From Gluconobacter frateurii (GTDB lineage Bacteria; Pseudomonadota; Alphaproteobacteria; Acetobacterales; Acetobacteraceae): a stretch of DNA of 64,000 nucleotides. A program made the translations under genes and the position numbers. The stretch's first letter is position 1. Each line of letters starts with the position of its first letter. The notes beneath the pieces were generated by a model. The model saw nothing but the letters and a program-made list of their open reading frames with translations. It was not told the DNA's origin and searched no databases. The stretch lies in assembly GCF_002723955.1 (NCBI RefSeq), contig NZ_BEWN01000002.1, forward strand, positions 124,001 to 188,000, written 5' to 3'. Shown piece by piece: positions 1 to 64,000 of the stretch.

Positions 1-1473
1 AGCGTCCTCTTCATCCTCTTCCGGGACAATGCGCTTGTTCTCCCGCGTCGGACGGAAACGATTTTCCAGCAGCGCGTCTTCAATGTCTTCAAGGGAAGCA
101 CCGGAAGTCTCCGGAACAAAGAAGAACACAAAGATCACGGAGGCCAGGTTGACCAGGGCGTAGAACCACATCGTCCATGTCAGGCCAATGCCCTCGGCCA
201 TTGTCAGCGCCGTACTGGTCACAAGCAGATCTGCTCCCCATAGCGTCGCTGCGTGCAGGGATGTTGCCTGCCCACGCATGGAAAGCGGGAACATTTCCGC
301 ACCCAGAAGCCAACCGCAGACCTGAATACCACCAGAGTTGAACATCATGAACAGCAGCAGAAAGGCCACGATCAGATAAGATCCAATGCTCCCTGGAGCC
401 GGATGGCTCATGAACATGATGCCCAGACCAACCAGAGACAGGGCAGCACCCGGCCCCATGATCAGCATGAGACGACGACGGCCGATCCGGTCCACGAACA
501 GGCAGCCCAGAAAGGTCATGATGCAATAAACGATCGCCACACCCAGCGACGCCCATAGTGCCGAAGATGCACCAAATCCGGCATCGTTCAGGAACGTCGG
601 CGCATAATAGATCATCATCTCCAGGCCGCCGCACTGGGTAAAGAATGCGACACCAAGCGCTGCAACCAGTGCGGGACGAACCCAGGGCTGGAAGAGGCCA
701 CGCCAGCCACGGTTCTTCGGATCGATATCCGTTGCGTTCTCGCGGATCGCTTCCACTTCTTTGCGGACTGCCCGCTTGGTCGTCCGAATACGGCTGAGAT
801 GAAGAATGGCGTTCTTCATGCCTTCATTTTCAGCCGACCAGCGAGGGCTTTTCGGCATGAAGAACATGGACACGAAAACGATGGCTGCGGGAATGGCGGC
901 AATCCCCACCATCGGGCGCCAACCCCAGTTCGTCCGCTGCGTCAGGCCAATGATATTAGCAATCAGAATACCCAGACCAATGGCAACATTGAACATTGTC
1001 ACCAGGCTGCCACGGCGTTCCTGAGGTGCCAGTTCCGAAATATACATCGGAACCACCTGTGTAGATCCACCGACGGCAAGTCCAAGCACGAAACGGGCCG
1101 CAATCAGATTCCAGACATCTGGGGAAAATGCACAAGCCGTTGCACCGAGAACAAACACACCACTGACAATGCAGGTTGTTGTGCGTCGACCAAATTTCTC
1201 GGAGAGGGCGCCTGCCACGAAAGCACCAAACACTGCGCCCAGAAGAATAGCGGAGGCGACGCTTTCCTTCATGGTGGAGTTCAGATGGAAGTCATCACCA
1301 ATAAGAGGAAGCGTTCCCGAAATGATGCCTGTATCATAACCGTAAAGCCCACCGCAGATTGCGGCGACCATAGCGGCCAGCATCAGGATCAGTTTCGCAT
1401 TCGGCGAGACCTCGATTTTGGAGAGGTCTATCTGTTCACGAACAGGTCGAGATGTTTTCGTATCATTTGACAT
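1..1473 (-). CDS. MFS sugar porter (sugar:H+ symporter), 3' end cut by window edge
   Basis: An open frame begins at the ATG at 1473 and runs without a stop for 491 codons to base 1, so the C-terminus lies outside the window. The translation carries hallmarks of the major facilitator sugar porter family (GalP/XylE/AraE type): a loop 2-3 motif ALSEKFGRR, SPRW after TM6, a loop 8-9 motif VDRIGRRRLM, and the C-terminal PETSGASLEDIE signature after TM12. About 12 hydrophobic segments are visible. The family couples import of hexoses, pentoses or polyols to proton entry across the inner membrane. The acidic tail (EEDEEDA) is still continuing at the edge. The substrate cannot be told from sequence. 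The gene faces away from the znu operon and seems to be transcribed alone. Confidence 0.9.
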   Translation of the reverse strand, partial: MSNDTKTSRPVREQIDLSKIEVSPNAKLILMLAAMVAAICGGLYGYDTGIISGTLPLIGDDFHLNSTMKESVASAILLGAVFGAFVAGALSEKFGRRTTTCIVSGVFVLGATACAFSPDVWNLIAARFVLGLAVGGSTQVVPMYISELAPQERRGSLVTMFNVAIGLGILIANIIGLTQRTNWGWRPMVGIAAIPAAIVFVSMFFMPKSPRWSAENEGMKNAILHLSRIRTTKRAVRKEVEAIRENATDIDPKNRGWRGLFQPWVRPALVAALGVAFFTQCGGLEMMIYYAPTFLNDAGFGASSALWASLGVAIVYCIMTFLGCLFVDRIGRRRLMLIMGPGAALSLVGLGIMFMSHPAPGSIGSYLIVAFLLLFMMFNSGGIQVCGWLLGAEMFPLSMRGQATSLHAATLWGADLLVTSTALTMAEGIGLTWTMWFYALVNLASVIFVFFFVPETSGASLEDIEDALLENRFRPTRENKRIVPEEDEEDA

Positions 1474-1607
1474 AGCGATATTAACATAGAGCAATCTGTC
1501 AGGTTTTTCGCGCCCGTTCTATTTTTTCATAAAAAACCGCGTTTTCCCTATAGTCTGGCGATACGGTGTGAAGTTGGTTATGAACAGAGAACCTATGGAG
1601 GCCCACA

Positions 1608-1742
1608 ATGTCGACTGAAACTCCGGATACAACCCGCGATGCACCCGTCATTACCGGCAGGGCTCTGATTATCCTTCATCTCTGCCTGATCGCCTTTATC
1701 GGGCTGGTTCACCTTCGTCTGGTGACAATGACAGGCAATTAA
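1608..1742 (+). CDS. Small single-span membrane protein (44 aa)
   Basis: A short frame of 44 codons starts at an ATG with a good ribosome site (GGAGG at 1596-1600, seven bases before the start). The product has a polar N-terminus rich in Thr, Asp and Pro, then one hydrophobic stretch (about residues 20-38, ALIILHLCLIAFIGLVHL) and a very short tail, so it should be a one-span inner membrane protein. The sequence TATAGT at 1549-1554 could be its -10 element. The last four bases overlap the 3' end of the convergent znuB. I recognise no family. The ribosome site and the membrane-like composition make it more likely real than not. Confidence 0.5.
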   Translation: MSTETPDTTRDAPVITGRALIILHLCLIAFIGLVHLRLVTMTGN

Positions 1743-2545
1743 CGCCTGACCATGCACGCCATTCCATAACAGGCGGCGGCTCCAAGCCCGATCCAGAATG
1801 GCACGGGCACGTCTGTCACCCAGGACAGAGCAAGACCTCCCCAGGACAGAAACAGGGCCAGAGACACCGCAGTGGCGAGCCCTGCAACGGGCCTCAAACC
1901 TAACCGGAGAGCCGTTGCCGCCGGGCCGATCATGAGGCTGAAGGCCAGAAGCGCGCCCGAGACTTCTGCACAGGCGGAACAAGCCAAGGCCGCTATCGCC
2001 ATAAATCCGAGTGACGTAAGACGCACCGGAACTCCACGCGCCTGCGCCACGTCCGGCATCAGGCTTGCGAACAAAAGCGGTCGCCCCAGAAAAGCCAGCC
2101 CAGCCAGACAGAGCACTGTGACGGTGCTCAGTGCGAGGAGTGTTGGCGTATCAATACCCAGCACATCTCCAAACAGAAGCGTTGTCGCCATGCTTGAGGC
2201 GCCATTCGCTTCGTGCAGGAACCATGTTCCCAGACCGAGACTGGCAGCAAGAACGAGGCCAATCATGCTGTCACGTTGGGGTGAAAGAGCCCCTGCCCCC
2301 TTTGTTTCATTGCCCATCGCCAAGCCAGCCAAAAGACTGAAAGCGATCATCCCATAAAGGGGAGAAACACCGAGCCAGACCGCCCCTGCAGCACCACTAA
2401 AGCCAATATGAGACAGAGCATGGGCAGCAAAGGCCTGACGCCGCAGGATCAGAAACCACCCCACCGTTCCCGCCAGCACAGAAACGATGGTGCATCCCAG
2501 AAAAGCATGTCGCATGAATTCGAATTCAAACATGCAGACTGCCAT
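1739..2545 (-). CDS. znuB: Zinc ABC transporter permease (ZnuB-like, ABC-3 family)
   Basis: This is a polytopic protein of up to 268 residues with about eight hydrophobic segments. It has ABC-3 family features: an FEFMRHAFLG N-terminus, LRRQAFAAHALSHIGFSGAAGA (the SH-x-G-F/S-G segment), and ACAEVSGALLAFSLMIGPAATA near residue 210. It is the membrane channel of a high-affinity divalent metal importer, most likely for zinc given the Zur-type site ahead of the operon. The start could be the ATG at 2545 or the one at 2533; both lie inside the 3' end of znuC, so the two genes overlap and are translationally coupled. It is the last gene of znuA-znuC-znuB. Confidence 0.9.
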   Translation of the reverse strand: MAVCMFEFEFMRHAFLGCTIVSVLAGTVGWFLILRRQAFAAHALSHIGFSGAAGAVWLGVSPLYGMIAFSLLAGLAMGNETKGAGALSPQRDSMIGLVLAASLGLGTWFLHEANGASSMATTLLFGDVLGIDTPTLLALSTVTVLCLAGLAFLGRPLLFASLMPDVAQARGVPVRLTSLGFMAIAALACSACAEVSGALLAFSLMIGPAATALRLGLRPVAGLATAVSLALFLSWGGLALSWVTDVPVPFWIGLGAAACYGMACMVRR

Positions 2546-3185
2546 TCTTCAGCTTCAGAATACGCGACATCTTCCCGCCCAGAGCCTCTGTCTCGTGAGA
2601 GGTCAGGAGGATGGAAATTCCAAGGTCCCGCGTCAGAGTATCCAGCAAAGACACAATCTGATGCTGTGCTTCATGGTCCAGAGCCGCCAGAGGTTCGTCC
2701 AGAAGTAGCATCTTCGGATTGTCTGTCAGAGCCTGCGCAAGACAGACGCGCTGACGTTCCCCTCCAGACAGAAGGCCAAGAGGCCGGCGGGCAAAAGATA
2801 GCGCGCCCGTCAGAGCCAGCAGTCGTTCAGCATCCTCTCGCCGGGCACGAGACGGCAGAGGTATTCCCCAGCGTGCACCTTTCATCGCTGCCATGACATG
2901 ACTGATCGCCGGAATCATCAAAGCCGTGTCACTGAGGCCCTGAGGCATGTAGCCGATCTGTCTGCAGGCAAGTTCAGGCGGCTGGCCCTTGAGAAGAAGA
3001 ACACCACTCTGGAGGCGCACAAGGCCAAGGCAAGCCTTCAGAAAAGTCGATTTTCCGGAACCGTTCCGGCCTGCCAAAAGCGTCACGCCGGTCATGGGGA
3101 CTGTCAGGGTGACGTTATCCAGAATGGTCTTGGCGCCTGCGCAGAGTGTGACCTGGTCAAGGGAAAGGTTATCTGGATGCGCCAT
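2526..3185 (-). CDS. znuC: Zinc ABC transporter ATP-binding protein (ZnuC-like)
   Basis: This is the ATPase of the metal importer. I chose the ATG at 3185 (MAHPDNLSLDQ, 219 residues), because earlier in-frame codons lie inside znuA and give non-family sequence. The Walker A motif is GRNGSGKST (about residue 40), the ABC signature is LSGGERQRVCLAQAL, Walker B is MLLLDEPLAALD, and the switch His lies in LTSHETEAL. The C-terminus is short, without the His-rich extension seen in some ZnuC proteins. The gene starts inside the last codons of znuA and ends inside the start of znuB, so all three are one operon. Confidence 0.92.
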   Translation of the reverse strand: MAHPDNLSLDQVTLCAGAKTILDNVTLTVPMTGVTLLAGRNGSGKSTFLKACLGLVRLQSGVLLLKGQPPELACRQIGYMPQGLSDTALMIPAISHVMAAMKGARWGIPLPSRARREDAERLLALTGALSFARRPLGLLSGGERQRVCLAQALTDNPKMLLLDEPLAALDHEAQHQIVSLLDTLTRDLGISILLTSHETEALGGKMSRILKLKNGSLHV

Positions 3186-4023
3186 CAAGGGCCTTCTGAA
3201 CGGACTCGATAATTGAAGACACCCACTCCTGCCACGATAGTCCCGGGGGCAGCGTTTCCCCAACCATGACGAGCGGCATACCACTGCTCCGGGCCTTGTC
3301 CACCATCCGGTCAATCTGGGGCGATCTCACAGCCGGATTTACAATCAGCAGTTTGACGGTCTTCTCATCCAGCGCCGTCTCAAGCACCGCAACATCCCTC
3401 GGAGAAGGCTCCGTGTGGTGCATGACAGCCAGGGCAAATCCTGCATCCACAATATGCAAACCCATATGCTGGATCAGGTCAGCCCCAACCGGCTCCATCG
3501 CTGCGATAGCCGTTCCATCATAAGTCTGTCGCAGCTTGCCGCTGCGCGCTTCCAGACCGTCAATCTGTTCCAGGAAAGCCTTCAGACGTTGCTGGACCGC
3601 CTCATGATCCAGTCCCTGCTTGACGAAAACACGCGCCATGGCCGTCGCAACCTTGCGAACGGCAACAGGATCAAGAAACAGATGAGGATTGTCTCCCACT
3701 GTCCAACCAGCTTCCTGCGCTGCAATGATACGGGGCGCAGAAGCCGATACGAAAGGCAGCGCCCAGTCATCATAAGTCGCGCCATTGAGCACAACCAGCG
3801 CCGCACGCGCTGTCTGGCGTGCCATCGAGGGGGTCGGGGTCAGTTCATGAGGGTCGATGCCGGGCGTTGAGATCAGGGCCTGCGTGGTGATTTCAGGTCC
3901 ACCAATCTGGGCAGCGATGTTGCACCAGACAGATTCAACACAAACCACAGGCATCGGGGCGGCAGAAGCGACAGGTGCAGTCAGCAGCGAACCGACCAGA
4001 CACAGGGTTCGGAAACGATGCAT
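3169..4023 (-). CDS. znuA: Periplasmic zinc-binding protein (ZnuA-like)
   Basis: This is the solute-binding component of the metal ABC importer, 284 residues. A signal peptide is plain (MHRFRTLCLVGSLLTAPVASAA, cleavage after about residue 22). Cluster A-I family features include DPHELTPTPSMA (first metal-ligand His), DNPHLFLDP (second His) and VMHHTEPSPRDV (third region). The His/Asp-rich loop found in many zinc ZnuA proteins is missing, so from the protein alone manganese is possible; the Zur-like operator 30 bases upstream argues for zinc. It is the first gene of the znuACB operon and its 3' end overlaps znuC. Confidence 0.88.
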   Translation of the reverse strand: MHRFRTLCLVGSLLTAPVASAAPMPVVCVESVWCNIAAQIGGPEITTQALISTPGIDPHELTPTPSMARQTARAALVVLNGATYDDWALPFVSASAPRIIAAQEAGWTVGDNPHLFLDPVAVRKVATAMARVFVKQGLDHEAVQQRLKAFLEQIDGLEARSGKLRQTYDGTAIAAMEPVGADLIQHMGLHIVDAGFALAVMHHTEPSPRDVAVLETALDEKTVKLLIVNPAVRSPQIDRMVDKARSSGMPLVMVGETLPPGLSWQEWVSSIIESVQKALDGASR

Positions 4024-4053
4024 GAGTTTCCCCGGCGGCGTAAGAAGGACGGA

Positions 4054-4066
4054 CGTTATAAGATAA
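4054..4066 (-). promoter_or_regulatory. Zur-type operator upstream of znuACB
   Basis: The sequence GTTATAAGATAAC is an inverted repeat (GTTAT-N3-ATAAC) flanked by ACATTTTCC. It closely resembles the known proteobacterial Zur site (GTTATA-N-TATAAC within an ATGTTATA/TATAACAT context). It lies 31-43 bases upstream of the znuA start, where a bound repressor would block the promoter when zinc is plentiful. The site is seen directly; regulation by Zur is inferred from the match and position. Confidence 0.75.
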
Positions 4067-4080
4067 CATTTTCCTTCTGG

Positions 4081-4497
4081 CTATCCTCGGGAAGGTTGTC
4101 TGAGATAAAGTTCGGTGGCTGCCGCAATAACCTTGCGCTGATAGGCCATATTCAGAGGAAGCGTTCGGGAATGATAATCGCCGATCGCCCGCAGCAGATT
4201 GCCGTGCTCGTTGTCCAGCGCCGTGCGTAAGATCATGGCAGCAGCCGCAACATTGAAGCAGGGTTCCAGAGCAAGCCGGGTCGCGACCTGCGCTGGAGTT
4301 TGATGGGTCATGGACGCAATCGGCAGGACCCATCGCGAATTGATCTGCATGAGACCAATATCAACAGATCCATCCGTATTCTGGCTAACCTTTCCCATCA
4401 CACCCCCTTCAACCCGCTGAATAGCCGGCAGGACACGGGGAGGAAGGCGGTAATGCATAGCGGATGCCAGCATGCAGGCCAGAAAAGCAGCAGCCAT
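4081..4497 (-). CDS. Lytic transglycosylase, SLT/VirB1-like
   Basis: The product is about 138 residues from the ATG at 4497, chosen because an export signal follows (MAAAFLACMLASAMHY). Other in-frame starts at 4539 or further up would run into the divergent ybaK. The lytic transglycosylase fold shows in AIQRVEGG (catalytic Glu), NTDGSVDIGLMQINSRW (the G-L-M-Q-I-N motif) and an A-A-A-x-I-L-x-x-A helix followed by IGDYHS. Such enzymes cut peptidoglycan between MurNAc and GlcNAc, often to place envelope-spanning machines. The protein is short, like VirB1/TrbN/IagB members, but no secretion genes lie nearby. It is upstream of znuA in the same direction with a 57-base gap holding the Zur site. Confidence 0.75.
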   Translation of the reverse strand: MAAAFLACMLASAMHYRLPPRVLPAIQRVEGGVMGKVSQNTDGSVDIGLMQINSRWVLPIASMTHQTPAQVATRLALEPCFNVAAAAMILRTALDNEHGNLLRAIGDYHSRTLPLNMAYQRKVIAAATELYLRQPSRG

Positions 4498-4595
4498 GAA
4501 ATCCAGTTCTCTCTCTTGCAGGAGCCCCGACCCTAGCATCCCCTTACCCAAGGTGCCATCCTGAAGGGAGACGTCAAAGAACGAGACCTTCTGGA

Positions 4596-5084
4596 ATGAG
4601 TGACCTGGACACTTCCGCAACACTGACACTGGATGCGCTGGGCATCTCCTACCAACGCCGCATCTACGAGTATGATCCGTCAGCCGGCAAGCTGGGCGTG
4701 GCCGCAGCAGCCGCTCTCGGCCTGGCACCCGATCATGTTCTGAAAACCCTGATGGTGCAGATAGACGGGCGCCCCGCCTGCGTTGTTCTCCCCGCGGACC
4801 GGGAACTGGACTTCGTACGGGTGGCGACGGCTTTCGGAGGACGAAAAGCCAAGATGCTGTCCCGACCGGATGCGGAGCAACGAACAGGTTACAAGATCGG
4901 AGGGGTCAGCCCGTTCGGTCAGCGCAGCGCTGTGCCCACCGCATTTGAGCAAAGCGGGATGGATGGACCGCCGGTTGTCATTAATGGGGGCGACCGTGGC
5001 CTGCTTCTTGAGCTTGCCCCCCAGGATGCTTTGCTGGCCACAAATGGCATGATTGCTGATCTGGTGCGCCCGATAGGCTCATAA
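4596..5084 (+). CDS. ybaK: Cys-tRNA(Pro)/Cys-tRNA(Cys) deacylase, YbaK/EbsC family
   Basis: A 162-residue cytosolic protein spanning the whole YbaK/ProX editing domain. Family marks are DHVLKTLMVQIDGRPACVVLPADRELDF, AKMLSRPDAEQRTGYKIGGVSPFGQ (the G-Y-x-x-G-G-V-S-P-F-G segment) and VVINGGDRGLLLELAPQDAL. YbaK hydrolyses Cys mischarged onto tRNA-Pro, helping translation fidelity. It starts divergently from the transglycosylase with about 100 bases between them and is probably monocistronic, ending at a strong hairpin. Confidence 0.93.
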   Translation: MSDLDTSATLTLDALGISYQRRIYEYDPSAGKLGVAAAAALGLAPDHVLKTLMVQIDGRPACVVLPADRELDFVRVATAFGGRKAKMLSRPDAEQRTGYKIGGVSPFGQRSAVPTAFEQSGMDGPPVVINGGDRGLLLELAPQDALLATNGMIADLVRPIGS

Positions 5085-5088
5085 TTTC

Positions 5089-5120
5089 GGACAGACCTTC
5101 ATCCTGTTGAAGGTCTGTCC
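5089..5120. terminator. Hairpin between convergent ybaK and metallophosphoesterase gene
   Basis: A perfect 13-bp inverted repeat (GGACAGACCTTCA and its complement) with a six-base loop lies just after the ybaK stop and 15 bases before the end of the convergent gene. Position and strength suggest a terminator used from both sides, though no long T tract follows on either strand. Confidence 0.6.
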
Positions 5121-5135
5121 AAACTCGACTGTCTT

Positions 5136-6074
5136 TCAGTAGGTGTTTTCCGGACTCACTGTGTGAAACCCGTAGGTTTTGTATTCAGTCCGAACGGTAT
5201 TATTTTCTACATGGACGATCATGTAGCCCTCTGGCGTGCCGAGATGTAATCCATGCCACCAGTTTCCGCTGACAGCACCACCTGTAATGAACTGAATACC
5301 GTTATGTTCGACCTGCTCAAGAACATGGGTATGCCCTTGAAAAACAGCCAACACATTATGCCCTGCAAGCAGAGCCAGAATTTCGCGCGTATTAACGGTG
5401 CTGAGAGCCTGATGTTTAAAAAGTGACGGGCTCTCATCAGCGTAGGTATAAAACGCTGTCACCATGGGAATATGTGTGGAGATAATGATGGGCGCTCCGG
5501 CCGGCACCGTCTGAAGATAAGACTTCAGCCAGTTGACCTGACGTGCATCAAAACGCCCTTCGTAGTCACGATCCGGCGTGATGGTTACAGAGTCCAGAAC
5601 GATGAAGTGAACGCCTTTATGCTCAAAAGCATAATAGGTTTCACCAAACGCTTTCCGGAAAAAATTCTTACCAAATTCAGCATTCTGCGTTGAAGCACCA
5701 CTTTTGGTATACACGCCGAAACAGTCATGGTTACCGACTGTATGGTAAACCTTCTTGCCAAGTTCCTGCTCGGTCATGTCATACAGATCAAGGAGCTTAT
5801 GAGCGCGAGGAAGCGAGACTTCCATTGCATCATAAATATGGTCTCCTCCCTGCAAAACGAAATCCGCCTTTTCCCGTGATGCCGCACGAAATGCCATCTT
5901 GCAGCCCTTCATGGCATCCAGTTCAGGCTGAAGGTGAGTGTCCGTTATGAACAGGAACGAAAACGGTTCCTGTGTGGTCGCAGACAGAGTTTGTGCTGAA
6001 ACACCCTTGATCAAAGTAGAGGACAGAAGCGCGCCACCTGCGCCCAGAATACCGCGACGTGAAAGTGATGACAT
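5136..6074 (-). CDS. Tat-exported calcineurin-like metallophosphoesterase
   Basis: This 312-residue protein begins with a twin-arginine style signal (SLSRRGILGAGGALLSSTLI). All metal-binding motifs of the calcineurin-like phosphoesterase fold are present in order: DTH (about residue 45), GGDH (about 75), GNHD (about 116), STHIP (about 200) and GHTH (about 248). It should hydrolyse phosphomono- or phosphodiesters in the periplasm with two metal ions. It lies 37 bases downstream of a FecA-like receptor controlled by FecI/FecR homologues and is probably co-transcribed with it. That pairing suggests it processes a phosphorylated ligand imported by the receptor. The true substrate is unknown. Confidence 0.88.
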   Translation of the reverse strand: MSSLSRRGILGAGGALLSSTLIKGVSAQTLSATTQEPFSFLFITDTHLQPELDAMKGCKMAFRAASREKADFVLQGGDHIYDAMEVSLPRAHKLLDLYDMTEQELGKKVYHTVGNHDCFGVYTKSGASTQNAEFGKNFFRKAFGETYYAFEHKGVHFIVLDSVTITPDRDYEGRFDARQVNWLKSYLQTVPAGAPIIISTHIPMVTAFYTYADESPSLFKHQALSTVNTREILALLAGHNVLAVFQGHTHVLEQVEHNGIQFITGGAVSGNWWHGLHLGTPEGYMIVHVENNTVRTEYKTYGFHTVSPENTY

Positions 6075-6111
6075 GAGACTTTCCTTTCGGAAATGATGTG
6101 CAGAAAACAGA

Positions 6112-8649
6112 TCAGAAGAAGTGTTTGCTCAGGGTGAAAAACACCTGCCGTGGCGCACCCGTCTGGAGAGTCTGGTAAGTCCCACCCGGGTCACTATTCT
6201 TGAAACCTGTGGTTCCAATGCTTGAGATATATCCCTTGTCGAACAGGTTCACGACGTTGACCTGAGCTTCCAGCCCTTTGAGAATTCCCGGACGATTAAA
6301 ACGATATCCGGCGGACAGATTAAACAGAACACGTCCCGGAAGCGGAGAGTCATTCAGATAAGTGTAAAAACGACGGCTCATATACTGCCCACCAAACTGA
6401 CCCCAGATCGTCCCGTCATCATAAGCCAGCTTGAAATTTCCAATATTGCGCGGTGCGGCAACAACCTGCTTGCCTGCAATCCGCAAAATGGATCCGTCTG
6501 AATTCACGATATTATCGTTGTAATGCGCATCGTTATAGGACCACGCACCGTAGAGAGACCAGTTCCGGAAAAAGCGCCAGGTCGCTGCAGCTTCAACACC
6601 ACGGGACGTTACACTTCCGACATTTTCCAGAACGTTCTGATTCCCAACAATTACCGAACTCAGGGATGACGCAAGAAGCCTGTTTTCAAAATCAACGTAA
6701 TACCCCGTCAGAGAAGCCTGCACGCTGTCATTATGAAAGCGATAACCAAGCTCTTCCGTATTGGTTGTTTCCGGTTTCAGCTTGTTATGAATATAGGCAA
6801 AGCCTGCCTGCGTTGTCGAAAACGGGCCGGTTGAAGCAGATGCCGTAAAGGCCGACATATTCCGCGAAAAATCAGCGAAAACTTCATGATGCTTGTTGAA
6901 ACGATACAGAACACCAACCTGAGGAAGGAACCCGTTGGAGGCTGAAATCGAGGCGTTGATGGGATTGGAACTTTGCGCTGTCGCTACAGAACTATTCGAG
7001 ACCAGCGACTTGAAGCCAGCATTAATGCGCAGTTTCGGCGTAATTGACCAGCTGTCTTCCAAGTGAAACTGATAAACATGCGTGCGGAATGTGTACTGCC
7101 ATTGCACCGCAAATGGGTTCTCGTAGAAGCGCTGGAAATTTGAAGGCGTTACACCTTCCTGAAGTGGATAAAGTTTTGCGGCCTGACTGAAAAGATTGTT
7201 TTCAAACCAGAATCCAGCTTCGATCTTGTGATGCCACCGCTGATACGCAAGGCTGGTCAGCACGCCTTCGCGCTGCATACGATATTCCGTTGTTGAAACG
7301 GATAGAGGTGATCCACCCAGATTGGCAGGTGTTGGGTCATACGGATCAGACCATGTTCCCGGCCCGCGATCGTAATGACCGTAAACTGTGGTAGATCCGG
7401 TCAGATGCGGAATCAGGTGATAATCGAACTTTTCATAACCCACCATATCCTGCCGCACGCCACCACCGCGGTAATAAGTGTCGTCCGGAGATGTGTACGG
7501 AGAAGGTAGCGTTTCCCCCGCCTGATAAGCACGGGCGATCTGTTCCGCAAGCTTGTAATTGTTGCTGATATCGTCGTGATTATAGCCGAATTTCTTGATC
7601 AGACTGGTTGAGAGATCCAGATAATCATCTTCTCGCCGGTCATCAAAATCGAGATACGTTGTGGCTTTTACAGCGTCGCCCAAAGGCTGGATATATTTGA
7701 AATTAAGCTGCTGCTGCTTCTGCTGTCCCCACCCTTTCCACTTATCCGCATACTGATAATCGTAACTGGCATAGAACTTGCCGCCACCTGGTAGAATTCC
7801 GCTGTTAAGGCGAACAAAGCCACGCCACGTATTTGAGCTTCCAACTGTTCCGGAAACATCCAGTCCATAATGATCTGTTGGATCAATAGATGAAAACTGG
7901 ATTGTGCCACCGAGATTGCTGGTTGAGGCCGTTCCAAGCCCACCTGTTCCCTGAGCAAGGGTTACAGGCCCATTGTTTTCTGTCTCCAGTGCACGCCCAA
8001 TGGCCAGACCATTATTGTTACGGTACTGCATATTTCCAAGTGGAATCCCGTCCAGTGTGTAGCCAAGCTGGTCGGTGAAAAACCCGCGAATGGTAATCTG
8101 CTGTGCCCATTCATAAGCACCAAGGGGATCTGACGACTGAAAGTTCACGCCGGGAAGTTCTGACAGTGTGGCCAAAGGGGATGTGCCTGGAGCCGCCTTA
8201 TGAAGTTCAGTGCGGGAGAGAGTCTGAACCTGTCTGGACTGCCCTGCCCCCAGAACAACCATGGCCTCTTCCCTTACGGGACTGGCTTTTTCAACCGCAG
8301 GACGTGGCACTTTTCTGGGAAAAGAACCGCCAGATTTAACAGTGATCGCGCCGCTACTGGCATCGCGGGATACAATCAATCCACTATTCTGCGTCAGGCG
8401 CTGTAGGGCCTCATCAAACGTATATTTTCCGTTCAGTGCAGGCGCTGTTCGAGAGCCCATTGCAGTTTCTGAGAAGAGAATATCCTGATGACTAATCCGG
8501 GAAAGTTCAGCCAGAGAGGCTGCAAGTGACTGTGAACCAAGGTGGAGATCCAGCGCAGGAAGAGTGGCTGAAAAAGATTGTTCCGGAAGGCTTGCGAAAA
8601 AAGTCGCGGCCAGCATGGCATGCCGGAAGGATGTTCTGAGGCGAAACAT
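6112..8649 (-). CDS. TonB-dependent outer membrane receptor with N-terminal signalling domain (FecA-like)
   Basis: The start is the ATG at 8649 (MFRLRTSFRHAML), preceded by CGGAGA, giving 845 residues with a signal peptide ending near SFSA. An STN (secretin/TonB short N-terminal) domain follows (about residues 30-100: LDLHLGSQSLAASLAELSR, ALNGKYTFDEALQRL), which in FecA-type transducers contacts FecR. The plug includes TLSELPGVNFQS and TIRGFFTDQLGYTLDGIP. The C-terminal barrel ends in a typical aromatic beta strand (RQVFFTLSKHFF). The receptor both imports its ligand and signals its presence through FecR to the sigma factor upstream. The ligand is not evident; the downstream phosphoesterase hints at a phosphorylated compound rather than a plain siderophore. 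Confidence 0.9.
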   Translation of the reverse strand: MFRLRTSFRHAMLAATFFASLPEQSFSATLPALDLHLGSQSLAASLAELSRISHQDILFSETAMGSRTAPALNGKYTFDEALQRLTQNSGLIVSRDASSGAITVKSGGSFPRKVPRPAVEKASPVREEAMVVLGAGQSRQVQTLSRTELHKAAPGTSPLATLSELPGVNFQSSDPLGAYEWAQQITIRGFFTDQLGYTLDGIPLGNMQYRNNNGLAIGRALETENNGPVTLAQGTGGLGTASTSNLGGTIQFSSIDPTDHYGLDVSGTVGSSNTWRGFVRLNSGILPGGGKFYASYDYQYADKWKGWGQQKQQQLNFKYIQPLGDAVKATTYLDFDDRREDDYLDLSTSLIKKFGYNHDDISNNYKLAEQIARAYQAGETLPSPYTSPDDTYYRGGGVRQDMVGYEKFDYHLIPHLTGSTTVYGHYDRGPGTWSDPYDPTPANLGGSPLSVSTTEYRMQREGVLTSLAYQRWHHKIEAGFWFENNLFSQAAKLYPLQEGVTPSNFQRFYENPFAVQWQYTFRTHVYQFHLEDSWSITPKLRINAGFKSLVSNSSVATAQSSNPINASISASNGFLPQVGVLYRFNKHHEVFADFSRNMSAFTASASTGPFSTTQAGFAYIHNKLKPETTNTEELGYRFHNDSVQASLTGYYVDFENRLLASSLSSVIVGNQNVLENVGSVTSRGVEAAATWRFFRNWSLYGAWSYNDAHYNDNIVNSDGSILRIAGKQVVAAPRNIGNFKLAYDDGTIWGQFGGQYMSRRFYTYLNDSPLPGRVLFNLSAGYRFNRPGILKGLEAQVNVVNLFDKGYISSIGTTGFKNSDPGGTYQTLQTGAPRQVFFTLSKHFF

Positions 8650-8740
8650 GAGCGGGTCTCCGAAGCATAAAGCCGCAATAGGTGTCTGCTTCGTTGACGA
8701 ATGGGATGCGCGTGCCCTCAGTGGAAAATGATCGTTGTCA

Positions 8741-9643
8741 TTAAAGCTTAACGATCTCGATGGTCTGACCAAATGTCGCGCGAACAGGCAGGAAATTTTC
8801 CAGCAGGCGCGCAAAGGTCTCGTTCTGCCCGAAATGATAGAAACCGGAGATGCGCAGGTTCGCAGCGGATGCTGAAATCTCCAGTTTGCGCCGTGCATAC
8901 CGGTTCATTTCATCGGCGGCTTCACTTAAGGGCGTATTCCGGAAGGACAGTCGGCCGCTCCGCCAGGCTAAAATATCATCCAGGGACGGACGATCAATGA
9001 GCAGACGATTATCTGGCAAAATCGTCGCCCGCTCTCCTTCCACGAGAGCCTGGACTCCGCCCATGGCGGGATGTGCGAGAGCTGCTCTCCCTTTCAGCAC
9101 TGTTATTGAACTTTTCAGCGAAGATTTAGAAAAATTAAAATTTCCGGACGATAACGAAATCTTCCACTGATCTATCTCTACTGTGTTTCGATTTCCCATA
9201 AGACGGGAAGTGATTTCAGCCTGCCCGTATAATAGATCCAGGATGTTGTTCTGTTCTCTGGCAGCGACAGAACTGTCACTATCAAGCAAAATAGTCAGTG
9301 CGCGTGAAATCGTGAATTTCTTCTGCTGACCTGTCCCGGTCACGCGTATTGTCGCCTCTGCCGGGTTCGGGAGAACCGCAAGGGAACCAACGGCCAGAGC
9401 AACGGCACCAGTAATAATTTTTCGGCGGCTTAAATTAGAGGGAATAACGTCAGATGCTGATTGCCCTGAAGACACCCTTGAAGCTCCAGAGGCCTGCCAT
9501 ATCGTAGAAACAAGGTCATAGGCCTGAGCCTGGGCAGAGCTTTTATGATACCAGATCTTAAAATTCTGACGTTCCTGATCCGAGCAGTCTGGAGCATGAA
9601 GACGTGCGAACCACTCGGCTGCCGTATCGTGAAGGGAGGACAT
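8741..9643 (-). CDS. FecR-family anti-sigma/sigma regulator
   Basis: A 300-residue protein with FecR architecture. The N-terminal cytoplasmic anti-sigma part has the typical AAEWFARLHAPDCSDQERQNF...W pattern. Then comes a single membrane segment (about residues 73-98) preceded by SRRKI, a twin-arginine feature reported for some FecR proteins. The periplasmic FecR domain includes VEIDQWKISLSSGNF and VEGERATILPD, and the C-terminal DUF4974-like part includes WRSGRLSFRNTPLSEAADEMNRY. It relays receptor occupancy to the sigma factor. The gene starts five bases after the sigma factor stop and is followed by the receptor. Confidence 0.9.
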   Translation of the reverse strand: MSSLHDTAAEWFARLHAPDCSDQERQNFKIWYHKSSAQAQAYDLVSTIWQASGASRVSSGQSASDVIPSNLSRRKIITGAVALAVGSLAVLPNPAEATIRVTGTGQQKKFTISRALTILLDSDSSVAAREQNNILDLLYGQAEITSRLMGNRNTVEIDQWKISLSSGNFNFSKSSLKSSITVLKGRAALAHPAMGGVQALVEGERATILPDNRLLIDRPSLDDILAWRSGRLSFRNTPLSEAADEMNRYARRKLEISASAANLRISGFYHFGQNETFARLLENFLPVRATFGQTIEIVKL

Positions 9644-9648
9644 AAACC

Positions 9649-10131
9649 TTAATCCAGAAGTCTTTTGGTCAGGAAAGCCAGAGCCTTGCTGATATGTTTT
9701 TCTACATTGCTAACTGAGCAACCGAAGCGTTTTGCAATCTGGGCATAAGAAAGATCTTCAACCCGGTGAAGCAGAAATATTTCCCGGGTTCGGACATCAA
9801 GATCTCTTATGGCTTCTTCCAGTATGTCCAGACGCTGACGCGACATAACCGTTTCAACAGGCGTGGGACCATTACACGGAAATTCTTTTATATCCTCGTC
9901 TTCAATGAAAGACAGCGGGCCATTCCGCTCTCGGCGGCCTGTATCATGGGCCGTATTCTGAGCCGTTCTGACAAGATAAGCCTCCACATTCCGGATATTG
10001 GACGGTTTGAGCTCCAGCAGCTTGAGAAAAGCGGACTGAAGCAGATCCTCCGAATCCCTGCGCCCTGTCCGTCGCTGAATCCTTATTGAAAGGAGCGACC
10101 AGCATGACTGGGATTTAACCCATTCAGTCAT
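9649..10131 (-). CDS. ECF sigma factor, FecI family
   Basis: A 160-residue extracytoplasmic-function sigma factor. Region 2 is seen in GRRDSEDLLQSAFLKLLE and VEAYLVRTAQNTAHDTGRR. Region 4 is seen in LDVRTREIFLLHRVEDLSYAQIAKRFGCSVSNVEKHISKAL, a clear helix-turn-helix. It should direct RNA polymerase to the promoter of the downstream receptor genes when released by FecR. The start is the ATG at 10131. No Fur box was recognised upstream, so whether iron controls it is unclear. Confidence 0.9.
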   Translation of the reverse strand: MTEWVKSQSCWSLLSIRIQRRTGRRDSEDLLQSAFLKLLELKPSNIRNVEAYLVRTAQNTAHDTGRRERNGPLSFIEDEDIKEFPCNGPTPVETVMSRQRLDILEEAIRDLDVRTREIFLLHRVEDLSYAQIAKRFGCSVSNVEKHISKALAFLTKRLLD

Positions 10132-10527
10132 CGTGTTTCACGAAGAGAAAAATCGAAGGAGCAGTCCCTGAATATGAAAAACACAGGTATCTCTTCCGTT
10201 TGTGGATCAATAGCCTGCCTGCTAATGCAACAGAGTGTATTTTTGAACGGAATTCGTTCTGTTTCTTAAAACCTTCACAGATCGCCATATCATCGATGAA
10301 CACCAAATCGTTCTATCGTGATGAGGATCTGCTTTCGTGAAATAGAGTGCAGACCTATGCATTGTTTTTTGAATAAGGCTGGAAGCCTGAAAGTTTGTAC
10401 CCGAAACACTTGCCCTAAAATGTTAGGACAAAACGATCCGAATGACCATCTGCGCTATTGAAGCGAATGGCTGCGGTATCTTGCACTGAACGTGCAGTTA
10501 ATTATTTCAGGAAAAAATTAAGGAAAC
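10132..10527. other. Intergenic region upstream of the FecI-type sigma factor
   Basis: About 400 bases between tRNA-Ala and the sigma factor gene. It is moderately AT-rich and should contain the promoter of the fecI-like operon on the minus strand. I see no convincing gene, Fur box or strong hairpin. One 60-codon minus frame (10124-10306) overlaps the sigma factor start but has no recognisable features. Confidence 0.5.
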
Positions 10528-10603
<76 letters not shown>

Positions 10604-10692
10604 ACTGTTTCATCTACGGCTTCGTTGGGGCGAAGCCGGATGTGGGCGGTATATAAGGATGTTTTTCTGCTGACAAGCCAAAAAAGCACTTT

Positions 10693-11304
10693 TTAGGTCA
10701 GAAGTGCATTCTCTACTCTCAAGGCCTCCAGAAGAGGAAGGCGTTGTAACCCGAGAACAGCATCATGATCGCCGCAAATGCTCGAGAACAGCTGAACTCC
10801 AGGTCCTTCCAGCCGATAAGCTCCTACACATCCAAGAAGTGTCTCTCCTTCGCGCTCGAGATAGGCCTCCAGAAACATATCCGAAAACAGTCGCATGGTC
10901 AGTTCCGGGACAGCCAGATTACCCCAGATCTTTCGGGTCCCACGATAAAGCACCACCGCCGTCTGAAGACGGTGCGTGCGCCCCCTAAGTCTTTTGAGAT
11001 GGTTTCGGGCCTCTTCCAGAGTCTTTGGCTTTGCAAAGGCCTCCCCATCGAGATCAAGGATTTGGTCTGCCGCGATAATCAGATCCGTTTCTTTTCCCGA
11101 TGCCGCCGACCTGACTGCTTTGGCTTCTGCCAGTGTCAACGCAGTCTCACCCAATGATTTTCCCTCTGCCTCACACGTCTGTCTCAGACTTTCCTCATCT
11201 ATATCGACAGGACGAAGTTGAATCGTCAGACCGCTTTCCTCCAGAAGTACTCGCCGGGCAAACGATCCGCTCGCGAGAATCAATGAAGTACTCAGTGTGG
11301 TCAT
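10693..11304 (-). CDS. Maf family nucleotide pyrophosphatase, YceF-like
   Basis: The start is taken at the ATG at 11304 (MTTLSTSLILASGSFARR), giving 203 residues. The Maf fold shows in LILASGSFARRVLLEESGL, IIAADQILDLDG and FAKPKTLEEARNHLKRLRGRTH. The A-A-D-Q segment matches the YceF subgroup (G-S-D-Q), reported to hydrolyse m7GTP. The second Maf in this window (43835-44482) has G-A-D-T, typical of the YhdE dTTP/UTP subgroup. Maf proteins remove modified or canonical nucleotides from the pool. The gene points away from the presumed origin, with hemE on the other side; maf next to hemE and the origin recalls Caulobacter. Confidence 0.88.
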   Translation of the reverse strand: MTTLSTSLILASGSFARRVLLEESGLTIQLRPVDIDEESLRQTCEAEGKSLGETALTLAEAKAVRSAASGKETDLIIAADQILDLDGEAFAKPKTLEEARNHLKRLRGRTHRLQTAVVLYRGTRKIWGNLAVPELTMRLFSDMFLEAYLEREGETLLGCVGAYRLEGPGVQLFSSICGDHDAVLGLQRLPLLEALRVENALLT

Positions 11305-11658
11305 AAGATGCGACTCCAAACTATCGACGGCATGTGTCTGTGCGAGTACTGCGTATGACCCGGTGAAAAGATTGTGTCAGTACTGGGGTACATGGGGACA
11401 GTACTCGGAGTCCCCGAATGAGGTACCGAGTACCGTGGATTGTTGGGTACACCCTTCGAAACTGGGGGTTGTACACAGGGGGTCTGTGAGTAAAACGGGA
11501 TAGAATCCTGAGCCCCTTGCATCGCTGCGGTTTTCGGAGTTGTACACAGTGTGAGTAAGACGGGGTACATTTTTAGAAAGCCGGGTACCCCAGTATCCAC
11601 AGGGATCATCCTATCCTCCAGGATTTCTTTCTTTTTTCTTTCATGGTTAGTGAGCGGC
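11305..11658. other. Probable chromosomal replication origin (oriC) between maf and hemE
   Basis: This 354-base gap separates divergent maf and hemE. It contains five sequences with one mismatch to the DnaA box TTATNCACA: TTGTACACA at 11469-11477 and 11540-11548, GTATCCACA at 11593-11601, and the inverted form TGTGAGTAA at 11485-11493 and 11550-11558. The first four form two copies of a direct repeat, each a pair of facing boxes. GTAC occurs 11 times in 243 bases. A pyrimidine/AT-rich stretch follows at about 11630-11646. In Caulobacter the origin lies beside hemE, with maf close by. Most genes left of this point are on the minus strand and most on the right up to 32 kb are on the plus strand, as expected of leading-strand bias. 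Origin function is inference. Confidence 0.65.
11346..11588. repeat. GTAC tetranucleotide cluster and direct repeat inside the presumed origin
   Basis: GTAC begins at 11346, 11380, 11388, 11401, 11423, 11430, 11447, 11471, 11542, 11565 and 11585. About one would be expected by chance in this length. Several sit in GGTACC, GGGTAC or AGTACT contexts. A direct repeat with core GTTGTACACAG...TGTGAGTAA(A/G)ACGGG is present at 11468-11500 and 11539-11565. The meaning of the GTAC array is unknown; a binding motif for an origin-associated protein is possible. Confidence 0.7.
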
Positions 11659-12708
11659 ATGAATTCGGAAAACGCACCCCTCTCCCCGTCCCCCAAACCG
11701 CTGCTCAGAGCGCTCAAAGGTGAAGCTGTCTGGCCACCGCCAGTCTGGCTTATGCGACAGGCTGGCCGGTATCTTCCCGAATTCCGAGCCATGCGGGACA
11801 AAGCTGATTTTCTCACCCGCTGCATGACACCCGACATGGCGGAAGAACTGACGATTCAGCCCATTCGCCGCTACGGAATGGATGGGGCCATCCTGTTTTC
11901 CGACATTCTGATTCTGCCTTGGGCGATGGGCCAATCTCTTGAATTCATTGAAGGTCGAGGACCAGTTCTCGGAGCGATTCGGTCTGCGGCGGACCTGGAC
12001 CGGCTGGACCCGAGACGCGTACTGGACGCCACTGCTCCCGTTCGGGAGACCTTGTCCCGACTGAGTAAATCCCTTCCCGATGTCACGACTTTGCTAGGTT
12101 TTGCTGGCAGCCCTTTCACGGTGGCGTGCTACATGGTCGAGGGCGGTGGATCGCGCGATTTCGCGACGACCCGGCGGATGATGCAGACCGAACCTGCTCT
12201 TTTTGATCGGCTGATTGAAACTCTTACAGTCAGTACCGCAGACATGCTCTGTGGGCAGATCGAGGCAGGCGCAGAAGCCGTAATGCTGTTTGATTCCTGG
12301 GCGGGAATTCTGCCTCCGTCGGCTTTTAGGCGCTATGTTATCGAACCAACCCGACAGATCGTGCGTCATATCCGGGAGAAGCATCCCGGGACGCCAATTA
12401 TCGGCTTCCCGCGTTTGGGAGGAATCATGGTTCGGGAATATGCAGAAAAGACAGGCGTGAATACGCTGGCTCTGGATACGGTGGCAGATCCCGCCCAGAT
12501 TGCAGAGCTGGTACCAGACATCACTCTGCAGGGTAATTTGGATCCAATGGTGCTTTTTTCCGGCGGAGACACCATGGTACGTGAAGCACAGGCCATCCGG
12601 GATGCTCTGAAGGGTCGACCTCATGTATTCAATCTGGGACACGGAGTCATGCAGCACACGCCTCCTGAAAATGTTGGAGCTCTGGTGGAAGCCGTGAGGG
12701 CCGTATGA
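11659..12708 (+). CDS. hemE: Uroporphyrinogen decarboxylase
   Basis: The start is the ATG at 11659 (MNSENAPLSPSPKPLLRALKG), which gives 349 residues, normal for the family; upstream in-frame codons translate origin sequence. The two UroD signatures are present: PVWLMRQAGRYLPEF (about residues 28-42) and the segment LLGFAGSPFTVACYMVEGG. HemE removes four acetate carboxyls from uroporphyrinogen III to make coproporphyrinogen III in the cytosol. It heads a tight operon with a HAD phosphatase (ATGA overlap) and hemJ, and borders the presumed origin as in other Alphaproteobacteria. Confidence 0.96.
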   Translation: MNSENAPLSPSPKPLLRALKGEAVWPPPVWLMRQAGRYLPEFRAMRDKADFLTRCMTPDMAEELTIQPIRRYGMDGAILFSDILILPWAMGQSLEFIEGRGPVLGAIRSAADLDRLDPRRVLDATAPVRETLSRLSKSLPDVTTLLGFAGSPFTVACYMVEGGGSRDFATTRRMMQTEPALFDRLIETLTVSTADMLCGQIEAGAEAVMLFDSWAGILPPSAFRRYVIEPTRQIVRHIREKHPGTPIIGFPRLGGIMVREYAEKTGVNTLALDTVADPAQIAELVPDITLQGNLDPMVLFSGGDTMVREAQAIRDALKGRPHVFNLGHGVMQHTPPENVGALVEAVRAV

Positions 12709-13409
12709 CGACAGCGCTGGATGCAGATGGTCAGTTGAAACTGGTCATTTTTGATTGTGATGGTGTGCTGGTGGACAGCGAGCGGGCGTCCTGCCGGGCG
12801 ACCGCTGAGTTCGCCCGTTCCCTCGGATTGGATCTCTCAGACGAAGACGCGCACGATCGTTTTGCAGGTAAGGCATTGCCACAGGTTGTTGAAGAACTGG
12901 AGGGCGAACTGGGGCGCTCACTTCCAGAAAATACGGCACTCGAAATGCGGGATAATCTTGTACGCCTTATGAAAAAAATGGCAGAACCTGTAGAGGGGGC
13001 GCCGGAAATGCTACATGGAATCCGGGCTTTGGGAATGCCGTTTCGTGTTGGTTCCAACTCGTCTGTGACAGAGATGGATGCTAAATTTGAACGTACAGGA
13101 ATGACACATTTTTTCCCGGAAAACCGCGTTCATTCAGCTAATGATATGAACGAGCCCAAACCTTCTCCGGAAGTCTATCTGTACGCCGCGAAGACAGAAG
13201 GTGTTCTGCCAGAAAACTGTGTCGTGATTGAGGATAGTGATACAGGCGCAGAGGCTGCTCGCCGGGCTGGAATGAGCTGTGTGTTACTTCGTTCGGAAAA
13301 TCTTCCTAACCCCTCATTCTGGCCTGCTCCCGGTTTTGTGAGGATCAACCACCTGTCTCAGTTGGTGCCAGTGCTCCAGCAGGCGCTGGAGAGGCAGAAA
13401 CAGGCATGA
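12705..13409 (+). CDS. HAD-superfamily phosphatase (beta-phosphoglucomutase/GS1-like)
   Basis: A 234-residue haloacid dehalogenase-like hydrolase. Motif I is VIFDCDGVLVDSE (nucleophile Asp with the second Asp two residues later), motif II is RVGSNSS, motif III is the Lys in NEPKPSPEVYLYAA, and motif IV is VIEDSDTGAEAARRAG. An alpha-helical cap (about residues 25-100) places it in subfamily I. It likely dephosphorylates a small sugar phosphate or nucleotide in the cytosol; the substrate is not evident. It overlaps hemE by four bases (ATGA) and its own stop overlaps the start of hemJ, so it is translationally coupled to heme genes. Confidence 0.88.
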   Translation: MTTALDADGQLKLVIFDCDGVLVDSERASCRATAEFARSLGLDLSDEDAHDRFAGKALPQVVEELEGELGRSLPENTALEMRDNLVRLMKKMAEPVEGAPEMLHGIRALGMPFRVGSNSSVTEMDAKFERTGMTHFFPENRVHSANDMNEPKPSPEVYLYAAKTEGVLPENCVVIEDSDTGAEAARRAGMSCVLLRSENLPNPSFWPAPGFVRINHLSQLVPVLQQALERQKQA

Positions 13410-13852
13410 TGGATTTTGTTGCCACCCATCTGACCTGGTTTCTGTCGCTGCATATCATGGCGTTTACCGCGTGGATGGCCGGAACGTTCTATTTGCCTCG
13501 TCTGTATGTGTACCATACGCAGACAATTCCCGGTACAGCCGAAAGCGAACGTTTCAAGATCATGGAGCGTAAACTTCTTCGGCAAATCATGACGCCCGCC
13601 ATGATTGTCACCGTCCTTGCCGGAGGCTTGATGGCATCCGTACCGGGATTAGTAGACTGGAACAGTGCCTGGTGGTGGATAAAACTGCTGTGCGTAGTAG
13701 GTCTTATGGGATTTCATGGTGCGTGCAGTAAGTGGAGAAAATTATTCCTTGAAGATAAAAATAATCATTCAGAAAAATTCTACAGAATATCTAATGAAGT
13801 CCCAACAATTTTAATGATTATTATCGTTATAATGATTGTTGTCAGGCCTTGA
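13406..13852 (+). CDS. hemJ: Protoporphyrinogen IX oxidase HemJ
   Basis: A 148-residue inner membrane protein of the HemJ family (formerly UPF0093), with four hydrophobic segments. Family marks are LSLHIMAFTAWMAGTFYLPRLYVYH (with the conserved His), MERKLLRQIMTPAMI, WWWIKLLCVVGLMGFHG (second His) and FYRISNEVPTILMIIIV. HemJ oxidises protoporphyrinogen IX to protoporphyrin IX in heme synthesis. Its place two genes after hemE fits the pathway and the order seen near alphaproteobacterial origins. Its start overlaps the upstream HAD gene by four bases. Confidence 0.93.
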   Translation: MMDFVATHLTWFLSLHIMAFTAWMAGTFYLPRLYVYHTQTIPGTAESERFKIMERKLLRQIMTPAMIVTVLAGGLMASVPGLVDWNSAWWWIKLLCVVGLMGFHGACSKWRKLFLEDKNNHSEKFYRISNEVPTILMIIIVIMIVVRP

Positions 13853-13878
13853 TTTCGAAATTTTATATTATACTCTGG

Positions 13879-13900
13879 AAAACTAGAAGTTTTACTTTTT
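13879..13900 (+). terminator. Weak terminator after hemJ
   Basis: A short inverted repeat AAAACT-AGA-AGTTTT is followed by AC and five Ts, about 27 bases after the hemJ stop. The stem is AT-rich and weak, but position and T tract fit an intrinsic terminator. Confidence 0.4.
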
Positions 13901-14008
13901 GTGGCCCGGTTTGGGTTAATGCGGGCTGAGTGATATGGTTTTTCTCGCTTAGGTGTTACCATAAGCGAACTTATACCGTGTTGGTCATTTTGAAGTGGAT
14001 CTAGGCAA

Positions 14009-15529
14009 ATGACGGCTTTTCCAACCGTAGCAATAGTGCTCTTTGTGAAAAATGAGTTTTCTGACATTGCTGGATGGATTGCCTGGCATAGAGCCCTTGG
14101 TGTCAAAACCTTTTTCATCTTTGACGATCATTCATCGGATGGGACATGGGCGATTATCCAGTCCGCGGCTGCAGTTTGCGATATCAGAGCAATGCGGACC
14201 GATCCTTTGGCAGAGCCGGATTTCTATCTGAGGCAGCGAAACAGCTTCATGGCCGCTGCCGAAATGGCAAAGGGTCAGTATGACTGGATTGGTTTTCTCG
14301 ACGGCGATGAATATGTCTATCTAAAACATCAGGATAGTCTCCCGGAGTTCTTCTCAAAATTCGAACACGCTGACGCCGTAGCGCTGTCATGGCGGATTTA
14401 TGGAAGCTCCGGCCGTGTAGTTCGCCCAAAGGTAACTACAGTCGAAGCGTTTACCCAGCATTCGACCCCTGAACTGGGGGACAATCGTCTCATCAAGAGC
14501 TTTGTCCGTCCAGAGAAACTGGGTAACACTTATCACAATCCACACTGGTATGACATCCCGGTAGACCGGTATGTCCGACCTGATGGGCGGCCGGTCAACG
14601 GGCAGGATGCAAATCAGGAAATTGACTGGAATGATGCATTTGTCATGCATTATATTTGCCGGAGCATGGAGCACTACATCCAGCGTATTAAAAGGCGCCT
14701 GAATGCAGATCTGAGTGACTCTGTCGTGTACTGGCAGCACTTTGACCAAAATGCTGTGGGAGATCTAGAACCCCTGCGTTTGATGCCAAAGGTTCATCGT
14801 TTACTTCATGATATTTACAGAGTTATGATTGACCGTGCGATCATGACCTTAAGAAATACGTGGGATAAAATTGATGTAAGCAAATTCGGAACTGCGAATT
14901 TGGAAAAAAAACCAGATGTTTATCAGTTGAGATCATACTTTGGGACAACTCTTTATTTTCTTCGTCAGGAAAATAGAGTTGTTCATTCAACCCCGGAAAA
15001 TGCTCAACGTTATGATATGCTTTCTGTGTATGGAGCAATTCACGAAAAAACCCCTCATGTAATTACCTTTTTCTATATCGAAGATGGTGAAATAGGTAAT
15101 CGTCGCTCTCTCCCGCTGCAGTATGATAACCGCTTGTCTTCAGAATTAGTGTATAATTTGCGAGCGTTCGACGGTAATCGGTTTGCTGCCTATAACCCGA
15201 CGACCAATTTACACATTGTCTTTATTCCCAACCCGGATGCCGGACAACCGCAAGGTGTCGAGCAAGTTGCAGCAGAGCGTCGCGAAGCGGGAGAATGGGA
15301 GATGTTTTCTCTAGAGAAAGTGGATGATATTTACTACCCAGAGAATCTAGCACCGCTTCCTTTTATCCCGGGAAATAATACTACGATTGATGAAATTCTG
15401 ATGTGGCTTGTTGATGCTCCTGTAGCGCCGAGAGCAGAAGAATTTCTTAGAGTTCTGGCGTCCATCCCAGCGTCCGTGCGTGAACAAGTTGTTCAGCGTG
15501 TTCCAGGCCTTCTCTGGACATTTGTCTGA
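14009..15529 (+). CDS. Family 2-type glycosyltransferase with C-terminal WExF module
   Basis: A 506-residue protein. The N-terminal third is a GT-A glycosyltransferase of the Glyco_tranf_2_4 type: VLFVKNEFSDIAGWIAWHRALG, FIFDDHSSDGTW, and the metal-binding DxD motif in WIGFLDGDEYVYL (about residue 93). A middle part has conserved YHNPHWYDI and HYICRSMEHYIQRI segments. Residues of about 305-435 form a separate module ending in EWEMFSLEKV, which aligns with the C-terminal parts of three other proteins here (20388-21848, 60887-62314, 62482-63978). The closest paralogue is 62482-63978, similar along its length. It probably transfers a sugar in surface polysaccharide synthesis; galE follows. Confidence 0.82.
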   Translation: MTAFPTVAIVLFVKNEFSDIAGWIAWHRALGVKTFFIFDDHSSDGTWAIIQSAAAVCDIRAMRTDPLAEPDFYLRQRNSFMAAAEMAKGQYDWIGFLDGDEYVYLKHQDSLPEFFSKFEHADAVALSWRIYGSSGRVVRPKVTTVEAFTQHSTPELGDNRLIKSFVRPEKLGNTYHNPHWYDIPVDRYVRPDGRPVNGQDANQEIDWNDAFVMHYICRSMEHYIQRIKRRLNADLSDSVVYWQHFDQNAVGDLEPLRLMPKVHRLLHDIYRVMIDRAIMTLRNTWDKIDVSKFGTANLEKKPDVYQLRSYFGTTLYFLRQENRVVHSTPENAQRYDMLSVYGAIHEKTPHVITFFYIEDGEIGNRRSLPLQYDNRLSSELVYNLRAFDGNRFAAYNPTTNLHIVFIPNPDAGQPQGVEQVAAERREAGEWEMFSLEKVDDIYYPENLAPLPFIPGNNTTIDEILMWLVDAPVAPRAEEFLRVLASIPASVREQVVQRVPGLLWTFV

Positions 15530-15537
15530 ATGAACAG

Positions 15538-15589
15538 GAAAGGTATGACATCATTCTCAAATTTTACGAGTAATGATGAAGTACCTTTC
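15538..15589 (+). other. Long imperfect hairpin between glycosyltransferase and galE
   Basis: GAAAGGTA (15538-15545) pairs with TACCTTTC (15582-15589), then CATCATT (15549-15555) pairs with AATGATG (15572-15578), then CTC with GAG, around a small loop. The total is about 18 bp. It starts ten bases after the glycosyltransferase stop. It could be a terminator (no long T run follows) or an mRNA-stabilising or leader structure for galE. Confidence 0.5.
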
Positions 15590-15597
15590 GAATTATC

Positions 15598-15631
15598 TTT
15601 TCTGAAAAGTAAGTCTTTTTACTTCAGAAAA
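15598..15631 (+). other. Second hairpin in the galE leader
   Basis: TTTTCTG (15598-15604) pairs with CAGAAAA (15625-15631), and AAGTAA (15607-15612) pairs with TTACTT (15619-15624), with a bulge of two. It ends about 22 bases before the galE start and follows directly on the preceding hairpin, so the galE leader RNA is highly structured. Confidence 0.45.
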
Positions 15632-15653
15632 TATTATGAAGGTTACACTTGGA

Positions 15654-16640
15654 ATGCGTTATCTTGTTACCGGCGGCGCAGGATTTGTCGGTAGTCATGT
15701 AGTGCTTGCTCTTCTGGATCAGGGGCATGAAGTTTGTGTTTTGGATAACCTCAGCACTGGGCATCGTGCCGCTGTTCCTGAAGGCGTTACCTTCCATCAT
15801 GTAGATCTAATCGACTATCAAGCTACGAAAAATGTTGTCAGTCAGGGAAGGTGGGATGCAGTTCTGCACTTTGCAGCTATCTCTCTGGTTGGCGATAGCA
15901 TGCAGGCACCTTTTCATTATCTGAGGCAGAATTATCTGACAGGTCTGAACATCGTGCAGGCCTGTTCTGAAGCGGGTGTCAGAAAATTTGGCTTTTCTTC
16001 TACTGCGGCCTTGTTTGGTGGCCCAGAACGCCCTGATCCAATAGGGGAAACGGCAGAAATCCAGCCTGGATCGCCGTATGGAGAGAGCAAATTTCTCATT
16101 GAGCGAATATTGCAGTGGGCAGATTCAGCCTACGGCCTAAAAAGTGCCTGTCTGCGGTATTTCAACGCTGCCGGCTCAGATGTTGCGGGCCGAGCCGGAG
16201 AAGATCATCGCCCTGAAACGCATCTTGTTCCTTTGGCAATTGATGCCGCTCTTGGGCGACGGCCTGCTCTTAAAATATTCGGAACAGATTATCCCACCCG
16301 AGATGGATCCTGCATCAGAGATTATGTTCATGTAGCAGATGTTGCAGAGGCCCATATTTGTGCGCTTGAACAGATCGAAACGCGAAGTGTGGCCTATAAC
16401 ATCGGGAATGGTCGCGGATACTCTAATTTTGAAATCATTCAAAGTGTCGAGCGTGTCAGCGGGTGCAAAGTGCCTTGGAAGGCTGCTCCACGTAGACAAG
16501 GTGACCCCGCAGTCCTCATTGCAGACTCAACAACCATTCAGCGTGAAACTGGATGGGCCCCCAAATTCGAAAAGTTGGATCAGATCGTTGAAAGCGCTTT
16601 TCGCTGGCGTAAAGCGCATCCCAATGGCTATGGGGACTGA
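15654..16640 (+). CDS. galE: UDP-glucose 4-epimerase
   Basis: The start is taken at the ATG at 15654, since family members begin MRYLVTGGAGFVGSH; the ATG at 15636 would add six residues. The product is 328 residues. The NAD-binding TGGAGFVGS is at the N-terminus. The catalytic pair shows as Ser/Thr in SSTAALFG and Tyr-x-x-x-Lys in YGESKF. Other family marks are LRYFNAAGSD and RDGSCIRDYVHVADVAEAH. It interconverts UDP-glucose and UDP-galactose in the cytosol, supplying galactosyl donors for polysaccharide or LPS. It lies downstream of a glycosyltransferase in the same direction behind two hairpins. Confidence 0.95.
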   Translation: MRYLVTGGAGFVGSHVVLALLDQGHEVCVLDNLSTGHRAAVPEGVTFHHVDLIDYQATKNVVSQGRWDAVLHFAAISLVGDSMQAPFHYLRQNYLTGLNIVQACSEAGVRKFGFSSTAALFGGPERPDPIGETAEIQPGSPYGESKFLIERILQWADSAYGLKSACLRYFNAAGSDVAGRAGEDHRPETHLVPLAIDAALGRRPALKIFGTDYPTRDGSCIRDYVHVADVAEAHICALEQIETRSVAYNIGNGRGYSNFEIIQSVERVSGCKVPWKAAPRRQGDPAVLIADSTTIQRETGWAPKFEKLDQIVESAFRWRKAHPNGYGD

Positions 16641-16648
16641 AAGCCGGA

Positions 16649-16672
16649 GTATGGTCTCAAAGGAGACCATAC
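16649..16672. terminator. Hairpin between convergent galE and SDR gene
   Basis: A perfect 10-bp inverted repeat (GTATGGTCTC and complement) with a four-base loop lies nine bases after the galE stop and overlaps the stop of the convergent SDR gene. It is probably a two-way terminator, though without a T tract. Confidence 0.5.
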
Positions 16673-17628
16673 CTTACGCCCGTCATTTCTTCCGATACTG
16701 ACCAGAGACGCGCGGCCAGTTGGTGATCTTGGGCCAGTTCAGGCAAGACCGCTTCACCTGGGATGCCGGTGCGCTCTCCTTTCCCCTGTGGCCCATAATA
16801 CGCTCCATCCCGTGCTTCGGGGGATGCCAGGGCGTAGAGAAGGGGCCATGCACCCTCTTCTACGGGCTGTCCCAACGCATGAAAGACAGGCCCAGCGAAG
16901 CTTCGGGCAATCCGGCGTCCCCAACGACCGACTGGATTACCTGCTGTATCGAGCGCACCATTATTGGCGACGATATTGCTGGCAGCCCATCCAGGGTGAG
17001 CAGCCCGGGAGTGAATCGGCCAGGGCGCTTTGTGGGCCCGACGGTTAAGCTCAAGTGCGAAGAGCAAATTGGACAGTTTGCTTTGTCTGTAACGAGCCAT
17101 AGGATTGTAGCGGTGGCGGGCGTTCAAATCCCCGAATGGCAGTTCTCCTTTCAGGGCCGCCAAGGATGCCACTGTCATGACGGTAGCATTGCCTGCCGCA
17201 AGGAGAGGCAACAACCGACCTGTCAGAGCGAAATGACCCAGATGGTTGGTGCCGAATTGGAGTTCGAAGCCATCTTTTGTGGTTAGCCGGGAGGCTGGCC
17301 CCATGATGCCAGCGTTGTTGGCAAGCATGTGGATTGGTTGCCCCTTTTCCCGCAGAGCTGTTGCAAATTTAGCGACTGAAGCAAGAGATGCGAGGTCCAG
17401 AACCTCAAAGCGTCCCTGCACGCTCGGCACGCGCTCATACAGACGGTTAAGGGCCGCGCGACCTTTTTCAAGGTTGCGACCGCTCAGAATAATGAATGCT
17501 CCCTGCTGTGCCAGCCCGCACGCTACTTCGAACCCGAGCCCACCTGTTGAGCCGGTAATGAGTGCGGTCCGTCCATCCAGGCGCTCTAGAGTATCGAGAG
17601 ACCAGGCGGCGTGAGGAGAGCGGGTCAT
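16657..17628 (-). CDS. Short-chain dehydrogenase/reductase (retinol dehydrogenase-like)
   Basis: A 323-residue SDR. The cofactor motif is TGSTGGLG (about residue 27, T-G-x-x-x-G-x-G), followed by SGRN, DLAS, NNAGIMG and the catalytic set with Ser in VASLAA and Y-R-Q-S-K. The length and C-terminal part resemble the atypical WWOX/RDH12-like group. The Arg of SGRN after strand 2 suggests NADP(H). The substrate is unknown, and the enzyme may reduce aldehydes or ketones. Its start overlaps the stop of the upstream DedA gene by one base, so the two are co-transcribed. Confidence 0.88.
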   Translation of the reverse strand: MTRSPHAAWSLDTLERLDGRTALITGSTGGLGFEVACGLAQQGAFIILSGRNLEKGRAALNRLYERVPSVQGRFEVLDLASLASVAKFATALREKGQPIHMLANNAGIMGPASRLTTKDGFELQFGTNHLGHFALTGRLLPLLAAGNATVMTVASLAALKGELPFGDLNARHRYNPMARYRQSKLSNLLFALELNRRAHKAPWPIHSRAAHPGWAASNIVANNGALDTAGNPVGRWGRRIARSFAGPVFHALGQPVEEGAWPLLYALASPEARDGAYYGPQGKGERTGIPGEAVLPELAQDHQLAARLWSVSEEMTGVRYGLL

Positions 17629-18239
17629 CAGTGTTTTCCTTTGTCGTTCGCCCCTGAGATGGAGCGCTTTTCGTCTTCTTCAGCCTGCTTCATGGCTTCG
17701 TCAGTCAGGCGTTTTTCGTTCTTCTTGAGAAAAAGAAAGGCCCCAACCAAACAGCAGATCCCGACGGCCGCGAGGGCGATTCCGGCTGGCCCTGTAATTT
17801 TTTCAATCTGCTTTCCCAACTCGTAAGTGACGAAGGCATAACCGCCGGCCCAGAACAGACCACCCAAGGCATTGAAGAAAAGAAACGAATGCCACGGCAT
17901 TCGGTTTGCTCCAGCCAGCAGGGCTACAAAAACGCGGAGGATGGCGACAAAGCGCCCAAGGAAAACAACGATTCCGCCATGCTTGCGAAAGAGATATCGC
18001 CCCAGCATGAGGCGTTCTTCAGTCAGGCCAACTTTCTTGCCGTGCTTTTTCAGGATGCTGTAGCCAAAATGGTGACCCAGCAGATATCCGAAATTATCCC
18101 CCATGATGGCACCGGTGACGGCTGCCAGCGCGATCCACTCGATATGAAGGCGGTGCGTGCTACCGGCATAGAGGGATGCTGCAATGATGATGCTCTCTGC
18201 GGGAAGCGGCAAACCCATGCTTTCCAGCATGACCGTCAC
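17628..18239 (-). CDS. DedA family membrane protein (start uncertain)
   Basis: The protein has 203 residues from the first standard start, a GTG at 18239. DedA (SNARE-associated/VTT) marks are GLPLPAESIIIAASLYAG, GAIMGDNFGYLLGHHFG, FRKHGGIVVFLGRFVAILRVFVALLAGANRMPWHSFLFFNALGG and about five hydrophobic segments. The family is implicated in polyprenyl or phospholipid flipping. In-frame codons before the GTG read LLDHLLQQYGYGVIGVTVMLE, which looks like the usual DedA N-terminus, yet no ATG, GTG or TTG occurs before the stop at 18363-18365. The true start may be a rare codon such as ATT or CTG. It is co-transcribed with the SDR gene. Confidence 0.82.
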   Translation of the reverse strand: MTVMLESMGLPLPAESIIIAASLYAGSTHRLHIEWIALAAVTGAIMGDNFGYLLGHHFGYSILKKHGKKVGLTEERLMLGRYLFRKHGGIVVFLGRFVAILRVFVALLAGANRMPWHSFLFFNALGGLFWAGGYAFVTYELGKQIEKITGPAGIALAAVGICCLVGAFLFLKKNEKRLTDEAMKQAEEDEKRSISGANDKGKH

Positions 18240-18380
18240 GCCGATGACGCCATAGCCATATTGCTGAAGCAGATGATCGAGAAGTTGCGTGAGGTGAAAC
18301 AGTGTCGTGATCCCGTAGAGAATATGGCGGAAGACAAAGCCGCCGGTTACGATACTAGGACATCAGACACAGGATGAAAA

Positions 18381-20288
18381 ATGACTGAGCTTTGCCACTC
18401 CCCTGTCGCTGGAAACTGGCCTTCCTGGGTTGGGCCAGATCTTGTGGCGGGACGGACCCTTTCCTTCGCTGAACTGAAAACTGCAGGCGATTGGATCTTC
18501 TGGGTGGAGACCCGCCCGGAGGAACAGGGGCGCGCCGTCATTGTGGGGCGGAGACCTGACGGCACGTTGATGGATCTGACGCCTGCTGACCGAACTGTTG
18601 GAACCCGCGTTCATGAGTATGGCGGCGGCGCGTGGGACGTTCGTATGAACGGGGAGGATCCGGAGGTGATCTTCAGTGACCGGAAAACAGGCGATCTCTG
18701 GGTCAGTAACGGAGAGAGCAGTTCGCGTGTGCTGGATGGGCAGCGTGTGCCGGAGCAGCGCTATGCGGATTTGACGTGGGATCCTGCAGGAGACGGTGTC
18801 TTTTGTGTCCGAGAAACCCATGCAGGCGGAGTGCCTGTTGCTACACTCGTTTATGTTGATCCAAAGGGTAAGGAGACGGTGCTTGCAGAAGGAGCAGATT
18901 TTTATGCCGCCCCTCGCCCCTCTCCCGATGGCGCTTTTCTGGCGTGGTTTTCATGGCAGAATCCAGAAATGCCCTGGACCGCGACGACACTGAGTGTAGC
19001 GCCACTGGATCGAGACACCCTGCAGTTAGGGCCAGCGACGGATCTGACTGGAGATGAGAAATGCAGCATCATCGAGCCGAGATGGGCTCAGGACGGAACA
19101 CTTTATGCAACATCTGATCTTCCCGGAAGCTGGTCGCCTATCCAGTTCACTCGTGATGAGAGGGGGTGGACGGGCTGTTTCCTGCCTTTTGTGAATGCAG
19201 AAATTGGTCTTCCTCATTGGGTCTTTGGTCAGAGAACCCTTTTGCCTCTCTCAAATGGAGAGCTTCTTGCTCTGGGCATCCGGCAGGGTCTGAACTGTGT
19301 TCTGCATTTCGCGAATGGTCAGTGGCAGGATGTTCCGATGGGTGCTCCTGTCAATGTCCCCGAAAGACTGACAAATGGGAATTTTGCCTGGATTGATACG
19401 CCGGAAGATGCCCCTTCAGCTCTTGCAATAGGAGATATGCACGGACGCTACGAGCGTTTTCGGTCAAGTGTCACTTTTCCTGAAAGTGTCCAAGAGGACG
19501 ATCTTTCCAAACCTGAGCCACTCTCATTCCGGACTGCAGATGGCGCGGAAGCGCATGCGCTTTTTTATAGGCCGGCAAGTGGTTCGTCTTGTCTTGCAAA
19601 GGGGGAAAAACCACCCTTGGTGGTTATGGCACATGGCGGTCCTACTGGACGGGCCAATCCGGCTTTTGCATTTAAAGTTCAGTGGTGGACATCGCGCGGT
19701 TTCGCCGTACTGGATGTCAATTACCGAGGTTCAACAGGATTTGGGCGTCAATACCGCGAGGCCTTGGATCTGCAATGGGGCGTTGTAGATGTAGAGGACT
19801 GCCTGGCTGGCGTGCGTGCCCTTATCGAGCGTAATCTGGTTGATCCAAGCAGATGCGTCATTCGGGGCAGTAGTGCCGGAGGTCTGACAGTTCTGGCGGC
19901 ATTGGCTCACTCAAATCTATTTGCTGCGGGGACCTCCCTTTATGGCGTGACAGACCTGCGGGCGCTTGCTGAAGAGACGCATAAGTTTGAGGCACGTTAT
20001 CTGGATGGCTTGATCGGACCCTACCCGGAGGATGAAGCGGTGTACCTTGAACGTTCTCCTATAACCCACGCTGAAAAGATCAATGTTCCGGTCCTGTTCC
20101 TACACGGGGGGGCGGATAAGGTTGTGCCCTTGTCACAGGCTGAAGCGATGAGCACAAAACTCGAACATTCAGAGTTACATGTTTATCCAGAAGAGGGTCA
20201 TGGGTTCCGTGATCGTGAGGTTGTAGAGGATGCCCTGGTAAGGGAGCTAGGGTTTTACCAGAGAGTCTTTGGTAAAACTCCAAGTTAA
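18381..20288 (+). CDS. S9 family prolyl oligopeptidase-like serine peptidase
   Basis: A 635-residue protein with two parts: an N-terminal beta-propeller (about residues 1-370, with repeats such as RPSPDGAFLAWFSWQ) and a C-terminal alpha/beta hydrolase. The nucleophile Ser is 498 in GSSAGG. The acid is the Asp of HGGADKVVP and the His is in EEGHGFRDRE. MAHGGPTGRANPAF matches the oxyanion region of acylaminoacyl/dipeptidyl peptidases (S9C). There is no signal peptide, so it acts in the cytosol on short peptides. The gene is divergent from dedA with about 140 bases between them and looks monocistronic. Confidence 0.92.
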   Translation: MTELCHSPVAGNWPSWVGPDLVAGRTLSFAELKTAGDWIFWVETRPEEQGRAVIVGRRPDGTLMDLTPADRTVGTRVHEYGGGAWDVRMNGEDPEVIFSDRKTGDLWVSNGESSSRVLDGQRVPEQRYADLTWDPAGDGVFCVRETHAGGVPVATLVYVDPKGKETVLAEGADFYAAPRPSPDGAFLAWFSWQNPEMPWTATTLSVAPLDRDTLQLGPATDLTGDEKCSIIEPRWAQDGTLYATSDLPGSWSPIQFTRDERGWTGCFLPFVNAEIGLPHWVFGQRTLLPLSNGELLALGIRQGLNCVLHFANGQWQDVPMGAPVNVPERLTNGNFAWIDTPEDAPSALAIGDMHGRYERFRSSVTFPESVQEDDLSKPEPLSFRTADGAEAHALFYRPASGSSCLAKGEKPPLVVMAHGGPTGRANPAFAFKVQWWTSRGFAVLDVNYRGSTGFGRQYREALDLQWGVVDVEDCLAGVRALIERNLVDPSRCVIRGSSAGGLTVLAALAHSNLFAAGTSLYGVTDLRALAEETHKFEARYLDGLIGPYPEDEAVYLERSPITHAEKINVPVLFLHGGADKVVPLSQAEAMSTKLEHSELHVYPEEGHGFRDREVVEDALVRELGFYQRVFGKTPS

Positions 20289-20333
20289 AAGATACCGTTG
20301 TTTTCTTAATATGATATCTTTTTACAATTTTAT

Positions 20334-20379
20334 CAGATGAGGTATTCTTTGGAATGAATTTCTGAAGATACCTTATCTG
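20334..20379 (+). other. Inverted repeat in the leader of the esterase-like gene
   Basis: CAGATGAGGTAT (20334-20345) pairs with ATACCTTATCTG (20368-20379), 12 bp with one G-T pair and a 22-base loop. The right arm ends where the ribosome site GGAG (20379-20382) begins. Folding could therefore affect ribosome access to the start at 20388. Confidence 0.45.
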
Positions 20380-20387
20380 GAGTGGTA

Positions 20388-21848
20388 ATGATCATATTCG
20401 AGGGCGATGAACTTGTTGTTCATTATCATCAGGGTAATACAGATTATGTTCTAGTAACATTTGAGGGTGCTCACGAAACCAAGAATGCGACAAAAACATT
20501 TTTTGGTGCCCCTGTTGTTCGGAAACTGGGTATCACGTGCGTTGGCGTTACAGCTAAAGTTGATCATTGGTATATTTCTCCTGATACGTTGGAGGTTCAG
20601 AAGCATATTCTGAATATTACGGAAAAATTTTCTAATACCGTGATAATTGGCATTTCGATGGGTGCGTATGCAGCGCTCTCGTGGTCAAAAATTCTAAACG
20701 CTGACACGGTTTTTTCCATGGCACCAAAGTGGTCTTTGGATCCAGAAGAATGCCCTGTGCACGAATATTATTTAACACATAATTTCCGTGAAAACATGAA
20801 AGGAATGGGTATACGAAAAGACCAGGTTCAGGGGAGATTATTTGTCGCGTATGATCCTTTGGATGAAGGAGACTGGGAACAGTCACAGCTTCTTTCGGAG
20901 AAAATACCGGAAATTAATATTGTAAATACTTACTATTCAGGTCATGTCGTTGCTCATTCTCTTTCTGGAAGTAATCTATTCGGGGAAATAATTGCTGCTC
21001 TGGCACATGGCAGCAATCAGGATGTCTATGCTGCGATTGCAAAATCAAGACGATTTAATGAAAATAACTTGAATGCACGATTAACTCGCGCTTCCGACAG
21101 ACATGCCGGCCTTGTGGCGAAGACGTTAATGTCTTGCAGTGTAATGCGCTTACAACGAAAGCAGAAAATTTTTCAAAACGAAGCTTTGATGGGGCACGTC
21201 CTTTATAATCTCCTCATCTCCAACCGCGCTGAAGAAGCTACAAAACTTTATGAAACCGCCACAGAAATTGCGGTATTTGGAGATATTGAAAAAGACAAAA
21301 AGACGTCTGTGTCTGAAGAACGGTTCTTGGTGCTTTCTCAGCATGGATATGTTTTATGTTACAACGCCAGAGAAAAAACATTCTGCGGAAGGAACGTTAT
21401 TATAACGGACCGAGAGGGATTGGATGTATATGCGGTAAGGATAAATGCTGACTTGGTTTTGGCAGTAAATATTAACATGGTGGAAACATATTTTTCATTC
21501 CGAGAAGGAAAAATAAAATTCACGCGTGCTCTGGATGATGATCATCTCATTCGAATTATGCCTGCTCGGCAGGATGATGAGGCGTATAGATATTATGCCG
21601 TGCGCACAGAAGCAGGCTATATGTGTAGCCATCCAGACCATCGCATTACACTAAATGCCCTTAATCTTTCGGACTGGGAGTGCTTTACGCTCCTCCCCTC
21701 TATAGCACGCTCGGTTCCAGAAAAATTTCAGGACATTCCGGATGTGTCGACACCTTCTCAGGAAAAAGAAAACCTTTCTGAAAGTTCTTTTTCACCAGAT
21801 CAAAATTCTCCATCCTTCTGGCAAAGGTGGCGGCACAGGTTGAAGTGA
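20388..21848 (+). CDS. Alpha/beta hydrolase fused to C-terminal WExF module
   Basis: The ATG at 20388 follows GGAG by five bases and gives 486 residues (a GTG at 20382 is also in frame). The N-terminal half (about 1-210) is alpha/beta hydrolase-like: TFEGAHE, a nucleophile elbow GISMGAYAAL (Ser 90), a possible acid in YDPLDEGDW and a His in YSGHVVAH. The middle is helical (about 210-300). The C-terminal part (about 300-436) ends in DWECFTLLPS and aligns with modules at the ends of three glycosyltransferases here. A Ser-rich tail and a basic end follow. Base composition is AT-rich. It might deacylate a surface glycan; no signal peptide is seen. The function is inferred, not known. Confidence 0.7.
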   Translation: MIIFEGDELVVHYHQGNTDYVLVTFEGAHETKNATKTFFGAPVVRKLGITCVGVTAKVDHWYISPDTLEVQKHILNITEKFSNTVIIGISMGAYAALSWSKILNADTVFSMAPKWSLDPEECPVHEYYLTHNFRENMKGMGIRKDQVQGRLFVAYDPLDEGDWEQSQLLSEKIPEINIVNTYYSGHVVAHSLSGSNLFGEIIAALAHGSNQDVYAAIAKSRRFNENNLNARLTRASDRHAGLVAKTLMSCSVMRLQRKQKIFQNEALMGHVLYNLLISNRAEEATKLYETATEIAVFGDIEKDKKTSVSEERFLVLSQHGYVLCYNAREKTFCGRNVIITDREGLDVYAVRINADLVLAVNINMVETYFSFREGKIKFTRALDDDHLIRIMPARQDDEAYRYYAVRTEAGYMCSHPDHRITLNALNLSDWECFTLLPSIARSVPEKFQDIPDVSTPSQEKENLSESSFSPDQNSPSFWQRWRHRLK

Positions 21849-21929
21849 TTATTTTGCCAAGCTGAGGCGACTGCCCAAATATGGTAACAACAGGCTTCTC
21901 CCTTCCAAACATCTTAATCAGGTTGCTAC

Positions 21930-22976
21930 ATGAAACACCGTGAACTTGGACGCACTGGCATTAAAGTCAGTGAAATCTGCCTTGGTACGATGACTTTTGG
22001 GCAGCAGAACACTGAAGCCGAAGGTCATGCCCAGCTCGATATGGCTCTTGAGAACGGTATTAATTTCATCGATACCGCCGAGCTCTATTCTATTCCACCA
22101 CGTGCTGAAACCTATGGCGCAACTGAAACTATCGTTGGAAGCTGGCTGAAAGCCCGCGGAGGGCGAGACAAACTTGTCATCGCAAGCAAGGTCGTGGGCC
22201 GCAGTTCCTCACCCTGGTTTCGGCCTGGTGGGGAAGAGGCTCGGCTGACCCCTGCTCAGATCCGCTATGCCATTGAGGGGTCACTTCGCCGGCTGGGAAC
22301 AGATTATCTGGATCTCTACCAGCTTCATTGGCCAGACCGGAAAGTGGGTTTGTTTGGAGAGGGCGGAACGACATTCCGGGATCTTCCAGACGCAGATGAA
22401 GTTCCTGTTGAGGATACGCTGGGTGCTCTGGCAGATCTCGTAACGGAGGGAAAAATCCGACATGTCGGCCTTTCCAATGAGACGGCCTGGGGCGTTTCAC
22501 AATTCCTGGCGGCTTCAAAGACCGGTCTTCCGCGTGTCGCGTCCATTCAGAATGCCTACAACCTGATCAATCGTACTTTTGAGATCGGGCTTGCAGAAAT
22601 GTGCCTTCGGGAAAGCGTGGGACTTCTGGCATATTCCCCTCTTGCCCAAGGGTATTTGACAGGGAAATATCTGAAGGGCGCACGTCCGGCTGGCGCACGC
22701 ACAACGCTGTTCAATCGTGGGCAGCGTTATGAAAAGCCCGGCGTTGATGTCGCCATCGAGGCCTATCATGCCCTTGCACATGCAGAGGGGCTGGATCCTG
22801 TCCAGTTGGCCGTTGCTTTTGTGACCTCACGCCCGTTCGTAACATCCAATATTATTGGTGCGACGAGCACCGACCAGTTGAAGACCATTCTTGGGTCGGT
22901 TGATCTCGATATAACGCCAGAACTTGAGGCGAAGATTAACGCGATCCATCAGGTGCATTCCAATCCGGCACCCTGA
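21930..22976 (+). CDS. Aldo/keto reductase (Tas-like)
   Basis: A 348-residue NADP(H)-dependent aldo/keto reductase. The catalytic tetrad is visible: Asp and Tyr in FIDTAELYSIPP, Lys in LVIASKVVG and His in LYQLHWPDR. The C-terminal cofactor-binding segment is NIIGATSTDQL. The long insert after the first strands (PRAETYGATETIVGSWLKARGGRD) is characteristic of the Tas/YajO group. It reduces aldehydes, ketones or sugars in the cytosol. It lies 81 bases after the esterase-like gene and may form its own transcript; no link between them is evident. Confidence 0.92.
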   Translation: MKHRELGRTGIKVSEICLGTMTFGQQNTEAEGHAQLDMALENGINFIDTAELYSIPPRAETYGATETIVGSWLKARGGRDKLVIASKVVGRSSSPWFRPGGEEARLTPAQIRYAIEGSLRRLGTDYLDLYQLHWPDRKVGLFGEGGTTFRDLPDADEVPVEDTLGALADLVTEGKIRHVGLSNETAWGVSQFLAASKTGLPRVASIQNAYNLINRTFEIGLAEMCLRESVGLLAYSPLAQGYLTGKYLKGARPAGARTTLFNRGQRYEKPGVDVAIEAYHALAHAEGLDPVQLAVAFVTSRPFVTSNIIGATSTDQLKTILGSVDLDITPELEAKINAIHQVHSNPAP

Positions 22977-23015
22977 TTATTGACAGGTGTGGGGGCTGGT
23001 TTGGCGTCCACATCT

Positions 23016-24401
23016 TCAAGTAGTCGAAGGGGTATGTCCCAGTCGTCCAATGACGCGGAATGCTGTCAGAACAGCCAGTGTTCCGAAAATCACGACGCCG
23101 AGGGACTGCCCAACCAGAATACCGATCGGGCCATAGCCTGACCCCAGCCACACAAACGGAATTGTGCCGAGGGTCGCTCGCCCCCAGTTGAATCCTGTTG
23201 AGTAAAACGGATGACCAAGATTGTTGAAAGCTGTATTTGCGACAAATAGCAGCCCGACGAACATGTAGCTCAGTACCAGCCAGCAGCAGAACAGTCGAAC
23301 GACATCTGCGCCAATGCCCTGTACGTTGAACATGTGAAGGATGATGTTGTGCCCGGCGGCAAGGATGAACCAGGTCGTTCCGACGCACAGGGCCGTCAGT
23401 TTGAGGGCTGCCATCAAAGCCTCTCGAACCCGGTCAAACTGTCTTGCGCCAAGGTTCTGCGCCATGATCGGCCCCACAGACCCTGTCAGCGCAAAGACGA
23501 GGGCAAAAGCCACTGGAACAATCCTGTCGATTGTGGCTTGGCCAGAAACAGCATTGAGACCGAACTGCGCCATCGCATGGGTGACGAACAGTGCCCCCGT
23601 CGGGGTGGCAAGATTGGTGGCAATTGCGGGAACGGCAATCCCGCCGATCTTCCTCAGGGCTGGGGCAAAAGCATCGCGCTTTGGCCATTCAAGCATGGCG
23701 TGCCCCCGAAGGTTCAGGAAACCACTGGCCGTGATAGCGCACCGAGACAGGATGGTGCTGATCGCTGCCCCTTCCAGCCCAAGGTGCAGGACAAAGATCA
23801 TCAGCGGATCGAGAATGGCAGAAACCAGCGCGCCGGTGAGAGTAATGCGCATCGAGCGCTTCGCATCCCCCACGGCCCTAAGAAGCGCGGAAAGTGCCAT
23901 TCCCAGACAGACAAGCGGCAAGGCAGGAGAAACGACATGAAGGAACGTAGCGGCGTTCTGAAGAGCGGCACCCTGTGCGCCAAGAAGCTGAAGAAGGGGC
24001 GTTGCAAAAACTGCCGTCAGAATTCCGAGCACTGCCGCGATGGCGACCATGACCGCAATAAAGGCGGAGGCCAGTCGTCGGGCTTCGGCATGCTGTCGGG
24101 CACCAATCAGTCGCCCAATGCAGGCACCAAGCCCAATGGTCATGCCAATTGAAACCGAGATCTGCACGTAACTCAGGGATGTCGCGAATGCGATTGCCGC
24201 TGTAAGGGCGGGATCGTGCAGATGCGAGATATAGAAATAATTGAGAAGATCGACCGCAAAAACGGCCATCAGCCCGATAGCCCCTGTGCCTGCCATGGTG
24301 ATGACGTGGCGCATGATGCTGCCCTGCACGAATCTTGCAGGCTTTACGGGAGAATCGTCAGGGATTCTGGGCTTCGAAGGGTCATCTGATGGCACTGGCA
24401 T
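23016..24401 (-). CDS. MATE family efflux transporter
   Basis: A 461-residue integral membrane protein with about 12 hydrophobic segments in two similar halves, matching the multidrug and toxic compound extrusion family. Characteristic stretches are SVSIGMTIGLGACIGRLIGARQ in the first half and TGSVGPIMAQNLGARQFDRVREAL in the second. It would export a cationic drug, dye or metabolite in exchange for Na+ or H+. It is convergent with the aldo/keto reductase gene and divergent from flgE, and no regulator is adjacent. Confidence 0.9.
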   Translation of the reverse strand: MPVPSDDPSKPRIPDDSPVKPARFVQGSIMRHVITMAGTGAIGLMAVFAVDLLNYFYISHLHDPALTAAIAFATSLSYVQISVSIGMTIGLGACIGRLIGARQHAEARRLASAFIAVMVAIAAVLGILTAVFATPLLQLLGAQGAALQNAATFLHVVSPALPLVCLGMALSALLRAVGDAKRSMRITLTGALVSAILDPLMIFVLHLGLEGAAISTILSRCAITASGFLNLRGHAMLEWPKRDAFAPALRKIGGIAVPAIATNLATPTGALFVTHAMAQFGLNAVSGQATIDRIVPVAFALVFALTGSVGPIMAQNLGARQFDRVREALMAALKLTALCVGTTWFILAAGHNIILHMFNVQGIGADVVRLFCCWLVLSYMFVGLLFVANTAFNNLGHPFYSTGFNWGRATLGTIPFVWLGSGYGPIGILVGQSLGVVIFGTLAVLTAFRVIGRLGHTPSTT

Positions 24402-24614
24402 GTCGCCTTATATTGCCTTGTTCCTAGTCAAAGGGCCAGTGGTCCCCTGCTCTTTGTTTAGGGCTGTTTTTAAAGGCGGACCCGCAAAGGAAAGGGCGCT
24501 GCCCGTAAGCGAAAAATCAGTCTCGTAAGGGTTTCATTAACGCTTCCTGTGGAACTGTCGGGCCAGACACTACTCGGGCATGTGGCCCGAAGCCCAGTTC
24601 TGTCGGAGTCCGCC

Positions 24615-25874
24615 ATGTCGATCATCAATTCTCTCAACACGGCTGTCAGTGGCCTTAACGCCCAGTCTCATGCGTTCAGCGATCTTTCCAACAACATCGC
24701 AAACAGCCAGACGAACGGGTACAAAGCCACCACGACAAGCTTTGCGGATTATGTGACGAGCAATGATCTGGCGACTGATGGTCAGGCACTGAGCGACAGT
24801 GTCGCTGCGACGACCCGTCAACATACGGACACGCAGGGCATGGTTGTGTCCTCAACCAACACGCTGTCTCTGGCGATCTCTGGAAATGGGTTTTTCAATG
24901 TCGTGCAGCCTACTGGCAGCACAGGGTCAAGTACGGCTCCAACATTTAACAGCCAGCAGTACTATACCCGGAACGGCGATTTTTCGGAAAACAACCAAGG
25001 GTATCTGGTCAATACGTCCGGATATTATCTTGAAGGCTATCAGGTTGGCTCGGAGGGAGCACTGAGCAGCACACTGGCACCCATCCAGATTCCGGATTCG
25101 GTTGCGTTCCAGCCTACGAAAAGCACAACGATGTCGCTCTCTGCTGCCATCGGCAGCACAACGGGAACCGGTCAGAGCAACACATCAACGGCAACTGCTT
25201 ATGACAGTCAGGGAAATGCACAGACAGTCAGTCTGAACTGGACGCAATCCAGCACAGACCCGCTGACATGGACGGTGAGTAACTCTGCTGATGCCAGCAA
25301 CTCTGCCACTGTCACATTCAACAGCGATGGATCTTTGGCGTCCGTAAACGGAGCTGCCCAGTCAACCGGGTCTGCTGCGACGTTCTCTTATACGGGATCG
25401 CCACAGGACATGACGGTCAGCCTCGGAACGATTGGCAGCACATCAGGGGTCAGTCTCGCGACAGACGGTAGCAGTTACAGCACTAATCCGACCATGACGA
25501 CGGATAGTGTAACGAGCGGGACATTTACCGGTCTTTCCATGCAGACAGACGGTTCGGTCATGGCGACGTTCGATAATGGCCTGTCTCAGCTTCTGGCCAA
25601 GATTCCGCTGACGACATTCGCCGACCCGAACGGTCTCTCTGCTCAGAACGGGCAGGCTTACACCGCAACGGCATCCTCAGGAGCACCAGTCGTCAACGCA
25701 GTGAATACGAATGGAGCAGGCACACTCAGCACCAGCTCTGTCGAAAGTTCAACGACGGACCTGACGAGTGATCTGACCAAGCTGATCGTGGCCCAGCAGG
25801 CCTATGGTGCCAACACGAAGATCGTGACCACGGCAAACCAGCTTCTTCAGACCACTCTGGCGATGATCCAGTAA
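24615..25874 (+). CDS. flgE: Flagellar hook protein FlgE
   Basis: The start is the ATG at 24615 (MSIINSLNTAVSGLNAQ), giving 419 residues. The N-terminal rod/hook signature SGLNAQSHAFSDLSNNIANSQTNGYKA and the C-terminal heptad region VESSTTDLTSDLTKLIVAQQAYGANTKIVTTANQLLQTTLAMI are both clear. The centre is rich in Ser, Thr and Gly, as in other alphaproteobacterial hooks. FlgE polymerises into the hook joining rod and filament, exported by the flagellar type III system. It heads flgE-flgK-flgL. No sigma-54 or sigma-28 consensus was recognised in the 213-base upstream gap. Confidence 0.93.
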   Translation: MSIINSLNTAVSGLNAQSHAFSDLSNNIANSQTNGYKATTTSFADYVTSNDLATDGQALSDSVAATTRQHTDTQGMVVSSTNTLSLAISGNGFFNVVQPTGSTGSSTAPTFNSQQYYTRNGDFSENNQGYLVNTSGYYLEGYQVGSEGALSSTLAPIQIPDSVAFQPTKSTTMSLSAAIGSTTGTGQSNTSTATAYDSQGNAQTVSLNWTQSSTDPLTWTVSNSADASNSATVTFNSDGSLASVNGAAQSTGSAATFSYTGSPQDMTVSLGTIGSTSGVSLATDGSSYSTNPTMTTDSVTSGTFTGLSMQTDGSVMATFDNGLSQLLAKIPLTTFADPNGLSAQNGQAYTATASSGAPVVNAVNTNGAGTLSTSSVESSTTDLTSDLTKLIVAQQAYGANTKIVTTANQLLQTTLAMIQ

Positions 25875-25899
25875 GGCTAGGTAAAGGGAATTCCGCATC

Positions 25900-27423
25900 A
25901 TGGGACTGACTGACTCTCTTTCGATTGCCGTTTCTGGCCTTCAGGCCGTTCAGTATGGAATGTCTACGGCGTCCCAGAATGTCGCCAACGCATCTACAGG
26001 CGGATATATCAAAGAAGTCGCCAATGTTCAGTCTGTTGTAAATGACGGAACAGGCGGTGGTGTCCGCCGGGCCACTACCACCCTGGCATCGAATACGAAT
26101 ATTCAGGCAGCTCTCTATTCACAGAATGCGGACGTCGCAGAATACACAACGACCAGTAATTCCCTTTCAGCCATCACGGCTCTTCAAGGTTCTACTTCCG
26201 CGGATTCAGGCAGTAGCGGCACCCTTTCAGACCAGCTGGGTAATCTTCAGTCAGCCCTGACATCCCTGACGGCAACGTCGTCCAGCTCGACAGCCCAAAG
26301 CACTGTTCTTGCTGCGGCTAGCACCTTTGCCCAGTCGCTCAATTCCCTCGCGGAAGCGACGCAGACACAGCGTCAGAATGCGCAGGACGGCGTTGTTTCG
26401 TCTGTGTCAGATATCAACACCAATCTGACGACGATTGGAAATCTTTCAACGAAGATCATGACGTTGAAAAGTCAGGGACTTGATACAGCCGATCTGGAAA
26501 ATCAGCGGTTTACAGCGTTATCTTCGCTATCCAGTGATTTAAGTGTGTCCTGGAAAGTGTCAGCCAATGGCGACATGTCCATCACGACATCAGACGGGCT
26601 GACACTGCCGACGCATAATACGACAGCGGGAGCGACAGACGCCGTTTCCAGCACATGGCCCCTGACGACAGCATCAGCGCAGATTTCGACCAGTATGAGC
26701 TATCCTGGAACGTCAGACGTCAATTCCATTCCAGCAATTACTCTAAACGGGAAAGACATTACCGGGCACCTGACGGGTGGAACGCTAGGCGCGAATATCA
26801 CTCTTCGTGATACAACTCTTCCAACAATGCAGGCCCAGCTTGACTCCTTGGCCTATACAGCAGCCAGCCGTTTTAGTGCACAGGGTATGACACTGTTCAC
26901 GAGCTCGGATGGAAGTGTCCCAGGTGCGTCTCAAACTGAGATTACTCCGTCGGGAAGCGTTGGTTTTGCACAGGACATCCAGGTTTCGCAGGCCTATGAG
27001 GATGATCCATCACTTCTTGTCTCGGGAGAGACGGCCGGAACAAGCGTCATTCAGAACGTTCTGTCTTATGCATTTGGTACGACGCAGTCAGACGGAAGTA
27101 GCCAGACAGCAGCGCCGACTACTGGGCTTGGTATGACGGGCCAGTTGTCTACGGGCTATAGTGGCTCGCAAAGCCTCATCGCGCTTGCGACGTCTATGAC
27201 CGCAAATCAGGCCGCAACGGCCAACACGGCCAGTAGTAATCTGTCTCTTGCCCAGACGACACAGAGTAGTCTGTCTTCAAGCCTCTCCGGGACATCAAGT
27301 GTTTCGGTAGATACCGAGATGGCAAATATCGTCACCTTGCAGAATGCTTACTCAGCAAACGCGAAAGTCATTTCGTCGGTGCAGACTATGTTTACGGCCC
27401 TTCTGAATGCGGTTGGGAGCTGA
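25900..27423 (+). CDS. flgK: Flagellar hook-associated protein 1, FlgK
   Basis: 507 residues. The N-terminus MGLTDSLSIAVSGLQAVQYGMSTASQNVANASTGGYIKE is the hook-associated protein signature. The C-terminus SVDTEMANIVTLQNAYSANAKVISSVQTMFTALLNAVG is the matching coiled-coil end (LL..V). The large variable middle is Ser/Thr-rich. FlgK forms the first junction layer between hook and filament. It lies 25 bases after flgE and two bases before flgL, so the three are one operon. Confidence 0.93.
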   Translation: MGLTDSLSIAVSGLQAVQYGMSTASQNVANASTGGYIKEVANVQSVVNDGTGGGVRRATTTLASNTNIQAALYSQNADVAEYTTTSNSLSAITALQGSTSADSGSSGTLSDQLGNLQSALTSLTATSSSSTAQSTVLAAASTFAQSLNSLAEATQTQRQNAQDGVVSSVSDINTNLTTIGNLSTKIMTLKSQGLDTADLENQRFTALSSLSSDLSVSWKVSANGDMSITTSDGLTLPTHNTTAGATDAVSSTWPLTTASAQISTSMSYPGTSDVNSIPAITLNGKDITGHLTGGTLGANITLRDTTLPTMQAQLDSLAYTAASRFSAQGMTLFTSSDGSVPGASQTEITPSGSVGFAQDIQVSQAYEDDPSLLVSGETAGTSVIQNVLSYAFGTTQSDGSSQTAAPTTGLGMTGQLSTGYSGSQSLIALATSMTANQAATANTASSNLSLAQTTQSSLSSSLSGTSSVSVDTEMANIVTLQNAYSANAKVISSVQTMFTALLNAVGS

Positions 27424-27425
27424 AA

Positions 27426-28493
27426 ATGACAGGAACGGTTACGTCTTTCGGATATAGTGGTGTCTCTCTCCAGCAGACGCTGAATCTGACATCCCTGTCG
27501 CAGAAGAACAGTAGTCTGCAGACGCAAGCTTCCACTGGTGTGATATCGGATAGCTACGCAGGTCTCGGAACCGCACGTACACAGGCGCTGGCTCTTCAGC
27601 CTGCCATCACGCAGGTTACCGCATGGAGCAGTAATATCACGACTGCACAAAACAGATTAACCACGACCCAATCTGTTTTGAGCCAGATTTCGACGATTGC
27701 CAGTAATCTGAATGAAACATTATCCACCCTTGCGGGGAGCGTTTCCTCAAGCACGATAGGCACAGCCGCCCAACAGGCCAAAACAGCTCTTACGTCTTTA
27801 GGCAATCTGTTGAATACACAGCAGGGAGATAGTTATATCTTCTCTGGCTTGCAGTCTTCCAAAGCACCGGTGAATGGTGATCCAGGAAACTCTGATCTGG
27901 CATCATCGATTTCCGAGGCGGTGAACCAGATGGGAACAGACGGAGCATCCTCTGTTCTTTCATCTACCCTTACGCTGGCAGGCAACAGCTCCGATAATCA
28001 GCCATTTTCAGCATCGCTTTCCACAGACCCAACAACAGCGGCTGCACAGAATTTGCAGATCGTAACTGGAAAGAACGAGACTGCGACGGCAGGCATTGTG
28101 GCTACCCAAGGGACCGCATCTTCTGATAGTTCCACGGGCTCTCCCATTCGGGATTTGATGCGCAACCTGATGGTTGTGGCGTCTCTTGGGTCAGCTGATC
28201 CTGGAGACGCAGACTATACGCAGCTTATCCAGGGCCTTCAGGATACGAATACAGCTGCGATAGATGGTCTGTCTGACATGAGCGGAGTGCTTGGCGTGCA
28301 GCAGAACAGCCTGACCAGTCAGAGCGCGATGTTGGAGCAGATGAAGTCCGCTCTAACGACTCAGTTAGGGACAACGAAAGATGCTGATCTTGCGCAGGTA
28401 TCGGTTCAGCTCAACGATACCAGTAACCAGTTGCAGGCATCTTACTCCATCATTGCAGACATGAAGGGTATGACCCTTGCAAGTTATCTTTAA
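27426..28493 (+). CDS. flgL: Flagellar hook-associated protein 3, FlgL (flagellin-like)
   Basis: 355 residues of flagellin-like architecture: an N-terminal helix pair (LNLTSLSQKNSSLQTQASTG and QPAITQVTAWSSNITTAQNRL) and a C-terminal helix (DADLAQVSVQLNDTSNQLQASYSIIADMKGMTLASYL). The QQGDSYIFSG segment matches F-x-F-S-G in FlgL. It forms the second junction layer that accepts flagellin. The start lies two bases after the flgK stop, and htpG follows after 67 bases behind its own ribosome site. Confidence 0.88.
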   Translation: MTGTVTSFGYSGVSLQQTLNLTSLSQKNSSLQTQASTGVISDSYAGLGTARTQALALQPAITQVTAWSSNITTAQNRLTTTQSVLSQISTIASNLNETLSTLAGSVSSSTIGTAAQQAKTALTSLGNLLNTQQGDSYIFSGLQSSKAPVNGDPGNSDLASSISEAVNQMGTDGASSVLSSTLTLAGNSSDNQPFSASLSTDPTTAAAQNLQIVTGKNETATAGIVATQGTASSDSSTGSPIRDLMRNLMVVASLGSADPGDADYTQLIQGLQDTNTAAIDGLSDMSGVLGVQQNSLTSQSAMLEQMKSALTTQLGTTKDADLAQVSVQLNDTSNQLQASYSIIADMKGMTLASYL

Positions 28494-28560
28494 GAAGCGT
28501 TGAAAAAGTCGGCCTGACGTCGCATATCCAAGTTACTTTCCTGAAAGGAGATTTGTAACC

Positions 28561-30426
28561 ATGAATGCAACCCAGGGTCAGGCCGAAAAGCATGAATTCA
28601 GTGCCGAAGTTGGGCGTCTGCTCGACCTCGTTGTTCATGCTCTCTATTCGGATCGTGAGATATTCCTTCGCGAGCTCGTCGCAAATGCTGCAGATGCGAC
28701 CGACAAGCGGCGCTTTGAAGCACTGACGGATGCATCTCTTGCTTTGCCGGAAAATGCGGGTATCCGCATCGCGCCGGAGAAAGACAAGAAAGAGCTGATC
28801 ATTTCTGATGATGGCGTTGGTATGACGCACGATGAACTGGCTCAGAACCTTGGTACGATTGCACGGTCCGGGACACGTGCTTTTGGCGAAAAGCTGAGTT
28901 CTGCAAAAGCAGAAGACCGGCCAAGTCTGATCGGGCAGTTCGGCGTAGGATTTTATGCTGCATTCATGGTTGCTGACAGTGTGGATGTCACATCCCGGAA
29001 GGCTGGTTCTGATGAGGCCTGGACGTGGTCTTCGGACGGAAAGGGGTCTTTTACTCTGATGCCTTCAACCCGTTCTACACCGGGGACAGATATCGTCCTT
29101 CATATGAAGGACGATGCGGATGAGTTTCTGGATAGCTGGCGTCTGCGATCGATTATCCGTAAATGGGCGGACCATATCTCCTGGCCAATTACTCTGCGTG
29201 AAGCCAAGGAAGACGGAACGACGGAAGATAAGGCTGCCAATGAAGGCACCGCTCTATGGCGTAAGCAGAAGTCTGAAATAACGCCTGAGCAGTATACGGA
29301 ATTCTATCGTCATATTGCTCGTGCATTTGATGAGCCGTATGCGACCATGCATTGGCATGCGGAAGGCACGACGGAATTTACGGCCCTTCTGTTTCTGCCA
29401 AGTGCGCGACCATTTGATTTCATGGAGCAGTCCCGGGAAAGCCGGATCCACCTCCATGTTCGTCGCATGTTTATTACGGACGAGGCCGATCTTCTCCCTA
29501 ACTGGATGCGCTTTGTCCAGGGTGTCGTAGACACGGAAGACCTGCCGCTGAATGTCTCTCGTGAGATGCTTCAGGCAACGCCTGTTCTGGCCCGTATTCG
29601 TAAAGCTGTTACCAAGCGTGTTCTGACGGAAATCAAGAATCGCGCCAAAGAAGCAGACGATGGCTTCAATGCGTTCTGGGAGAATTTCGGCGCGGTTATC
29701 AAGGAAGGCCTCTGGGAAGATAGCGAGCACCGTCAGGAAATTGCAGGTTTTGCCCGTTTCCACACAACCCATAGTGATGATCTGACTACGCTTGATGATT
29801 ATATCTCGCGCATGAAGGACGGCCAGGAGGTGATTTACTTCCTGACAGGAGATAATCTTGATGCGTTGAAGGCATCTGCCCAGCTTGAAGGTTTCCGGGC
29901 GCGGGGACTTGAGGTTCTTCTTCTGTCGGATCCAGTGGATGGATTCTGGCCGGAGCGTCTCCATTCGTACAACGACAAGATACTGCGGTCTGTCGTGTAT
30001 TCACACGGTGATCTGGAAAAATTCCCGACAGATACTGATGAGACAGTCGAACCGGCCGATCTGGAAAAGCTGGTACCAGCCCTGAAGGATGCGCTGGGCG
30101 ACGCCGTCAAAGATGTGCGTGGGACTGTGCGCCTGACCGATAGTGCTGTTGTCATCACGTCGGAGGGAGGGCCGGATCTGGCCATGCAGCGTCTGATGCG
30201 TCGGTCCGGCCAGGCTCTTCCAGAAGCGCCGCCTATCCTGGAAATCAATCCGCGGCATCCTCTGATCAAGGCGCTCTCCGAGCGTGTTTCCAAGGGCGAG
30301 AGCATCAAGGATCTTGCCCGTGTGTTGCTGGATCTTGCGCGTGTTCAGGAAGGTGAGCCTCTTCCTGATCCAACCGGCTTTGCACGCCTTCTGGCGGGGC
30401 TCCTTGCAGGTTCGGCAAGCGCCTGA
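28561..30426 (+). CDS. htpG: Chaperone HtpG (Hsp90)
   Basis: 621 residues, normal for bacterial Hsp90. The ATPase domain shows the Hsp90 signature [27 protein letters not shown] (with Ala-Ala-Asp where many members have Asn-Ala-Ser-Asp), [14 protein letters not shown] and [15 protein letters not shown]. The middle domain carries [11 protein letters not shown]. The ribosome site GGAG lies at a good distance from the ATG. HtpG is a cytosolic ATP-dependent chaperone. It is followed by a clear intrinsic terminator. Confidence 0.96.
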
Positions 30427-30460
30427 CAGCCTTGTGTGGCTGTATCGAGAGACTGAATAG

Positions 30461-30493
30461 GAGCGGGGGAGTAATCCTCCGCTCTTTTCTTTT
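30461..30493 (+). terminator. Intrinsic terminator after htpG
   Basis: GAGCGGGGGA and TCCTCCGCTC form a GC-rich stem around a GTAA loop, followed by TTTTCTTTT. It begins 35 bases after the htpG stop. Confidence 0.85.
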
Positions 30494-30549
30494 GTAAGGC
30501 CCTGTGAGACTGCTGGGCTTAACCATTCCATGCTTTGGAGAGACAGGCC

Positions 30550-31992
30550 TTGATTGATGATTTTCGCTTTGGGCGCATTACGGTCATTGGGGATCTCCTC
30601 CTGGATCAGTATGTCTCGGGTAATGTCAGTCGAATTTCTCCAGAGGCACCTGTCCCGGTTTTGCTGAATGACGGAATTAGACGTGTGCCGGGCGGGGCTG
30701 CGAATGTGGCAGTCAACGCGGCTGCGTTGGGGGTCGAAGTACGGCTGGTTGGACTGGTGGGCCATGACCAGGCTGCCGAGCAACTTAAAGAGGCTTTGTG
30801 TGAATGGCCGTTGGTCAATCAGGAAGGAATTGTTTCGTCACCTGATTGGACAACGATTACAAAAACGCGGGTTGTTAGTGGTCTTCAGCAGATTGTTCGC
30901 ATCGACGTGGAAAAAATCGTTCCTCTGAATGAAGATGTCCGCCAGCGCCTGATTCAGGCTGCTGAAAAAGCCACTGAAGATACGGACGTCGTTGTTTGCT
31001 CGGACTATGCGAAAGGCGTTCTGGATGATGCGGTTCTGAAGGCTGTTATTGCGGTGGGGCGAGCGAAGGGGATTCCGGTTCTTGTTGATCCCAAGCGGCG
31101 CACGTTAGAAGCGTATGCTGGCGCTACTCTGGTGACACCTAACAGACTTGAAGCAGAACAGGCCACGGGTCTTTCGGCACGGACAGACGAAGAAGTTCTG
31201 AATGTTGCAAAGACATTATCGAGCCAGTTTGGCGGAGATGTTCTGATTACCCGTTCAGAGGATGGCATGACGCTGTGGCGGCGTAATGGCACGTATAATC
31301 ATGTGGCTGCACGGAAATCAGAGGTCTTCGACGTGTCGGGAGCGGGCGACACAGTTGTTGCGACCGTTGCGTCTGTTCTTTCCGCCGGACAGGATCTTGA
31401 AACAGCCGTGGTCATAGCAACAGCGGCGGCCTCCATTTCGGTCGGAAAGCTCGGGACAGCCACTGTGTCGAAGGAAGAACTTTCCCGAGAACTGGGGGAA
31501 GAGATTCCGGAAAACGGAGCGCTTGTTGCCCTAGAGGATGCTGCGCGTATTGCTGAAAACTGGCGCCGTCATGGTGCGCGTGTGGTCTTTACAAACGGAT
31601 GCTTTGATCTCGTCCATCCCGGCCATATTTCTCTTTTACAGGCTGCTGCGCGGGAAGGGGACAAACTGATTGTTGCCTTGAATACGGATCGTTCGGTTTC
31701 TGCTCTGAAAGGGCCAAGTCGACCCATTCAGAAAGAGGATGCACGGGCCACAGTGATTGGAGCGTTGCGAGCGGTGGATCTTGTTATCCTGTTTGATGAA
31801 GAGACGCCTTTGGAGGCCATTCGTGCAATTAAACCAGATGTTCTGGTCAAGGGTTCAGACTACACCGAAGACCAGGTCGTAGGCGGTGATTTCGTAAAAT
31901 CGTGTGGAGGGCGTGTTGCACTGGTTGATCTTGTTGGAGGCCAATCAACGACACGTCTGGTTCAGGGCATCCACAAGAAGAGTTATGATTGA
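30550..31992 (+). CDS. hldE: Bifunctional heptose 7-phosphate kinase / heptose 1-phosphate adenylyltransferase
   Basis: The likely start is the TTG at 30550 (reading MIDDFRFGRITVIGD), nine bases after GGAG at 30537-30540; it gives 480 residues. The N-terminal domain (about 1-320) is a PfkB-type kinase: VIGDLLLDQYVSGNVSRISPEAPVPV, GGAANVAVN and the signature VSGAGDTVVATVA. The C-terminal domain (about 340-480) is a nucleotidyltransferase with VVFTNGCFDLVHPGHISLL (H-x-G-H). The enzyme makes ADP-glycero-manno-heptose for the LPS inner core in two steps. It is transcribed alone after the htpG terminator. Confidence 0.95.
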   Translation: MIDDFRFGRITVIGDLLLDQYVSGNVSRISPEAPVPVLLNDGIRRVPGGAANVAVNAAALGVEVRLVGLVGHDQAAEQLKEALCEWPLVNQEGIVSSPDWTTITKTRVVSGLQQIVRIDVEKIVPLNEDVRQRLIQAAEKATEDTDVVVCSDYAKGVLDDAVLKAVIAVGRAKGIPVLVDPKRRTLEAYAGATLVTPNRLEAEQATGLSARTDEEVLNVAKTLSSQFGGDVLITRSEDGMTLWRRNGTYNHVAARKSEVFDVSGAGDTVVATVASVLSAGQDLETAVVIATAAASISVGKLGTATVSKEELSRELGEEIPENGALVALEDAARIAENWRRHGARVVFTNGCFDLVHPGHISLLQAAAREGDKLIVALNTDRSVSALKGPSRPIQKEDARATVIGALRAVDLVILFDEETPLEAIRAIKPDVLVKGSDYTEDQVVGGDFVKSCGGRVALVDLVGGQSTTRLVQGIHKKSYD

Positions 31993-32004
31993 CGACGCGT
32001 GACT

Positions 32005-32871
32005 TTAACCGATCAGTCTTTTTGGTCGAACGTCTCTGGGAGAGACACCAAATTTCTGGCGAAAACGCCGTGAGAAATGTGCGGCGTTTCTGAAGCCGTG
32101 CTTGAGCGCAATCTCGGCAATATTCAGTGAGATTAGTTCTGAAGACTGAAGATCCTTGTAGATGCGTTCAAGGCGTCGGTTCAGAATCCATCCGGCGACG
32201 GCACCCGGCTCTCCGTCGAATAAAAGATACAGTGCTCGGGCTGAAATGCCGTAGGCCGCGGCAATGACCTGGGGAGTGAGATCAGGTTCATGCAAACGCG
32301 TTTCGATATAGGTGCGGATATGCTTCTGCCGGTATCGCCGACGACCAGCCGCTGAGAGATCTAAATCCAAGGCGTCTAAGAGGGTGGTCAGGAGCAGATC
32401 CGTCAGATGTTTGAGAAGACGTGCTTGAGTCTGAGAAGAGGAGGGAGACAGCGCATCCTGCACAATCAGGTCACAGGTCACAAACAGAAAGCGCCCAGGA
32501 CCAGATCGAGTTGAGAATGCGACAGGAGGTAAGCCAGACAAGACTGGAAGCTGAGCAAGAAGAGCCTCTTTCCGGACAGAGAGCACTAGCGTATCGCTTT
32601 GCGGATGCTCACGTAGTGAAAACAGGGTGCCCCCATCCTCAGGAGGGAGGGCAAGTTGCGCAGCATTTAGATAGAGAATTCCGCCATCCTGCTGAGTGAG
32701 AAGGAAAATTATTCTTTCTCCTGCAAAGCATCTCGCAAATACCTCCGGATTCTGAAACCAGGAAGATGACCTCCGCTGTACAACGGGCTCGAAGCCGCGT
32801 GAAGGCACGGGAAGAGTAGCAAGCGGAATAACGCGAGCGGGCTGCTCTGATGAACGCCCATCTTTGGACAT
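32005..32871 (-). CDS. AraC family transcriptional regulator
   Basis: 288 residues. The C-terminal third has the two helix-turn-helices of AraC/XylS proteins: DLTPQVIAAAYGISARALYLLF and LNIAEIALKHGFRNAAHFSRRFRQKFGVSPRDVR. The N-terminal part (about 20-170) resembles the ligand-binding beta-rich domain of AraC regulators (LYLNAAQLALPPEDGG...). It probably activates a nearby or distant catabolic gene. The target is not clear, since neighbours on both sides are convergent or separated by an AT-rich gap. Confidence 0.9.
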   Translation of the reverse strand: MSKDGRSSEQPARVIPLATLPVPSRGFEPVVQRRSSSWFQNPEVFARCFAGERIIFLLTQQDGGILYLNAAQLALPPEDGGTLFSLREHPQSDTLVLSVRKEALLAQLPVLSGLPPVAFSTRSGPGRFLFVTCDLIVQDALSPSSSQTQARLLKHLTDLLLTTLLDALDLDLSAAGRRRYRQKHIRTYIETRLHEPDLTPQVIAAAYGISARALYLLFDGEPGAVAGWILNRRLERIYKDLQSSELISLNIAEIALKHGFRNAAHFSRRFRQKFGVSPRDVRPKRLIG

Positions 32872-33156
32872 GGCAAAAACTCTAAGGAAGCTCCCGGTGT
32901 AACAGGGGAGATCCTCTATAAATGAACTCGTACGCCAGATAAATGCAGGCCGGCGGCCCTTGTTGTTTCACGATAAGGCATCTGAGGCCTTTCTCGCTGA
33001 AAAGAAACAAGAATCTCAACATTAAAATATTTTTGAATAATAGACAAAATTTCTTGAATATATGGTTAAATTAATCCGTCAAAATTCAAAATTTTTTTTA
33101 TTTTAATCATAATCTTAATTAAAGAATTATTACCTAAATAAGGTATACCTAAAATA
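32872..33156. other. AT-rich intergenic stretch between AraC gene and DUF892 gene
   Basis: This stretch has no gene. From about 33001 it is strikingly AT-rich, with runs such as eight Ts near 33100. It contains the palindrome AGGTATACCT at 33141-33150 and two close copies of TACCTAAA. It should hold the araC-type gene promoter (near 32900) and the end of the DUF892 transcript. The AT-rich part may be a nucleoid-protein site or old transferred DNA. Confidence 0.4.
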
Positions 33157-33666
33157 TCACCTCATATTCGATAGATATTCTGTAAGAATGTTGGGAAGAT
33201 TTTTTTGAATAAGGCCTATTGAAGTATTTTCTTCGGTACGCAGGCGGTCAAGTGTCGAGAGGTCGCTTGTGAAGCCCAGACGGTTAGCCAGGAGAATGAG
33301 AATATCCAAAGAGGCGATCTGGTAGGAGCGATAACTGATATCTGTAAGAATGCTTTTGAGAAGACTGTTCTCTTCTCCACTGTGAAGCAGGCTGGAAACT
33401 GTGTTCAGAATTGAAGACACTGTTTCATGAGCTGCTGGAGCAGGGTGACCATGGCGGCCAAGCAGCATTCTGATTTCATCCGCATGGGCGCGCCGCATGG
33501 TGAGATCCTGCTTCATCTGGACGCTAAGGTTTTCATAGCGCGCGCAGCCGGGAAGCTCGGAAAGCACAGTTTCAATGGTCTTGGTTTCAATTGCCAGATG
33601 GTCCAGCAGTCGCTCAAGATAGACATCTAGTGCGGTTTGCTCTGCGGACTTAGTTCTGCTGGCCAT
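33157..33666 (-). CDS. Ferritin-like DUF892 (YciE/YciF-like) protein
   Basis: 169 residues, almost fully helical, with the pattern of the DUF892 ferritin-like family: EQTALDVYLERLLDHLAIETKTIETVLSELPGCARYENL, then QDLTMRRAHADEIRMLLGRHG, and further helices at SLLKSILTDISYRSYQIASLDILILLANRLG. Family members are stress-linked proteins of unclear chemistry. Some carboxylate and His ligands are present, but I cannot confirm an intact di-iron site. It is transcribed alone upstream of an AT-rich gap. Confidence 0.65.
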   Translation of the reverse strand: MASRTKSAEQTALDVYLERLLDHLAIETKTIETVLSELPGCARYENLSVQMKQDLTMRRAHADEIRMLLGRHGHPAPAAHETVSSILNTVSSLLHSGEENSLLKSILTDISYRSYQIASLDILILLANRLGFTSDLSTLDRLRTEENTSIGLIQKNLPNILTEYLSNMR

Positions 33667-33760
33667 GGGAGTCCTCTAACGTCGTGACGACGGGGTTTCG
33701 CCCTATATCCGTGCAGGAGAAGGGATCTGTCAACGGTGGGTGGCGAGTTGTGGGTGCCTT

Positions 33761-33797
33761 ATAAAAAATCCCCATGCCAGAGAACTGACATGGGGAT
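33761..33797 (-). terminator. Intrinsic terminator of the TonB receptor gene
   Basis: Read on the minus strand, ATCCCCATG and CATGGGGAT form a stem with a 12-base loop and are followed by six Ts, 25 bases after the receptor stop. Confidence 0.85.
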
Positions 33798-33821
33798 CGA
33801 GACTGGCTGTTTTCTATAGGG

Positions 33822-36311
33822 TTAGAAGCCAGCGCTGACGCTTGCGATTGCTGCGAACGGAGCAGCAATGGCGTAAGTCGGCGTAGAACCACTGACCTTT
33901 TTGCCGTAGATACCGGTCTGTTCTGTTGCGTTGGTCTGGATGCCCTTCACGAAACCCAGATAGGCTCTGTCCGTCAGGTTGGAGAAGTTGATGCGGACGT
34001 TAGGCGCCTGAAGGAAGCCAAGGTTACCGAAGCGGTAGCCAATGTTCGCGTTCATCAGGACGTAACCCGGAATGGACTGGTCGTTCATGAACGTGGAGTA
34101 CTGGCGCGACACATACTTCAGGTTATACCCCCCAAAGAGGTGACCGTCGTCGTAGTCAAGGTTGAAGCCGACCTGAAACTTCGGTGTTTCTGGAGCGAAC
34201 TTGCCCTTGGTACGAAGATAGTCAATTCCAGTGCCGCTTCCTGCCTGCAGATTGCTGCCAAGGCGGGCATCAACATATTCAAATGACACATATGGGCGGA
34301 AATAACGGAAAATCGGACGGGTACCGAATTCTGCATCGACACCGTTTGTCGTCTGACCGCCGGCATTGATATTGGTAGAGCCATAGATCGTGCAAAGATC
34401 ATTCAAGCACTGGCTGGAAGACATCAGGCGGTTTGTGAAGTCGTAATGGAAGTAGGTGATCGACCCCATGAAGGTCTTGCCGGTGTAACGGTAACCTACT
34501 TCTTCAGAAATCGAAATTTCCGGCTTTTGGTTCAGGTTCGCCTGTGTTGAATAGTAGCCATTTCTGTAAGTTCCTGCGTCATACAGTGCGTAGTTGGTCG
34601 GCATACGGAAGTTGGTCGCGCCAGAGACAAAGATCTGGTTTTCCGGGTTGATCTGGTATCGGATCGCAACCGTTGGCAGAGGCTCTTTGTATGTCTGGCT
34701 AATATTACGTCCCGTCAGTGTATCCGGCAGCATATTGGTGCCGCTACGAAGAACGATAGCGTATTTGAAGCCGGCGTCGATTGTCAGCTTGTTGTTCAGC
34801 AGGGACAGAGTGTCACCAATGAACATGGTATGGACGCGCGTCTGGGTCAGTGTGTTGCGGTACTGGTAGGTTTGGCCGTTTGCCAAGACGACATTTGCTG
34901 CGCTGCCCCAGAGATCCCACGGATTTCCGTCGGCACCCACGCCTGTGTACGGGCCCTGCTGAGCCTGCTTGGCGTATTCGAACCAGTAACCAACCATCAG
35001 ACGGTTGTTTCCGGTTGTCAGTGTCAACTTAGTGACGGCACCCGGACGATAGGTCTTGGTGATGGAAGGGTTATACAGGACGCGCGACTTGCTGGTCTGG
35101 CCGTTCAGGCTGCCTGTCATGGTCTGTGCGCCATAAGACAGTTTCGTCATGTCCGTGACGTATGCACCACCACCGCTGCCATCGCCGTACCAGAAATACG
35201 GTGTTTCCGTCATGGTCAGGTGGTCTGTCAGCTTGAAGGTCGACGGAGCGCTGGCATAGATATTGGTGAACGGGTTCTGGTGCAGCTTGTAGTAGGATGT
35301 GCCCCCATCAGAAGCGCTGGGGTTATAAGTGGAATTCCAGACCGTGTTGGAAATGTTCTGACCGGCAGCATTCTTGCCGGGCGCAACATAACGATCCTTC
35401 ACGCCTCGGCCATAGGCGTCCCAGGACGCTTCGCTCACATTAGGTGTCAGATAGTTGTAGAGACGGTTGCCAACGATCGCGAGAGAGACGCGGTTGCCGT
35501 CGCCCCAGTCGTTCACGATCTTGGTTTCTGCGTGCAGCTTGCGGTTAGTCGCATCGCTGTTATTCACGCCTTCCGTGGCATAGGAGCCAGAGAAATAGGC
35601 GCGCAGATTGGTGTTGCCAATCTTGCCTGTGTCGAGGCGCAGAAAGCCACGGGTGTAATCGTAGGAACCATAGCTGACGCCGAGGCGGCCGCCTGCTTTC
35701 ATCTGAGGATCGATCATGTACATGTCGACCACACCGCCCGTTGAACTGATATGCGGGCTGTCGAGGTCAGCTGACCCCTGGGCCACGCGAACCGTCCGCA
35801 GGTTTTCTGAGTCCACGATTTCCTGGGAGTAGACCGCGAAGTTTCCGATGTCGTTGATCGGGAAGCCTTCAAGCGTGAAGCCGATCTGGGACTGATCCAG
35901 ACCACGCATGCTCATGGAGCTGCCTGTCAGACCGGCTGGGTCACCGGACGACACGTTTGCACCCGGAAGCAGCGAAATCAGCTGCATCGGATCAGCGCCC
36001 GGAACCTGCTTCTCGATGAAGTCGCGGGATACGGCCGAGACAGACTTGGCGCTGTCCTGCTTCTCCATCAGGCCACCACCGACAGCACGACGGGTTACAC
36101 CGTCGAACGCATGGTGACCGCTCACGGCAACATGCTCTTCATGCACGTCTGTTGGAGCCGTGTTGCCCATCATGGATGGAGCAGCAATTTCCGTCTTCGG
36201 CTTGGCTTTATGATGTTTCGTATCAGAAACATCTGAAGCGGGAGCTGCAAGCGCTGGCATCGTACCGAATGCGATCAGCGCAGAGGTCGAGAGGAGGCGT
36301 GTAAGGCGCAT
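33822..36311 (-). CDS. TonB-dependent outer membrane receptor
   Basis: The start is the ATG at 36311 (MRLTRLLSTSALIAFGTMPALAAP), giving a signal peptide and 829 residues. The plug is seen in SVSAVSRDFIEKQVPGADPMQLISLLPGANVSS and SMSMRGLDQSQIGFTLEGFPIN. The barrel has many aromatic strands, including late FGGYNLKYVSRQY. No STN domain is present, so it does not signal through a FecR. It shows the MRGLDQSQIGFTLEGFP variant common in acetic acid bacterial receptors. The ligand is unknown. It has its own terminator and no transporter genes adjoin. Confidence 0.9.
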   Translation of the reverse strand: MRLTRLLSTSALIAFGTMPALAAPASDVSDTKHHKAKPKTEIAAPSMMGNTAPTDVHEEHVAVSGHHAFDGVTRRAVGGGLMEKQDSAKSVSAVSRDFIEKQVPGADPMQLISLLPGANVSSGDPAGLTGSSMSMRGLDQSQIGFTLEGFPINDIGNFAVYSQEIVDSENLRTVRVAQGSADLDSPHISSTGGVVDMYMIDPQMKAGGRLGVSYGSYDYTRGFLRLDTGKIGNTNLRAYFSGSYATEGVNNSDATNRKLHAETKIVNDWGDGNRVSLAIVGNRLYNYLTPNVSEASWDAYGRGVKDRYVAPGKNAAGQNISNTVWNSTYNPSASDGGTSYYKLHQNPFTNIYASAPSTFKLTDHLTMTETPYFWYGDGSGGGAYVTDMTKLSYGAQTMTGSLNGQTSKSRVLYNPSITKTYRPGAVTKLTLTTGNNRLMVGYWFEYAKQAQQGPYTGVGADGNPWDLWGSAANVVLANGQTYQYRNTLTQTRVHTMFIGDTLSLLNNKLTIDAGFKYAIVLRSGTNMLPDTLTGRNISQTYKEPLPTVAIRYQINPENQIFVSGATNFRMPTNYALYDAGTYRNGYYSTQANLNQKPEISISEEVGYRYTGKTFMGSITYFHYDFTNRLMSSSQCLNDLCTIYGSTNINAGGQTTNGVDAEFGTRPIFRYFRPYVSFEYVDARLGSNLQAGSGTGIDYLRTKGKFAPETPKFQVGFNLDYDDGHLFGGYNLKYVSRQYSTFMNDQSIPGYVLMNANIGYRFGNLGFLQAPNVRINFSNLTDRAYLGFVKGIQTNATEQTGIYGKKVSGSTPTYAIAAPFAAIASVSAGF

Positions 36312-36527
36312 CGTCTGTTGGGTCTTTCTCGGCCAGACAAGTTGGTTCGGCAGAGGAAAACCATGGTTTACAAACGGTATCAATTAGATGATGCAAGTCA
36401 CATTACGACACATCGGGTATATGGTAATTTCGCCACAAACCCGGCTGAGAACGGCCATTTATAGGGCGATACGCGTACGTTTTGTGACAGTTCAGAGAAA
36501 TACCGGAATATTTCGATTTTTTGCTTG

Positions 36528-37274
36528 TCAGGGGCGTAACGCCTCGTCCTGCTCATACAGTCTGCGGATTCTGCGGATCTGTTCGGCTGTGACGTCCTGA
36601 GGATGTGGATTCTGGTTCAGGTGCGGGATGGTTTGTCCGGCCATGGCAGGAACCAGATCAGGCAGCTGTGAGATTTTCTCCATCGGGAAAAGAGTATCAA
36701 CAGCGAGGGTTCCGTCCTTCCGACACACATACCAGGATTGGGGACGAAAGACGTGATCTACAGCATATGGAGATGACTGGCTTTCCACATGCGAAATGGC
36801 ATCATCGAGTGTGTGGAACGATTTGTAGAGGTCGTTGACGGATGGGTGAATTTTAACGGTTGATGTGCCGCCCTTTCTGGCGAAGGCCCAGGCGGAAACA
36901 AAGCGTTCCACCGGGTCGCGCCAGATGGCGAAGCTTGGCAAGTCTCGACAGAGATCTGGCGTGACGTGTTGGTAATACCGGAGTGTCTGATGCATCATGG
37001 AACATCCATAAAGCTGATTGCAGACAGACGTGCCGCCGTTTTTGGGAACATGAATAAAGAGTGCTCCGGCTTTCCGAATGCGCTCGATACGGTTCAGGCG
37101 TTTTTTTCCGAGCGGAAGGTGGAGCCGGAGTTCTGCGGCGCGTTCGTGAATGTCATTGAACTGTTTGACACGAAAGAGCTGGCAGAGAAGAGACTGGGGA
37201 AAGCCATCCGGTGCAGACCGAGAGCCTTTCTTTTCTGAGACAGGCATCTCGATCAGCGAGGAATTTGATAGCAT
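36528..37274 (-). CDS. Sulfotransferase family protein
   Basis: The likely start is the ATG at 37274 (248 residues), just after a hairpin; a GTG at 37310 would place the hairpin inside the gene. The 5'-phosphosulfate binding loop is FIHVPKNGGTSVCNQLYG and the 3'-phosphate motif is AIWRDPVERFVSAWAFA, as in membrane-type carbohydrate sulfotransferases (Sulfotransfer_2 family). It would transfer sulfate from PAPS to a glycan hydroxyl. No signal peptide is seen, so it may act in the cytosol on lipid-linked or nucleotide-linked precursors. It stands alone, and the glycan acceptor is unknown. Confidence 0.75.
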   Translation of the reverse strand: MLSNSSLIEMPVSEKKGSRSAPDGFPQSLLCQLFRVKQFNDIHERAAELRLHLPLGKKRLNRIERIRKAGALFIHVPKNGGTSVCNQLYGCSMMHQTLRYYQHVTPDLCRDLPSFAIWRDPVERFVSAWAFARKGGTSTVKIHPSVNDLYKSFHTLDDAISHVESQSSPYAVDHVFRPQSWYVCRKDGTLAVDTLFPMEKISQLPDLVPAMAGQTIPHLNQNPHPQDVTAEQIRRIRRLYEQDEALRP

Positions 37275-37284
37275 TCTGTGAAGG

Positions 37285-37304
37285 CCCCAGTTCTGAAACT
37301 GGGG
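37285..37304 (-). other. Small perfect hairpin just upstream of the sulfotransferase gene
   Basis: CCCCAGTT and AACTGGGG form a perfect 8-bp stem with a four-base loop, ten bases before the presumed start at 37274. No T tract follows on the minus strand. It may affect translation initiation. Confidence 0.35.
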
Positions 37305-37409
37305 GGACACTGAGGGACGCGTCCAAGGCAGTCAAAGACCGCCTCGTGACGAAAAGAAACGTTTTTGACAATCCTGTTATAAAGTTACCAATTTTCCAAA
37401 AACAGAATA

Positions 37410-38405
37410 TCAGGAATGAGAAGAGGCATTCTCTTCTATTGCAGGGCGTCGTGCATAATGTCTTGCGAGCAGCGTACAGGTAAAAAGTTGAATCTGATGA
37501 TAAATCATGAGGGGAAGCACGATAATTCCCACAGATCCTGCCGGGAAAATGACACTGGCCATTGGCACGCCAGAGGCCAGAGACTTTTTTGAACCACAGA
37601 ACTGCAAGGTAATGCTGCTCTCAACAGACTGTTTCATACCCTTGCCCGTGGCGTGTGAAAGAAACAGAACAAGCGCGAGCAGAAAGCTGTCCAGAAGAGC
37701 AACTTCAAGCAGATGGGCCAGCGAAACACGGTGCCAGATTCCTTCAACCACGGCAGAGCTGAAGGCCGTGTAAACGACGACAACAATAGAGCCGCGATCG
37801 GTGAAGGAGATCAGGAATTTGTGCCGCCGAACGATCGGCCCAACCCATGTCTGCAGGATCTGACCCAAAAGAAAAGGAAGCAGCAGCTCCTTGGCAACAT
37901 CCAGAACACTCTCCAGCGGTGAGTGTCCGGCACCGACATGCCCGAGAACGAGACCAGTCAGGAGAGGGGTCAGTGCGATACCGGCAATGTTCGAAACAGT
38001 GGCTGCACAGATCGCCGCCGGGACATTGCCGCGCGCGATGGATGTGAGTGCAATAGAGGATTGGACTGTGGAAGGCAGGCAGCAGAGAAAGAGAATACCG
38101 GACCAAAGATCCTCTCCAAAAAGAGCATCCGGAAAAATGCTTTTGAACAGCAGGTGCAGCCCGATGCCCAGAACGGGAAACAGCGCAAAGGTGCAGAGAA
38201 GCACTGTCCCCTGAAGTCGCCAGTCTCGCACGCTCTCAATAATCGCATGACGCTGGAGCTTGGCACCCTGAAAGAAGAACATCAGGGTGATCAGGACGGT
38301 CACGACCTGCTGGAGAAGATGCTGCATCTGCCCGCGGCAGGGCAGAACAGAGGCTAGGATGATCGCGCAGATCAGAGCCATGAGGAAAGGGTCAAAGCGC
38401 TTCAT
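37410..38405 (-). CDS. Bile acid:Na+ symporter-like (BASS/SBF) transporter
   Basis: The start is taken at the ATG at 38405 (MKRFDPFLMALICAIILAS), giving 331 residues with about ten membrane segments. Family marks are LMFFFQGAKLQRHAI, LCCLPSTVQSSIALTSIARGNVPAAICAATVSNIAGIALTPLL and LQFCGSKKSLASGVPMASVIF, which match the SBF-like (YfeH) branch of the BASS superfamily. It probably takes up an organic anion with sodium; the substrate is not known. It is divergent from the GH32 gene, with about 110 bases of promoter region between. Confidence 0.88.
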   Translation of the reverse strand: MKRFDPFLMALICAIILASVLPCRGQMQHLLQQVVTVLITLMFFFQGAKLQRHAIIESVRDWRLQGTVLLCTFALFPVLGIGLHLLFKSIFPDALFGEDLWSGILFLCCLPSTVQSSIALTSIARGNVPAAICAATVSNIAGIALTPLLTGLVLGHVGAGHSPLESVLDVAKELLLPFLLGQILQTWVGPIVRRHKFLISFTDRGSIVVVVYTAFSSAVVEGIWHRVSLAHLLEVALLDSFLLALVLFLSHATGKGMKQSVESSITLQFCGSKKSLASGVPMASVIFPAGSVGIIVLPLMIYHQIQLFTCTLLARHYARRPAIEENASSHS

Positions 38406-38517
38406 GGAACACATATGTCTGTATTCGCAATGAACATGCAATCTGCCCTCGTGTATTGAAGGTGGACATTTTCGTGAGAGGGTTCCGCATGTGCTGCGGT
38501 CCTGTATGCTGCCAGAT

Positions 38518-40452
38518 ATGACGGATCAGAACGACAGGCCTTCACTGGGCCGACGCAGTGCTCTGGCTTCAATTCTGGCAGCTGGGGCCTCAGTGGGGGC
38601 TGCCCGCGTCGCTCGTGCGGCCGAGGAGACGCCCGTGTCAGCAATGACGTCTCATCACGATGAGCCAAGCAATTCGCATCAGGAGCCGGGAAATCATCCT
38701 GGCGTGGCGAGCCAGCCCGTCGTCAGGACGCAGAGCGACTATCTGTATCGGCCCACCATTCATTTCTCGCCACCAACCGGGTTCATGAATGACCCGAACG
38801 GTTTGATTTTCGATGGCCAGACCTATCATCTCTATTACCAGTATGACCCCTTCGCACCGTATGCGGGTCAGGTGCACTGGGGCCATGCGACGAGTACGGA
38901 TCTTTATAGCTGGCAGGATCAGCCGATCGCAATTGATCAGACTGCCGCAGGGGAAGCCTACTCGGGCTGTGTTGTGCTGGATCGGGACAATGTGTCCGGT
39001 CTCTTTCCTGCCCAGAAGGCTGGTGGGCCGTCAGAAACGCATGCGCAAGGCCCTGTTACCGCAACCCAGGCTGCTATTGACGCCTTGAAACCCAGTTTGG
39101 GCAAGACGTCGTCCGACGTTCCGCTGTCTCCAGAAAATATGGACGCGTTGGGGCCGAGTAACAGTGCACCTTTCGGGCATGTCTTCGATCCGCCGACAAC
39201 CAATGACCTGCCGCCGGTCACGCCGCCTACGCCCACGTTGCCGCCGATGGCTGGTGGTCTTGTAGCACTCTACACGCGCGCAACGCCTCAGAAGCAGACG
39301 CAGTATCTGGCCTGGAGCCCGGACGGCGGAAAACGCTTCATTGATTACGAGCATAACCCCGTTCTCGATATCGGCCTGAACTCTTTCCGGGACCCGAAGG
39401 TGTTCTGGCATGAGCCGAGTGGCAAATGGGTGATGGTCGTCGTGAAGTCGCGGGCCCATAAAGTCGCGTTTTATGGGTCGATCGACCTGAAGCACTGGAT
39501 GCATCTTAGCGATTTTGGGCCTGCCGGCCTGTTCGGTGTGGATTACGAATGCCCTAACCTGATTGAACTGCCAGTAGAAGAGGAAGGGAAGTCCACCCGC
39601 TGGGTGCTGTTCGTGTCGGTCAACCCGGGCGCCCCACAGGGGGGAAGTGTCACCCAGTATTTTGTGGGAGACTTTGACGGCGAGCGCTTCATTCCAGAAA
39701 ATACTGTCATTGGCCTGACCGATTTCGCCAAGGACAGCTATGCGATGCAGGTCTACGAGAACCTGCCTGCCAGCGAGGCTCTATATTTTGCCTGGTTCGG
39801 AAACTGGCAATATTGTGAAGAAGTCCCGAACCGGAGCTGGCGCGGTCTCATGACCGTTCCTCGCACGCTCTCCCTGCGCCGGGATGACATGAACTGGCTT
39901 CGCCTTGTACAGCGCCCCAAAGGACTGGAGCAGCTTCGGGGTGAGCCGATCCCGTTCAAGGTAGGGCGTATCGGAGCGCAGAGCGGCGTTCAGGTGTCCA
40001 TTCCAACCGGGCAGGCGATCGAACTGTCCCTGACCGTCACGGTGGATGAACGGAAAAACCCGCAGCCTGATGGCAACAAGGGGCGCGCCGGGCGCTTTCT
40101 GATTGTTTTTTCAAACGGGCAGGGAGAGTCCCTTTCAATAGGGTTTGATGCCTTTTCGGCGCAGCTCTGGCTGGACCGTGGCGATCTTCATGGCTTTTCG
40201 CAGCCCTTTTTCACCGAGCGGTTTTCTACACCTCTGACTGCAAACAGCCGACGGTTTTCCATGAAGATTGTTCTGGATGCCTGTGCGCTGGAAATCTTCG
40301 TTAATGATGGTTTGTCTGTTGGGACGGCGCTTGTGTTCCCATCAAGTCCGCTGGATACGTTGAGCCTTCAGGCGACCAATGCGGGCGCAACGGTAGAAAA
40401 TCTCAGCCTGTACCCGCTCCGCAAGACCATGGATCGTCCTACGGCGATGTGA
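38518..40452 (+). CDS. Exported GH32 fructan hydrolase with a proline-rich insertion
   Basis: The start is taken at the ATG at 38518, giving 644 residues with a twin-arginine signal (SLGRRSALASILAAGASVGAA). The GH32 catalytic residues are present: nucleophile Asp 92 in GFMNDPNG, transition-state Asp 292 in FRDPKVFWH and acid/base Glu 344 in YECPNL. A C-terminal beta-sandwich follows (about 500-640). An insertion of about 80 residues (165-245, ending in PPVTPPTPTLPPMAGG) lies between DRDNVSG and LVALYT, where other GH32 enzymes have only a few residues. It likely cleaves levan, inulin or sucrose in the periplasm or outside. A 41-base gap leads to mgtC, then a second GH32. Confidence 0.93.
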   Translation: MTDQNDRPSLGRRSALASILAAGASVGAARVARAAEETPVSAMTSHHDEPSNSHQEPGNHPGVASQPVVRTQSDYLYRPTIHFSPPTGFMNDPNGLIFDGQTYHLYYQYDPFAPYAGQVHWGHATSTDLYSWQDQPIAIDQTAAGEAYSGCVVLDRDNVSGLFPAQKAGGPSETHAQGPVTATQAAIDALKPSLGKTSSDVPLSPENMDALGPSNSAPFGHVFDPPTTNDLPPVTPPTPTLPPMAGGLVALYTRATPQKQTQYLAWSPDGGKRFIDYEHNPVLDIGLNSFRDPKVFWHEPSGKWVMVVVKSRAHKVAFYGSIDLKHWMHLSDFGPAGLFGVDYECPNLIELPVEEEGKSTRWVLFVSVNPGAPQGGSVTQYFVGDFDGERFIPENTVIGLTDFAKDSYAMQVYENLPASEALYFAWFGNWQYCEEVPNRSWRGLMTVPRTLSLRRDDMNWLRLVQRPKGLEQLRGEPIPFKVGRIGAQSGVQVSIPTGQAIELSLTVTVDERKNPQPDGNKGRAGRFLIVFSNGQGESLSIGFDAFSAQLWLDRGDLHGFSQPFFTERFSTPLTANSRRFSMKIVLDACALEIFVNDGLSVGTALVFPSSPLDTLSLQATNAGATVENLSLYPLRKTMDRPTAM

Positions 40453-40493
40453 AGGGCGGTGATTGCGTCCTGAACGTAGAGGGAAAAAGATCA

Positions 40494-40964
40494 GTGCATT
40501 TCACGCATACATTTGATGCTCATTCCTTTCTGGATACGTTCGGGAGCTATCTCGCAGCCTTCGTTTTTGGAGCAATGATTGGCGCGGAGCGGCAGTTCCG
40601 ACAGCGCACCGCAGGTCTGCGGACGAACGCTCTTGTGGCGATCGGAGCCGCGGCGTTCGTTGATCTGGCAGAGCGGATTGGCGGGGATGTGTCCGCCATC
40701 CGCGTGATTGCCTATGTCGTGTCCGGGGTCGGGTTTCTGGGGGCAGGGGTCATCATGAAGGATGGCCAGAATGTCCGCGGTCTGAATACGGCAGCCACGC
40801 TTTGGTGCTCGGCAGCGATCGGAGCCTGCACGGGCTGCGACATGATAGCAGAGGCAGCGTTGCTGACTGTCTTCATTCTTGGCGCGAATACGGTTTTGCG
40901 TGTGCTGGTCAAATGGATTGATGGCCGCCTGCCGCCGCAGATTGAACCTGTGGACCGGGAATAA
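40494..40964 (+). CDS. MgtC/SapB family membrane protein
   Basis: The likely start is the GTG at 40494 behind GAGGGAAAAAG (156 residues); a GTG at 40449 overlapping the GH32 stop is an alternative. Family marks are AFVFGAMIGAERQFRQRTAGLRTNALVAIGAAAFV, SGVGFLGAGVIMKDG and VRGLNTAATLWCSAAIGACTGCD, with four to five hydrophobic segments. Such proteins are linked to growth at low Mg2+ and to membrane ATPase control. The C-terminal soluble domain of true MgtC is absent, so it is the short SapB-like form. It sits between two GH32 genes in the same direction. Confidence 0.87.
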   Translation: MHFTHTFDAHSFLDTFGSYLAAFVFGAMIGAERQFRQRTAGLRTNALVAIGAAAFVDLAERIGGDVSAIRVIAYVVSGVGFLGAGVIMKDGQNVRGLNTAATLWCSAAIGACTGCDMIAEAALLTVFILGANTVLRVLVKWIDGRLPPQIEPVDRE

Positions 40965-40986
40965 ATCAGAGAACGGAATATCCTTG

Positions 40987-42441
40987 ATGCCGAATTGGCT
41001 GAATGATCCGCAGCGTGCCGTCTATGACCGGGAGAGCGGCCTGTGGTGCCTGTATTTTCTCTATAATTCCCAGTTCTCGCCCAATCCGGCAGCCTCAAAG
41101 AACGGTACCGAATGGTTCCTCATGACCTCGCCGGATCTGGTGATCTGGACGGCGCAGCATGTAGCCATTCCGAAATACACAACGGAAAATGGTGATCCCT
41201 GGACCGGCTCTGTCGTCATTGATGAGGGGAATACGGCCGGGTTTGGAAAAGGTGCATGGATCGCCCTGATGACCATGCCTGCGGCCCCGCATCATATGCA
41301 GACAACGGCCTTATGGTATTCGACAGACCGAGGGCACCGTTACAGTTTTCATAGCATTGTCATGCAGAACCCTTATGCGGCCCGGCACGATCTGAAAGAC
41401 AAGGCGTTCAGGGATCCCTGCGTCTTCTGGCACGCACCGTCCCACAAGTGGGTGATGGTATTGGCCGAGCCGGAGAAATTCGGATTCTACGCCTCCTCTG
41501 ACCTGAAAGTCTGGGAATACACAGGCTCTACGCCTCCCATTCCTGATTATGGTGTTCTGGAATGTCCTAACCTGTTTGAACTCAATATTCAGGATGCGGG
41601 TGGAAAGACGACTGGCAGTCGCTGGGTTCTGATGTTCGGGGGTAATGGCTTCAAAGGCGGTATGACGACCGGCACGCTGTATGCCGTTGGAACGTTCGAT
41701 GGAAAAGCCTTTGTTCCTGACAGACAGGGCTATTCCTGGCTGGATAGCGGCCCGGATTTCTATGCCGCGACGGCATGGGAAGATCCGTTGTCCCCAGATC
41801 GGAAGAGCCATCGTTATGCGATGGGGTGGATGAACAACTGGGGCTATGCCAAGGATCTGCCAAAACACGGCTATTACGGAAATCTGACGACTGTCCGAAC
41901 CCTGACCCTACGGAATGAGGGGGGCTACTCCCGGCTGGTAAGCCATCCTGTTTCAGGACAGGAACGCCAGTATGCGCGTGTTCTCAACGGGCCAGACCAG
42001 CAGTTGAAAGATGGGGCCTCTTATCATCTGCCACTTCAGCCTTCTGAGAACGTCTATCGGCTGGATTTCACGCTCCATCGCGTTGGCGAGCATTGGCCTT
42101 ACGACATTTTCCTGAGCCTGATGGAACATGGATCGCACCATGCTCAACTGTTCCTGTCCGGGGCAGGGAATAGCGCCACGGTGCGCCGTTCCGCGCTGGG
42201 CTATACGCCGAAGGAGGGGGCGGATCTCTGGCGTGCGGAACGCTGGGGACGCGTGGATTATGGAGACAGACTACAGATCACCGTAATCGTGGAGCCGTTT
42301 GGCATTGAGGTATTTCTTGGAGACGGCCGTCTGGCCTTCACGATGCTGGCTTTTCCCGCTGCGCAGGAAACAGGTCTTGGCCTGAGAGTAGGCACAGGGG
42401 AAATCCGCGTGACGGATTTCGTGATGCGAACCAGACGGTAA
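40987..42441 (+). CDS. GH32 fructosidase, no signal peptide, variant nucleophile motif
   Basis: The start is the ATG at 40987, which places MPNWLNDPQR at the very N-terminus; 484 residues. GH32 catalytic residues are seen: Asp 7 in LNDPQR (usual form MNDPNG), Asp 143 in FRDPCVFWH and Glu 192 in LECPNLFEL. The propeller is followed by a beta-sandwich (about 350-484). Without a signal peptide it should act in the cytosol on imported sucrose or short fructo-oligosaccharides, complementing the exported GH32 two genes upstream. The Gln-Arg in place of Asn-Gly next to the nucleophile is unusual and may alter the -1 site. It is followed by tRNA-Phe on the other strand. Confidence 0.88.
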   Translation: MPNWLNDPQRAVYDRESGLWCLYFLYNSQFSPNPAASKNGTEWFLMTSPDLVIWTAQHVAIPKYTTENGDPWTGSVVIDEGNTAGFGKGAWIALMTMPAAPHHMQTTALWYSTDRGHRYSFHSIVMQNPYAARHDLKDKAFRDPCVFWHAPSHKWVMVLAEPEKFGFYASSDLKVWEYTGSTPPIPDYGVLECPNLFELNIQDAGGKTTGSRWVLMFGGNGFKGGMTTGTLYAVGTFDGKAFVPDRQGYSWLDSGPDFYAATAWEDPLSPDRKSHRYAMGWMNNWGYAKDLPKHGYYGNLTTVRTLTLRNEGGYSRLVSHPVSGQERQYARVLNGPDQQLKDGASYHLPLQPSENVYRLDFTLHRVGEHWPYDIFLSLMEHGSHHAQLFLSGAGNSATVRRSALGYTPKEGADLWRAERWGRVDYGDRLQITVIVEPFGIEVFLGDGRLAFTMLAFPAAQETGLGLRVGTGEIRVTDFVMRTRR

Positions 42442-42481
42442 GACGTCTGAAGAGGCGTTTCGTCGAATTTTAGGGGATAAA

Positions 42482-42557
42482 TGGTGCCCAAGACCGGGAT
42501 CGAACCAGTGACACTGCGATTTTCAGTCGCATGCTCTACCAACTGAGCTACTTGGGC
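42482..42557 (-). tRNA. tRNA-Phe (anticodon GAA)
   Basis: The minus strand gives a 76-base cloverleaf. The acceptor GCCCAAG pairs with CTTGGGC, the D arm contains AGCTCAGTTGGTAGAGC, the anticodon stem TGCGA/TCGCA holds the loop CTGAAAA (anticodon GAA), and the T arm contains GGTTCGATCC. The 3' ACCA is encoded. Confidence 0.97.
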
Positions 42558-42618
42558 ACCGGGCTTAAGGTGAAACACCCGCTGCGGAAACGGGGTGTAG
42601 CTCATGATTCGTTCGGGA

Positions 42619-42795
42619 TCAACCCTTCGATTCAGGATTATCGTCCAGCTCTTCTTCATTGTCCTGTCTGAAGGAAGGAACGCGGTAGTTGCCGTTGAAC
42701 CAGCGGCCCAGATCCACGTCCGCGCAGTGGCGCGAACAGAATGGCCGGAAGGCGGCTTCCGTGGGGCGGTGACAGATGGGGCAGGTTGCACTCAT
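42619..42795 (-). CDS. yacG: DNA gyrase inhibitor YacG (zinc ribbon)
   Basis: A 58-codon gene. The product begins [20 protein letters not shown] and carries a four-Cys zinc site (C-x2-C at residues 5 and 8, C-x3-C at 20 and 24), then the family stretch DVDLGRWFNGNYRVPSF and an acidic tail. YacG binds and inhibits DNA gyrase in E. coli. Its ATG overlaps the stop of the RNase E/G gene by four bases, making it the last gene of infA-maf-RNase E/G-yacG, a common alphaproteobacterial order. Confidence 0.92.
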   Translation of the reverse strand: MSATCPICHRPTEAAFRPFCSRHCADVDLGRWFNGNYRVPSFRQDNEEELDDNPESKG

Positions 42796-43847
42796 GACAG
42801 GCTCCAGCTTTCAGGCGCCGCGTTCGGGTTCAGGGCCAGCTCTAAGGGCGCGGCGCGGCGGGATATGAAATCGTTCAGGGCATCCGGGTCACTTTCCAGC
42901 GCCCGGATGAGGGGGATGGATGCTGTCAGCACGCGGCCTTTCCGCTCTTCCCGCAAAATGGTGCGTAACGCTGCCAGCGCCCTGCCATGTGGGGAGGACA
43001 GCAGTTCATGCAAGGGCGGACGTTTGCGTGGACGGGTGACTTCCAACAGGCCCGACGGTGTTGCGCCCAGAGCCTGCGGCTTGAGCGGGTCCAGCGCCAT
43101 GGCGTCTCGCAGGAAGCTGACCAGCGCAGGTCTTTTGCGCGTTTTGACGCCTGCGGGGTCGATAAGCAGCGTGCCGGAGAGATTTCTGAGCTGAATCTGC
43201 TGGCTCAGTGCAGGGAAGCTGGCGACATTCCCTTTGAAATCCGGGTTGGCGTTACTATCGAGATCAATCGCAATCAGCGCTGGTGTGGGGAAAAAGCTGG
43301 CGGTCAACAGGCCCAGGTCAGCCGTTTCAGAACCCAGTTCCTCGAACTCGCTTTCCAGGGTGCTGTCAAAGGCCTGGTGGCATCGTTGGAGTCTTGGGTG
43401 CAGTCGCGCAGATAGTCGCGCTGCGATGCCGGGGTCATCAATGTGGAGCGGCGCATCAGGATACCGGTCCGCCAGCTCTTCCAGAGGGGTAGGGCCTCGG
43501 GCGATGAGCCGTGGCGTATTGTCGCTGTCTTGAGGAGGCGCTTCTGCCTTGCGAAAACGCAGGCCTTTCCCGTTTTGCGCAGAGCGGCTGACACGGACCG
43601 AGACAGATTGTCCCTGCACCAGCGTATCGCGGCAGGAAAGAAAGCCGCTTTCCCCGTCATGGAGCGTGACGAAGGCCCCGCCCAGCGCCGACGCTACAGT
43701 CTGAACGCGTGCGATATGCCAGTCGTCGAGGCCATCGGGACGCCCCGGGCGCCAGAGGCCGACATCGAGAAGTGTATCCTGATCCGTGACAGCAATCCGT
43801 ACCTCGCCCGGGGAACAGGCGGCGCGGATTTCAATCACGTGATCCAC
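42792..43847 (-). CDS. Short ribonuclease E/G family protein
   Basis: 351 residues, much shorter than E. coli RNase G (about 490) or RNase E. The catalytic-site pattern is recognisable: [20 protein letters not shown] and [20 protein letters not shown] correspond to the two metal-binding Asp regions. [39 protein letters not shown] matches the conserved end of the family. The S1 domain seems reduced or lost. It probably processes rRNA or tRNA, or is a specialised paralogue beside a full RNase E elsewhere. It overlaps maf upstream (13 bases) and yacG downstream (4 bases). Confidence 0.82.
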
Positions 43848-44482
43848 CCACCCTGACGACGGGGCTGCCCGCGGAGAAGCTGTGCCGTCTCAAACAGCGG
43901 AAGCCCGACCACGGCGGAGTAGCTTCCGCCAATCTGCCGGATATGCGCAGCAGCGGCACCCTGAATGGCGTAACCGCCAGCTTTGCCTTGCCAGTCACCA
44001 TTAGCGATCAGGGCATCAATCTGAGTGTCTGTCAGGCGATGGAACGTAACGGACGTTTCCACCAGACGCTCGTTGGCCACGCCGTCCACCCAACCCGCGG
44101 TCGGGCGAAGGGCAACAGCCGTCAGAACCTTGTGGTTCCGGCCAGACAGGAGGCGGAGACAGGCGCGGGCTGTCTTTTCGTCTTCCGCCTTGGGAAGAAT
44201 CCGCCGTCCTACAGCCACAACGGTATCAGCCCCGATGATGAGAGCAGCATCCTGACGCTGCGATGCTGCATGGTCTGCCTTCGCGCGGGCCAGACGCTGC
44301 GCCAGCGCACGGGGCAGTTCACCTGGGCGGGGTTCTTCATCCACGTCCGTGCTGACGACGTCATCTGGCACGATGCCGATCTGGCCCAGAAGGGCGAGAC
44401 GGCGGGGAGAGGCCGAGGCCAGGACAAGCGCCGGGCGCTTCAGACTGTCAGAGTCCGACAGCGAAGGCTGGAAGGGGGCCAT
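43835..44482 (-). CDS. maf: Maf family nucleotide pyrophosphatase, YhdE-like
   Basis: 215 residues. The Maf signature is [18 protein letters not shown], the catalytic stretch is [13 protein letters not shown], and conserved [12 protein letters not shown] and [16 protein letters not shown] follow. The G-A-D-T form groups it with YhdE, reported to hydrolyse dTTP and UTP, unlike the YceF-like copy at 10693. It lies 13 bases after infA and overlaps the RNase E/G gene, an arrangement shared by many Alphaproteobacteria. Confidence 0.93.
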
Positions 44483-44495
44483 GCGCCGCAGTCTC

Positions 44496-44714
44496 TTACT
44501 TGAAGCGGAAGGTGATCCGGCCCTTGGAGAGATCGTATGGCGTCATTTCAACGTTCACGCGGTCACCCGCCAGAACACGAATACGGTTCTTGCGCATCTT
44601 GCCGCTCGTATGAGCGAGAATGGTGTGCTCATTGTCGAGCGTGACGCGGAACATGGCGTTCGGCAGCAGTTCCATGACGGTGCCGGTGAACTCGATGAGG
44701 TCTTCTTTTGACAT
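44496..44714 (-). CDS. infA: Translation initiation factor IF-1
   Basis: 72 residues spanning the S1-like OB fold: [68 protein letters not shown]. It is nearly textbook for the family. IF-1 binds the ribosomal A site during initiation. It heads the operon with maf, the RNase E/G gene and yacG. Confidence 0.98.
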
Positions 44715-44978
44715 GAGAATCCTTGGTACAGAGACGAGGTAGAGGTCTGCGCAGGGCAGCGGCTTCGATGGAAGCCTGAAAATCCAGTTCCGCTATGTGC
44801 GGACTGTCGGGCCAAACGTCAAGCTTGACGCGGATTTTCTGGTATTTTTGGCTGAAAAGATCCTGTCACTCTTCTCTGATATGTTGTTTGTCGCTGTTTC
44901 TCAGGCGGGTGGTCTCTTGTGAAGAAAGCTAGAGCAGGACAATCATCTGCAGAGCGGCTCCATCTCGCAAAGGAAAGC

Positions 44979-46568
44979 ATGAAAACGTTTCGTGACAAGG
45001 TAATCAAGGCGCCTTCACTGGTTTGGGCTGTTATGGTCGCTCTTGTTCTGGGGGGCGCAGAAGGCATTCATCTGGTTTCATTGGATAGTCTCAGCCGCTT
45101 TCCCGTGTTTCAGGACGGAATACAGGCTGTTGCCGGGCAGCGTTACTTCCTTAGCGATGCCTGGCGCTGGCCGTTGCTGGATACCCGATTTCTTTTTGCT
45201 CCCAATGGGGCCAGTGTTGCCATGACAGACAGCACCCCGTTGCTGCTTTTGTTGTTCAAACCTTTTGTATCTCTGCTTCCTGCGGGCTTTGTACCTTATA
45301 GGCTCTGGTTGGTATTCTGTTTTATTATGCAGCCCATATCAGCTGTTCTGGCCCTTGCCTCCGCCGGAGAGCGTCGTTTTCCAGCTTTGATTTCCGGGGC
45401 GCTTCTTGCCCTTTGCATGCCATTTTTCCTGGGTCGCATCATTCACCTCAGCCTGATGGGGCAGTTCCTGCTTCTGTTGGCTTTTGCGCTTTATTTCTCG
45501 CTCGTACGGATCAGGACGTGGGCTTTAATTCTGACGCCACCTTTTCTTGTGGTCTGTCTGCTGATCCATCCTATCCTGATGCTGCTTTCTTTTGGGATCA
45601 TTGCGTCCGCTTCTTTGACGCTTCTGTGTGGGCGGCAGAAGGAATGGCGCGGTATTGCCTGTTCATGTGCAGCAGGTGTGGCAATGGTCCTGACTGTCAG
45701 TGGAGCGCTGGGATATTTCCGTTATGCACAGGGTGCTGGGGGATATGGGTTGTTTTCCATGAACCTGCTGTCACCGATCTGGCCGATGCACTCGGATCTG
45801 TTGGGCCATTTTCCTGAGCTGCATTACGGTGTGCAGACGCAGTCCTTTGAAGGGTATGCCTACTTGGGAACCGGGCTTCTGGTTCTTCTGGCTTGCGATA
45901 TGGTGTTTTGCAGACGCGCACTGCTGAATGCTGCACGACGCCATGCCGGGATGTCTATCTTTCTGGGCCTTCTGATACTCTACGCAGCCTCCAATACAGG
46001 ATATGCGGGAGCCTACAGGCTTTGGCATATCTCCCTGTCGCCCCCTTTCTCGGATGTTTTACGAGCAAGTGGGCGGTGTTTCTGGCCAGTCGGTTATGGC
46101 TTGTTGATTGCGGGAATCCGTTCATCCCGTTCTCTCTCATGGCCCGTAGGAAACGGAATGTTGATCCTATGTGCCCTGTTGCAGTTTCTGGATACGCGAT
46201 CTCTGCGAGGGCAGGCGCATGATCTCTGGAAAGCGGATTTCCCCCGCACATCTGATACACAGGCACTGATTGGGCTGATTGCATCAGCGCGCCAGGTAGC
46301 CCTTTATCCCGTGGCGGGTTGTGGGCTGGATCTTTATGGCCCGGATACTGATCGGATCATGACAGTCTTTCGTCTATCCGCTGAGCAGAGCAGGCCTATC
46401 AACACATTTTACTTGTCCCGCTCACCCAAAGAGTTCTCGTGTGACCACGAAATGCCACCGATTGAGCAGAAGCCAGGAACTCTTGAGATTTATGTGGGTG
46501 AGTCACAGCCTTTGGCGGGGCGTCATTGCCGTGATGTGAACCAATTGAAGGTTTGCCCGTCTGAGTAA
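44979..46568 (+). CDS. Polytopic membrane protein (DUF6311-like, glycosyltransferase C type)
   Basis: The ATG at 44979 is chosen because AAGGAAAG sits just before it; a GTG at 44919 would add 20 polar residues. The 529-residue product has about ten to eleven hydrophobic segments and then a soluble C-terminal part (about 440-529). It resembles large bacterial membrane proteins of the DUF6311 or GT-C type, with a periplasmic loop after TM1 (FQDGIQAVAGQRYFLSDAWRWPLLDTRFLFAPNG) that could hold an acidic catalytic site. It may transfer sugars from polyprenyl carriers in the envelope. Function is inferred from topology only. Confidence 0.65.
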   Translation: MKTFRDKVIKAPSLVWAVMVALVLGGAEGIHLVSLDSLSRFPVFQDGIQAVAGQRYFLSDAWRWPLLDTRFLFAPNGASVAMTDSTPLLLLLFKPFVSLLPAGFVPYRLWLVFCFIMQPISAVLALASAGERRFPALISGALLALCMPFFLGRIIHLSLMGQFLLLLAFALYFSLVRIRTWALILTPPFLVVCLLIHPILMLLSFGIIASASLTLLCGRQKEWRGIACSCAAGVAMVLTVSGALGYFRYAQGAGGYGLFSMNLLSPIWPMHSDLLGHFPELHYGVQTQSFEGYAYLGTGLLVLLACDMVFCRRALLNAARRHAGMSIFLGLLILYAASNTGYAGAYRLWHISLSPPFSDVLRASGRCFWPVGYGLLIAGIRSSRSLSWPVGNGMLILCALLQFLDTRSLRGQAHDLWKADFPRTSDTQALIGLIASARQVALYPVAGCGLDLYGPDTDRIMTVFRLSAEQSRPINTFYLSRSPKEFSCDHEMPPIEQKPGTLEIYVGESQPLAGRHCRDVNQLKVCPSE

Positions 46569-46579
46569 GACAGGCAAAC
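46551..46579. terminator. Hairpin between convergent membrane protein gene and hisD
   Basis: GTTTGCC-C-GTC pairs with GAC-A-GGCAAAC (one mismatch) around a seven-base loop. It overlaps the stop of the membrane protein gene and ends four bases before the hisD stop, so it may terminate both. Confidence 0.5.
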
Positions 46580-46582
46580 AGG

Positions 46583-47881
46583 TCAGCGTTTGATCTGGTC
46601 CAGGCGCAAGGAAAGGCTCAGAGCATGTGCATCCAGACCTTCTGCTTGTGCAAGAGCAACGCCGGCTGGGCCAATTTTTTCCAGGCCGGCTTCATCAGCT
46701 TCAATAGTTGTCGTGCGCTTGATAAAGTCGAAGACTGACAGGCCAGATGCGAAGCGCGCTGTGCGGCTGGTTGGCAGGACATGGTTGGGACCGCCGACAT
46801 AGTCGCCGACAGCTTCCGGGCAATAACGGCCCATAAAGATAGCACCAGCGTGGCGGATGCGGGCACTGAAAGCGCGCGGTTCATCCAGTAGAACTTCCAG
46901 ATGTTCCGGAGCCAGTTGGTTCACGATCCGTGCGGCTTCTTCAAGATCCTTGACGACGATGACTGCACCGTGGTCAGCCCAGCTTTTCGCGGCGATGGCT
47001 GTGCGAGGAAGGGTCTGAAGTTCGGTCAGAACGGCCTGACTAACGGCTTCTGCAAAGGTCGCATCCGTAGTGATGAGGATGGCCTGGGCTTGTTCATCAT
47101 GTTCAGCCTGCGCCAGAAGATCGATGGCGGCAAGGCGTGGATCGTTGTTGCCATCGGCGACTACGACGACCTCTGACGGCCCGGCGATACTGTCGATCCC
47201 GACATGCCCGAACACCTGACGCTTGGCTTCGGCCACGAAGGCATTGCCGGGCCCGACAATACGATCAACCGGCGCAATACGCTCCGTGCCATACGCCATG
47301 GCCCCCACAGCCTGCGCGCCACCAATCCGGTAGATTTCCTCCACACCGCAGAGGCGTGCCGCAGCCAGAACCAGTGGGTTCAGCACCCCATCAGGGGACG
47401 GAACGCACATGGCTACCCGCTTCACACCTGCAACACGTGCGGGCAGAGCATTCATCAGAACGGAAGACGGATAAGCCGCTTTCCCGCCGGGAACGTACAG
47501 ACCGACTGCATCCAGAGCCGTCCAGCGCATACCCAGACGGATGCCCTCTTCGTCAGTGAAATCCAGATCCTTGGGCATCTGGGCAGCATGGAAGGCTTCA
47601 ATGCGGCGGGCAGCCGTTTTAAGCGCATCCATCAGTTCTGACGGTACGCGATCTGCTTCGCGGGCAATTTCTTCAGCGCTGATTCGCAGCTTGTCTGCCG
47701 GGAGCGTCAGGCGATCGAAGCGGGCCGTATAGTCACACAGCGCCTCGTCCCCACGGGTACGGACATCTGCCAGAATGGCGCGGACCGGCTCGGCAACGCT
47801 CCGTTCCTCACTGCTGCGATCAGCCATCAGGTTGGCGAAATCGTTTTCAAAACCGGGATTGAGGGTATTGAGACGTTTCAT
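46583..47881 (-). CDS. hisD: Histidinol dehydrogenase
   Basis: 432 residues. Family marks are YVPGGKAAYPSSVLMNALPARVAGVKR, IDRIVGPGNAFVAEAKRQVFGHVGIDSIAGPSEVVV, LLAQAEHDEQAQAILIT with zinc-ligand Gln/His, and the end FIKRTTTIEADEAG. HisD is a zinc enzyme that oxidises histidinol to histidine with NAD+ in the last two steps of the pathway. It overlaps hisG by four bases (ATGA). Confidence 0.97.
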   Translation of the reverse strand: MKRLNTLNPGFENDFANLMADRSSEERSVAEPVRAILADVRTRGDEALCDYTARFDRLTLPADKLRISAEEIAREADRVPSELMDALKTAARRIEAFHAAQMPKDLDFTDEEGIRLGMRWTALDAVGLYVPGGKAAYPSSVLMNALPARVAGVKRVAMCVPSPDGVLNPLVLAAARLCGVEEIYRIGGAQAVGAMAYGTERIAPVDRIVGPGNAFVAEAKRQVFGHVGIDSIAGPSEVVVVADGNNDPRLAAIDLLAQAEHDEQAQAILITTDATFAEAVSQAVLTELQTLPRTAIAAKSWADHGAVIVVKDLEEAARIVNQLAPEHLEVLLDEPRAFSARIRHAGAIFMGRYCPEAVGDYVGGPNHVLPTSRTARFASGLSVFDFIKRTTTIEADEAGLEKIGPAGVALAQAEGLDAHALSLSLRLDQIKR

Positions 47882-48582
47882 TTCGCTGCTGCTTCCTCGC
47901 TCAGGGCGGCCCGGAACCGTTCGATCAGAAGGCCGATCTCTTCTGGGCGTGTCTTGAGGGCCACACGGTTGACGATCAGACGGCTTGTGACGTTCGCAAT
48001 GGTCTCCGTCTCCATCAGACCATTGGCGCGGAGGGTGGAACCGGTATCCACGAGATCCACGATGACGCTGGCCAAATCGAGTGTCGGCGCAAGTTCCATG
48101 GCACCGTTCAGATGCACAATTTCGGCATTGATGGCGCGGGAGGCGAAGTGACGGCGGGCAATGGTTGGATATTTCGTGGCGACACGCAGGCGGGACTGCG
48201 ATGCGGCCGGATCTTCGGTCACATTTTTGGGGCGTGCGACGGAGATACGGCAGCCGCCGATACCGAGATCCAGCGGCGCATAGATGTCCGGATAATCGAA
48301 TTCCATGAGAACATCAGCCCCGCAGACGCCAATGTGCGCGCCGCCATAAGCCACGAAAGTCGCAACGTCAAAAGAGCGGACGCGGACGACATCCAGATTA
48401 GGGTAGGACGTTCCGAACCGCAGACGGCGGCTGCTTTCTTCAAGGCAATCCGCATCCGGCTCGATGCCGGTTCGTTTCAGAACAGGGGCCAACGCCTTGA
48501 GAATCCGCCCTTTTGGAAGGGCGAGGATCATCGGAGAGCCGCTTCGGTCAGAAGTGTCCGTTCCGGTCTGAGGCGCTGTCAT
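47878..48582 (-). CDS. hisG: ATP phosphoribosyltransferase (short form)
   Basis: The start is taken at the ATG at 48582 (MTAPQTGTDTSDRSGSPMILALPKGRIL), giving 234 residues. This is the short HisG, which lacks the C-terminal ACT-like domain and needs HisZ for activity and histidine feedback. Family marks are LPKGRILKAL, GVCGADVLMEF, LDLGIGGCRISVARP and the PRPP loop in DLVDTGSTLRANGL. It catalyses the first committed step of histidine synthesis. hisZ is not in this window. Confidence 0.95.
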   Translation of the reverse strand: MTAPQTGTDTSDRSGSPMILALPKGRILKALAPVLKRTGIEPDADCLEESSRRLRFGTSYPNLDVVRVRSFDVATFVAYGGAHIGVCGADVLMEFDYPDIYAPLDLGIGGCRISVARPKNVTEDPAASQSRLRVATKYPTIARRHFASRAINAEIVHLNGAMELAPTLDLASVIVDLVDTGSTLRANGLMETETIANVTSRLIVNRVALKTRPEEIGLLIERFRAALSEEAAAK

Positions 48583-48663
48583 GAGGCGTCTGTCCTTGCT
48601 GTCCGCAGCCAATGAAATGAGAACAGCAGCGCATATCACGAAGCGGCGGTCTTCCAAAATTTC

Positions 48664-48694
48664 TTGACGGAAAGATTGCGATGATGACTATCTT
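48664..48694 (+). promoter_or_regulatory. Candidate promoter of the GntR gene, possibly leaderless
   Basis: TTGACG (48664-48669) and TATCTT (48689-48694) fit sigma-70 -35 and -10 elements with a long 19-base spacer. The ATG at 48701 lies seven bases after the -10, where transcription should begin, and no Shine-Dalgarno sequence is seen. The mRNA may therefore be leaderless. Confidence 0.4.
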
Positions 48695-48700
48695 GTATGT

Positions 48701-49144
48701 ATGTCTGCAAACATAGAAACATTATTGTTTCCCACGCCGCTTCTGCTCACTGGAGGTCTTCCCCTGCGTGTTCAGATGCGGGAGCGTATTCTGACGGCCA
48801 TCGGTTCCGGGCTGCTCCAGCCTGGAGACCGGTTGCCTACAATGCGGGCACTCTCTGTCCATCTTCAGATCGATCTCAATACAGTTCAGCGTGCTTACGC
48901 AGAACTGGAGCGACTTGGAGCCATCGAGACGTTTCGGGCGCGTGGCAGCTTTGTCAGCAACCATCCACCACACCCTGATCCGGGTTTGAAGCAGCGCGAG
49001 GTCATGGATCTCGCAGCTTCGACGATTGCCCGAAGCCATGCTCTGGGGCTTGAGCCAGACCGTGTTCTTCAGGCGATGAAAACACTTCTGGAGTCTTCGT
49101 CCTCTATCGCGCCAGTGTCGGGCGCCGGAAAGGTACAGTCATGA
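48701..49144 (+). CDS. GntR-family (YtrA-type) transcriptional regulator
   Basis: 147 residues. The N-terminal winged helix is typical: GLPLRVQMRERILTAIGSGLLQPGDRLPTMRALSVHLQIDLNTVQRAYAELERLGAIETFRARGSFVS. The C-terminal part is a short helical stretch (about 100-130) instead of a ligand domain, as in YtrA regulators, which often control membrane or transport genes beside them. Its stop overlaps the ATG at 49141 that opens the interrupted SPFH frame, so regulator and SPFH protein are probably one operon. Confidence 0.88.
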   Translation: MSANIETLLFPTPLLLTGGLPLRVQMRERILTAIGSGLLQPGDRLPTMRALSVHLQIDLNTVQRAYAELERLGAIETFRARGSFVSNHPPHPDPGLKQREVMDLAASTIARSHALGLEPDRVLQAMKTLLESSSSIAPVSGAGKVQS

Positions 49145-49263
49145 TTCAGTATCCAACATTTCCGCCGTCCTCATCCCGTTGAGGCAACGGGCTACCCTTC
49201 AATGGGCTCGCGGCGGCACTGGCCATCCTGTGTTGTCTTGTAGGGCTGGCACTTCAGGTCTTC
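49141..49263 (+). other. In-frame 5' extension of the SPFH gene, interrupted by TGA
   Basis: An ATG at 49141 overlaps the GntR stop (ATGA) and is in frame with the SPFH start at 49264. It reads MIQYPTFPPSSSR, then TGA at 49180-49182, then GNGLPFNGLAAALAILCCL and continues into the SPFH protein without another stop. The part after the TGA encodes a hydrophobic segment, as expected of a first membrane span. This looks like a nonsense mutation or a sequencing error in a longer gene. Confidence 0.6.
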
Positions 49264-50064
49264 ATGCGCCAGATCGGCTTTCTCGTTGCGGGCATAGTCA
49301 TCGGGGCATTTATTCTTCTGTCTCTGAAGATGTGTAATTCCTGGCAGAGGGCACTGGTTTTGCGGGCAGGCAAGATCCAGGGACTTCGTGGGCCAGGGCT
49401 GTTCCTGATTATTCCTTTTGTCGATCAGGTCAGTGAAGTGGTCGACCAGCGTATCCGAACGGTGCCTGTCCACACGCGGCAGACCCTGACGCGCGATACG
49501 ACACCTGTTGATGTGGATGCGGTGGTGTTCTGGATGGTGCATGATCCGTTGCGGGCCATTACAGAACTGGATGACTACGAAGGCTCAGTCTCCATGGTGG
49601 CGCTGACGACCTTGCGTGAAGTGGTCAGCAGTTCGGATCTGGCCGTTCTATTGGAAGACCGCAGACGCATTGATGATGAATTGCGTGATCTGATCGAGGT
49701 CAAGACCCGGGAATGGGGCGTTACGGTCCAAGCCGTGGAAATCCGCGATGTCCAGTTGCCTGATAATTTGCAGGACGCCATGAGCCGACAGGCACAAGCC
49801 GAACGTGAACGTGCTGCTCGGGTGACCCTGGCAAGTGCGGAGCGGCAGGTGGCCGTAGAATTGGCCGCCGCAGCCAAAACGTATGAAGCATCGCCAATCG
49901 CGCTCCAGATCCTTCAGATCAATCGCGTCTTCGAAATGAACAAGAACCGCGGTACGACCATCCTGATGCCGACGACGATGGCGGATGCGATGGGCAATGC
50001 CACGGCTTTCGCTGCGGCTGTTCAGGCCGCTACCCAAACGGGCTCCGATACTCTAGCGGAGTAA
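49264..50064 (+). CDS. SPFH/stomatin-like (slipin) membrane protein, possibly 5'-truncated
   Basis: 266 residues from the ATG at 49264. One membrane span (about 3-22) precedes an SPFH/band 7 domain: QRALVLRAGKIQGLRGPGLFLIIPFVDQV, VDQRIRTVPVHTRQTLTRDTTPVDVDAVVFW, ALTTLREVVSSSDLAVLLEDRRRID and LPDNLQDAMSRQAQAERERAARVTLASAERQVA. Slipins oligomerise at the inner membrane and affect membrane organisation or protease activity. Slipin operons often pair with an NfeD-type protease, but none is adjacent here. A second upstream membrane span is cut off by an in-frame TGA (see 49141-49263). Confidence 0.88.
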   Translation: MRQIGFLVAGIVIGAFILLSLKMCNSWQRALVLRAGKIQGLRGPGLFLIIPFVDQVSEVVDQRIRTVPVHTRQTLTRDTTPVDVDAVVFWMVHDPLRAITELDDYEGSVSMVALTTLREVVSSSDLAVLLEDRRRIDDELRDLIEVKTREWGVTVQAVEIRDVQLPDNLQDAMSRQAQAERERAARVTLASAERQVAVELAAAAKTYEASPIALQILQINRVFEMNKNRGTTILMPTTMADAMGNATAFAAAVQAATQTGSDTLAE

Positions 50065-50158
50065 AGATCAGCCCGGAAGCACATGACGTTTGAGGGGAAG
50101 CTTCAACCGCTCCACAAACGTTGTGATCATGATGTCTGTGGTTATATGAGCAAGTAAT

Positions 50159-50198
50159 AAACAAAAGCTGGTGAGGATATCCTCACCAGCTTTTGTTT
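50159..50198. terminator. Strong two-way terminator between SPFH gene and TonB receptor gene
   Basis: A perfect 18-bp inverted repeat (AAACAAAAGCTGGTGAGG and complement) around ATAT, with A/T ends that give T-rich tails on both strands. It lies 95 bases after the SPFH stop and five bases after the end of the convergent receptor gene. Confidence 0.88.
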
Positions 50199-50202
50199 GA
50201 GT

Positions 50203-52824
50203 TCAGAACGTTGCGTTGATACGGCCGTAATAGTAGCCGCCGTTAATGGGAACCTGTGCCGAGTTGGAGTCATAAACAGCGGCGCCGTAGGAGCTTAGTT
50301 CCTCGGGCAGTTTGCGTGGGCGGATGTTGAAAACGTTGTTTCCGCCAACAGCCACATGCCAGTGCTCATTGAAGCGATAGCCAACTTCAAGATCTGTCAG
50401 CCAACGTGGCGTATTCTTGAACTGGGCAAAGCAGGTGTTGGAGTAACGCAGGGCTGCTCCGCCTGCGGCCGCGCAGGTAGCGGATGTGGGTGTCCAGTCC
50501 TGGTACGTCATCATGGAGGTTGTTTCTCCATAACGTGTCTGCCGGACGTTCAGGTCCCATTTTCCGATTGTATAATACGCGTTGAGGATGATCTTGCTGC
50601 GCGGATAGCCAGTCGTCAGGTAGCTGATGGTCTGGGCATTCAGAAGAGAATTTCCGTTTGTATCGGTCGCGACATGATGCATCCGGGTGCGGTTCAGATC
50701 CAATGCCATGCTGAGCGCAAGATTGCCATAGCGATGCAGATGGAATGTGTAATCCGCCTTGATATCCAAACCCTGGGTTCGCGTACTTGCTACGTTTGCG
50801 AAATAATATGCAGAAACGTTTTCAACATCAAACGAATTGACTGGCAGGGCGTACCCCATTGCCTGAATGGCATCGACCGCCGCCTGACCCTTGGTGGTTC
50901 CACCCTGAGAAATGCGGTTACGGAGATTGATCTGGTAGACGTCAGCTTCCACGTGGAACCCTTTTACGGGTTCAACAACAACGCCGCCGCTGGAACTGAC
51001 CGAATATTCCGGCTTGAGTGGGCTGGCACCAAGAATGCTTGCGGCGCTGGAGCTGACAGGAAGCAGACCGCTGGCGCTGGTCGGACCGACACTCATGGTG
51101 CTGTAATGCTGTTCAGCGAGTGTTGGTGCGCGGAAGCCGGTGCTGATCGTCCCGCGGAATGCCAGCCAGGGAGTGGCATCATAACGTGTCGAGACCTTGC
51201 CATTCTGCGCATTGCCAACATCAGTATAATGTTCAAAACGACCGGCGAAATCGAGGTCCCAATGCTTCAGGGGGTGGAAGTCGCCATCAATATAGGCGGC
51301 CCAGATGTTTCGGCTCCATGACCCAGCGTTTTGTGGACGCAGGCCAGCATAGCCCTGCGTGCCACCCACTTCATAGGATGCTGGCTCACCTGCAACGATG
51401 TCATACATTTCCAGACGATGTTCGCCACCAAAAGCAAGAACCATCGGGACAGTATTGAAAATGTTGATCTTGCGTCGGAAATCCAGATTGTTGGTCCATT
51501 GGGCGTTTCGGTAGTTCAGGGCTCGAACTGTTGTGGGAGACCAGCCGCAGCCAATGGAGGAGTAATTGGCTACGTTGCCATTGTTGCAGGTGGATCCCAA
51601 CAAGCCGGTATTGGCGGTATTCTTGTTGGAAATCTTGTCCTGATCCGCGCCATAAACCGTACTCAGATCCCAGTCGAAGCCATAGAAATCATGGCCCTTG
51701 AGACCGAGCTCGCCAGCGTAATCGTCTTCATCAATGACTTCGAGTGGCGAGAAACCGGAGGGATAAAGTGTCGGTGCAATGCTCGGGACACGATAATTCT
51801 GAATGGCTTCGGCATGACGGTGGGCGTAGGTAACCTGGCCGTAGAAATCGATTTTCTCCGTGACGGGTTTACCGAAATCAATGCCCAGATTTTCACGCGT
51901 CTCTTCGGGCGTGCTCATGATTTTATTGGAATCTTTGGGGACATTCCGGGCATTGGCTACAATCCCATTGTAATAGCCATTGGTGTTAGCGCCCGCGGGC
52001 CAGTAACCAAGAAGACGATGATCTTTTGCTCCCGCAACGAAATGATCCGTGTGATAGACCTGTCCGCTGATGTGCATGAAGCCGTCGTGGCCGAGTTTGA
52101 AACCGCCATCTGCGTTGAGCTGGTACTGCCAGCCGTCACCGTTATAGGCATTGGCACCAGTCTGGGCAGACATGTTCAGGCCGTGATCCTGCTTTTTGGT
52201 GATAATGTTCACCACGCCCGCAATCGCATCAGACCCATACATGGCCGCTGCACCATCTTCGAGAACTTCGATATGGTCGATCATGTTGGCCGGGATCATG
52301 TTCAGATCCACGGGGGTCGAACCAAACTGGGGGCCAGCGTTCTGTACGATATTGGCCGTGACATGCCGGCGCTTGCCATCAATCAGGATCAGTACCTGGT
52401 TCGGGTTCAGGCCGCGCATCCGGATGGAAGACGTAAGGGCAGCCGTATCACTGCCTTTTGCTGAAACGTTGATGGAGGCATAGGTCCGGGTCAGGGCATC
52501 GGCCAAATTCATCTGCCCGGAACGGCGAAGAGTTGCAGCCGTGACGACGGTGACCGGGCTCGTACTTTCGCGTGCATGCTTGTTGCTGGCATGGGTGCCA
52601 GTAACAATCATGGTTTCGTTCCCACCAGCTGGGGCGGCACGATGACGAACAACCTGCTGTTTTGTGGTGGCAGGTGTCTTGCCAATGTGGCTGGATGTTC
52701 GGTGAGGGGCCGCGTGAACAGTTGCTCCCGTAACGGTTGGATCTGTCGCAGCAAGAGCCTGTGTTTCTACGGAAGACGCCAGTAGGGATGTTGTTGCAAG
52801 AAAAAAGAGACGTCTTGATGACAT
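50203..52824 (-). CDS. TonB-dependent outer membrane receptor
   Basis: The start is the ATG at 52824 (MSSRRLFFLATTSLLASSVETQALA), giving a signal peptide and 873 residues. The plug is well conserved: ESTSPVTVVTAATLRRSGQMNLADALTRTYASINV, RMRGLNPNQVLILIDGKRRH and IEVLEDGAAAMYGSDAIAGVVNIITKK. The barrel ends in NGGYYYGRINATF. The layout matches receptors often annotated for siderophores or for sugars, and the ligand cannot be told. No STN domain or regulator is adjacent. It ends at a strong two-way terminator. Confidence 0.92.
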   Translation of the reverse strand: MSSRRLFFLATTSLLASSVETQALAATDPTVTGATVHAAPHRTSSHIGKTPATTKQQVVRHRAAPAGGNETMIVTGTHASNKHARESTSPVTVVTAATLRRSGQMNLADALTRTYASINVSAKGSDTAALTSSIRMRGLNPNQVLILIDGKRRHVTANIVQNAGPQFGSTPVDLNMIPANMIDHIEVLEDGAAAMYGSDAIAGVVNIITKKQDHGLNMSAQTGANAYNGDGWQYQLNADGGFKLGHDGFMHISGQVYHTDHFVAGAKDHRLLGYWPAGANTNGYYNGIVANARNVPKDSNKIMSTPEETRENLGIDFGKPVTEKIDFYGQVTYAHRHAEAIQNYRVPSIAPTLYPSGFSPLEVIDEDDYAGELGLKGHDFYGFDWDLSTVYGADQDKISNKNTANTGLLGSTCNNGNVANYSSIGCGWSPTTVRALNYRNAQWTNNLDFRRKINIFNTVPMVLAFGGEHRLEMYDIVAGEPASYEVGGTQGYAGLRPQNAGSWSRNIWAAYIDGDFHPLKHWDLDFAGRFEHYTDVGNAQNGKVSTRYDATPWLAFRGTISTGFRAPTLAEQHYSTMSVGPTSASGLLPVSSSAASILGASPLKPEYSVSSSGGVVVEPVKGFHVEADVYQINLRNRISQGGTTKGQAAVDAIQAMGYALPVNSFDVENVSAYYFANVASTRTQGLDIKADYTFHLHRYGNLALSMALDLNRTRMHHVATDTNGNSLLNAQTISYLTTGYPRSKIILNAYYTIGKWDLNVRQTRYGETTSMMTYQDWTPTSATCAAAGGAALRYSNTCFAQFKNTPRWLTDLEVGYRFNEHWHVAVGGNNVFNIRPRKLPEELSSYGAAVYDSNSAQVPINGGYYYGRINATF

Positions 52825-52952
52825 ACTGGCGACTCCCGGAATTACGATCTGATGCAGCACGATGCTGCCCCAATCACTCATAACGAAACCGTTACGGTTC
52901 GCTATAGTAATTGTATGTTCGAAATGTTTTGTCATTCCGAAACGTCAGGTCA

Positions 52953-52983
52953 TAAAAAAGGCTGCCATCAGATGGTGGCAGCC
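52953..52983 (-). terminator. Intrinsic terminator of gmk
   Basis: On the minus strand GGCTGCCACC and GATGGCAGCC form a 10-bp stem with a four-base loop, followed by six Ts. It starts about 32 bases after the gmk stop. Confidence 0.88.
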
Positions 52984-53014
52984 CTACAAGGAGTTTGTGT
53001 GAAGATTAAGTCGA

Positions 53015-53647
53015 TCAACGAGGAGGATTAAATCCCGCAACGACATTCACAAGGTTCCGCTGGCGACGGGTTGTCAGGCGTGCCGCCGTCAGAACAGATC
53101 GTGCCTGCGAGATGGCGGTATCAAGATCAGAGTTGATGATCGTATGATCGAACTCTGCCCAATGAGAAATTTCATTGAGTGCGGCATTCATGCGCTTTTC
53201 AATTTCAGTCGGGTCGTCAGAGGCACGCTTATGGAGCCGACGTTCCAGTTCTTCCAGCGAAGGGGGCAGCACGAACAGGCTCACAACATCGTCCGGAAGG
53301 GCCGCTCTCAACTGACGATGTCCCTGCCAGTCAATGTCGAAGACCATGTCATGACCGGCATCCAAGGCAGCCTCGACGGGAGATCGCGGTGTTCCGTACC
53401 CGCGACCAAACACTTCTGCCCATTCCAGAAGTTCCCCTGCCTCCGCCATCGTGCGGAAGGCGTCGATATCGCGGAAATGGTAGTGAATACCCTCTACTTC
53501 TCCAGGACGCGGACTACGCGTTGTCACAGAGACGGAGTGTCGGAGAGAGGGCTCCGAAGCACGCAGGGCATTGGCGATCGTAGACTTGCCCGCACCGGAG
53601 GGGGCTGAGATCACCAGACAGACGCCACGTCGGGACTGTTGGGTCAT
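53015..53647 (-). CDS. gmk: Guanylate kinase
   Basis: 210 residues. The P-loop is SAPSGAGKSTIANAL (about residue 14), and the GMP-binding signature is TTRSPRPGEVEGIHYHF. Conserved EWAEVFGRGYGTPRSPVEAALDAGHDMVFDIDWQGHRQL and RMNAALNEISHWAEFDHTIIN follow. It phosphorylates GMP to GDP in the cytosol. It is downstream of the AI-2E family gene in the same direction and ends at a strong terminator. Confidence 0.97.
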   Translation of the reverse strand: MTQQSRRGVCLVISAPSGAGKSTIANALRASEPSLRHSVSVTTRSPRPGEVEGIHYHFRDIDAFRTMAEAGELLEWAEVFGRGYGTPRSPVEAALDAGHDMVFDIDWQGHRQLRAALPDDVVSLFVLPPSLEELERRLHKRASDDPTEIEKRMNAALNEISHWAEFDHTIINSDLDTAISQARSVLTAARLTTRRQRNLVNVVAGFNPPR

Positions 53648-53742
53648 GGAGGTCTCCTTGAGATGGTTCCTGTGCCGGACAATGCCGCAGCCTCTACCCC
53701 GAAAACCACCTGTCTGACCAGATGTTCCTCAAATCAACCCTC

Positions 53743-55008
53743 TCAGGGTTCAGACTGAAGCTGTGCCGTGATGGCGCTGCTGAGAGATCGTCTGCGTGAC
53801 CCGCCCAGAATGTGCCCGAGCGGGGCCAGGACTTCGATGTGGTCACAGACGATCTTGAAGACGGCGAGCATGGGGACGGAGAGAAATGCGCCGGAAATAC
53901 CCCACATCCAGTCCCAGAACAGCAGTGACCCCATGACGAAAACGGGATTGAGCGTGAAGCGGCGGGCCAGAAGCATTGGCGTAATGGTCTCGCCTTCCAG
54001 CACATGGATCAGCAGGTAGATGGAAGGGGGGACGAGTGCGTAAAGCAGGGAGGGAAAGGTGAAGAGGCCTACGACAAAATACACCACCACGCCGGTAAGG
54101 GGGCCAATGATCGGGATATAGTTGAGTAGAAACGCCAGGACACCCCAGAGTAGCGGGTTAGGCATACCTGTCGCCCAGCACTGGACCATGTTGGCCAGAC
54201 CGACCAGAAAGTTCATCATGGTGATGGTAGCCAGATAAAGCGACACGTTCCGCTCAATCTGGGTTGTGATCTGAACCAGCCGGCGTTTCTTCCGAAAAGT
54301 CGGCATGATTTCTACAATGCGCCGAAGAAGTGTGTCTCCCTCTGTCATGAGGAAAAACAGCATTAGCAGCATAGAGAAAAATCCTCCAGCAACTTCCCTT
54401 GTTCCGGCGAGTACAGAGGTGCCCAGTTTGCTTAACGCTGTCTCTCCACCAATAGGCGCGGCTACGGCATGAGAGCCTGATGGCCGGTACCCGCCAAACA
54501 TTCCGGACAGCCGTTGATAGTCTCGCTGCATCATCTCGATAGGGCCACGCAGAACGGCCAGTTTGCTCTGAAGTGCCGGAAGGGTCTGGGGGGCACGGGA
54601 GATCCAGCCCGCTGCGGGCACAGAAATTGTCGTGGCAATACCCCCCACCACGCCAAACATCGCGACGATCAGAAGCAGGGCGGCCAGATGTTTGGGCAGG
54701 CGCAGTGTCTGTCGAAGGAAACGCATCGGGGCAATCATCATCAGATTGACCACCAGGGCGAAGACGAAAGGCAGAAGAATGGGGGCTGTGAAATACAGCG
54801 AATAGAAGATGGCCAGAATCGTCAGAATCAGAACGCAGATATCCCGGACGTTCAGATGTTGACGCAATATGTTACGATCCAGCGTGGGATCGGGCAGGTC
54901 CTCGTCTTCTTTTGCAAGCTCAGAGATTGGGCAGGAAGCGTCCTCATCCGGCGGAAGGGAGCCTTTCTGGGCGGGAGTTGCGGAAGGCTCAGTCGAAAGG
55001 CCGGACAT
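53743..55008 (-). CDS. AI-2E/PerM family membrane permease
   Basis: The start is taken at the ATG at 55008 (421 residues); an upstream one at 55065 is also in frame. A polar, acidic N-terminus (about 1-60) leads to about eight hydrophobic segments of the PF01594 family, with two early spans, an amphipathic periplasmic part and the conserved LLNYIPIIGPLTGVVVYFVVGL followed by IYLLIHVLEGETITPMLLARRFTLNPVFV. Members export autoinducer-2 or sodium/protons in various bacteria; the role here is unknown. It is divergent from pqqA. Confidence 0.85.
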   Translation of the reverse strand: MSGLSTEPSATPAQKGSLPPDEDASCPISELAKEDEDLPDPTLDRNILRQHLNVRDICVLILTILAIFYSLYFTAPILLPFVFALVVNLMMIAPMRFLRQTLRLPKHLAALLLIVAMFGVVGGIATTISVPAAGWISRAPQTLPALQSKLAVLRGPIEMMQRDYQRLSGMFGGYRPSGSHAVAAPIGGETALSKLGTSVLAGTREVAGGFFSMLLMLFFLMTEGDTLLRRIVEIMPTFRKKRRLVQITTQIERNVSLYLATITMMNFLVGLANMVQCWATGMPNPLLWGVLAFLLNYIPIIGPLTGVVVYFVVGLFTFPSLLYALVPPSIYLLIHVLEGETITPMLLARRFTLNPVFVMGSLLFWDWMWGISGAFLSVPMLAVFKIVCDHIEVLAPLGHILGGSRRRSLSSAITAQLQSEP

Positions 55009-55092
55009 GTTTGGTGCCTGAATCGGAGGAGATGATGTCAGGTGAGAAGTCCTGACAAAGGACACAGTTGCGTGTTCTGCCTAAAAACCCTC

Positions 55093-55123
55093 TTGAACTC
55101 CAGTGGGAACAGGTCACTAAATA
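55093..55123 (+). promoter_or_regulatory. Candidate pqqA promoter
   Basis: TTGAAC (55093-55098) and TAAATA (55118-55123), 19 bases apart, lie about 60 bases before the pqqA start. The elements are imperfect, but they are the best sigma-70-like pair in the divergent gap. Confidence 0.35.
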
Positions 55124-55181
55124 ATGATCAGAGCTGGTAGGGGTCTGCCCTGCTGGCGAACCTGGAGCTAGGAGAACAGCC

Positions 55182-55262
55182 ATGGCTTGGAACACGCCGA
55201 AAGTTACCGAAATTCCGCTGGGCGCAGAAATCAACTCGTACGTCTGCGGCGAGAAGAAGTAA
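55182..55262 (+). CDS. pqqA: PQQ precursor peptide PqqA
   Basis: A 26-residue peptide, MAWNTPKVTEIPLGAEINSY followed by VCGEKK. Glu 16 and Tyr 20 (E-x3-Y) are the residues cross-linked and converted into pyrroloquinoline quinone. The ribosome site AGGAG lies eight bases upstream. It is the substrate of PqqE acting with PqqD. It is separated from pqqB by a hairpin that could let pqqA be made in excess over the enzymes. Confidence 0.98.
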   Translation: MAWNTPKVTEIPLGAEINSYVCGEKK

Positions 55263-55290
55263 TCATCTTTTCCCTTCTCGGGAAAAATGG

Positions 55291-55320
55291 CGGCCGCCTC
55301 CCACAGGGGCGGCCGTTTTT
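55291..55320 (+). terminator. Terminator/attenuator between pqqA and pqqB
   Basis: CGGCCGCC (55291-55298) pairs with GGCGGCCG (55308-55315), followed by five Ts. A smaller stem TTTTCCC/GGGAAAA lies just before it. Placed between pqqA and pqqB, it should end most transcripts after pqqA while some read through. Confidence 0.8.
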
Positions 55321-55352
55321 CTGTTGACGCCTACCAGACGGTTTTCTGAAAA

Positions 55353-56267
55353 ATGATTGATGTCATCGTGCTCGGCTCCGCGGCCGGCGGTGGATTCCCT
55401 CAATGGAACTCCGCAGCGCCCGGGTGTGTTGCCGCCCGCACGCGACAGGGCGCACGCCCTCGTACTCAGGCCTCCATTGCCGTAAGTGCTGATGGAGAAC
55501 ATTGGTTTGTTCTCAACGCCTCCCCGGACCTGCGACAGCAGATCATCGAGACGCCAGCCCTGCACCATCAGGGCAGTCTTCGTGGCACGCCGATCCAGAG
55601 CGTCATCCTGACCTGCGGCGAAATTGACGCCATCACGGGCCTGCTAACCCTGCGCGAGCGTGAGCCTTTCACGGTAATGGGCAGCGAGTCCACACTTGAC
55701 CAACTGGCTGCCAATCCCATCTTCGGCGCGCTTGACCCTGCGATTGTCCCGCGTGTGGCTCTGAAGCTGGACACGCCGACAGCCCTGAATCTGAAAGATG
55801 GCACCCCGTCTGGCCTGACGCTGACGGCCTTCGCGGTTCCGGGGAAAGCCCCGCTCTATGCTGAATCTGAAGGTTCGCGCCCTGATGAAACGCTGGGTGT
55901 CTCGATCACGGATGGAACGCAAACGGTTCTTTTCATCCCCGGCTGTGCCCACATCACACCAGACATCATCGAACGTGCCTCTCAGGCGGATTTGCTGTTT
56001 TTCGATGGAACACTCTGGCGCGACGATGAAATGATCCGTGCGGGCCTGAGTCCGAAAACGGGTCAGCGTATGGGGCATGTTTCGGTACGGGACAGTGGTG
56101 GACCCGTCGAGTGTTTCGCGTCCTGTTCAAAACCGCGTAAGGTCTTGATTCACATCAACAACTCGAACCCGGTTCTGATGGAAGACAGTCCGGAACGCAA
56201 AGACGTCGAGAACGCGGGGTGGACCGTGTCCGAAGACGGCATGACTTTCAGACTGGAAACACCATGA
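55353..56267 (+). CDS. pqqB: PQQ biosynthesis protein PqqB
   Basis: 304 residues of the metallo-beta-lactamase fold. Family marks are VLGSAAGGGFPQWNSAAPGCVAARTRQGARPRTQASIAVS, WFVLNASPDLRQQI, ILTCGEIDAITGLLTLRE and LFFDGTLWRDDEMIRAGLSPKTGQRMGHV. PqqB has been reported to hydroxylate a PQQ intermediate with iron. Its stop overlaps the pqqC start (ATGA at 56264). Confidence 0.97.
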   Translation: MIDVIVLGSAAGGGFPQWNSAAPGCVAARTRQGARPRTQASIAVSADGEHWFVLNASPDLRQQIIETPALHHQGSLRGTPIQSVILTCGEIDAITGLLTLREREPFTVMGSESTLDQLAANPIFGALDPAIVPRVALKLDTPTALNLKDGTPSGLTLTAFAVPGKAPLYAESEGSRPDETLGVSITDGTQTVLFIPGCAHITPDIIERASQADLLFFDGTLWRDDEMIRAGLSPKTGQRMGHVSVRDSGGPVECFASCSKPRKVLIHINNSNPVLMEDSPERKDVENAGWTVSEDGMTFRLETP

Positions 56268-56983
56268 CACTTCTGACTCCTGACCAGCTCGAAGGCCGCC
56301 TCCGCCAGATCGGGGCTGAGCGCTATCACAACCGTCATCCATTCCACCGCAAGCTGCATGACGGTCTGCTGACGAAGCAGCAGGTTCAGGCCTGGGCGCT
56401 GAATCGCTACTATTATCAGGCCAAGATCCCGGCCAAGGACGCCACGCTCCTTGCTCGCCTACCGACCGCCGAACTGCGTCGCGAATGGCGTCGCCGTATC
56501 GAGGATCATGACGGTACGGAGCCGGGAACAGGTGGTGTCGCGCGCTGGCTCGTACTCACGGATGGTCTGGGTCTTGATCGGGACTATGTGGAGAGCACCG
56601 ATGGCTTGTTGCCCGCGACGCGCTTTGCCGTGGATGCGTATGTGAATTTTGTGCGCGACCAGTCCATTCTGGCTGCCATTGCCTCGTCCCTGACCGAGCT
56701 GTTTTCCCCAACGATCATCAGCGAACGTGTCTCGGGGATGCTGCGTCACTACGACTTCATTTCTGAAGAAACGCTGGCCTATTTCACGCCGCGTCTCACG
56801 CAGGCTCCTCGAGATTCCGATTTTGCACTGGCTTATGTTCGGGAAAATGCCCGTACACCGGAACAGCAGCGTGAAGTTCTGGGCGCTCTGGAGTTCAAGT
56901 GTTCCGTTCTGTGGTCCATGCTGGATGCGCTGGATTATGCGTATGTGGAAGACCATATTCCGCCGGGCGCTTTTGTCCCATGA
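56264..56983 (+). CDS. pqqC: Pyrroloquinoline-quinone synthase PqqC
   Basis: The start is the ATG at 56264, overlapping the pqqB stop; 239 residues. Family marks are IGAERYHNRHPFHRKLHDGLLTKQQVQAWALNRYYYQAKIPAKDA, RIEDHDG and LTELFSPTIISERVSGMLRHYDFI. PqqC is a cofactor-free oxidase that performs ring closure and the final eight-electron oxidation to PQQ. It overlaps pqqD by four bases. Confidence 0.97.
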   Translation: MTLLTPDQLEGRLRQIGAERYHNRHPFHRKLHDGLLTKQQVQAWALNRYYYQAKIPAKDATLLARLPTAELRREWRRRIEDHDGTEPGTGGVARWLVLTDGLGLDRDYVESTDGLLPATRFAVDAYVNFVRDQSILAAIASSLTELFSPTIISERVSGMLRHYDFISEETLAYFTPRLTQAPRDSDFALAYVRENARTPEQQREVLGALEFKCSVLWSMLDALDYAYVEDHIPPGAFVP

Positions 56984-57255
56984 GTGTGACGGAAGACACC
57001 GTGCTGTCTTTTGCGCGCGGTCATCGCCTTCAACAGGACCTCGTCCGGGATCTCTGGCTCGTCCAGGCTCCCGAGAAGGCTTTTATTATCGAAGGTGCCG
57101 CCCCACATATCCTGGGTCTCGTGGACGGGGAACGGACTGTTAGCAGTATCATTGAGACGCTGACAGGACAGTTCTCCGCCCCGCGTGAGGTCATCTCCGC
57201 GGATGTTCTCGCGCTTCTTTCTGATTTGACGGAAAAGGGCGTTCTTCGCGCATGA
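56980..57255 (+). CDS. pqqD: PqqA-binding chaperone PqqD
   Basis: 91 residues from the ATG at 56980 ([24 protein letters not shown]). The family pattern is [36 protein letters not shown] and the end [16 protein letters not shown]. PqqD is a RiPP recognition element that holds PqqA for PqqE. It is separate here, not fused to pqqC or pqqE as in some bacteria. It overlaps both neighbours by four bases. Confidence 0.96.
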
Positions 57256-58319
57256 CCCTGCCCCAGCCTCCGATGAGCCTTCTGGCCGAGCTGACCCATC
57301 GTTGCCCGCTTGCGTGCCCCTATTGCTCTAATCCTCTGGATCTTGAACGCAAATCGGCGGAACTCGATACGGCTGGATGGCGGCGGGTGCTTGAACAGGC
57401 AGCGGAGATGGGCGTTCTGCAAGTCCATTTTTCCGGTGGAGAGCCAATGGCGCGGCCGGATCTGGTTGAACTGGTTACGTTGGCGAGGAAGCTGAACCTT
57501 TACACCAATCTCATCACATCCGGTGTTCTGCTGGATGCCAACAAACTGGATGCTCTGGATAAAGCGGGTCTGGATCATATCCAGCTTTCATTTCAGGATG
57601 TCACGGAAGAAGGCGCTGAGCGCATCGGCGGCCTGAAAGGGGCGCAGGAGCGCAAATTGAAGGCGGCCCGACTGATTCAGGCTTCCGGTATTCCGATGAC
57701 GTTGAACTTCGTCGTCCATCGGGAAAATGTGGCCCGGATTCCGCAGATGTTTGAGCTGGCCCGTGAGCTGAAAGCTGGCCGTGTCGAAATTGCGCATACC
57801 CAATATTATGGCTGGGGCCTGAAGAACCGCGATGCTCTTTTACCTAGCCGCGAGCAGCTTGAAGAATCTACGCGGGCCGTTGAGGCCGAGCGCGCCAAAG
57901 GTGGTCTGGCCATTGATTATGTGACGCCTGATTATCACGCAGACAGGCCCAAGCCCTGCATGGGAGGGTGGGGCCAGAGGTTCGTGAATATCTCGCCATC
58001 TGGCCGGGTTCTACCGTGCCATGCAGCAGAAATCATTCCGAACGTGACGTTTCCGAATGTCCGGGATGAATCTCTGGCAGAAATCTGGAACAACTCTCGT
58101 CTGTTCAACATGTTTCGGGGAACAGAGTGGATGCCGGAAGCCTGCAGGGCGTGTGACCGCCGGGAAATCGATTGGGGTGGATGCCGTTGTCAGGCTCTGG
58201 CCCTAACAGGGGATGCCGCCAATATGGATCCGGTATGCAGCCGATCTCCTTTTCATGAGAAGGTGGAGCAGGCGCTTTATACAAATACTGTAGAAGACTT
58301 TGTTTACCGAAGAATGTAA
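57252..58319 (+). CDS. pqqE: PqqA peptide cyclase PqqE (radical SAM)
   Basis: 355 residues. The radical SAM cluster is Cys 18, 22 and 25 in [22 protein letters not shown] follows. The C-terminal SPASM cysteines lie in [26 protein letters not shown] and [20 protein letters not shown]. PqqE links Glu and Tyr of PqqA through a carbon-carbon bond, the first step of PQQ synthesis. It ends the operon. No pqqF or tldD/E-like protease gene adjoins, so peptide trimming must be encoded elsewhere. Confidence 0.97.
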
Positions 58320-58456
58320 CAAAAAGGACATCCGGATTGCTTTTGGTCGCTCTTTTTGGTAAGCACTTTAACTATCATGCTAGCATTCTAATTATGCTTA
58401 AATGCACATGAAATTTAATAAAAATCCTGCGTATTTCCGAGGTCTGTTCTAGATTG

Positions 58457-58484
58457 AAAACCGTCACTTGTGACGGTTTTTTTT
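58457..58484 (+). terminator. Intrinsic terminator after pqqE
   Basis: AAAACCGTCAC and GTGACGGTTTT form an 11-bp stem with a two-base loop, running into eight Ts. It lies about 140 bases after the pqqE stop and just before the next gene. Confidence 0.88.
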
Positions 58485-58521
58485 ATGGGCGGACACGTTC
58501 AGGAGCTGGGAGTTTCCTATC

Positions 58522-60828
58522 TTGAAATATATTTCGCAAATTACACTTGCTGCTTTGGTTTCGTGGCCAGCTTGTAGCCTCGCAGGGGATATCCCAGCGA
58601 CTTATAAGAGTTCTACGGGAGTTGTTAGGTCCGTACTTGTGACGAGTGCTCTGAATAGTCAGAACAAGCCCCTGGTCGAAAGCTACAAAAACGCTAACGG
58701 GCAATGGGTGCCTACGACGGTAGTGGCTGAAACATGTGGTACCACAGATCTCGGAGCACCACTTGCATGTAATTTTCTTTCAACGGCCCAGACAAATGTT
58801 GCAAACGGTGTGGCTGGCTTGGATGCAAATGGCAGCGTTGTTGCCCCAATCAATACAGTTAGCTCCGTAATTGCGCATTCTTATATTGGTGCGGGATGGC
58901 TGTCGGCTTGGCAGAACTATACTGCTCGGCCCAGCTTTTCGTCCGGATGGAATAACGGGGATCCTTTTGTCTATCCCAATGTAACGCTGATTGGCGGTCA
59001 TGAAGATCATGATGATGGTTATCTGAAAGTCACAGGCTCTCCTTGGTCCATGAGTGATGCGGGGGGCGCCCTTGCTGCAATTTATGATACCGTAGGTGAT
59101 CAAGGAACGGCACGAAACGGTGCGGGGAATGATGATGCAATTTCCCTTTTTGTGGGTACACAGATTTCGCCCCCGCGCCTTCGCTTGGGACAGGACATTG
59201 TAGACAGTCTCGCAGGGGGGGATGGACTTGCTCGAACCGTTCAGTTGAGCGGAACATCCATTACTGTGACGCCTGCTTTGAACGCTGCGCAAATTAGATT
59301 GCTTCGCCAATGGATGCGCGTGTATGCCAATTATGACGCGCCAGGCGGGAATGCAAACGGCGGGAGTTTCTGGAAAAACTGGAATGGAGATATCGATAAA
59401 GGGTCGGTTTTCATTCCTAATTTGTATTATGGTTACATCCAATCATGGTCCAGCTCTTCAACATCTACAGTTTTAAGTGTTGTTAGCGATCCTTTTTCTC
59501 GGCAGTCTGGATGGAGAACAGAGAGTAGTTCAGAGACAGTCGCTACAGCTCCAGGAACAAATACTGGCGATATTATTGACTCAGCTTCTGATAGCCCCAC
59601 TTGGACTTATAAGAATCCGGCAGTTTTTATTGGATTAGCTAATAAAAAATTCAATATGAATCAGACTGTTGCTTGCCTCACTACGGAAGAGGATACGCTG
59701 TCTCGCCAGTGTGAGGGTAACGAAATTGATTTGTGGGGAGGAAATGATGCTGCTCGACGCGCTATTAATGGGCTGACAATCACCTACGGGGGCGCGCGAC
59801 CCGCAAATGGAAGCTACAACCTTAGTCTTGCGGGGGGGACGGCAAATGAGATTGTGATGGCTCCTGAGTGGTATACAACAGCTGTCCAATCCGATCCGCT
59901 GTATGTTGCACCTTTAGCAGGGCCTTCTCTGGATGTTAGTGGCGGCAATACGACGGCCGTGATGGCGTCTTTTGCTCAATCGACCAATACGGGATCAAAT
60001 ACGTTCGGGCCATATATGTATATCCGCCCGACGATCTGGACATCACGGTTCGCGTCAGATGGTTCGGGGACAGATTTTCGGAATGAAACTGTCTCTTACG
60101 GTGTTTCTGTGGGAGGCAAACGTGGCGAATTAGGCACCATTCAGGAACATATCGAACTTAATCCGCAGAGTGCAAAAAACGGAATTGGATTATGCGGATA
60201 TAATACATGTTCCTACTTTGATGCGAACGGTCAGATAATAGCGGGCGGAGACATTATTCCTGGCACCGGAAAGTCCTTATACACAACAGACGAAAATGGT
60301 TCTCGTGCTGCATATATGTTCGCAAATAACAGTTATCAAATGAATGTTGCGTTTAATTTACCTTCCGGTACGTCTGAAATTAATTCAGGTGCGCAAGGAG
60401 CGCAAACCCTTCATGTTGAAGGGGGTATCCTTGCAGATAATAATATTGTTGTTGGACCCAATAAGGCATTTGGATTCCAAGATAACCAAGGTGCTTTGAT
60501 TGGCTATGAATATCTTGTAAATGCGAGTACTTCATCCGGTGCGGAAATTCACACTGTTGTTTCGCCCAAAAACGGATTTAACGGTACATATTACGTCGAT
60601 GCGAATACGATATTAGAAAGTCTAAAAGTTACGGGAGATACAGTGACTAATGGAAGACTAAATGTTGGTACGTACAATCTCGATTCTCTTCCTTCTAGCG
60701 GTTCTACTGATGGTGCTCAGGTTTGGTGTGCTGATTGTAAACTAAATGGAATTTCGGGTGTTTTGGCTTATTGGCATGCTTCAGCATCTAAATGGACTGA
60801 TAGTCAGAACGGAGTACTAGTAAATTAA
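58522..60828 (+). CDS. Large secreted protein of unknown function with a phage-tail-like C-terminus
   Basis: A TTG at 58522 opens 768 residues; GGGAG lies about nine bases before it. A signal peptide is likely (MKYISQITLAALVSWPACSLAG). The body is rich in Ser, Thr, Asn and Gly and low in Lys/Glu, as in outer surface or fibre proteins. The stretch VANGVAGLDANGSVVAPINTV and the end SLPSSGSTDGAQVWCADCKL...VLAYWHASASKWT resemble short motifs at the ends of prophage tail proteins, but no phage genes adjoin. Cys pairs occur (C-A-D-C; C-G-Y-N-T-C). Base composition is AT-richer than pqq. It might be a surface or adhesion protein, or a tail-fibre relic put to another use. I do not recognise the family. 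Confidence 0.7.
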   Translation: MKYISQITLAALVSWPACSLAGDIPATYKSSTGVVRSVLVTSALNSQNKPLVESYKNANGQWVPTTVVAETCGTTDLGAPLACNFLSTAQTNVANGVAGLDANGSVVAPINTVSSVIAHSYIGAGWLSAWQNYTARPSFSSGWNNGDPFVYPNVTLIGGHEDHDDGYLKVTGSPWSMSDAGGALAAIYDTVGDQGTARNGAGNDDAISLFVGTQISPPRLRLGQDIVDSLAGGDGLARTVQLSGTSITVTPALNAAQIRLLRQWMRVYANYDAPGGNANGGSFWKNWNGDIDKGSVFIPNLYYGYIQSWSSSSTSTVLSVVSDPFSRQSGWRTESSSETVATAPGTNTGDIIDSASDSPTWTYKNPAVFIGLANKKFNMNQTVACLTTEEDTLSRQCEGNEIDLWGGNDAARRAINGLTITYGGARPANGSYNLSLAGGTANEIVMAPEWYTTAVQSDPLYVAPLAGPSLDVSGGNTTAVMASFAQSTNTGSNTFGPYMYIRPTIWTSRFASDGSGTDFRNETVSYGVSVGGKRGELGTIQEHIELNPQSAKNGIGLCGYNTCSYFDANGQIIAGGDIIPGTGKSLYTTDENGSRAAYMFANNSYQMNVAFNLPSGTSEINSGAQGAQTLHVEGGILADNNIVVGPNKAFGFQDNQGALIGYEYLVNASTSSGAEIHTVVSPKNGFNGTYYVDANTILESLKVTGDTVTNGRLNVGTYNLDSLPSSGSTDGAQVWCADCKLNGISGVLAYWHASASKWTDSQNGVLVN

Positions 60829-60840
60829 TTCAGAGGTTTA

Positions 60841-60871
60841 AATCGAGGGGATAAATTACATCCCCTCGATT
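60841..60871. terminator. Strong hairpin between convergent genes
   Basis: AATCGAGGGGAT and ATCCCCTCGATT form a perfect 12-bp stem with a seven-base loop, 12 bases after the stop of the secreted protein gene and 16 bases before the end of the convergent GT61 gene. It probably serves both. Confidence 0.75.
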
Positions 60872-60886
60872 GTGTTACGGGATCAT

Positions 60887-62314
60887 TTATTTTGTAGGAT
60901 GGAGTGTGAATTTTTCCCAAGATGAAGGAGAATTTCCCGTGAAATCAACGGGCGTATAGTCCCCAATTGCAGGGCTTCTCAGGTACCTACCATCATCTAG
61001 CATAATATGGGCACCGTCGATTTTGACTGCGATAGAGCGCTGTCCATCAGCTTTATCGGCAGCAAATATAGGAAAGCCAATTGAGTGATCGGCCATGATA
61101 AATGCACCGTTCTCATTCTGAATGATTTTTGCCATACAACTTATGCGGTCTTCCCCAAATGAAGAATCCGACACAATTTCACCATTATGCTTCATGATTT
61201 TGATCCACTTAGCAGCATGGTCTTGTATAAAAAATTCGTCCCCTTGTAGGGAAGATTTTTTCTCACTGGAGACGGGAATATTTTTTACCTTTATTTCCCA
61301 GCATTCAAAAACCTCGGACATAAATTTTTCTGGATTTTCTATTTTTATAGTTCTTGGGAAACCTGGCCTGCTTGGTTCGACGGAATGCATGTGTTTCGCA
61401 TAAAAATAATCGATGTCAGCGTGATTGGCCCGATCAATAGCAAAAAAAGTTTCTGTAAGTGCAGGGCCGAAATGTATTCCAACTGCTTTGGGTTTTCGAC
61501 TGAAAACACTTGTATGAAAGGCTGATCCAGAAATTCCTAATACAGGATATTTTCCAGAAAATATGGATATCTGCTCACGAATCGAAAGTCGTTCTGGAAA
61601 TATTTCTTTTACACCACGCTGGATAAGATAATCGACAATGTAATCTTCGTTATCGAGGCATAGAGACCCATAAGAAAGTTTTCTTCTGGAAAGATAAACA
61701 GGATAATCTATTTTATCTATTCCTTGGATTGCATCATCTCCCACTTGGTTACAGAAATCTGTAAATCCTGTGTAGACATAGCTGTCAGCTTCACATCCAG
61801 GATTAGGAGCATATAGAGTTTTTATTTTTATTGGAATATCAAATAAGATGATATCGTTTGGATCTATTCCAATAAGGGCTATAAGCTCACAAAACCAACT
61901 TTTTGATAGTATTTCTTCTTTTGTATAGTGTGAATGGATTAAGTATTTTTTGGGAAGTAGAAGGTTTTGTTTTATAAACCACAATCTTGATACAAAATCT
62001 AAAAGAACGTGTCCGTAATGTAGGCCAATGTATCCACAATAAACAGCAGAATCTATTTCATGATAATCCCAAAGTTGAGAAATTTTTGTTTCTCTGGGGT
62101 GAGAGCTGAGAATATTGTCTTTATGCCAGAACATTGAGCATTCGTTGACCAATCTTCCGTATCTATCAAATATGCCGAAATACCCTTGGTCCCGGTGAGG
62201 ATTTTTGGGTAAATATAAGGCATTTGGAACCACTCTAATATCCGGAAGACCTTCAATTGTGTAATCTTGGTTGTCCTTAGAGTTACTTTTGCATTTCATG
62301 GCTTCCGAGAACAT
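60887..62314 (-). CDS. GT61-like glycosyltransferase with C-terminal WExF module
   Basis: The ATG at 62314 sits seven bases after AAAGGG and gives 475 residues; the ATG at 62320 is an alternative with poor spacing. The body (about 1-330) resembles GT61/DUF563 enzymes: YCGYIGLHYGHVLLDFVSRLWF, YPVYLSRRKLSYG, DYIVDYLIQRGVKEIFPERLSIREQISIFSGKYPVLGISGSAFHTSVFS. The C-terminal part (about 365-475) contains DGRYLRSPAIGDY and ends SSWEKFTLHPTK, the module shared with three other proteins in the window. It probably adds a sugar to a surface polysaccharide. The gene is AT-rich and sits in an apparently acquired block with the GT2 gene upstream. Confidence 0.75.
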   Translation of the reverse strand: MFSEAMKCKSNSKDNQDYTIEGLPDIRVVPNALYLPKNPHRDQGYFGIFDRYGRLVNECSMFWHKDNILSSHPRETKISQLWDYHEIDSAVYCGYIGLHYGHVLLDFVSRLWFIKQNLLLPKKYLIHSHYTKEEILSKSWFCELIALIGIDPNDIILFDIPIKIKTLYAPNPGCEADSYVYTGFTDFCNQVGDDAIQGIDKIDYPVYLSRRKLSYGSLCLDNEDYIVDYLIQRGVKEIFPERLSIREQISIFSGKYPVLGISGSAFHTSVFSRKPKAVGIHFGPALTETFFAIDRANHADIDYFYAKHMHSVEPSRPGFPRTIKIENPEKFMSEVFECWEIKVKNIPVSSEKKSSLQGDEFFIQDHAAKWIKIMKHNGEIVSDSSFGEDRISCMAKIIQNENGAFIMADHSIGFPIFAADKADGQRSIAVKIDGAHIMLDDGRYLRSPAIGDYTPVDFTGNSPSSWEKFTLHPTK

Positions 62315-62481
62315 AGTCATTCCCTTTGAATTTTCTCTATGAGAAAGTTTATGTTGGACAAATTATATTACATATAAAGAATATGGCTATCAAAATTTGT
62401 ATATTTACAAACATAAATAGCGCTGCATCTGGAGCAATAATTTTTGATACAACACTATTTATGTGGAACCAAATTGATGGT

Positions 62482-63978
62482 TTAGAGAGTAATTTTTGGA
62501 GAATTTTCCATCCATTTTGGAAGTGTTATATTAAATTCCTTCGCCCATGTAATTTGTTCTTCTTGGGATCGGGAAGAGAGAAATGCGAATGCTGCATCAC
62601 TTTCTTCTGCTTGAATGTGTTCTGAATAGGATTGTGGCTGAGAAAATCTGGTTAGCTTTGCAACAGTTTCGTTAATTTCTTCGGGGAATACATCTAGGCG
62701 ATGAAAATGAATTTGTTCCCAAGCATGAATCCACTGACGATTACACTGCACTTCTCCACACTGCGTTTGGGAATCGGGAGCGAACCAGCAGATTGAGCGT
62801 CCTGAATGAGGATTGCGTAACCCCACATTAAAATTGTCGCCCTCTGCGGCTTCAATCTTCAAAGGAATAATTGTCCCGAAGCGGTCGTCAAATGGAATGT
62901 GAATAAAGTCGCTTTGTGAGACGCATGTCAGATAAAGCGTTGTCGGGTCATCTTCCACGATAATACCATAAACAGGCGTATAGCGTTCACTGTCTGCCTC
63001 TTCAGTTATACTGACCAGATTACCACTTTTTCGATCTAGGCTGGCTTTTGAAGAGTGAATGGACCTTATCTCATACACCTGAAAGTCAACCGTACCAGCA
63101 TAAGGCTTCCAAGGCTGTTTTTTCTTTATTTCGGAATAGATTGAAAGTTCGTAATTCTGGCGAATCTGACGAACAATTTTTCTGACACGGAGCAGGAAAT
63201 CATCTGCTGGCGGATCCAGCGTTTCGTTGATGTCAAAATCTTTAAAATAATTCATCGGAGTTGGCGCGTCTCGAATGTCGCTCCGTCGCTCTACTTTGTC
63301 GAGAAAGTCTGCCAGACTTCGGCAGGCATAATGGCGAACACGCGCGTTCGCCCAAGAGGGGTAGCTCTGCGTTCTTTCCGGATGAACAGCATCCCACTGC
63401 ATTTCCGTGCCATCTGAAGAAACATATAAACCCTCAACATCAAAGTGATGTGGGTTGATGTAGCGACTGCTTGTTCTGTCGAGCCGGAAAATGGATTTTA
63501 CAATCTTGTTCGCGTCGAGAGAATCAGGATGGGACCCGCGGATATAGGATTCAAAAGGAGATGAATTGGGCGGCCGGGTTATATAACCGCTGCTTCCGAA
63601 ACAGCACCAGTTTATGGCAATAGCAGAAGCCTCGGGAAATTTTTTGAGAAAAGCCGACAGATCCTGCTCTTCGCCTAGGTCTAGGTATTCGTCAGAATCC
63701 AAGAACATCAACCAATCGAACTTATTTTTGGCGTCTGAAATAGCTTTTTCGTAAGTGAATTTCTGACGGTGATTGAAGCGGATGGATTTTTCAGATGTTT
63801 CAAGCCGGACGTCAAATGACTTGGCCGCCGCTTTGACAATGTCGGCCGTTCTGTCCGTTGAGTCGTCATCGTAAACGCAGATCGTCGTGAACCCAAGGGC
63901 GATGTGCCATCCTAACCACCATGCGATATCTCGCTCTTCGTTTTTGACAAATACAGCGAGGGCTAGGCGTTCTGACAT
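62482..63978 (-). CDS. Family 2-type glycosyltransferase with C-terminal WExF module
   Basis: 498 residues. The N-terminal GT-A domain shows LAVFVKNEERDIAWWLGWHIALG, CVYDDDSTDRT and a DxD motif in WLMFLDSDEYLDLG (about residue 86). INWCCFGSSGYITRPP and YINPHHFDVEGLYV match the paralogue at 14009. Residues of about 302-426 are the shared module ending in AWEQIHFHRLD. A helical tail follows. It may act with the GT61 enzyme downstream on the same glycan; the two are 160 bases apart and in the same direction. Confidence 0.82.
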   Translation of the reverse strand: MSERLALAVFVKNEERDIAWWLGWHIALGFTTICVYDDDSTDRTADIVKAAAKSFDVRLETSEKSIRFNHRQKFTYEKAISDAKNKFDWLMFLDSDEYLDLGEEQDLSAFLKKFPEASAIAINWCCFGSSGYITRPPNSSPFESYIRGSHPDSLDANKIVKSIFRLDRTSSRYINPHHFDVEGLYVSSDGTEMQWDAVHPERTQSYPSWANARVRHYACRSLADFLDKVERRSDIRDAPTPMNYFKDFDINETLDPPADDFLLRVRKIVRQIRQNYELSIYSEIKKKQPWKPYAGTVDFQVYEIRSIHSSKASLDRKSGNLVSITEEADSERYTPVYGIIVEDDPTTLYLTCVSQSDFIHIPFDDRFGTIIPLKIEAAEGDNFNVGLRNPHSGRSICWFAPDSQTQCGEVQCNRQWIHAWEQIHFHRLDVFPEEINETVAKLTRFSQPQSYSEHIQAEESDAAFAFLSSRSQEEQITWAKEFNITLPKWMENSPKITL

Positions 63979-64000
63979 TGCTTAACTTCCTTGATCCATA

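Follow-up and report, generated by a model that had tools for sequence, protein, structure and literature searches.

A probable GTAC-rich replication origin between maf and hemE in Gluconobacter frateurii, and a methyltransferase that may mark it

We analyzed a 64,000-nucleotide stretch of the Gluconobacter frateurii genome, here called the window (G000:C2:124001-188000 in an assembly of 3.31 Mb and 10 contigs). Positions are those of the window unless a contig is named. Within it, maf and hemE point away from each other across a non-coding gap of 354 bp, the ATG of maf ending at 11304 on the minus strand and that of hemE lying at 11659. A first-pass annotation of the sequence had described such a gap between divergent genes and had proposed it as the chromosomal origin, and the start positions of both genes bear out its description. 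The nearest named relatives of HemE are the proteins of Gluconobacter japonicus and G. thailandicus (94% each), and that of Maf belongs to G. thailandicus (90%). The two genes are divergent in all 80 relatives that we compared. The strand bias reported around the gap was seen between 5.1 and 16.6 kb: among gene-like open reading frames (ORFs) picked by hand, 5/5 on the left (from 5.1 kb) are on the minus strand and 5/5 on the right (to 16.6 kb) on the plus strand, and minus-strand ORFs reappear at 16.7 to 18.8 kb. The features of the locus are collected in Table 1.

Table 1. Features of the maf-hemE locus and the candidate methyltransferase gene
Feature	Position	Strand	Basis or remark
maf, flanking gene	10693..11304	-	Pfam Maf match
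Two further GTACs, maf start	11247 and 11288		Outside the gap
Very probable oriC in the non-coding gap that separates maf from hemE	11305..11658		Gene starts, relatives, skew
GTAC array, 11 sites	11346..11588		Starts at 11346, 11380, 11388, 11401, 11423, 11430, 11447, 11471, 11542, 11565, 11585
Conserved block AGTACTGGGGTACATGGGGACAGTAC	11379..11404	+	29-sequence alignment
Conserved block GTACCGAGTACCGTGGA	11423..11439	+	Alignment; GAGTC replaces GAGTAC in L053 and L056
DnaA box TTGTACACA, contains GTAC	11469..11477	+	GTAC column in 29/29 aligned sequences
DnaA box TTACTCACA (TGTGAGTAA on the plus strand)	11485..11493	-	At this place shared with L002 and L003 only
DnaA box TTGTACACA, contains GTAC	11540..11548	+	GTAC column in 28/29 aligned sequences
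DnaA box TTACTCACA (TGTGAGTAA on the plus strand)	11550..11558	-	One mismatch
Conserved marker GGGGTACATTT-N10-GGGTACC, for genome surveys	11562..11589	+	Marker search
DnaA box GTATCCACA, adjoins T-rich tract	11593..11601	+	One mismatch
T-rich, AT-rich tract, proposed unwinding element	11620..11649		Composition; putative function
hemE, flanking gene	11659..12708	+	Named from relatives and the first-pass annotation
MT2, solitary methyltransferase gene, 276 aa	G000:C1:670749-671576		Outside the window

To the left of maf, the minus strand at 5136-10131 encodes a sigma-70 region 4 protein, a DUF4880 protein, a TonB-dependent receptor and a phosphoesterase, a group reminiscent of FecI/FecR-type iron regulation. 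The GC content drops to 0.38 to 0.43 at the far end (60000-64000), where two glycosyltransferase-like genes (families 61 and 2/92) lie on the minus strand; next to them, a 768-aa ORF (58522-60828) has no Pfam match. A Radical SAM/SPASM gene at 57252-58319 is, judged by eye, presumably PqqE of PQQ synthesis.

The gap contains five DnaA boxes within 133 bp, all at the positions given by the first-pass annotation. Each differs by one mismatch from TTATNCACA, and no perfect box is present in the gap. Dinucleotide shuffling of the gap (1,000 shuffles) gave 0.24 boxes on average and never more than 3. One-mismatch boxes are not unusually frequent in the window as a whole (44 versus 35.4 expected), and it is therefore their clustering that counts. 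In 482 kb sampled from the same genome, the gap was the sole cluster of five boxes in 150 bp, the best cluster elsewhere having two; of the 6 copies of the word TTGTACACA in the entire genome, 2 are in the gap. Four of the boxes had been described as two copies of a facing pair. Both facing pairs are present, but with start-to-start spacings of 16 and 10 they are not exact copies. Among the 80 relatives, only L002 and L003 have TGTGAGTAA at the first pair, and at the position of the last box (11593) most other genera carry TCATCCACA, TGATCCACA and the like. The adjoining tract is the sole 30-base stretch of the gap with more than 70% AT.

The earlier account of the gap overlooked its array of GTAC palindromes. 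There are 11 GTACs in the 354 bp, a density 22 times that of the sampled genome (1.40 per kb), and 13 between 11247 and 11598, including two inside the start of maf. None of 5,000 dinucleotide shuffles of the gap reached 11 (mean, 2.0; maximum, 7), and the densest other 350 bp in the sampled genome held 5. In the whole genome we counted 22 GTAC triples, 7 of which are inside the gap, compared to 717 for the control word. The array is widespread: 69 of 81 gaps (the window and 80 relatives) have at least 6 GTACs, and most hold 11 to 15. In these 69 gaps, which were chosen for having at least 6 GTACs (the 12 below 6 being dropped), GTAC reaches 8.4 times its composition expectation, and the next of the 16 palindromic tetramers reaches 1.64 times. 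None of the 69 contains a perfect DnaA box. For surveys of complete genomes, we used a conserved marker. In a sample of the class, GGGGTACRTTT-N10-GGGTACC was found in 4/5 family members and 0/380 others; with N and one mismatch allowed, it was found in 36/160 family genomes, lying less than 2 kb from hemE in 32 of the 36 and 20 to 26 kb away in the other four. A tandem GTACT repeat was also seen, at G531:C1:536876-536914.

We placed the origin by GC skew. Over 104 contiguous kb, the cumulative G-C minimum falls at 11272, 33 bases to the left of the gap. Sampled 20-kb stretches of the same contig (C2) had skews of -0.04 to -0.16 on the left and of +0.02 to +0.14 on the right, as far as 730 kb, and the gap was the only switch from negative to positive among the stretches of C2 examined. 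The first-pass annotation had proposed a skew minimum over the full genome as a check, and in the 482 kb that we sampled the skew switch of C2 agrees with it. Relatives gave a more varied picture. In G431 and G476 the skew has opposite signs on the two sides of the element. The switch misses the element by 20 to 60 kb in two others: in G443 it lies 20 to 40 kb away, and in G. diazotrophicus PA1 5 the skew is still negative some 55 kb past the element. The skew of G463 and G540 is so weak that no switch could be placed.

An origin near dnaA has a precedent in this group, since the available text on Acetobacter pasteurianus 386B describes a prediction there by skew and Ori-Finder (PMC3751514). 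In our genome dnaA lies on another contig (C4), where no lasting skew change was detected over the 20 kb around it, no box cluster exceeded two in 150 bp, and only 2 GTACs occurred in the 500 bp upstream, so that the second GTAC cluster expected there by analogy with E. coli was likewise rejected. Moreover, A. pasteurianus itself carries the array at maf/hemE (L062; 15 GTACs). On the skew, box and GTAC evidence from C4, we rejected a dnaA-linked origin, which we consider scarcely credible.

The strongest test came from Bombella. The Bombella group, Saccharibacter 17.LH.SD and the metagenome-assembled genome L031 together account for 12 loci whose maf-hemE gap holds 0 to 2 GTACs and lacks the array. 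Our initial idea, that Bombella had lost the array, was wrong: searching the whole genomes showed that it had moved. The same element, with the full array, was found elsewhere in at least 5 of the 12 genomes. In B. apis, B. intestini, B. favorum and B. mellum it lies 23 to 32 kb from hemE; in B. apis the distance is 25 kb, and the element is flanked by a GMC oxidoreductase gene and a gluconate-2-dehydrogenase-subunit-3-like gene, past which lies rho. In these four genomes the skew minimum is less than 1 kb from the element and 23 to 32 kb from hemE. The minimum and the element are, respectively, at 228968 and 228163-228370 in G010, at 224529 and 224029-224236 in G007, at 225779 and 225279-225486 in G011, and at 242152 and 241335 onward in G009. 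This displacement is a natural experiment that separates the origin from its flanking genes. It also bears on whether the gap is merely where the divergent promoters of maf and hemE lie. The gap does lie between divergent genes in 80/80 relatives, as a promoter region would, but in Bombella maf and hemE remain adjacent and divergent without the element, while the element and the skew minimum are 23 to 32 kb away. On this displacement we rejected the promoter-only explanation, whose probability we regard as negligible.

The position of the origin thus rests on skew, on conservation and on relocation. As proposed earlier, the gap was compared across acetic acid bacteria, and its boxes and blocks are kept. 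Together with the skew switch at the gap and the relocated element in Bombella, this supports the first-pass reading, and we conclude that the gap is very probably the chromosomal replication origin, oriC.

We aligned 29 of the 81 gaps. The GTACs of the two TTGTACACA boxes are kept in 29/29 and 28/29 sequences, while the facing pairs are only partly kept. Nine GTAC columns are kept in 25 to 29 of the 29 sequences, and the bases that flank them differ from site to site (A_T, G_A, C_C, A_C, T_A and G_C; one column varies freely). The aligned gaps contain 359 GTAC sites, many of them in 27 further, less conserved columns. Some positions turn over, while the number of sites is steady at 11 to 15 in most acetic acid relatives. 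Four-base cores conserved in differing flanks would be expected if the sites were targets of methylation, not longer sites for a protein.

The gap could also be oriC with GTACs that form the core of protein binding sites, for a weak mode of DnaA binding or for another regulator, and with no connection to a methyltransferase. Several GTACs do lie within longer words (GGGGTACA, GGGTACCCC and TTGTACACAG) kept in nearly all of the 29 sequences, and two of them fall in DnaA boxes. Against such binding sites, the conserved sites have only GTAC in common, their outer bases being different, and the number stays at 11 to 15 in most relatives despite the turnover of positions. The distribution of the candidate enzyme described below cuts both ways, as its gene is present in 36/36 array genomes and also in many genomes without the array. 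We regard this explanation as a serious one, although clearly short of an even chance. A different proposal, that GTAC clustering is a by-product of an old restriction-modification system or a DNA-structure effect with no role in initiation, is improbable. Restriction sites are often under-represented, and GTAC is mildly rare in the sampled genome (observed/expected, 0.74). The gap, however, opposes this genome trend 22-fold, and the array is kept across genera and travels with the origin in Bombella.

Three genes of the genome encode N6_N4_Mtase (PF01555) proteins: a CcrM-like gene, which scores 632 bits to the CcrM model, below its cut-off of 830; a plasmid-type gene; and a third, which we call MT2. 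MT2 overlaps mltA by 4 bases and is surrounded by hemC, hemD, secB, a Tim44-like gene, mltA, a di-haem peroxidase gene, an Smr gene and hemF; no restriction gene was found among the neighbors scanned. An orthologue (62 to 99%) was found in 30/30 named genomes searched, chosen from the 80 relatives. MT2 is a beta-class N6_N4_Mtase; its catalytic motifs TSPPY and DPFxGxGT are present in 60/60 loci, with 91 residues invariant. We take the SPPY motif to point to an N4-cytosine enzyme; the best PDB match by sequence is CcrM, an adenine enzyme, and all matches in an NCBIfam scan were under cut-off. Relatives of MT2 also occur on two Paracoccus plasmids (49 to 51%). Its closest phage relatives (records H8-H18, including Synechococcus phages ACG-2014f and Syn19) are cyanophage methylases (43 to 45%) and one from an uncultured phage (48%). 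These plasmid and phage relatives gave no clue to its specificity.

MT2 (E < 1e-40) was detected in 73/160 family genomes, including all 36 array genomes. This co-occurrence has a p value of 1e-15 when kinship is ignored, and shared ancestry explains much of it. The other 37 MT2-positive genomes lack the array pattern. We scanned the 900 bases before hemE in 400-base windows in 34 of these 37 (hemE was not found or its place not listed in three) and in 60 of the 87 MT2-negative genomes. The median GTAC maximum was 1.5 in the former and 0 in the latter. At least 5 GTACs in 400 bp were present in 5/34 and 0/60, respectively, so GTAC-rich origins were seen only with MT2. Outside the acetic acid group, GTACs are few upstream of hemE in most genomes with MT2; one of the array-negative genomes, G557, has 17 GTAC triples in 7.4 Mb and none at hemE. 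A single GTAC beside the last box was tried as a sign of MT2 and is not diagnostic, being present in 25/34 genomes with MT2 but also in 19/60 without it.

Three genomes, G268, G447 and G531, have no marker, no dense GTAC cluster at hemE and no MT2. A HemE tree of 49 rows places them with Gluconobacter and Bombella (support, 97/99), as sister to Bombella with weak support (87/58). The joint absence of array and MT2 among carriers is suggested by one gene tree that includes two rows of odd composition. G268 (L316) has 14 perfect TTATNCACA boxes in the 900 bases upstream of hemE, and its origin is very different from those of array-bearing relatives.

The gene position of MT2 also varies. In 20 genomes MT2 and hemE are on one contig. 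They are less than 10 kb apart in five of these (G480, G428, G524, G482 and G557), none of which has the array marker; in G482, the order secB-tim44-mltA-MT2-smr-maf-gap-hemE spans about 13 kb. In the other 15, the distance is at least 0.6 Mb in contig coordinates (0.6 to 2.0 Mb in array genomes), and it would be about 137 kb in G515 and G571 if their contigs are circular. Some relatives carry the CcrM-type motif. In the outlying relatives L053 and L056, GAGTC stands in two alignment positions that are GTAC in most of the others. Among MT2-negative genomes, the 400 bases upstream of hemE contain 13 GANTC in L297/G421, 12 in L334/G517, 11 in L310/G454, 10 in L344/G536 and 9 in L318/G475.

Origins linked to hemE are known from Caulobacter, Rickettsia and Wolbachia, as described in the accessible part of PMC1914354. 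The gap resembles the Caulobacter crescentus origin, Cori, in lying beside hemE, in its several DnaA boxes and in its length of a few hundred bases (PMC1914354, same part). Unlike Cori, it has maf rather than COG1806 as its other neighbor, its boxes are all one mismatch from TTATNCACA, and it has 11 GTAC and 3 GANTC; GANTC sites are reported at the Caulobacter origin in the text available from PMC3973325. It also differs in having no CtrA or IHF site within one mismatch: the gap contains no TTAA at all and no IHF consensus within one mismatch. This excludes a Caulobacter-type control, not an origin. The gap is very probably a further hemE-linked origin, without CtrA and IHF sites.

Two methylation systems tied to origins are Dam/GATC and CcrM/GANTC (PMC10073500 and PMC3973325, available portions). 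E. coli oriC has 11 GATC; like the gap, it repeats a 4-base palindrome eleven times over a short stretch, with some of the copies in initiator boxes (PMC10073500, in the part seen). The gap has GTAC instead of GATC, the candidate enzyme is a beta-class N6_N4_Mtase and not Dam, and the genome lacks the palindrome cluster before dnaA, where E. coli has GATC. MT2 is like CcrM in being solitary, in its Pfam family and in being kept across the lineage. It differs in that the genome has CcrM and MT2 as separate genes and that array genomes show GTAC, with the two outliers L053 and L056 showing both marks. The literature we could consult, which covers few subscription papers, mentioned neither GTAC arrays at origins nor GTAC methylomes of acetic acid bacteria. 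The conserved GTAC cluster may point to a methylation control of the origin unlike those of E. coli and Caulobacter.

According to our model, the GTACs of oriC are marked by MT2 and act in the manner of Dam/GATC or CcrM/GANTC. We give this model about an even chance, and the link between MT2 and GTAC may equally well hold as not. Counting against the model are the 37 MT2-positive genomes without the array pattern, the lack of a GTAC cluster before dnaA and the presence of CcrM in the same genome; moreover, MT2 was close to hemE only where the array marker was missing. DnaA would bind the five boxes at 11469-11601 and, judging from the anatomy of the gap, would open the T-rich tract beside the last of them. 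The eleven palindromes would be the target of MT2, and the array would be half-methylated after every round of replication. Until remethylation, the half-methylated array would hold off DnaA or another reader. Since both TTGTACACA boxes contain GTAC, half-methylation could delay re-initiation directly or via such a reader.

We propose more tentatively, at slightly under even chances, that acetic acid bacteria have a further methylation-marked origin system in which MT2 took over from CcrM. An ancestral MT2, which in some deep family members is still with secB-tim44-mltA-smr a few kilobases from the origin, would have replaced CcrM. GANTC sites at the origin would have been replaced by GTAC, the array would have grown from a few to 11 to 15 sites, and DnaA boxes would have been tuned to contain GTAC. 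Where MT2 was lost, the array would have been lost too and the origin rebuilt, as suggested by the 14 perfect boxes of G268.

These results very probably settle where replication starts in industrially used bacteria whose origin had earlier been put at another place, next to dnaA in the case of A. pasteurianus. A candidate enzyme, the sites and natural losers of both are now named. If the model is true, GTAC would be a third such mark that took the place of GANTC inside a single family, and one could ask whether methylation itself matters at origins, rather than one enzyme or reader.
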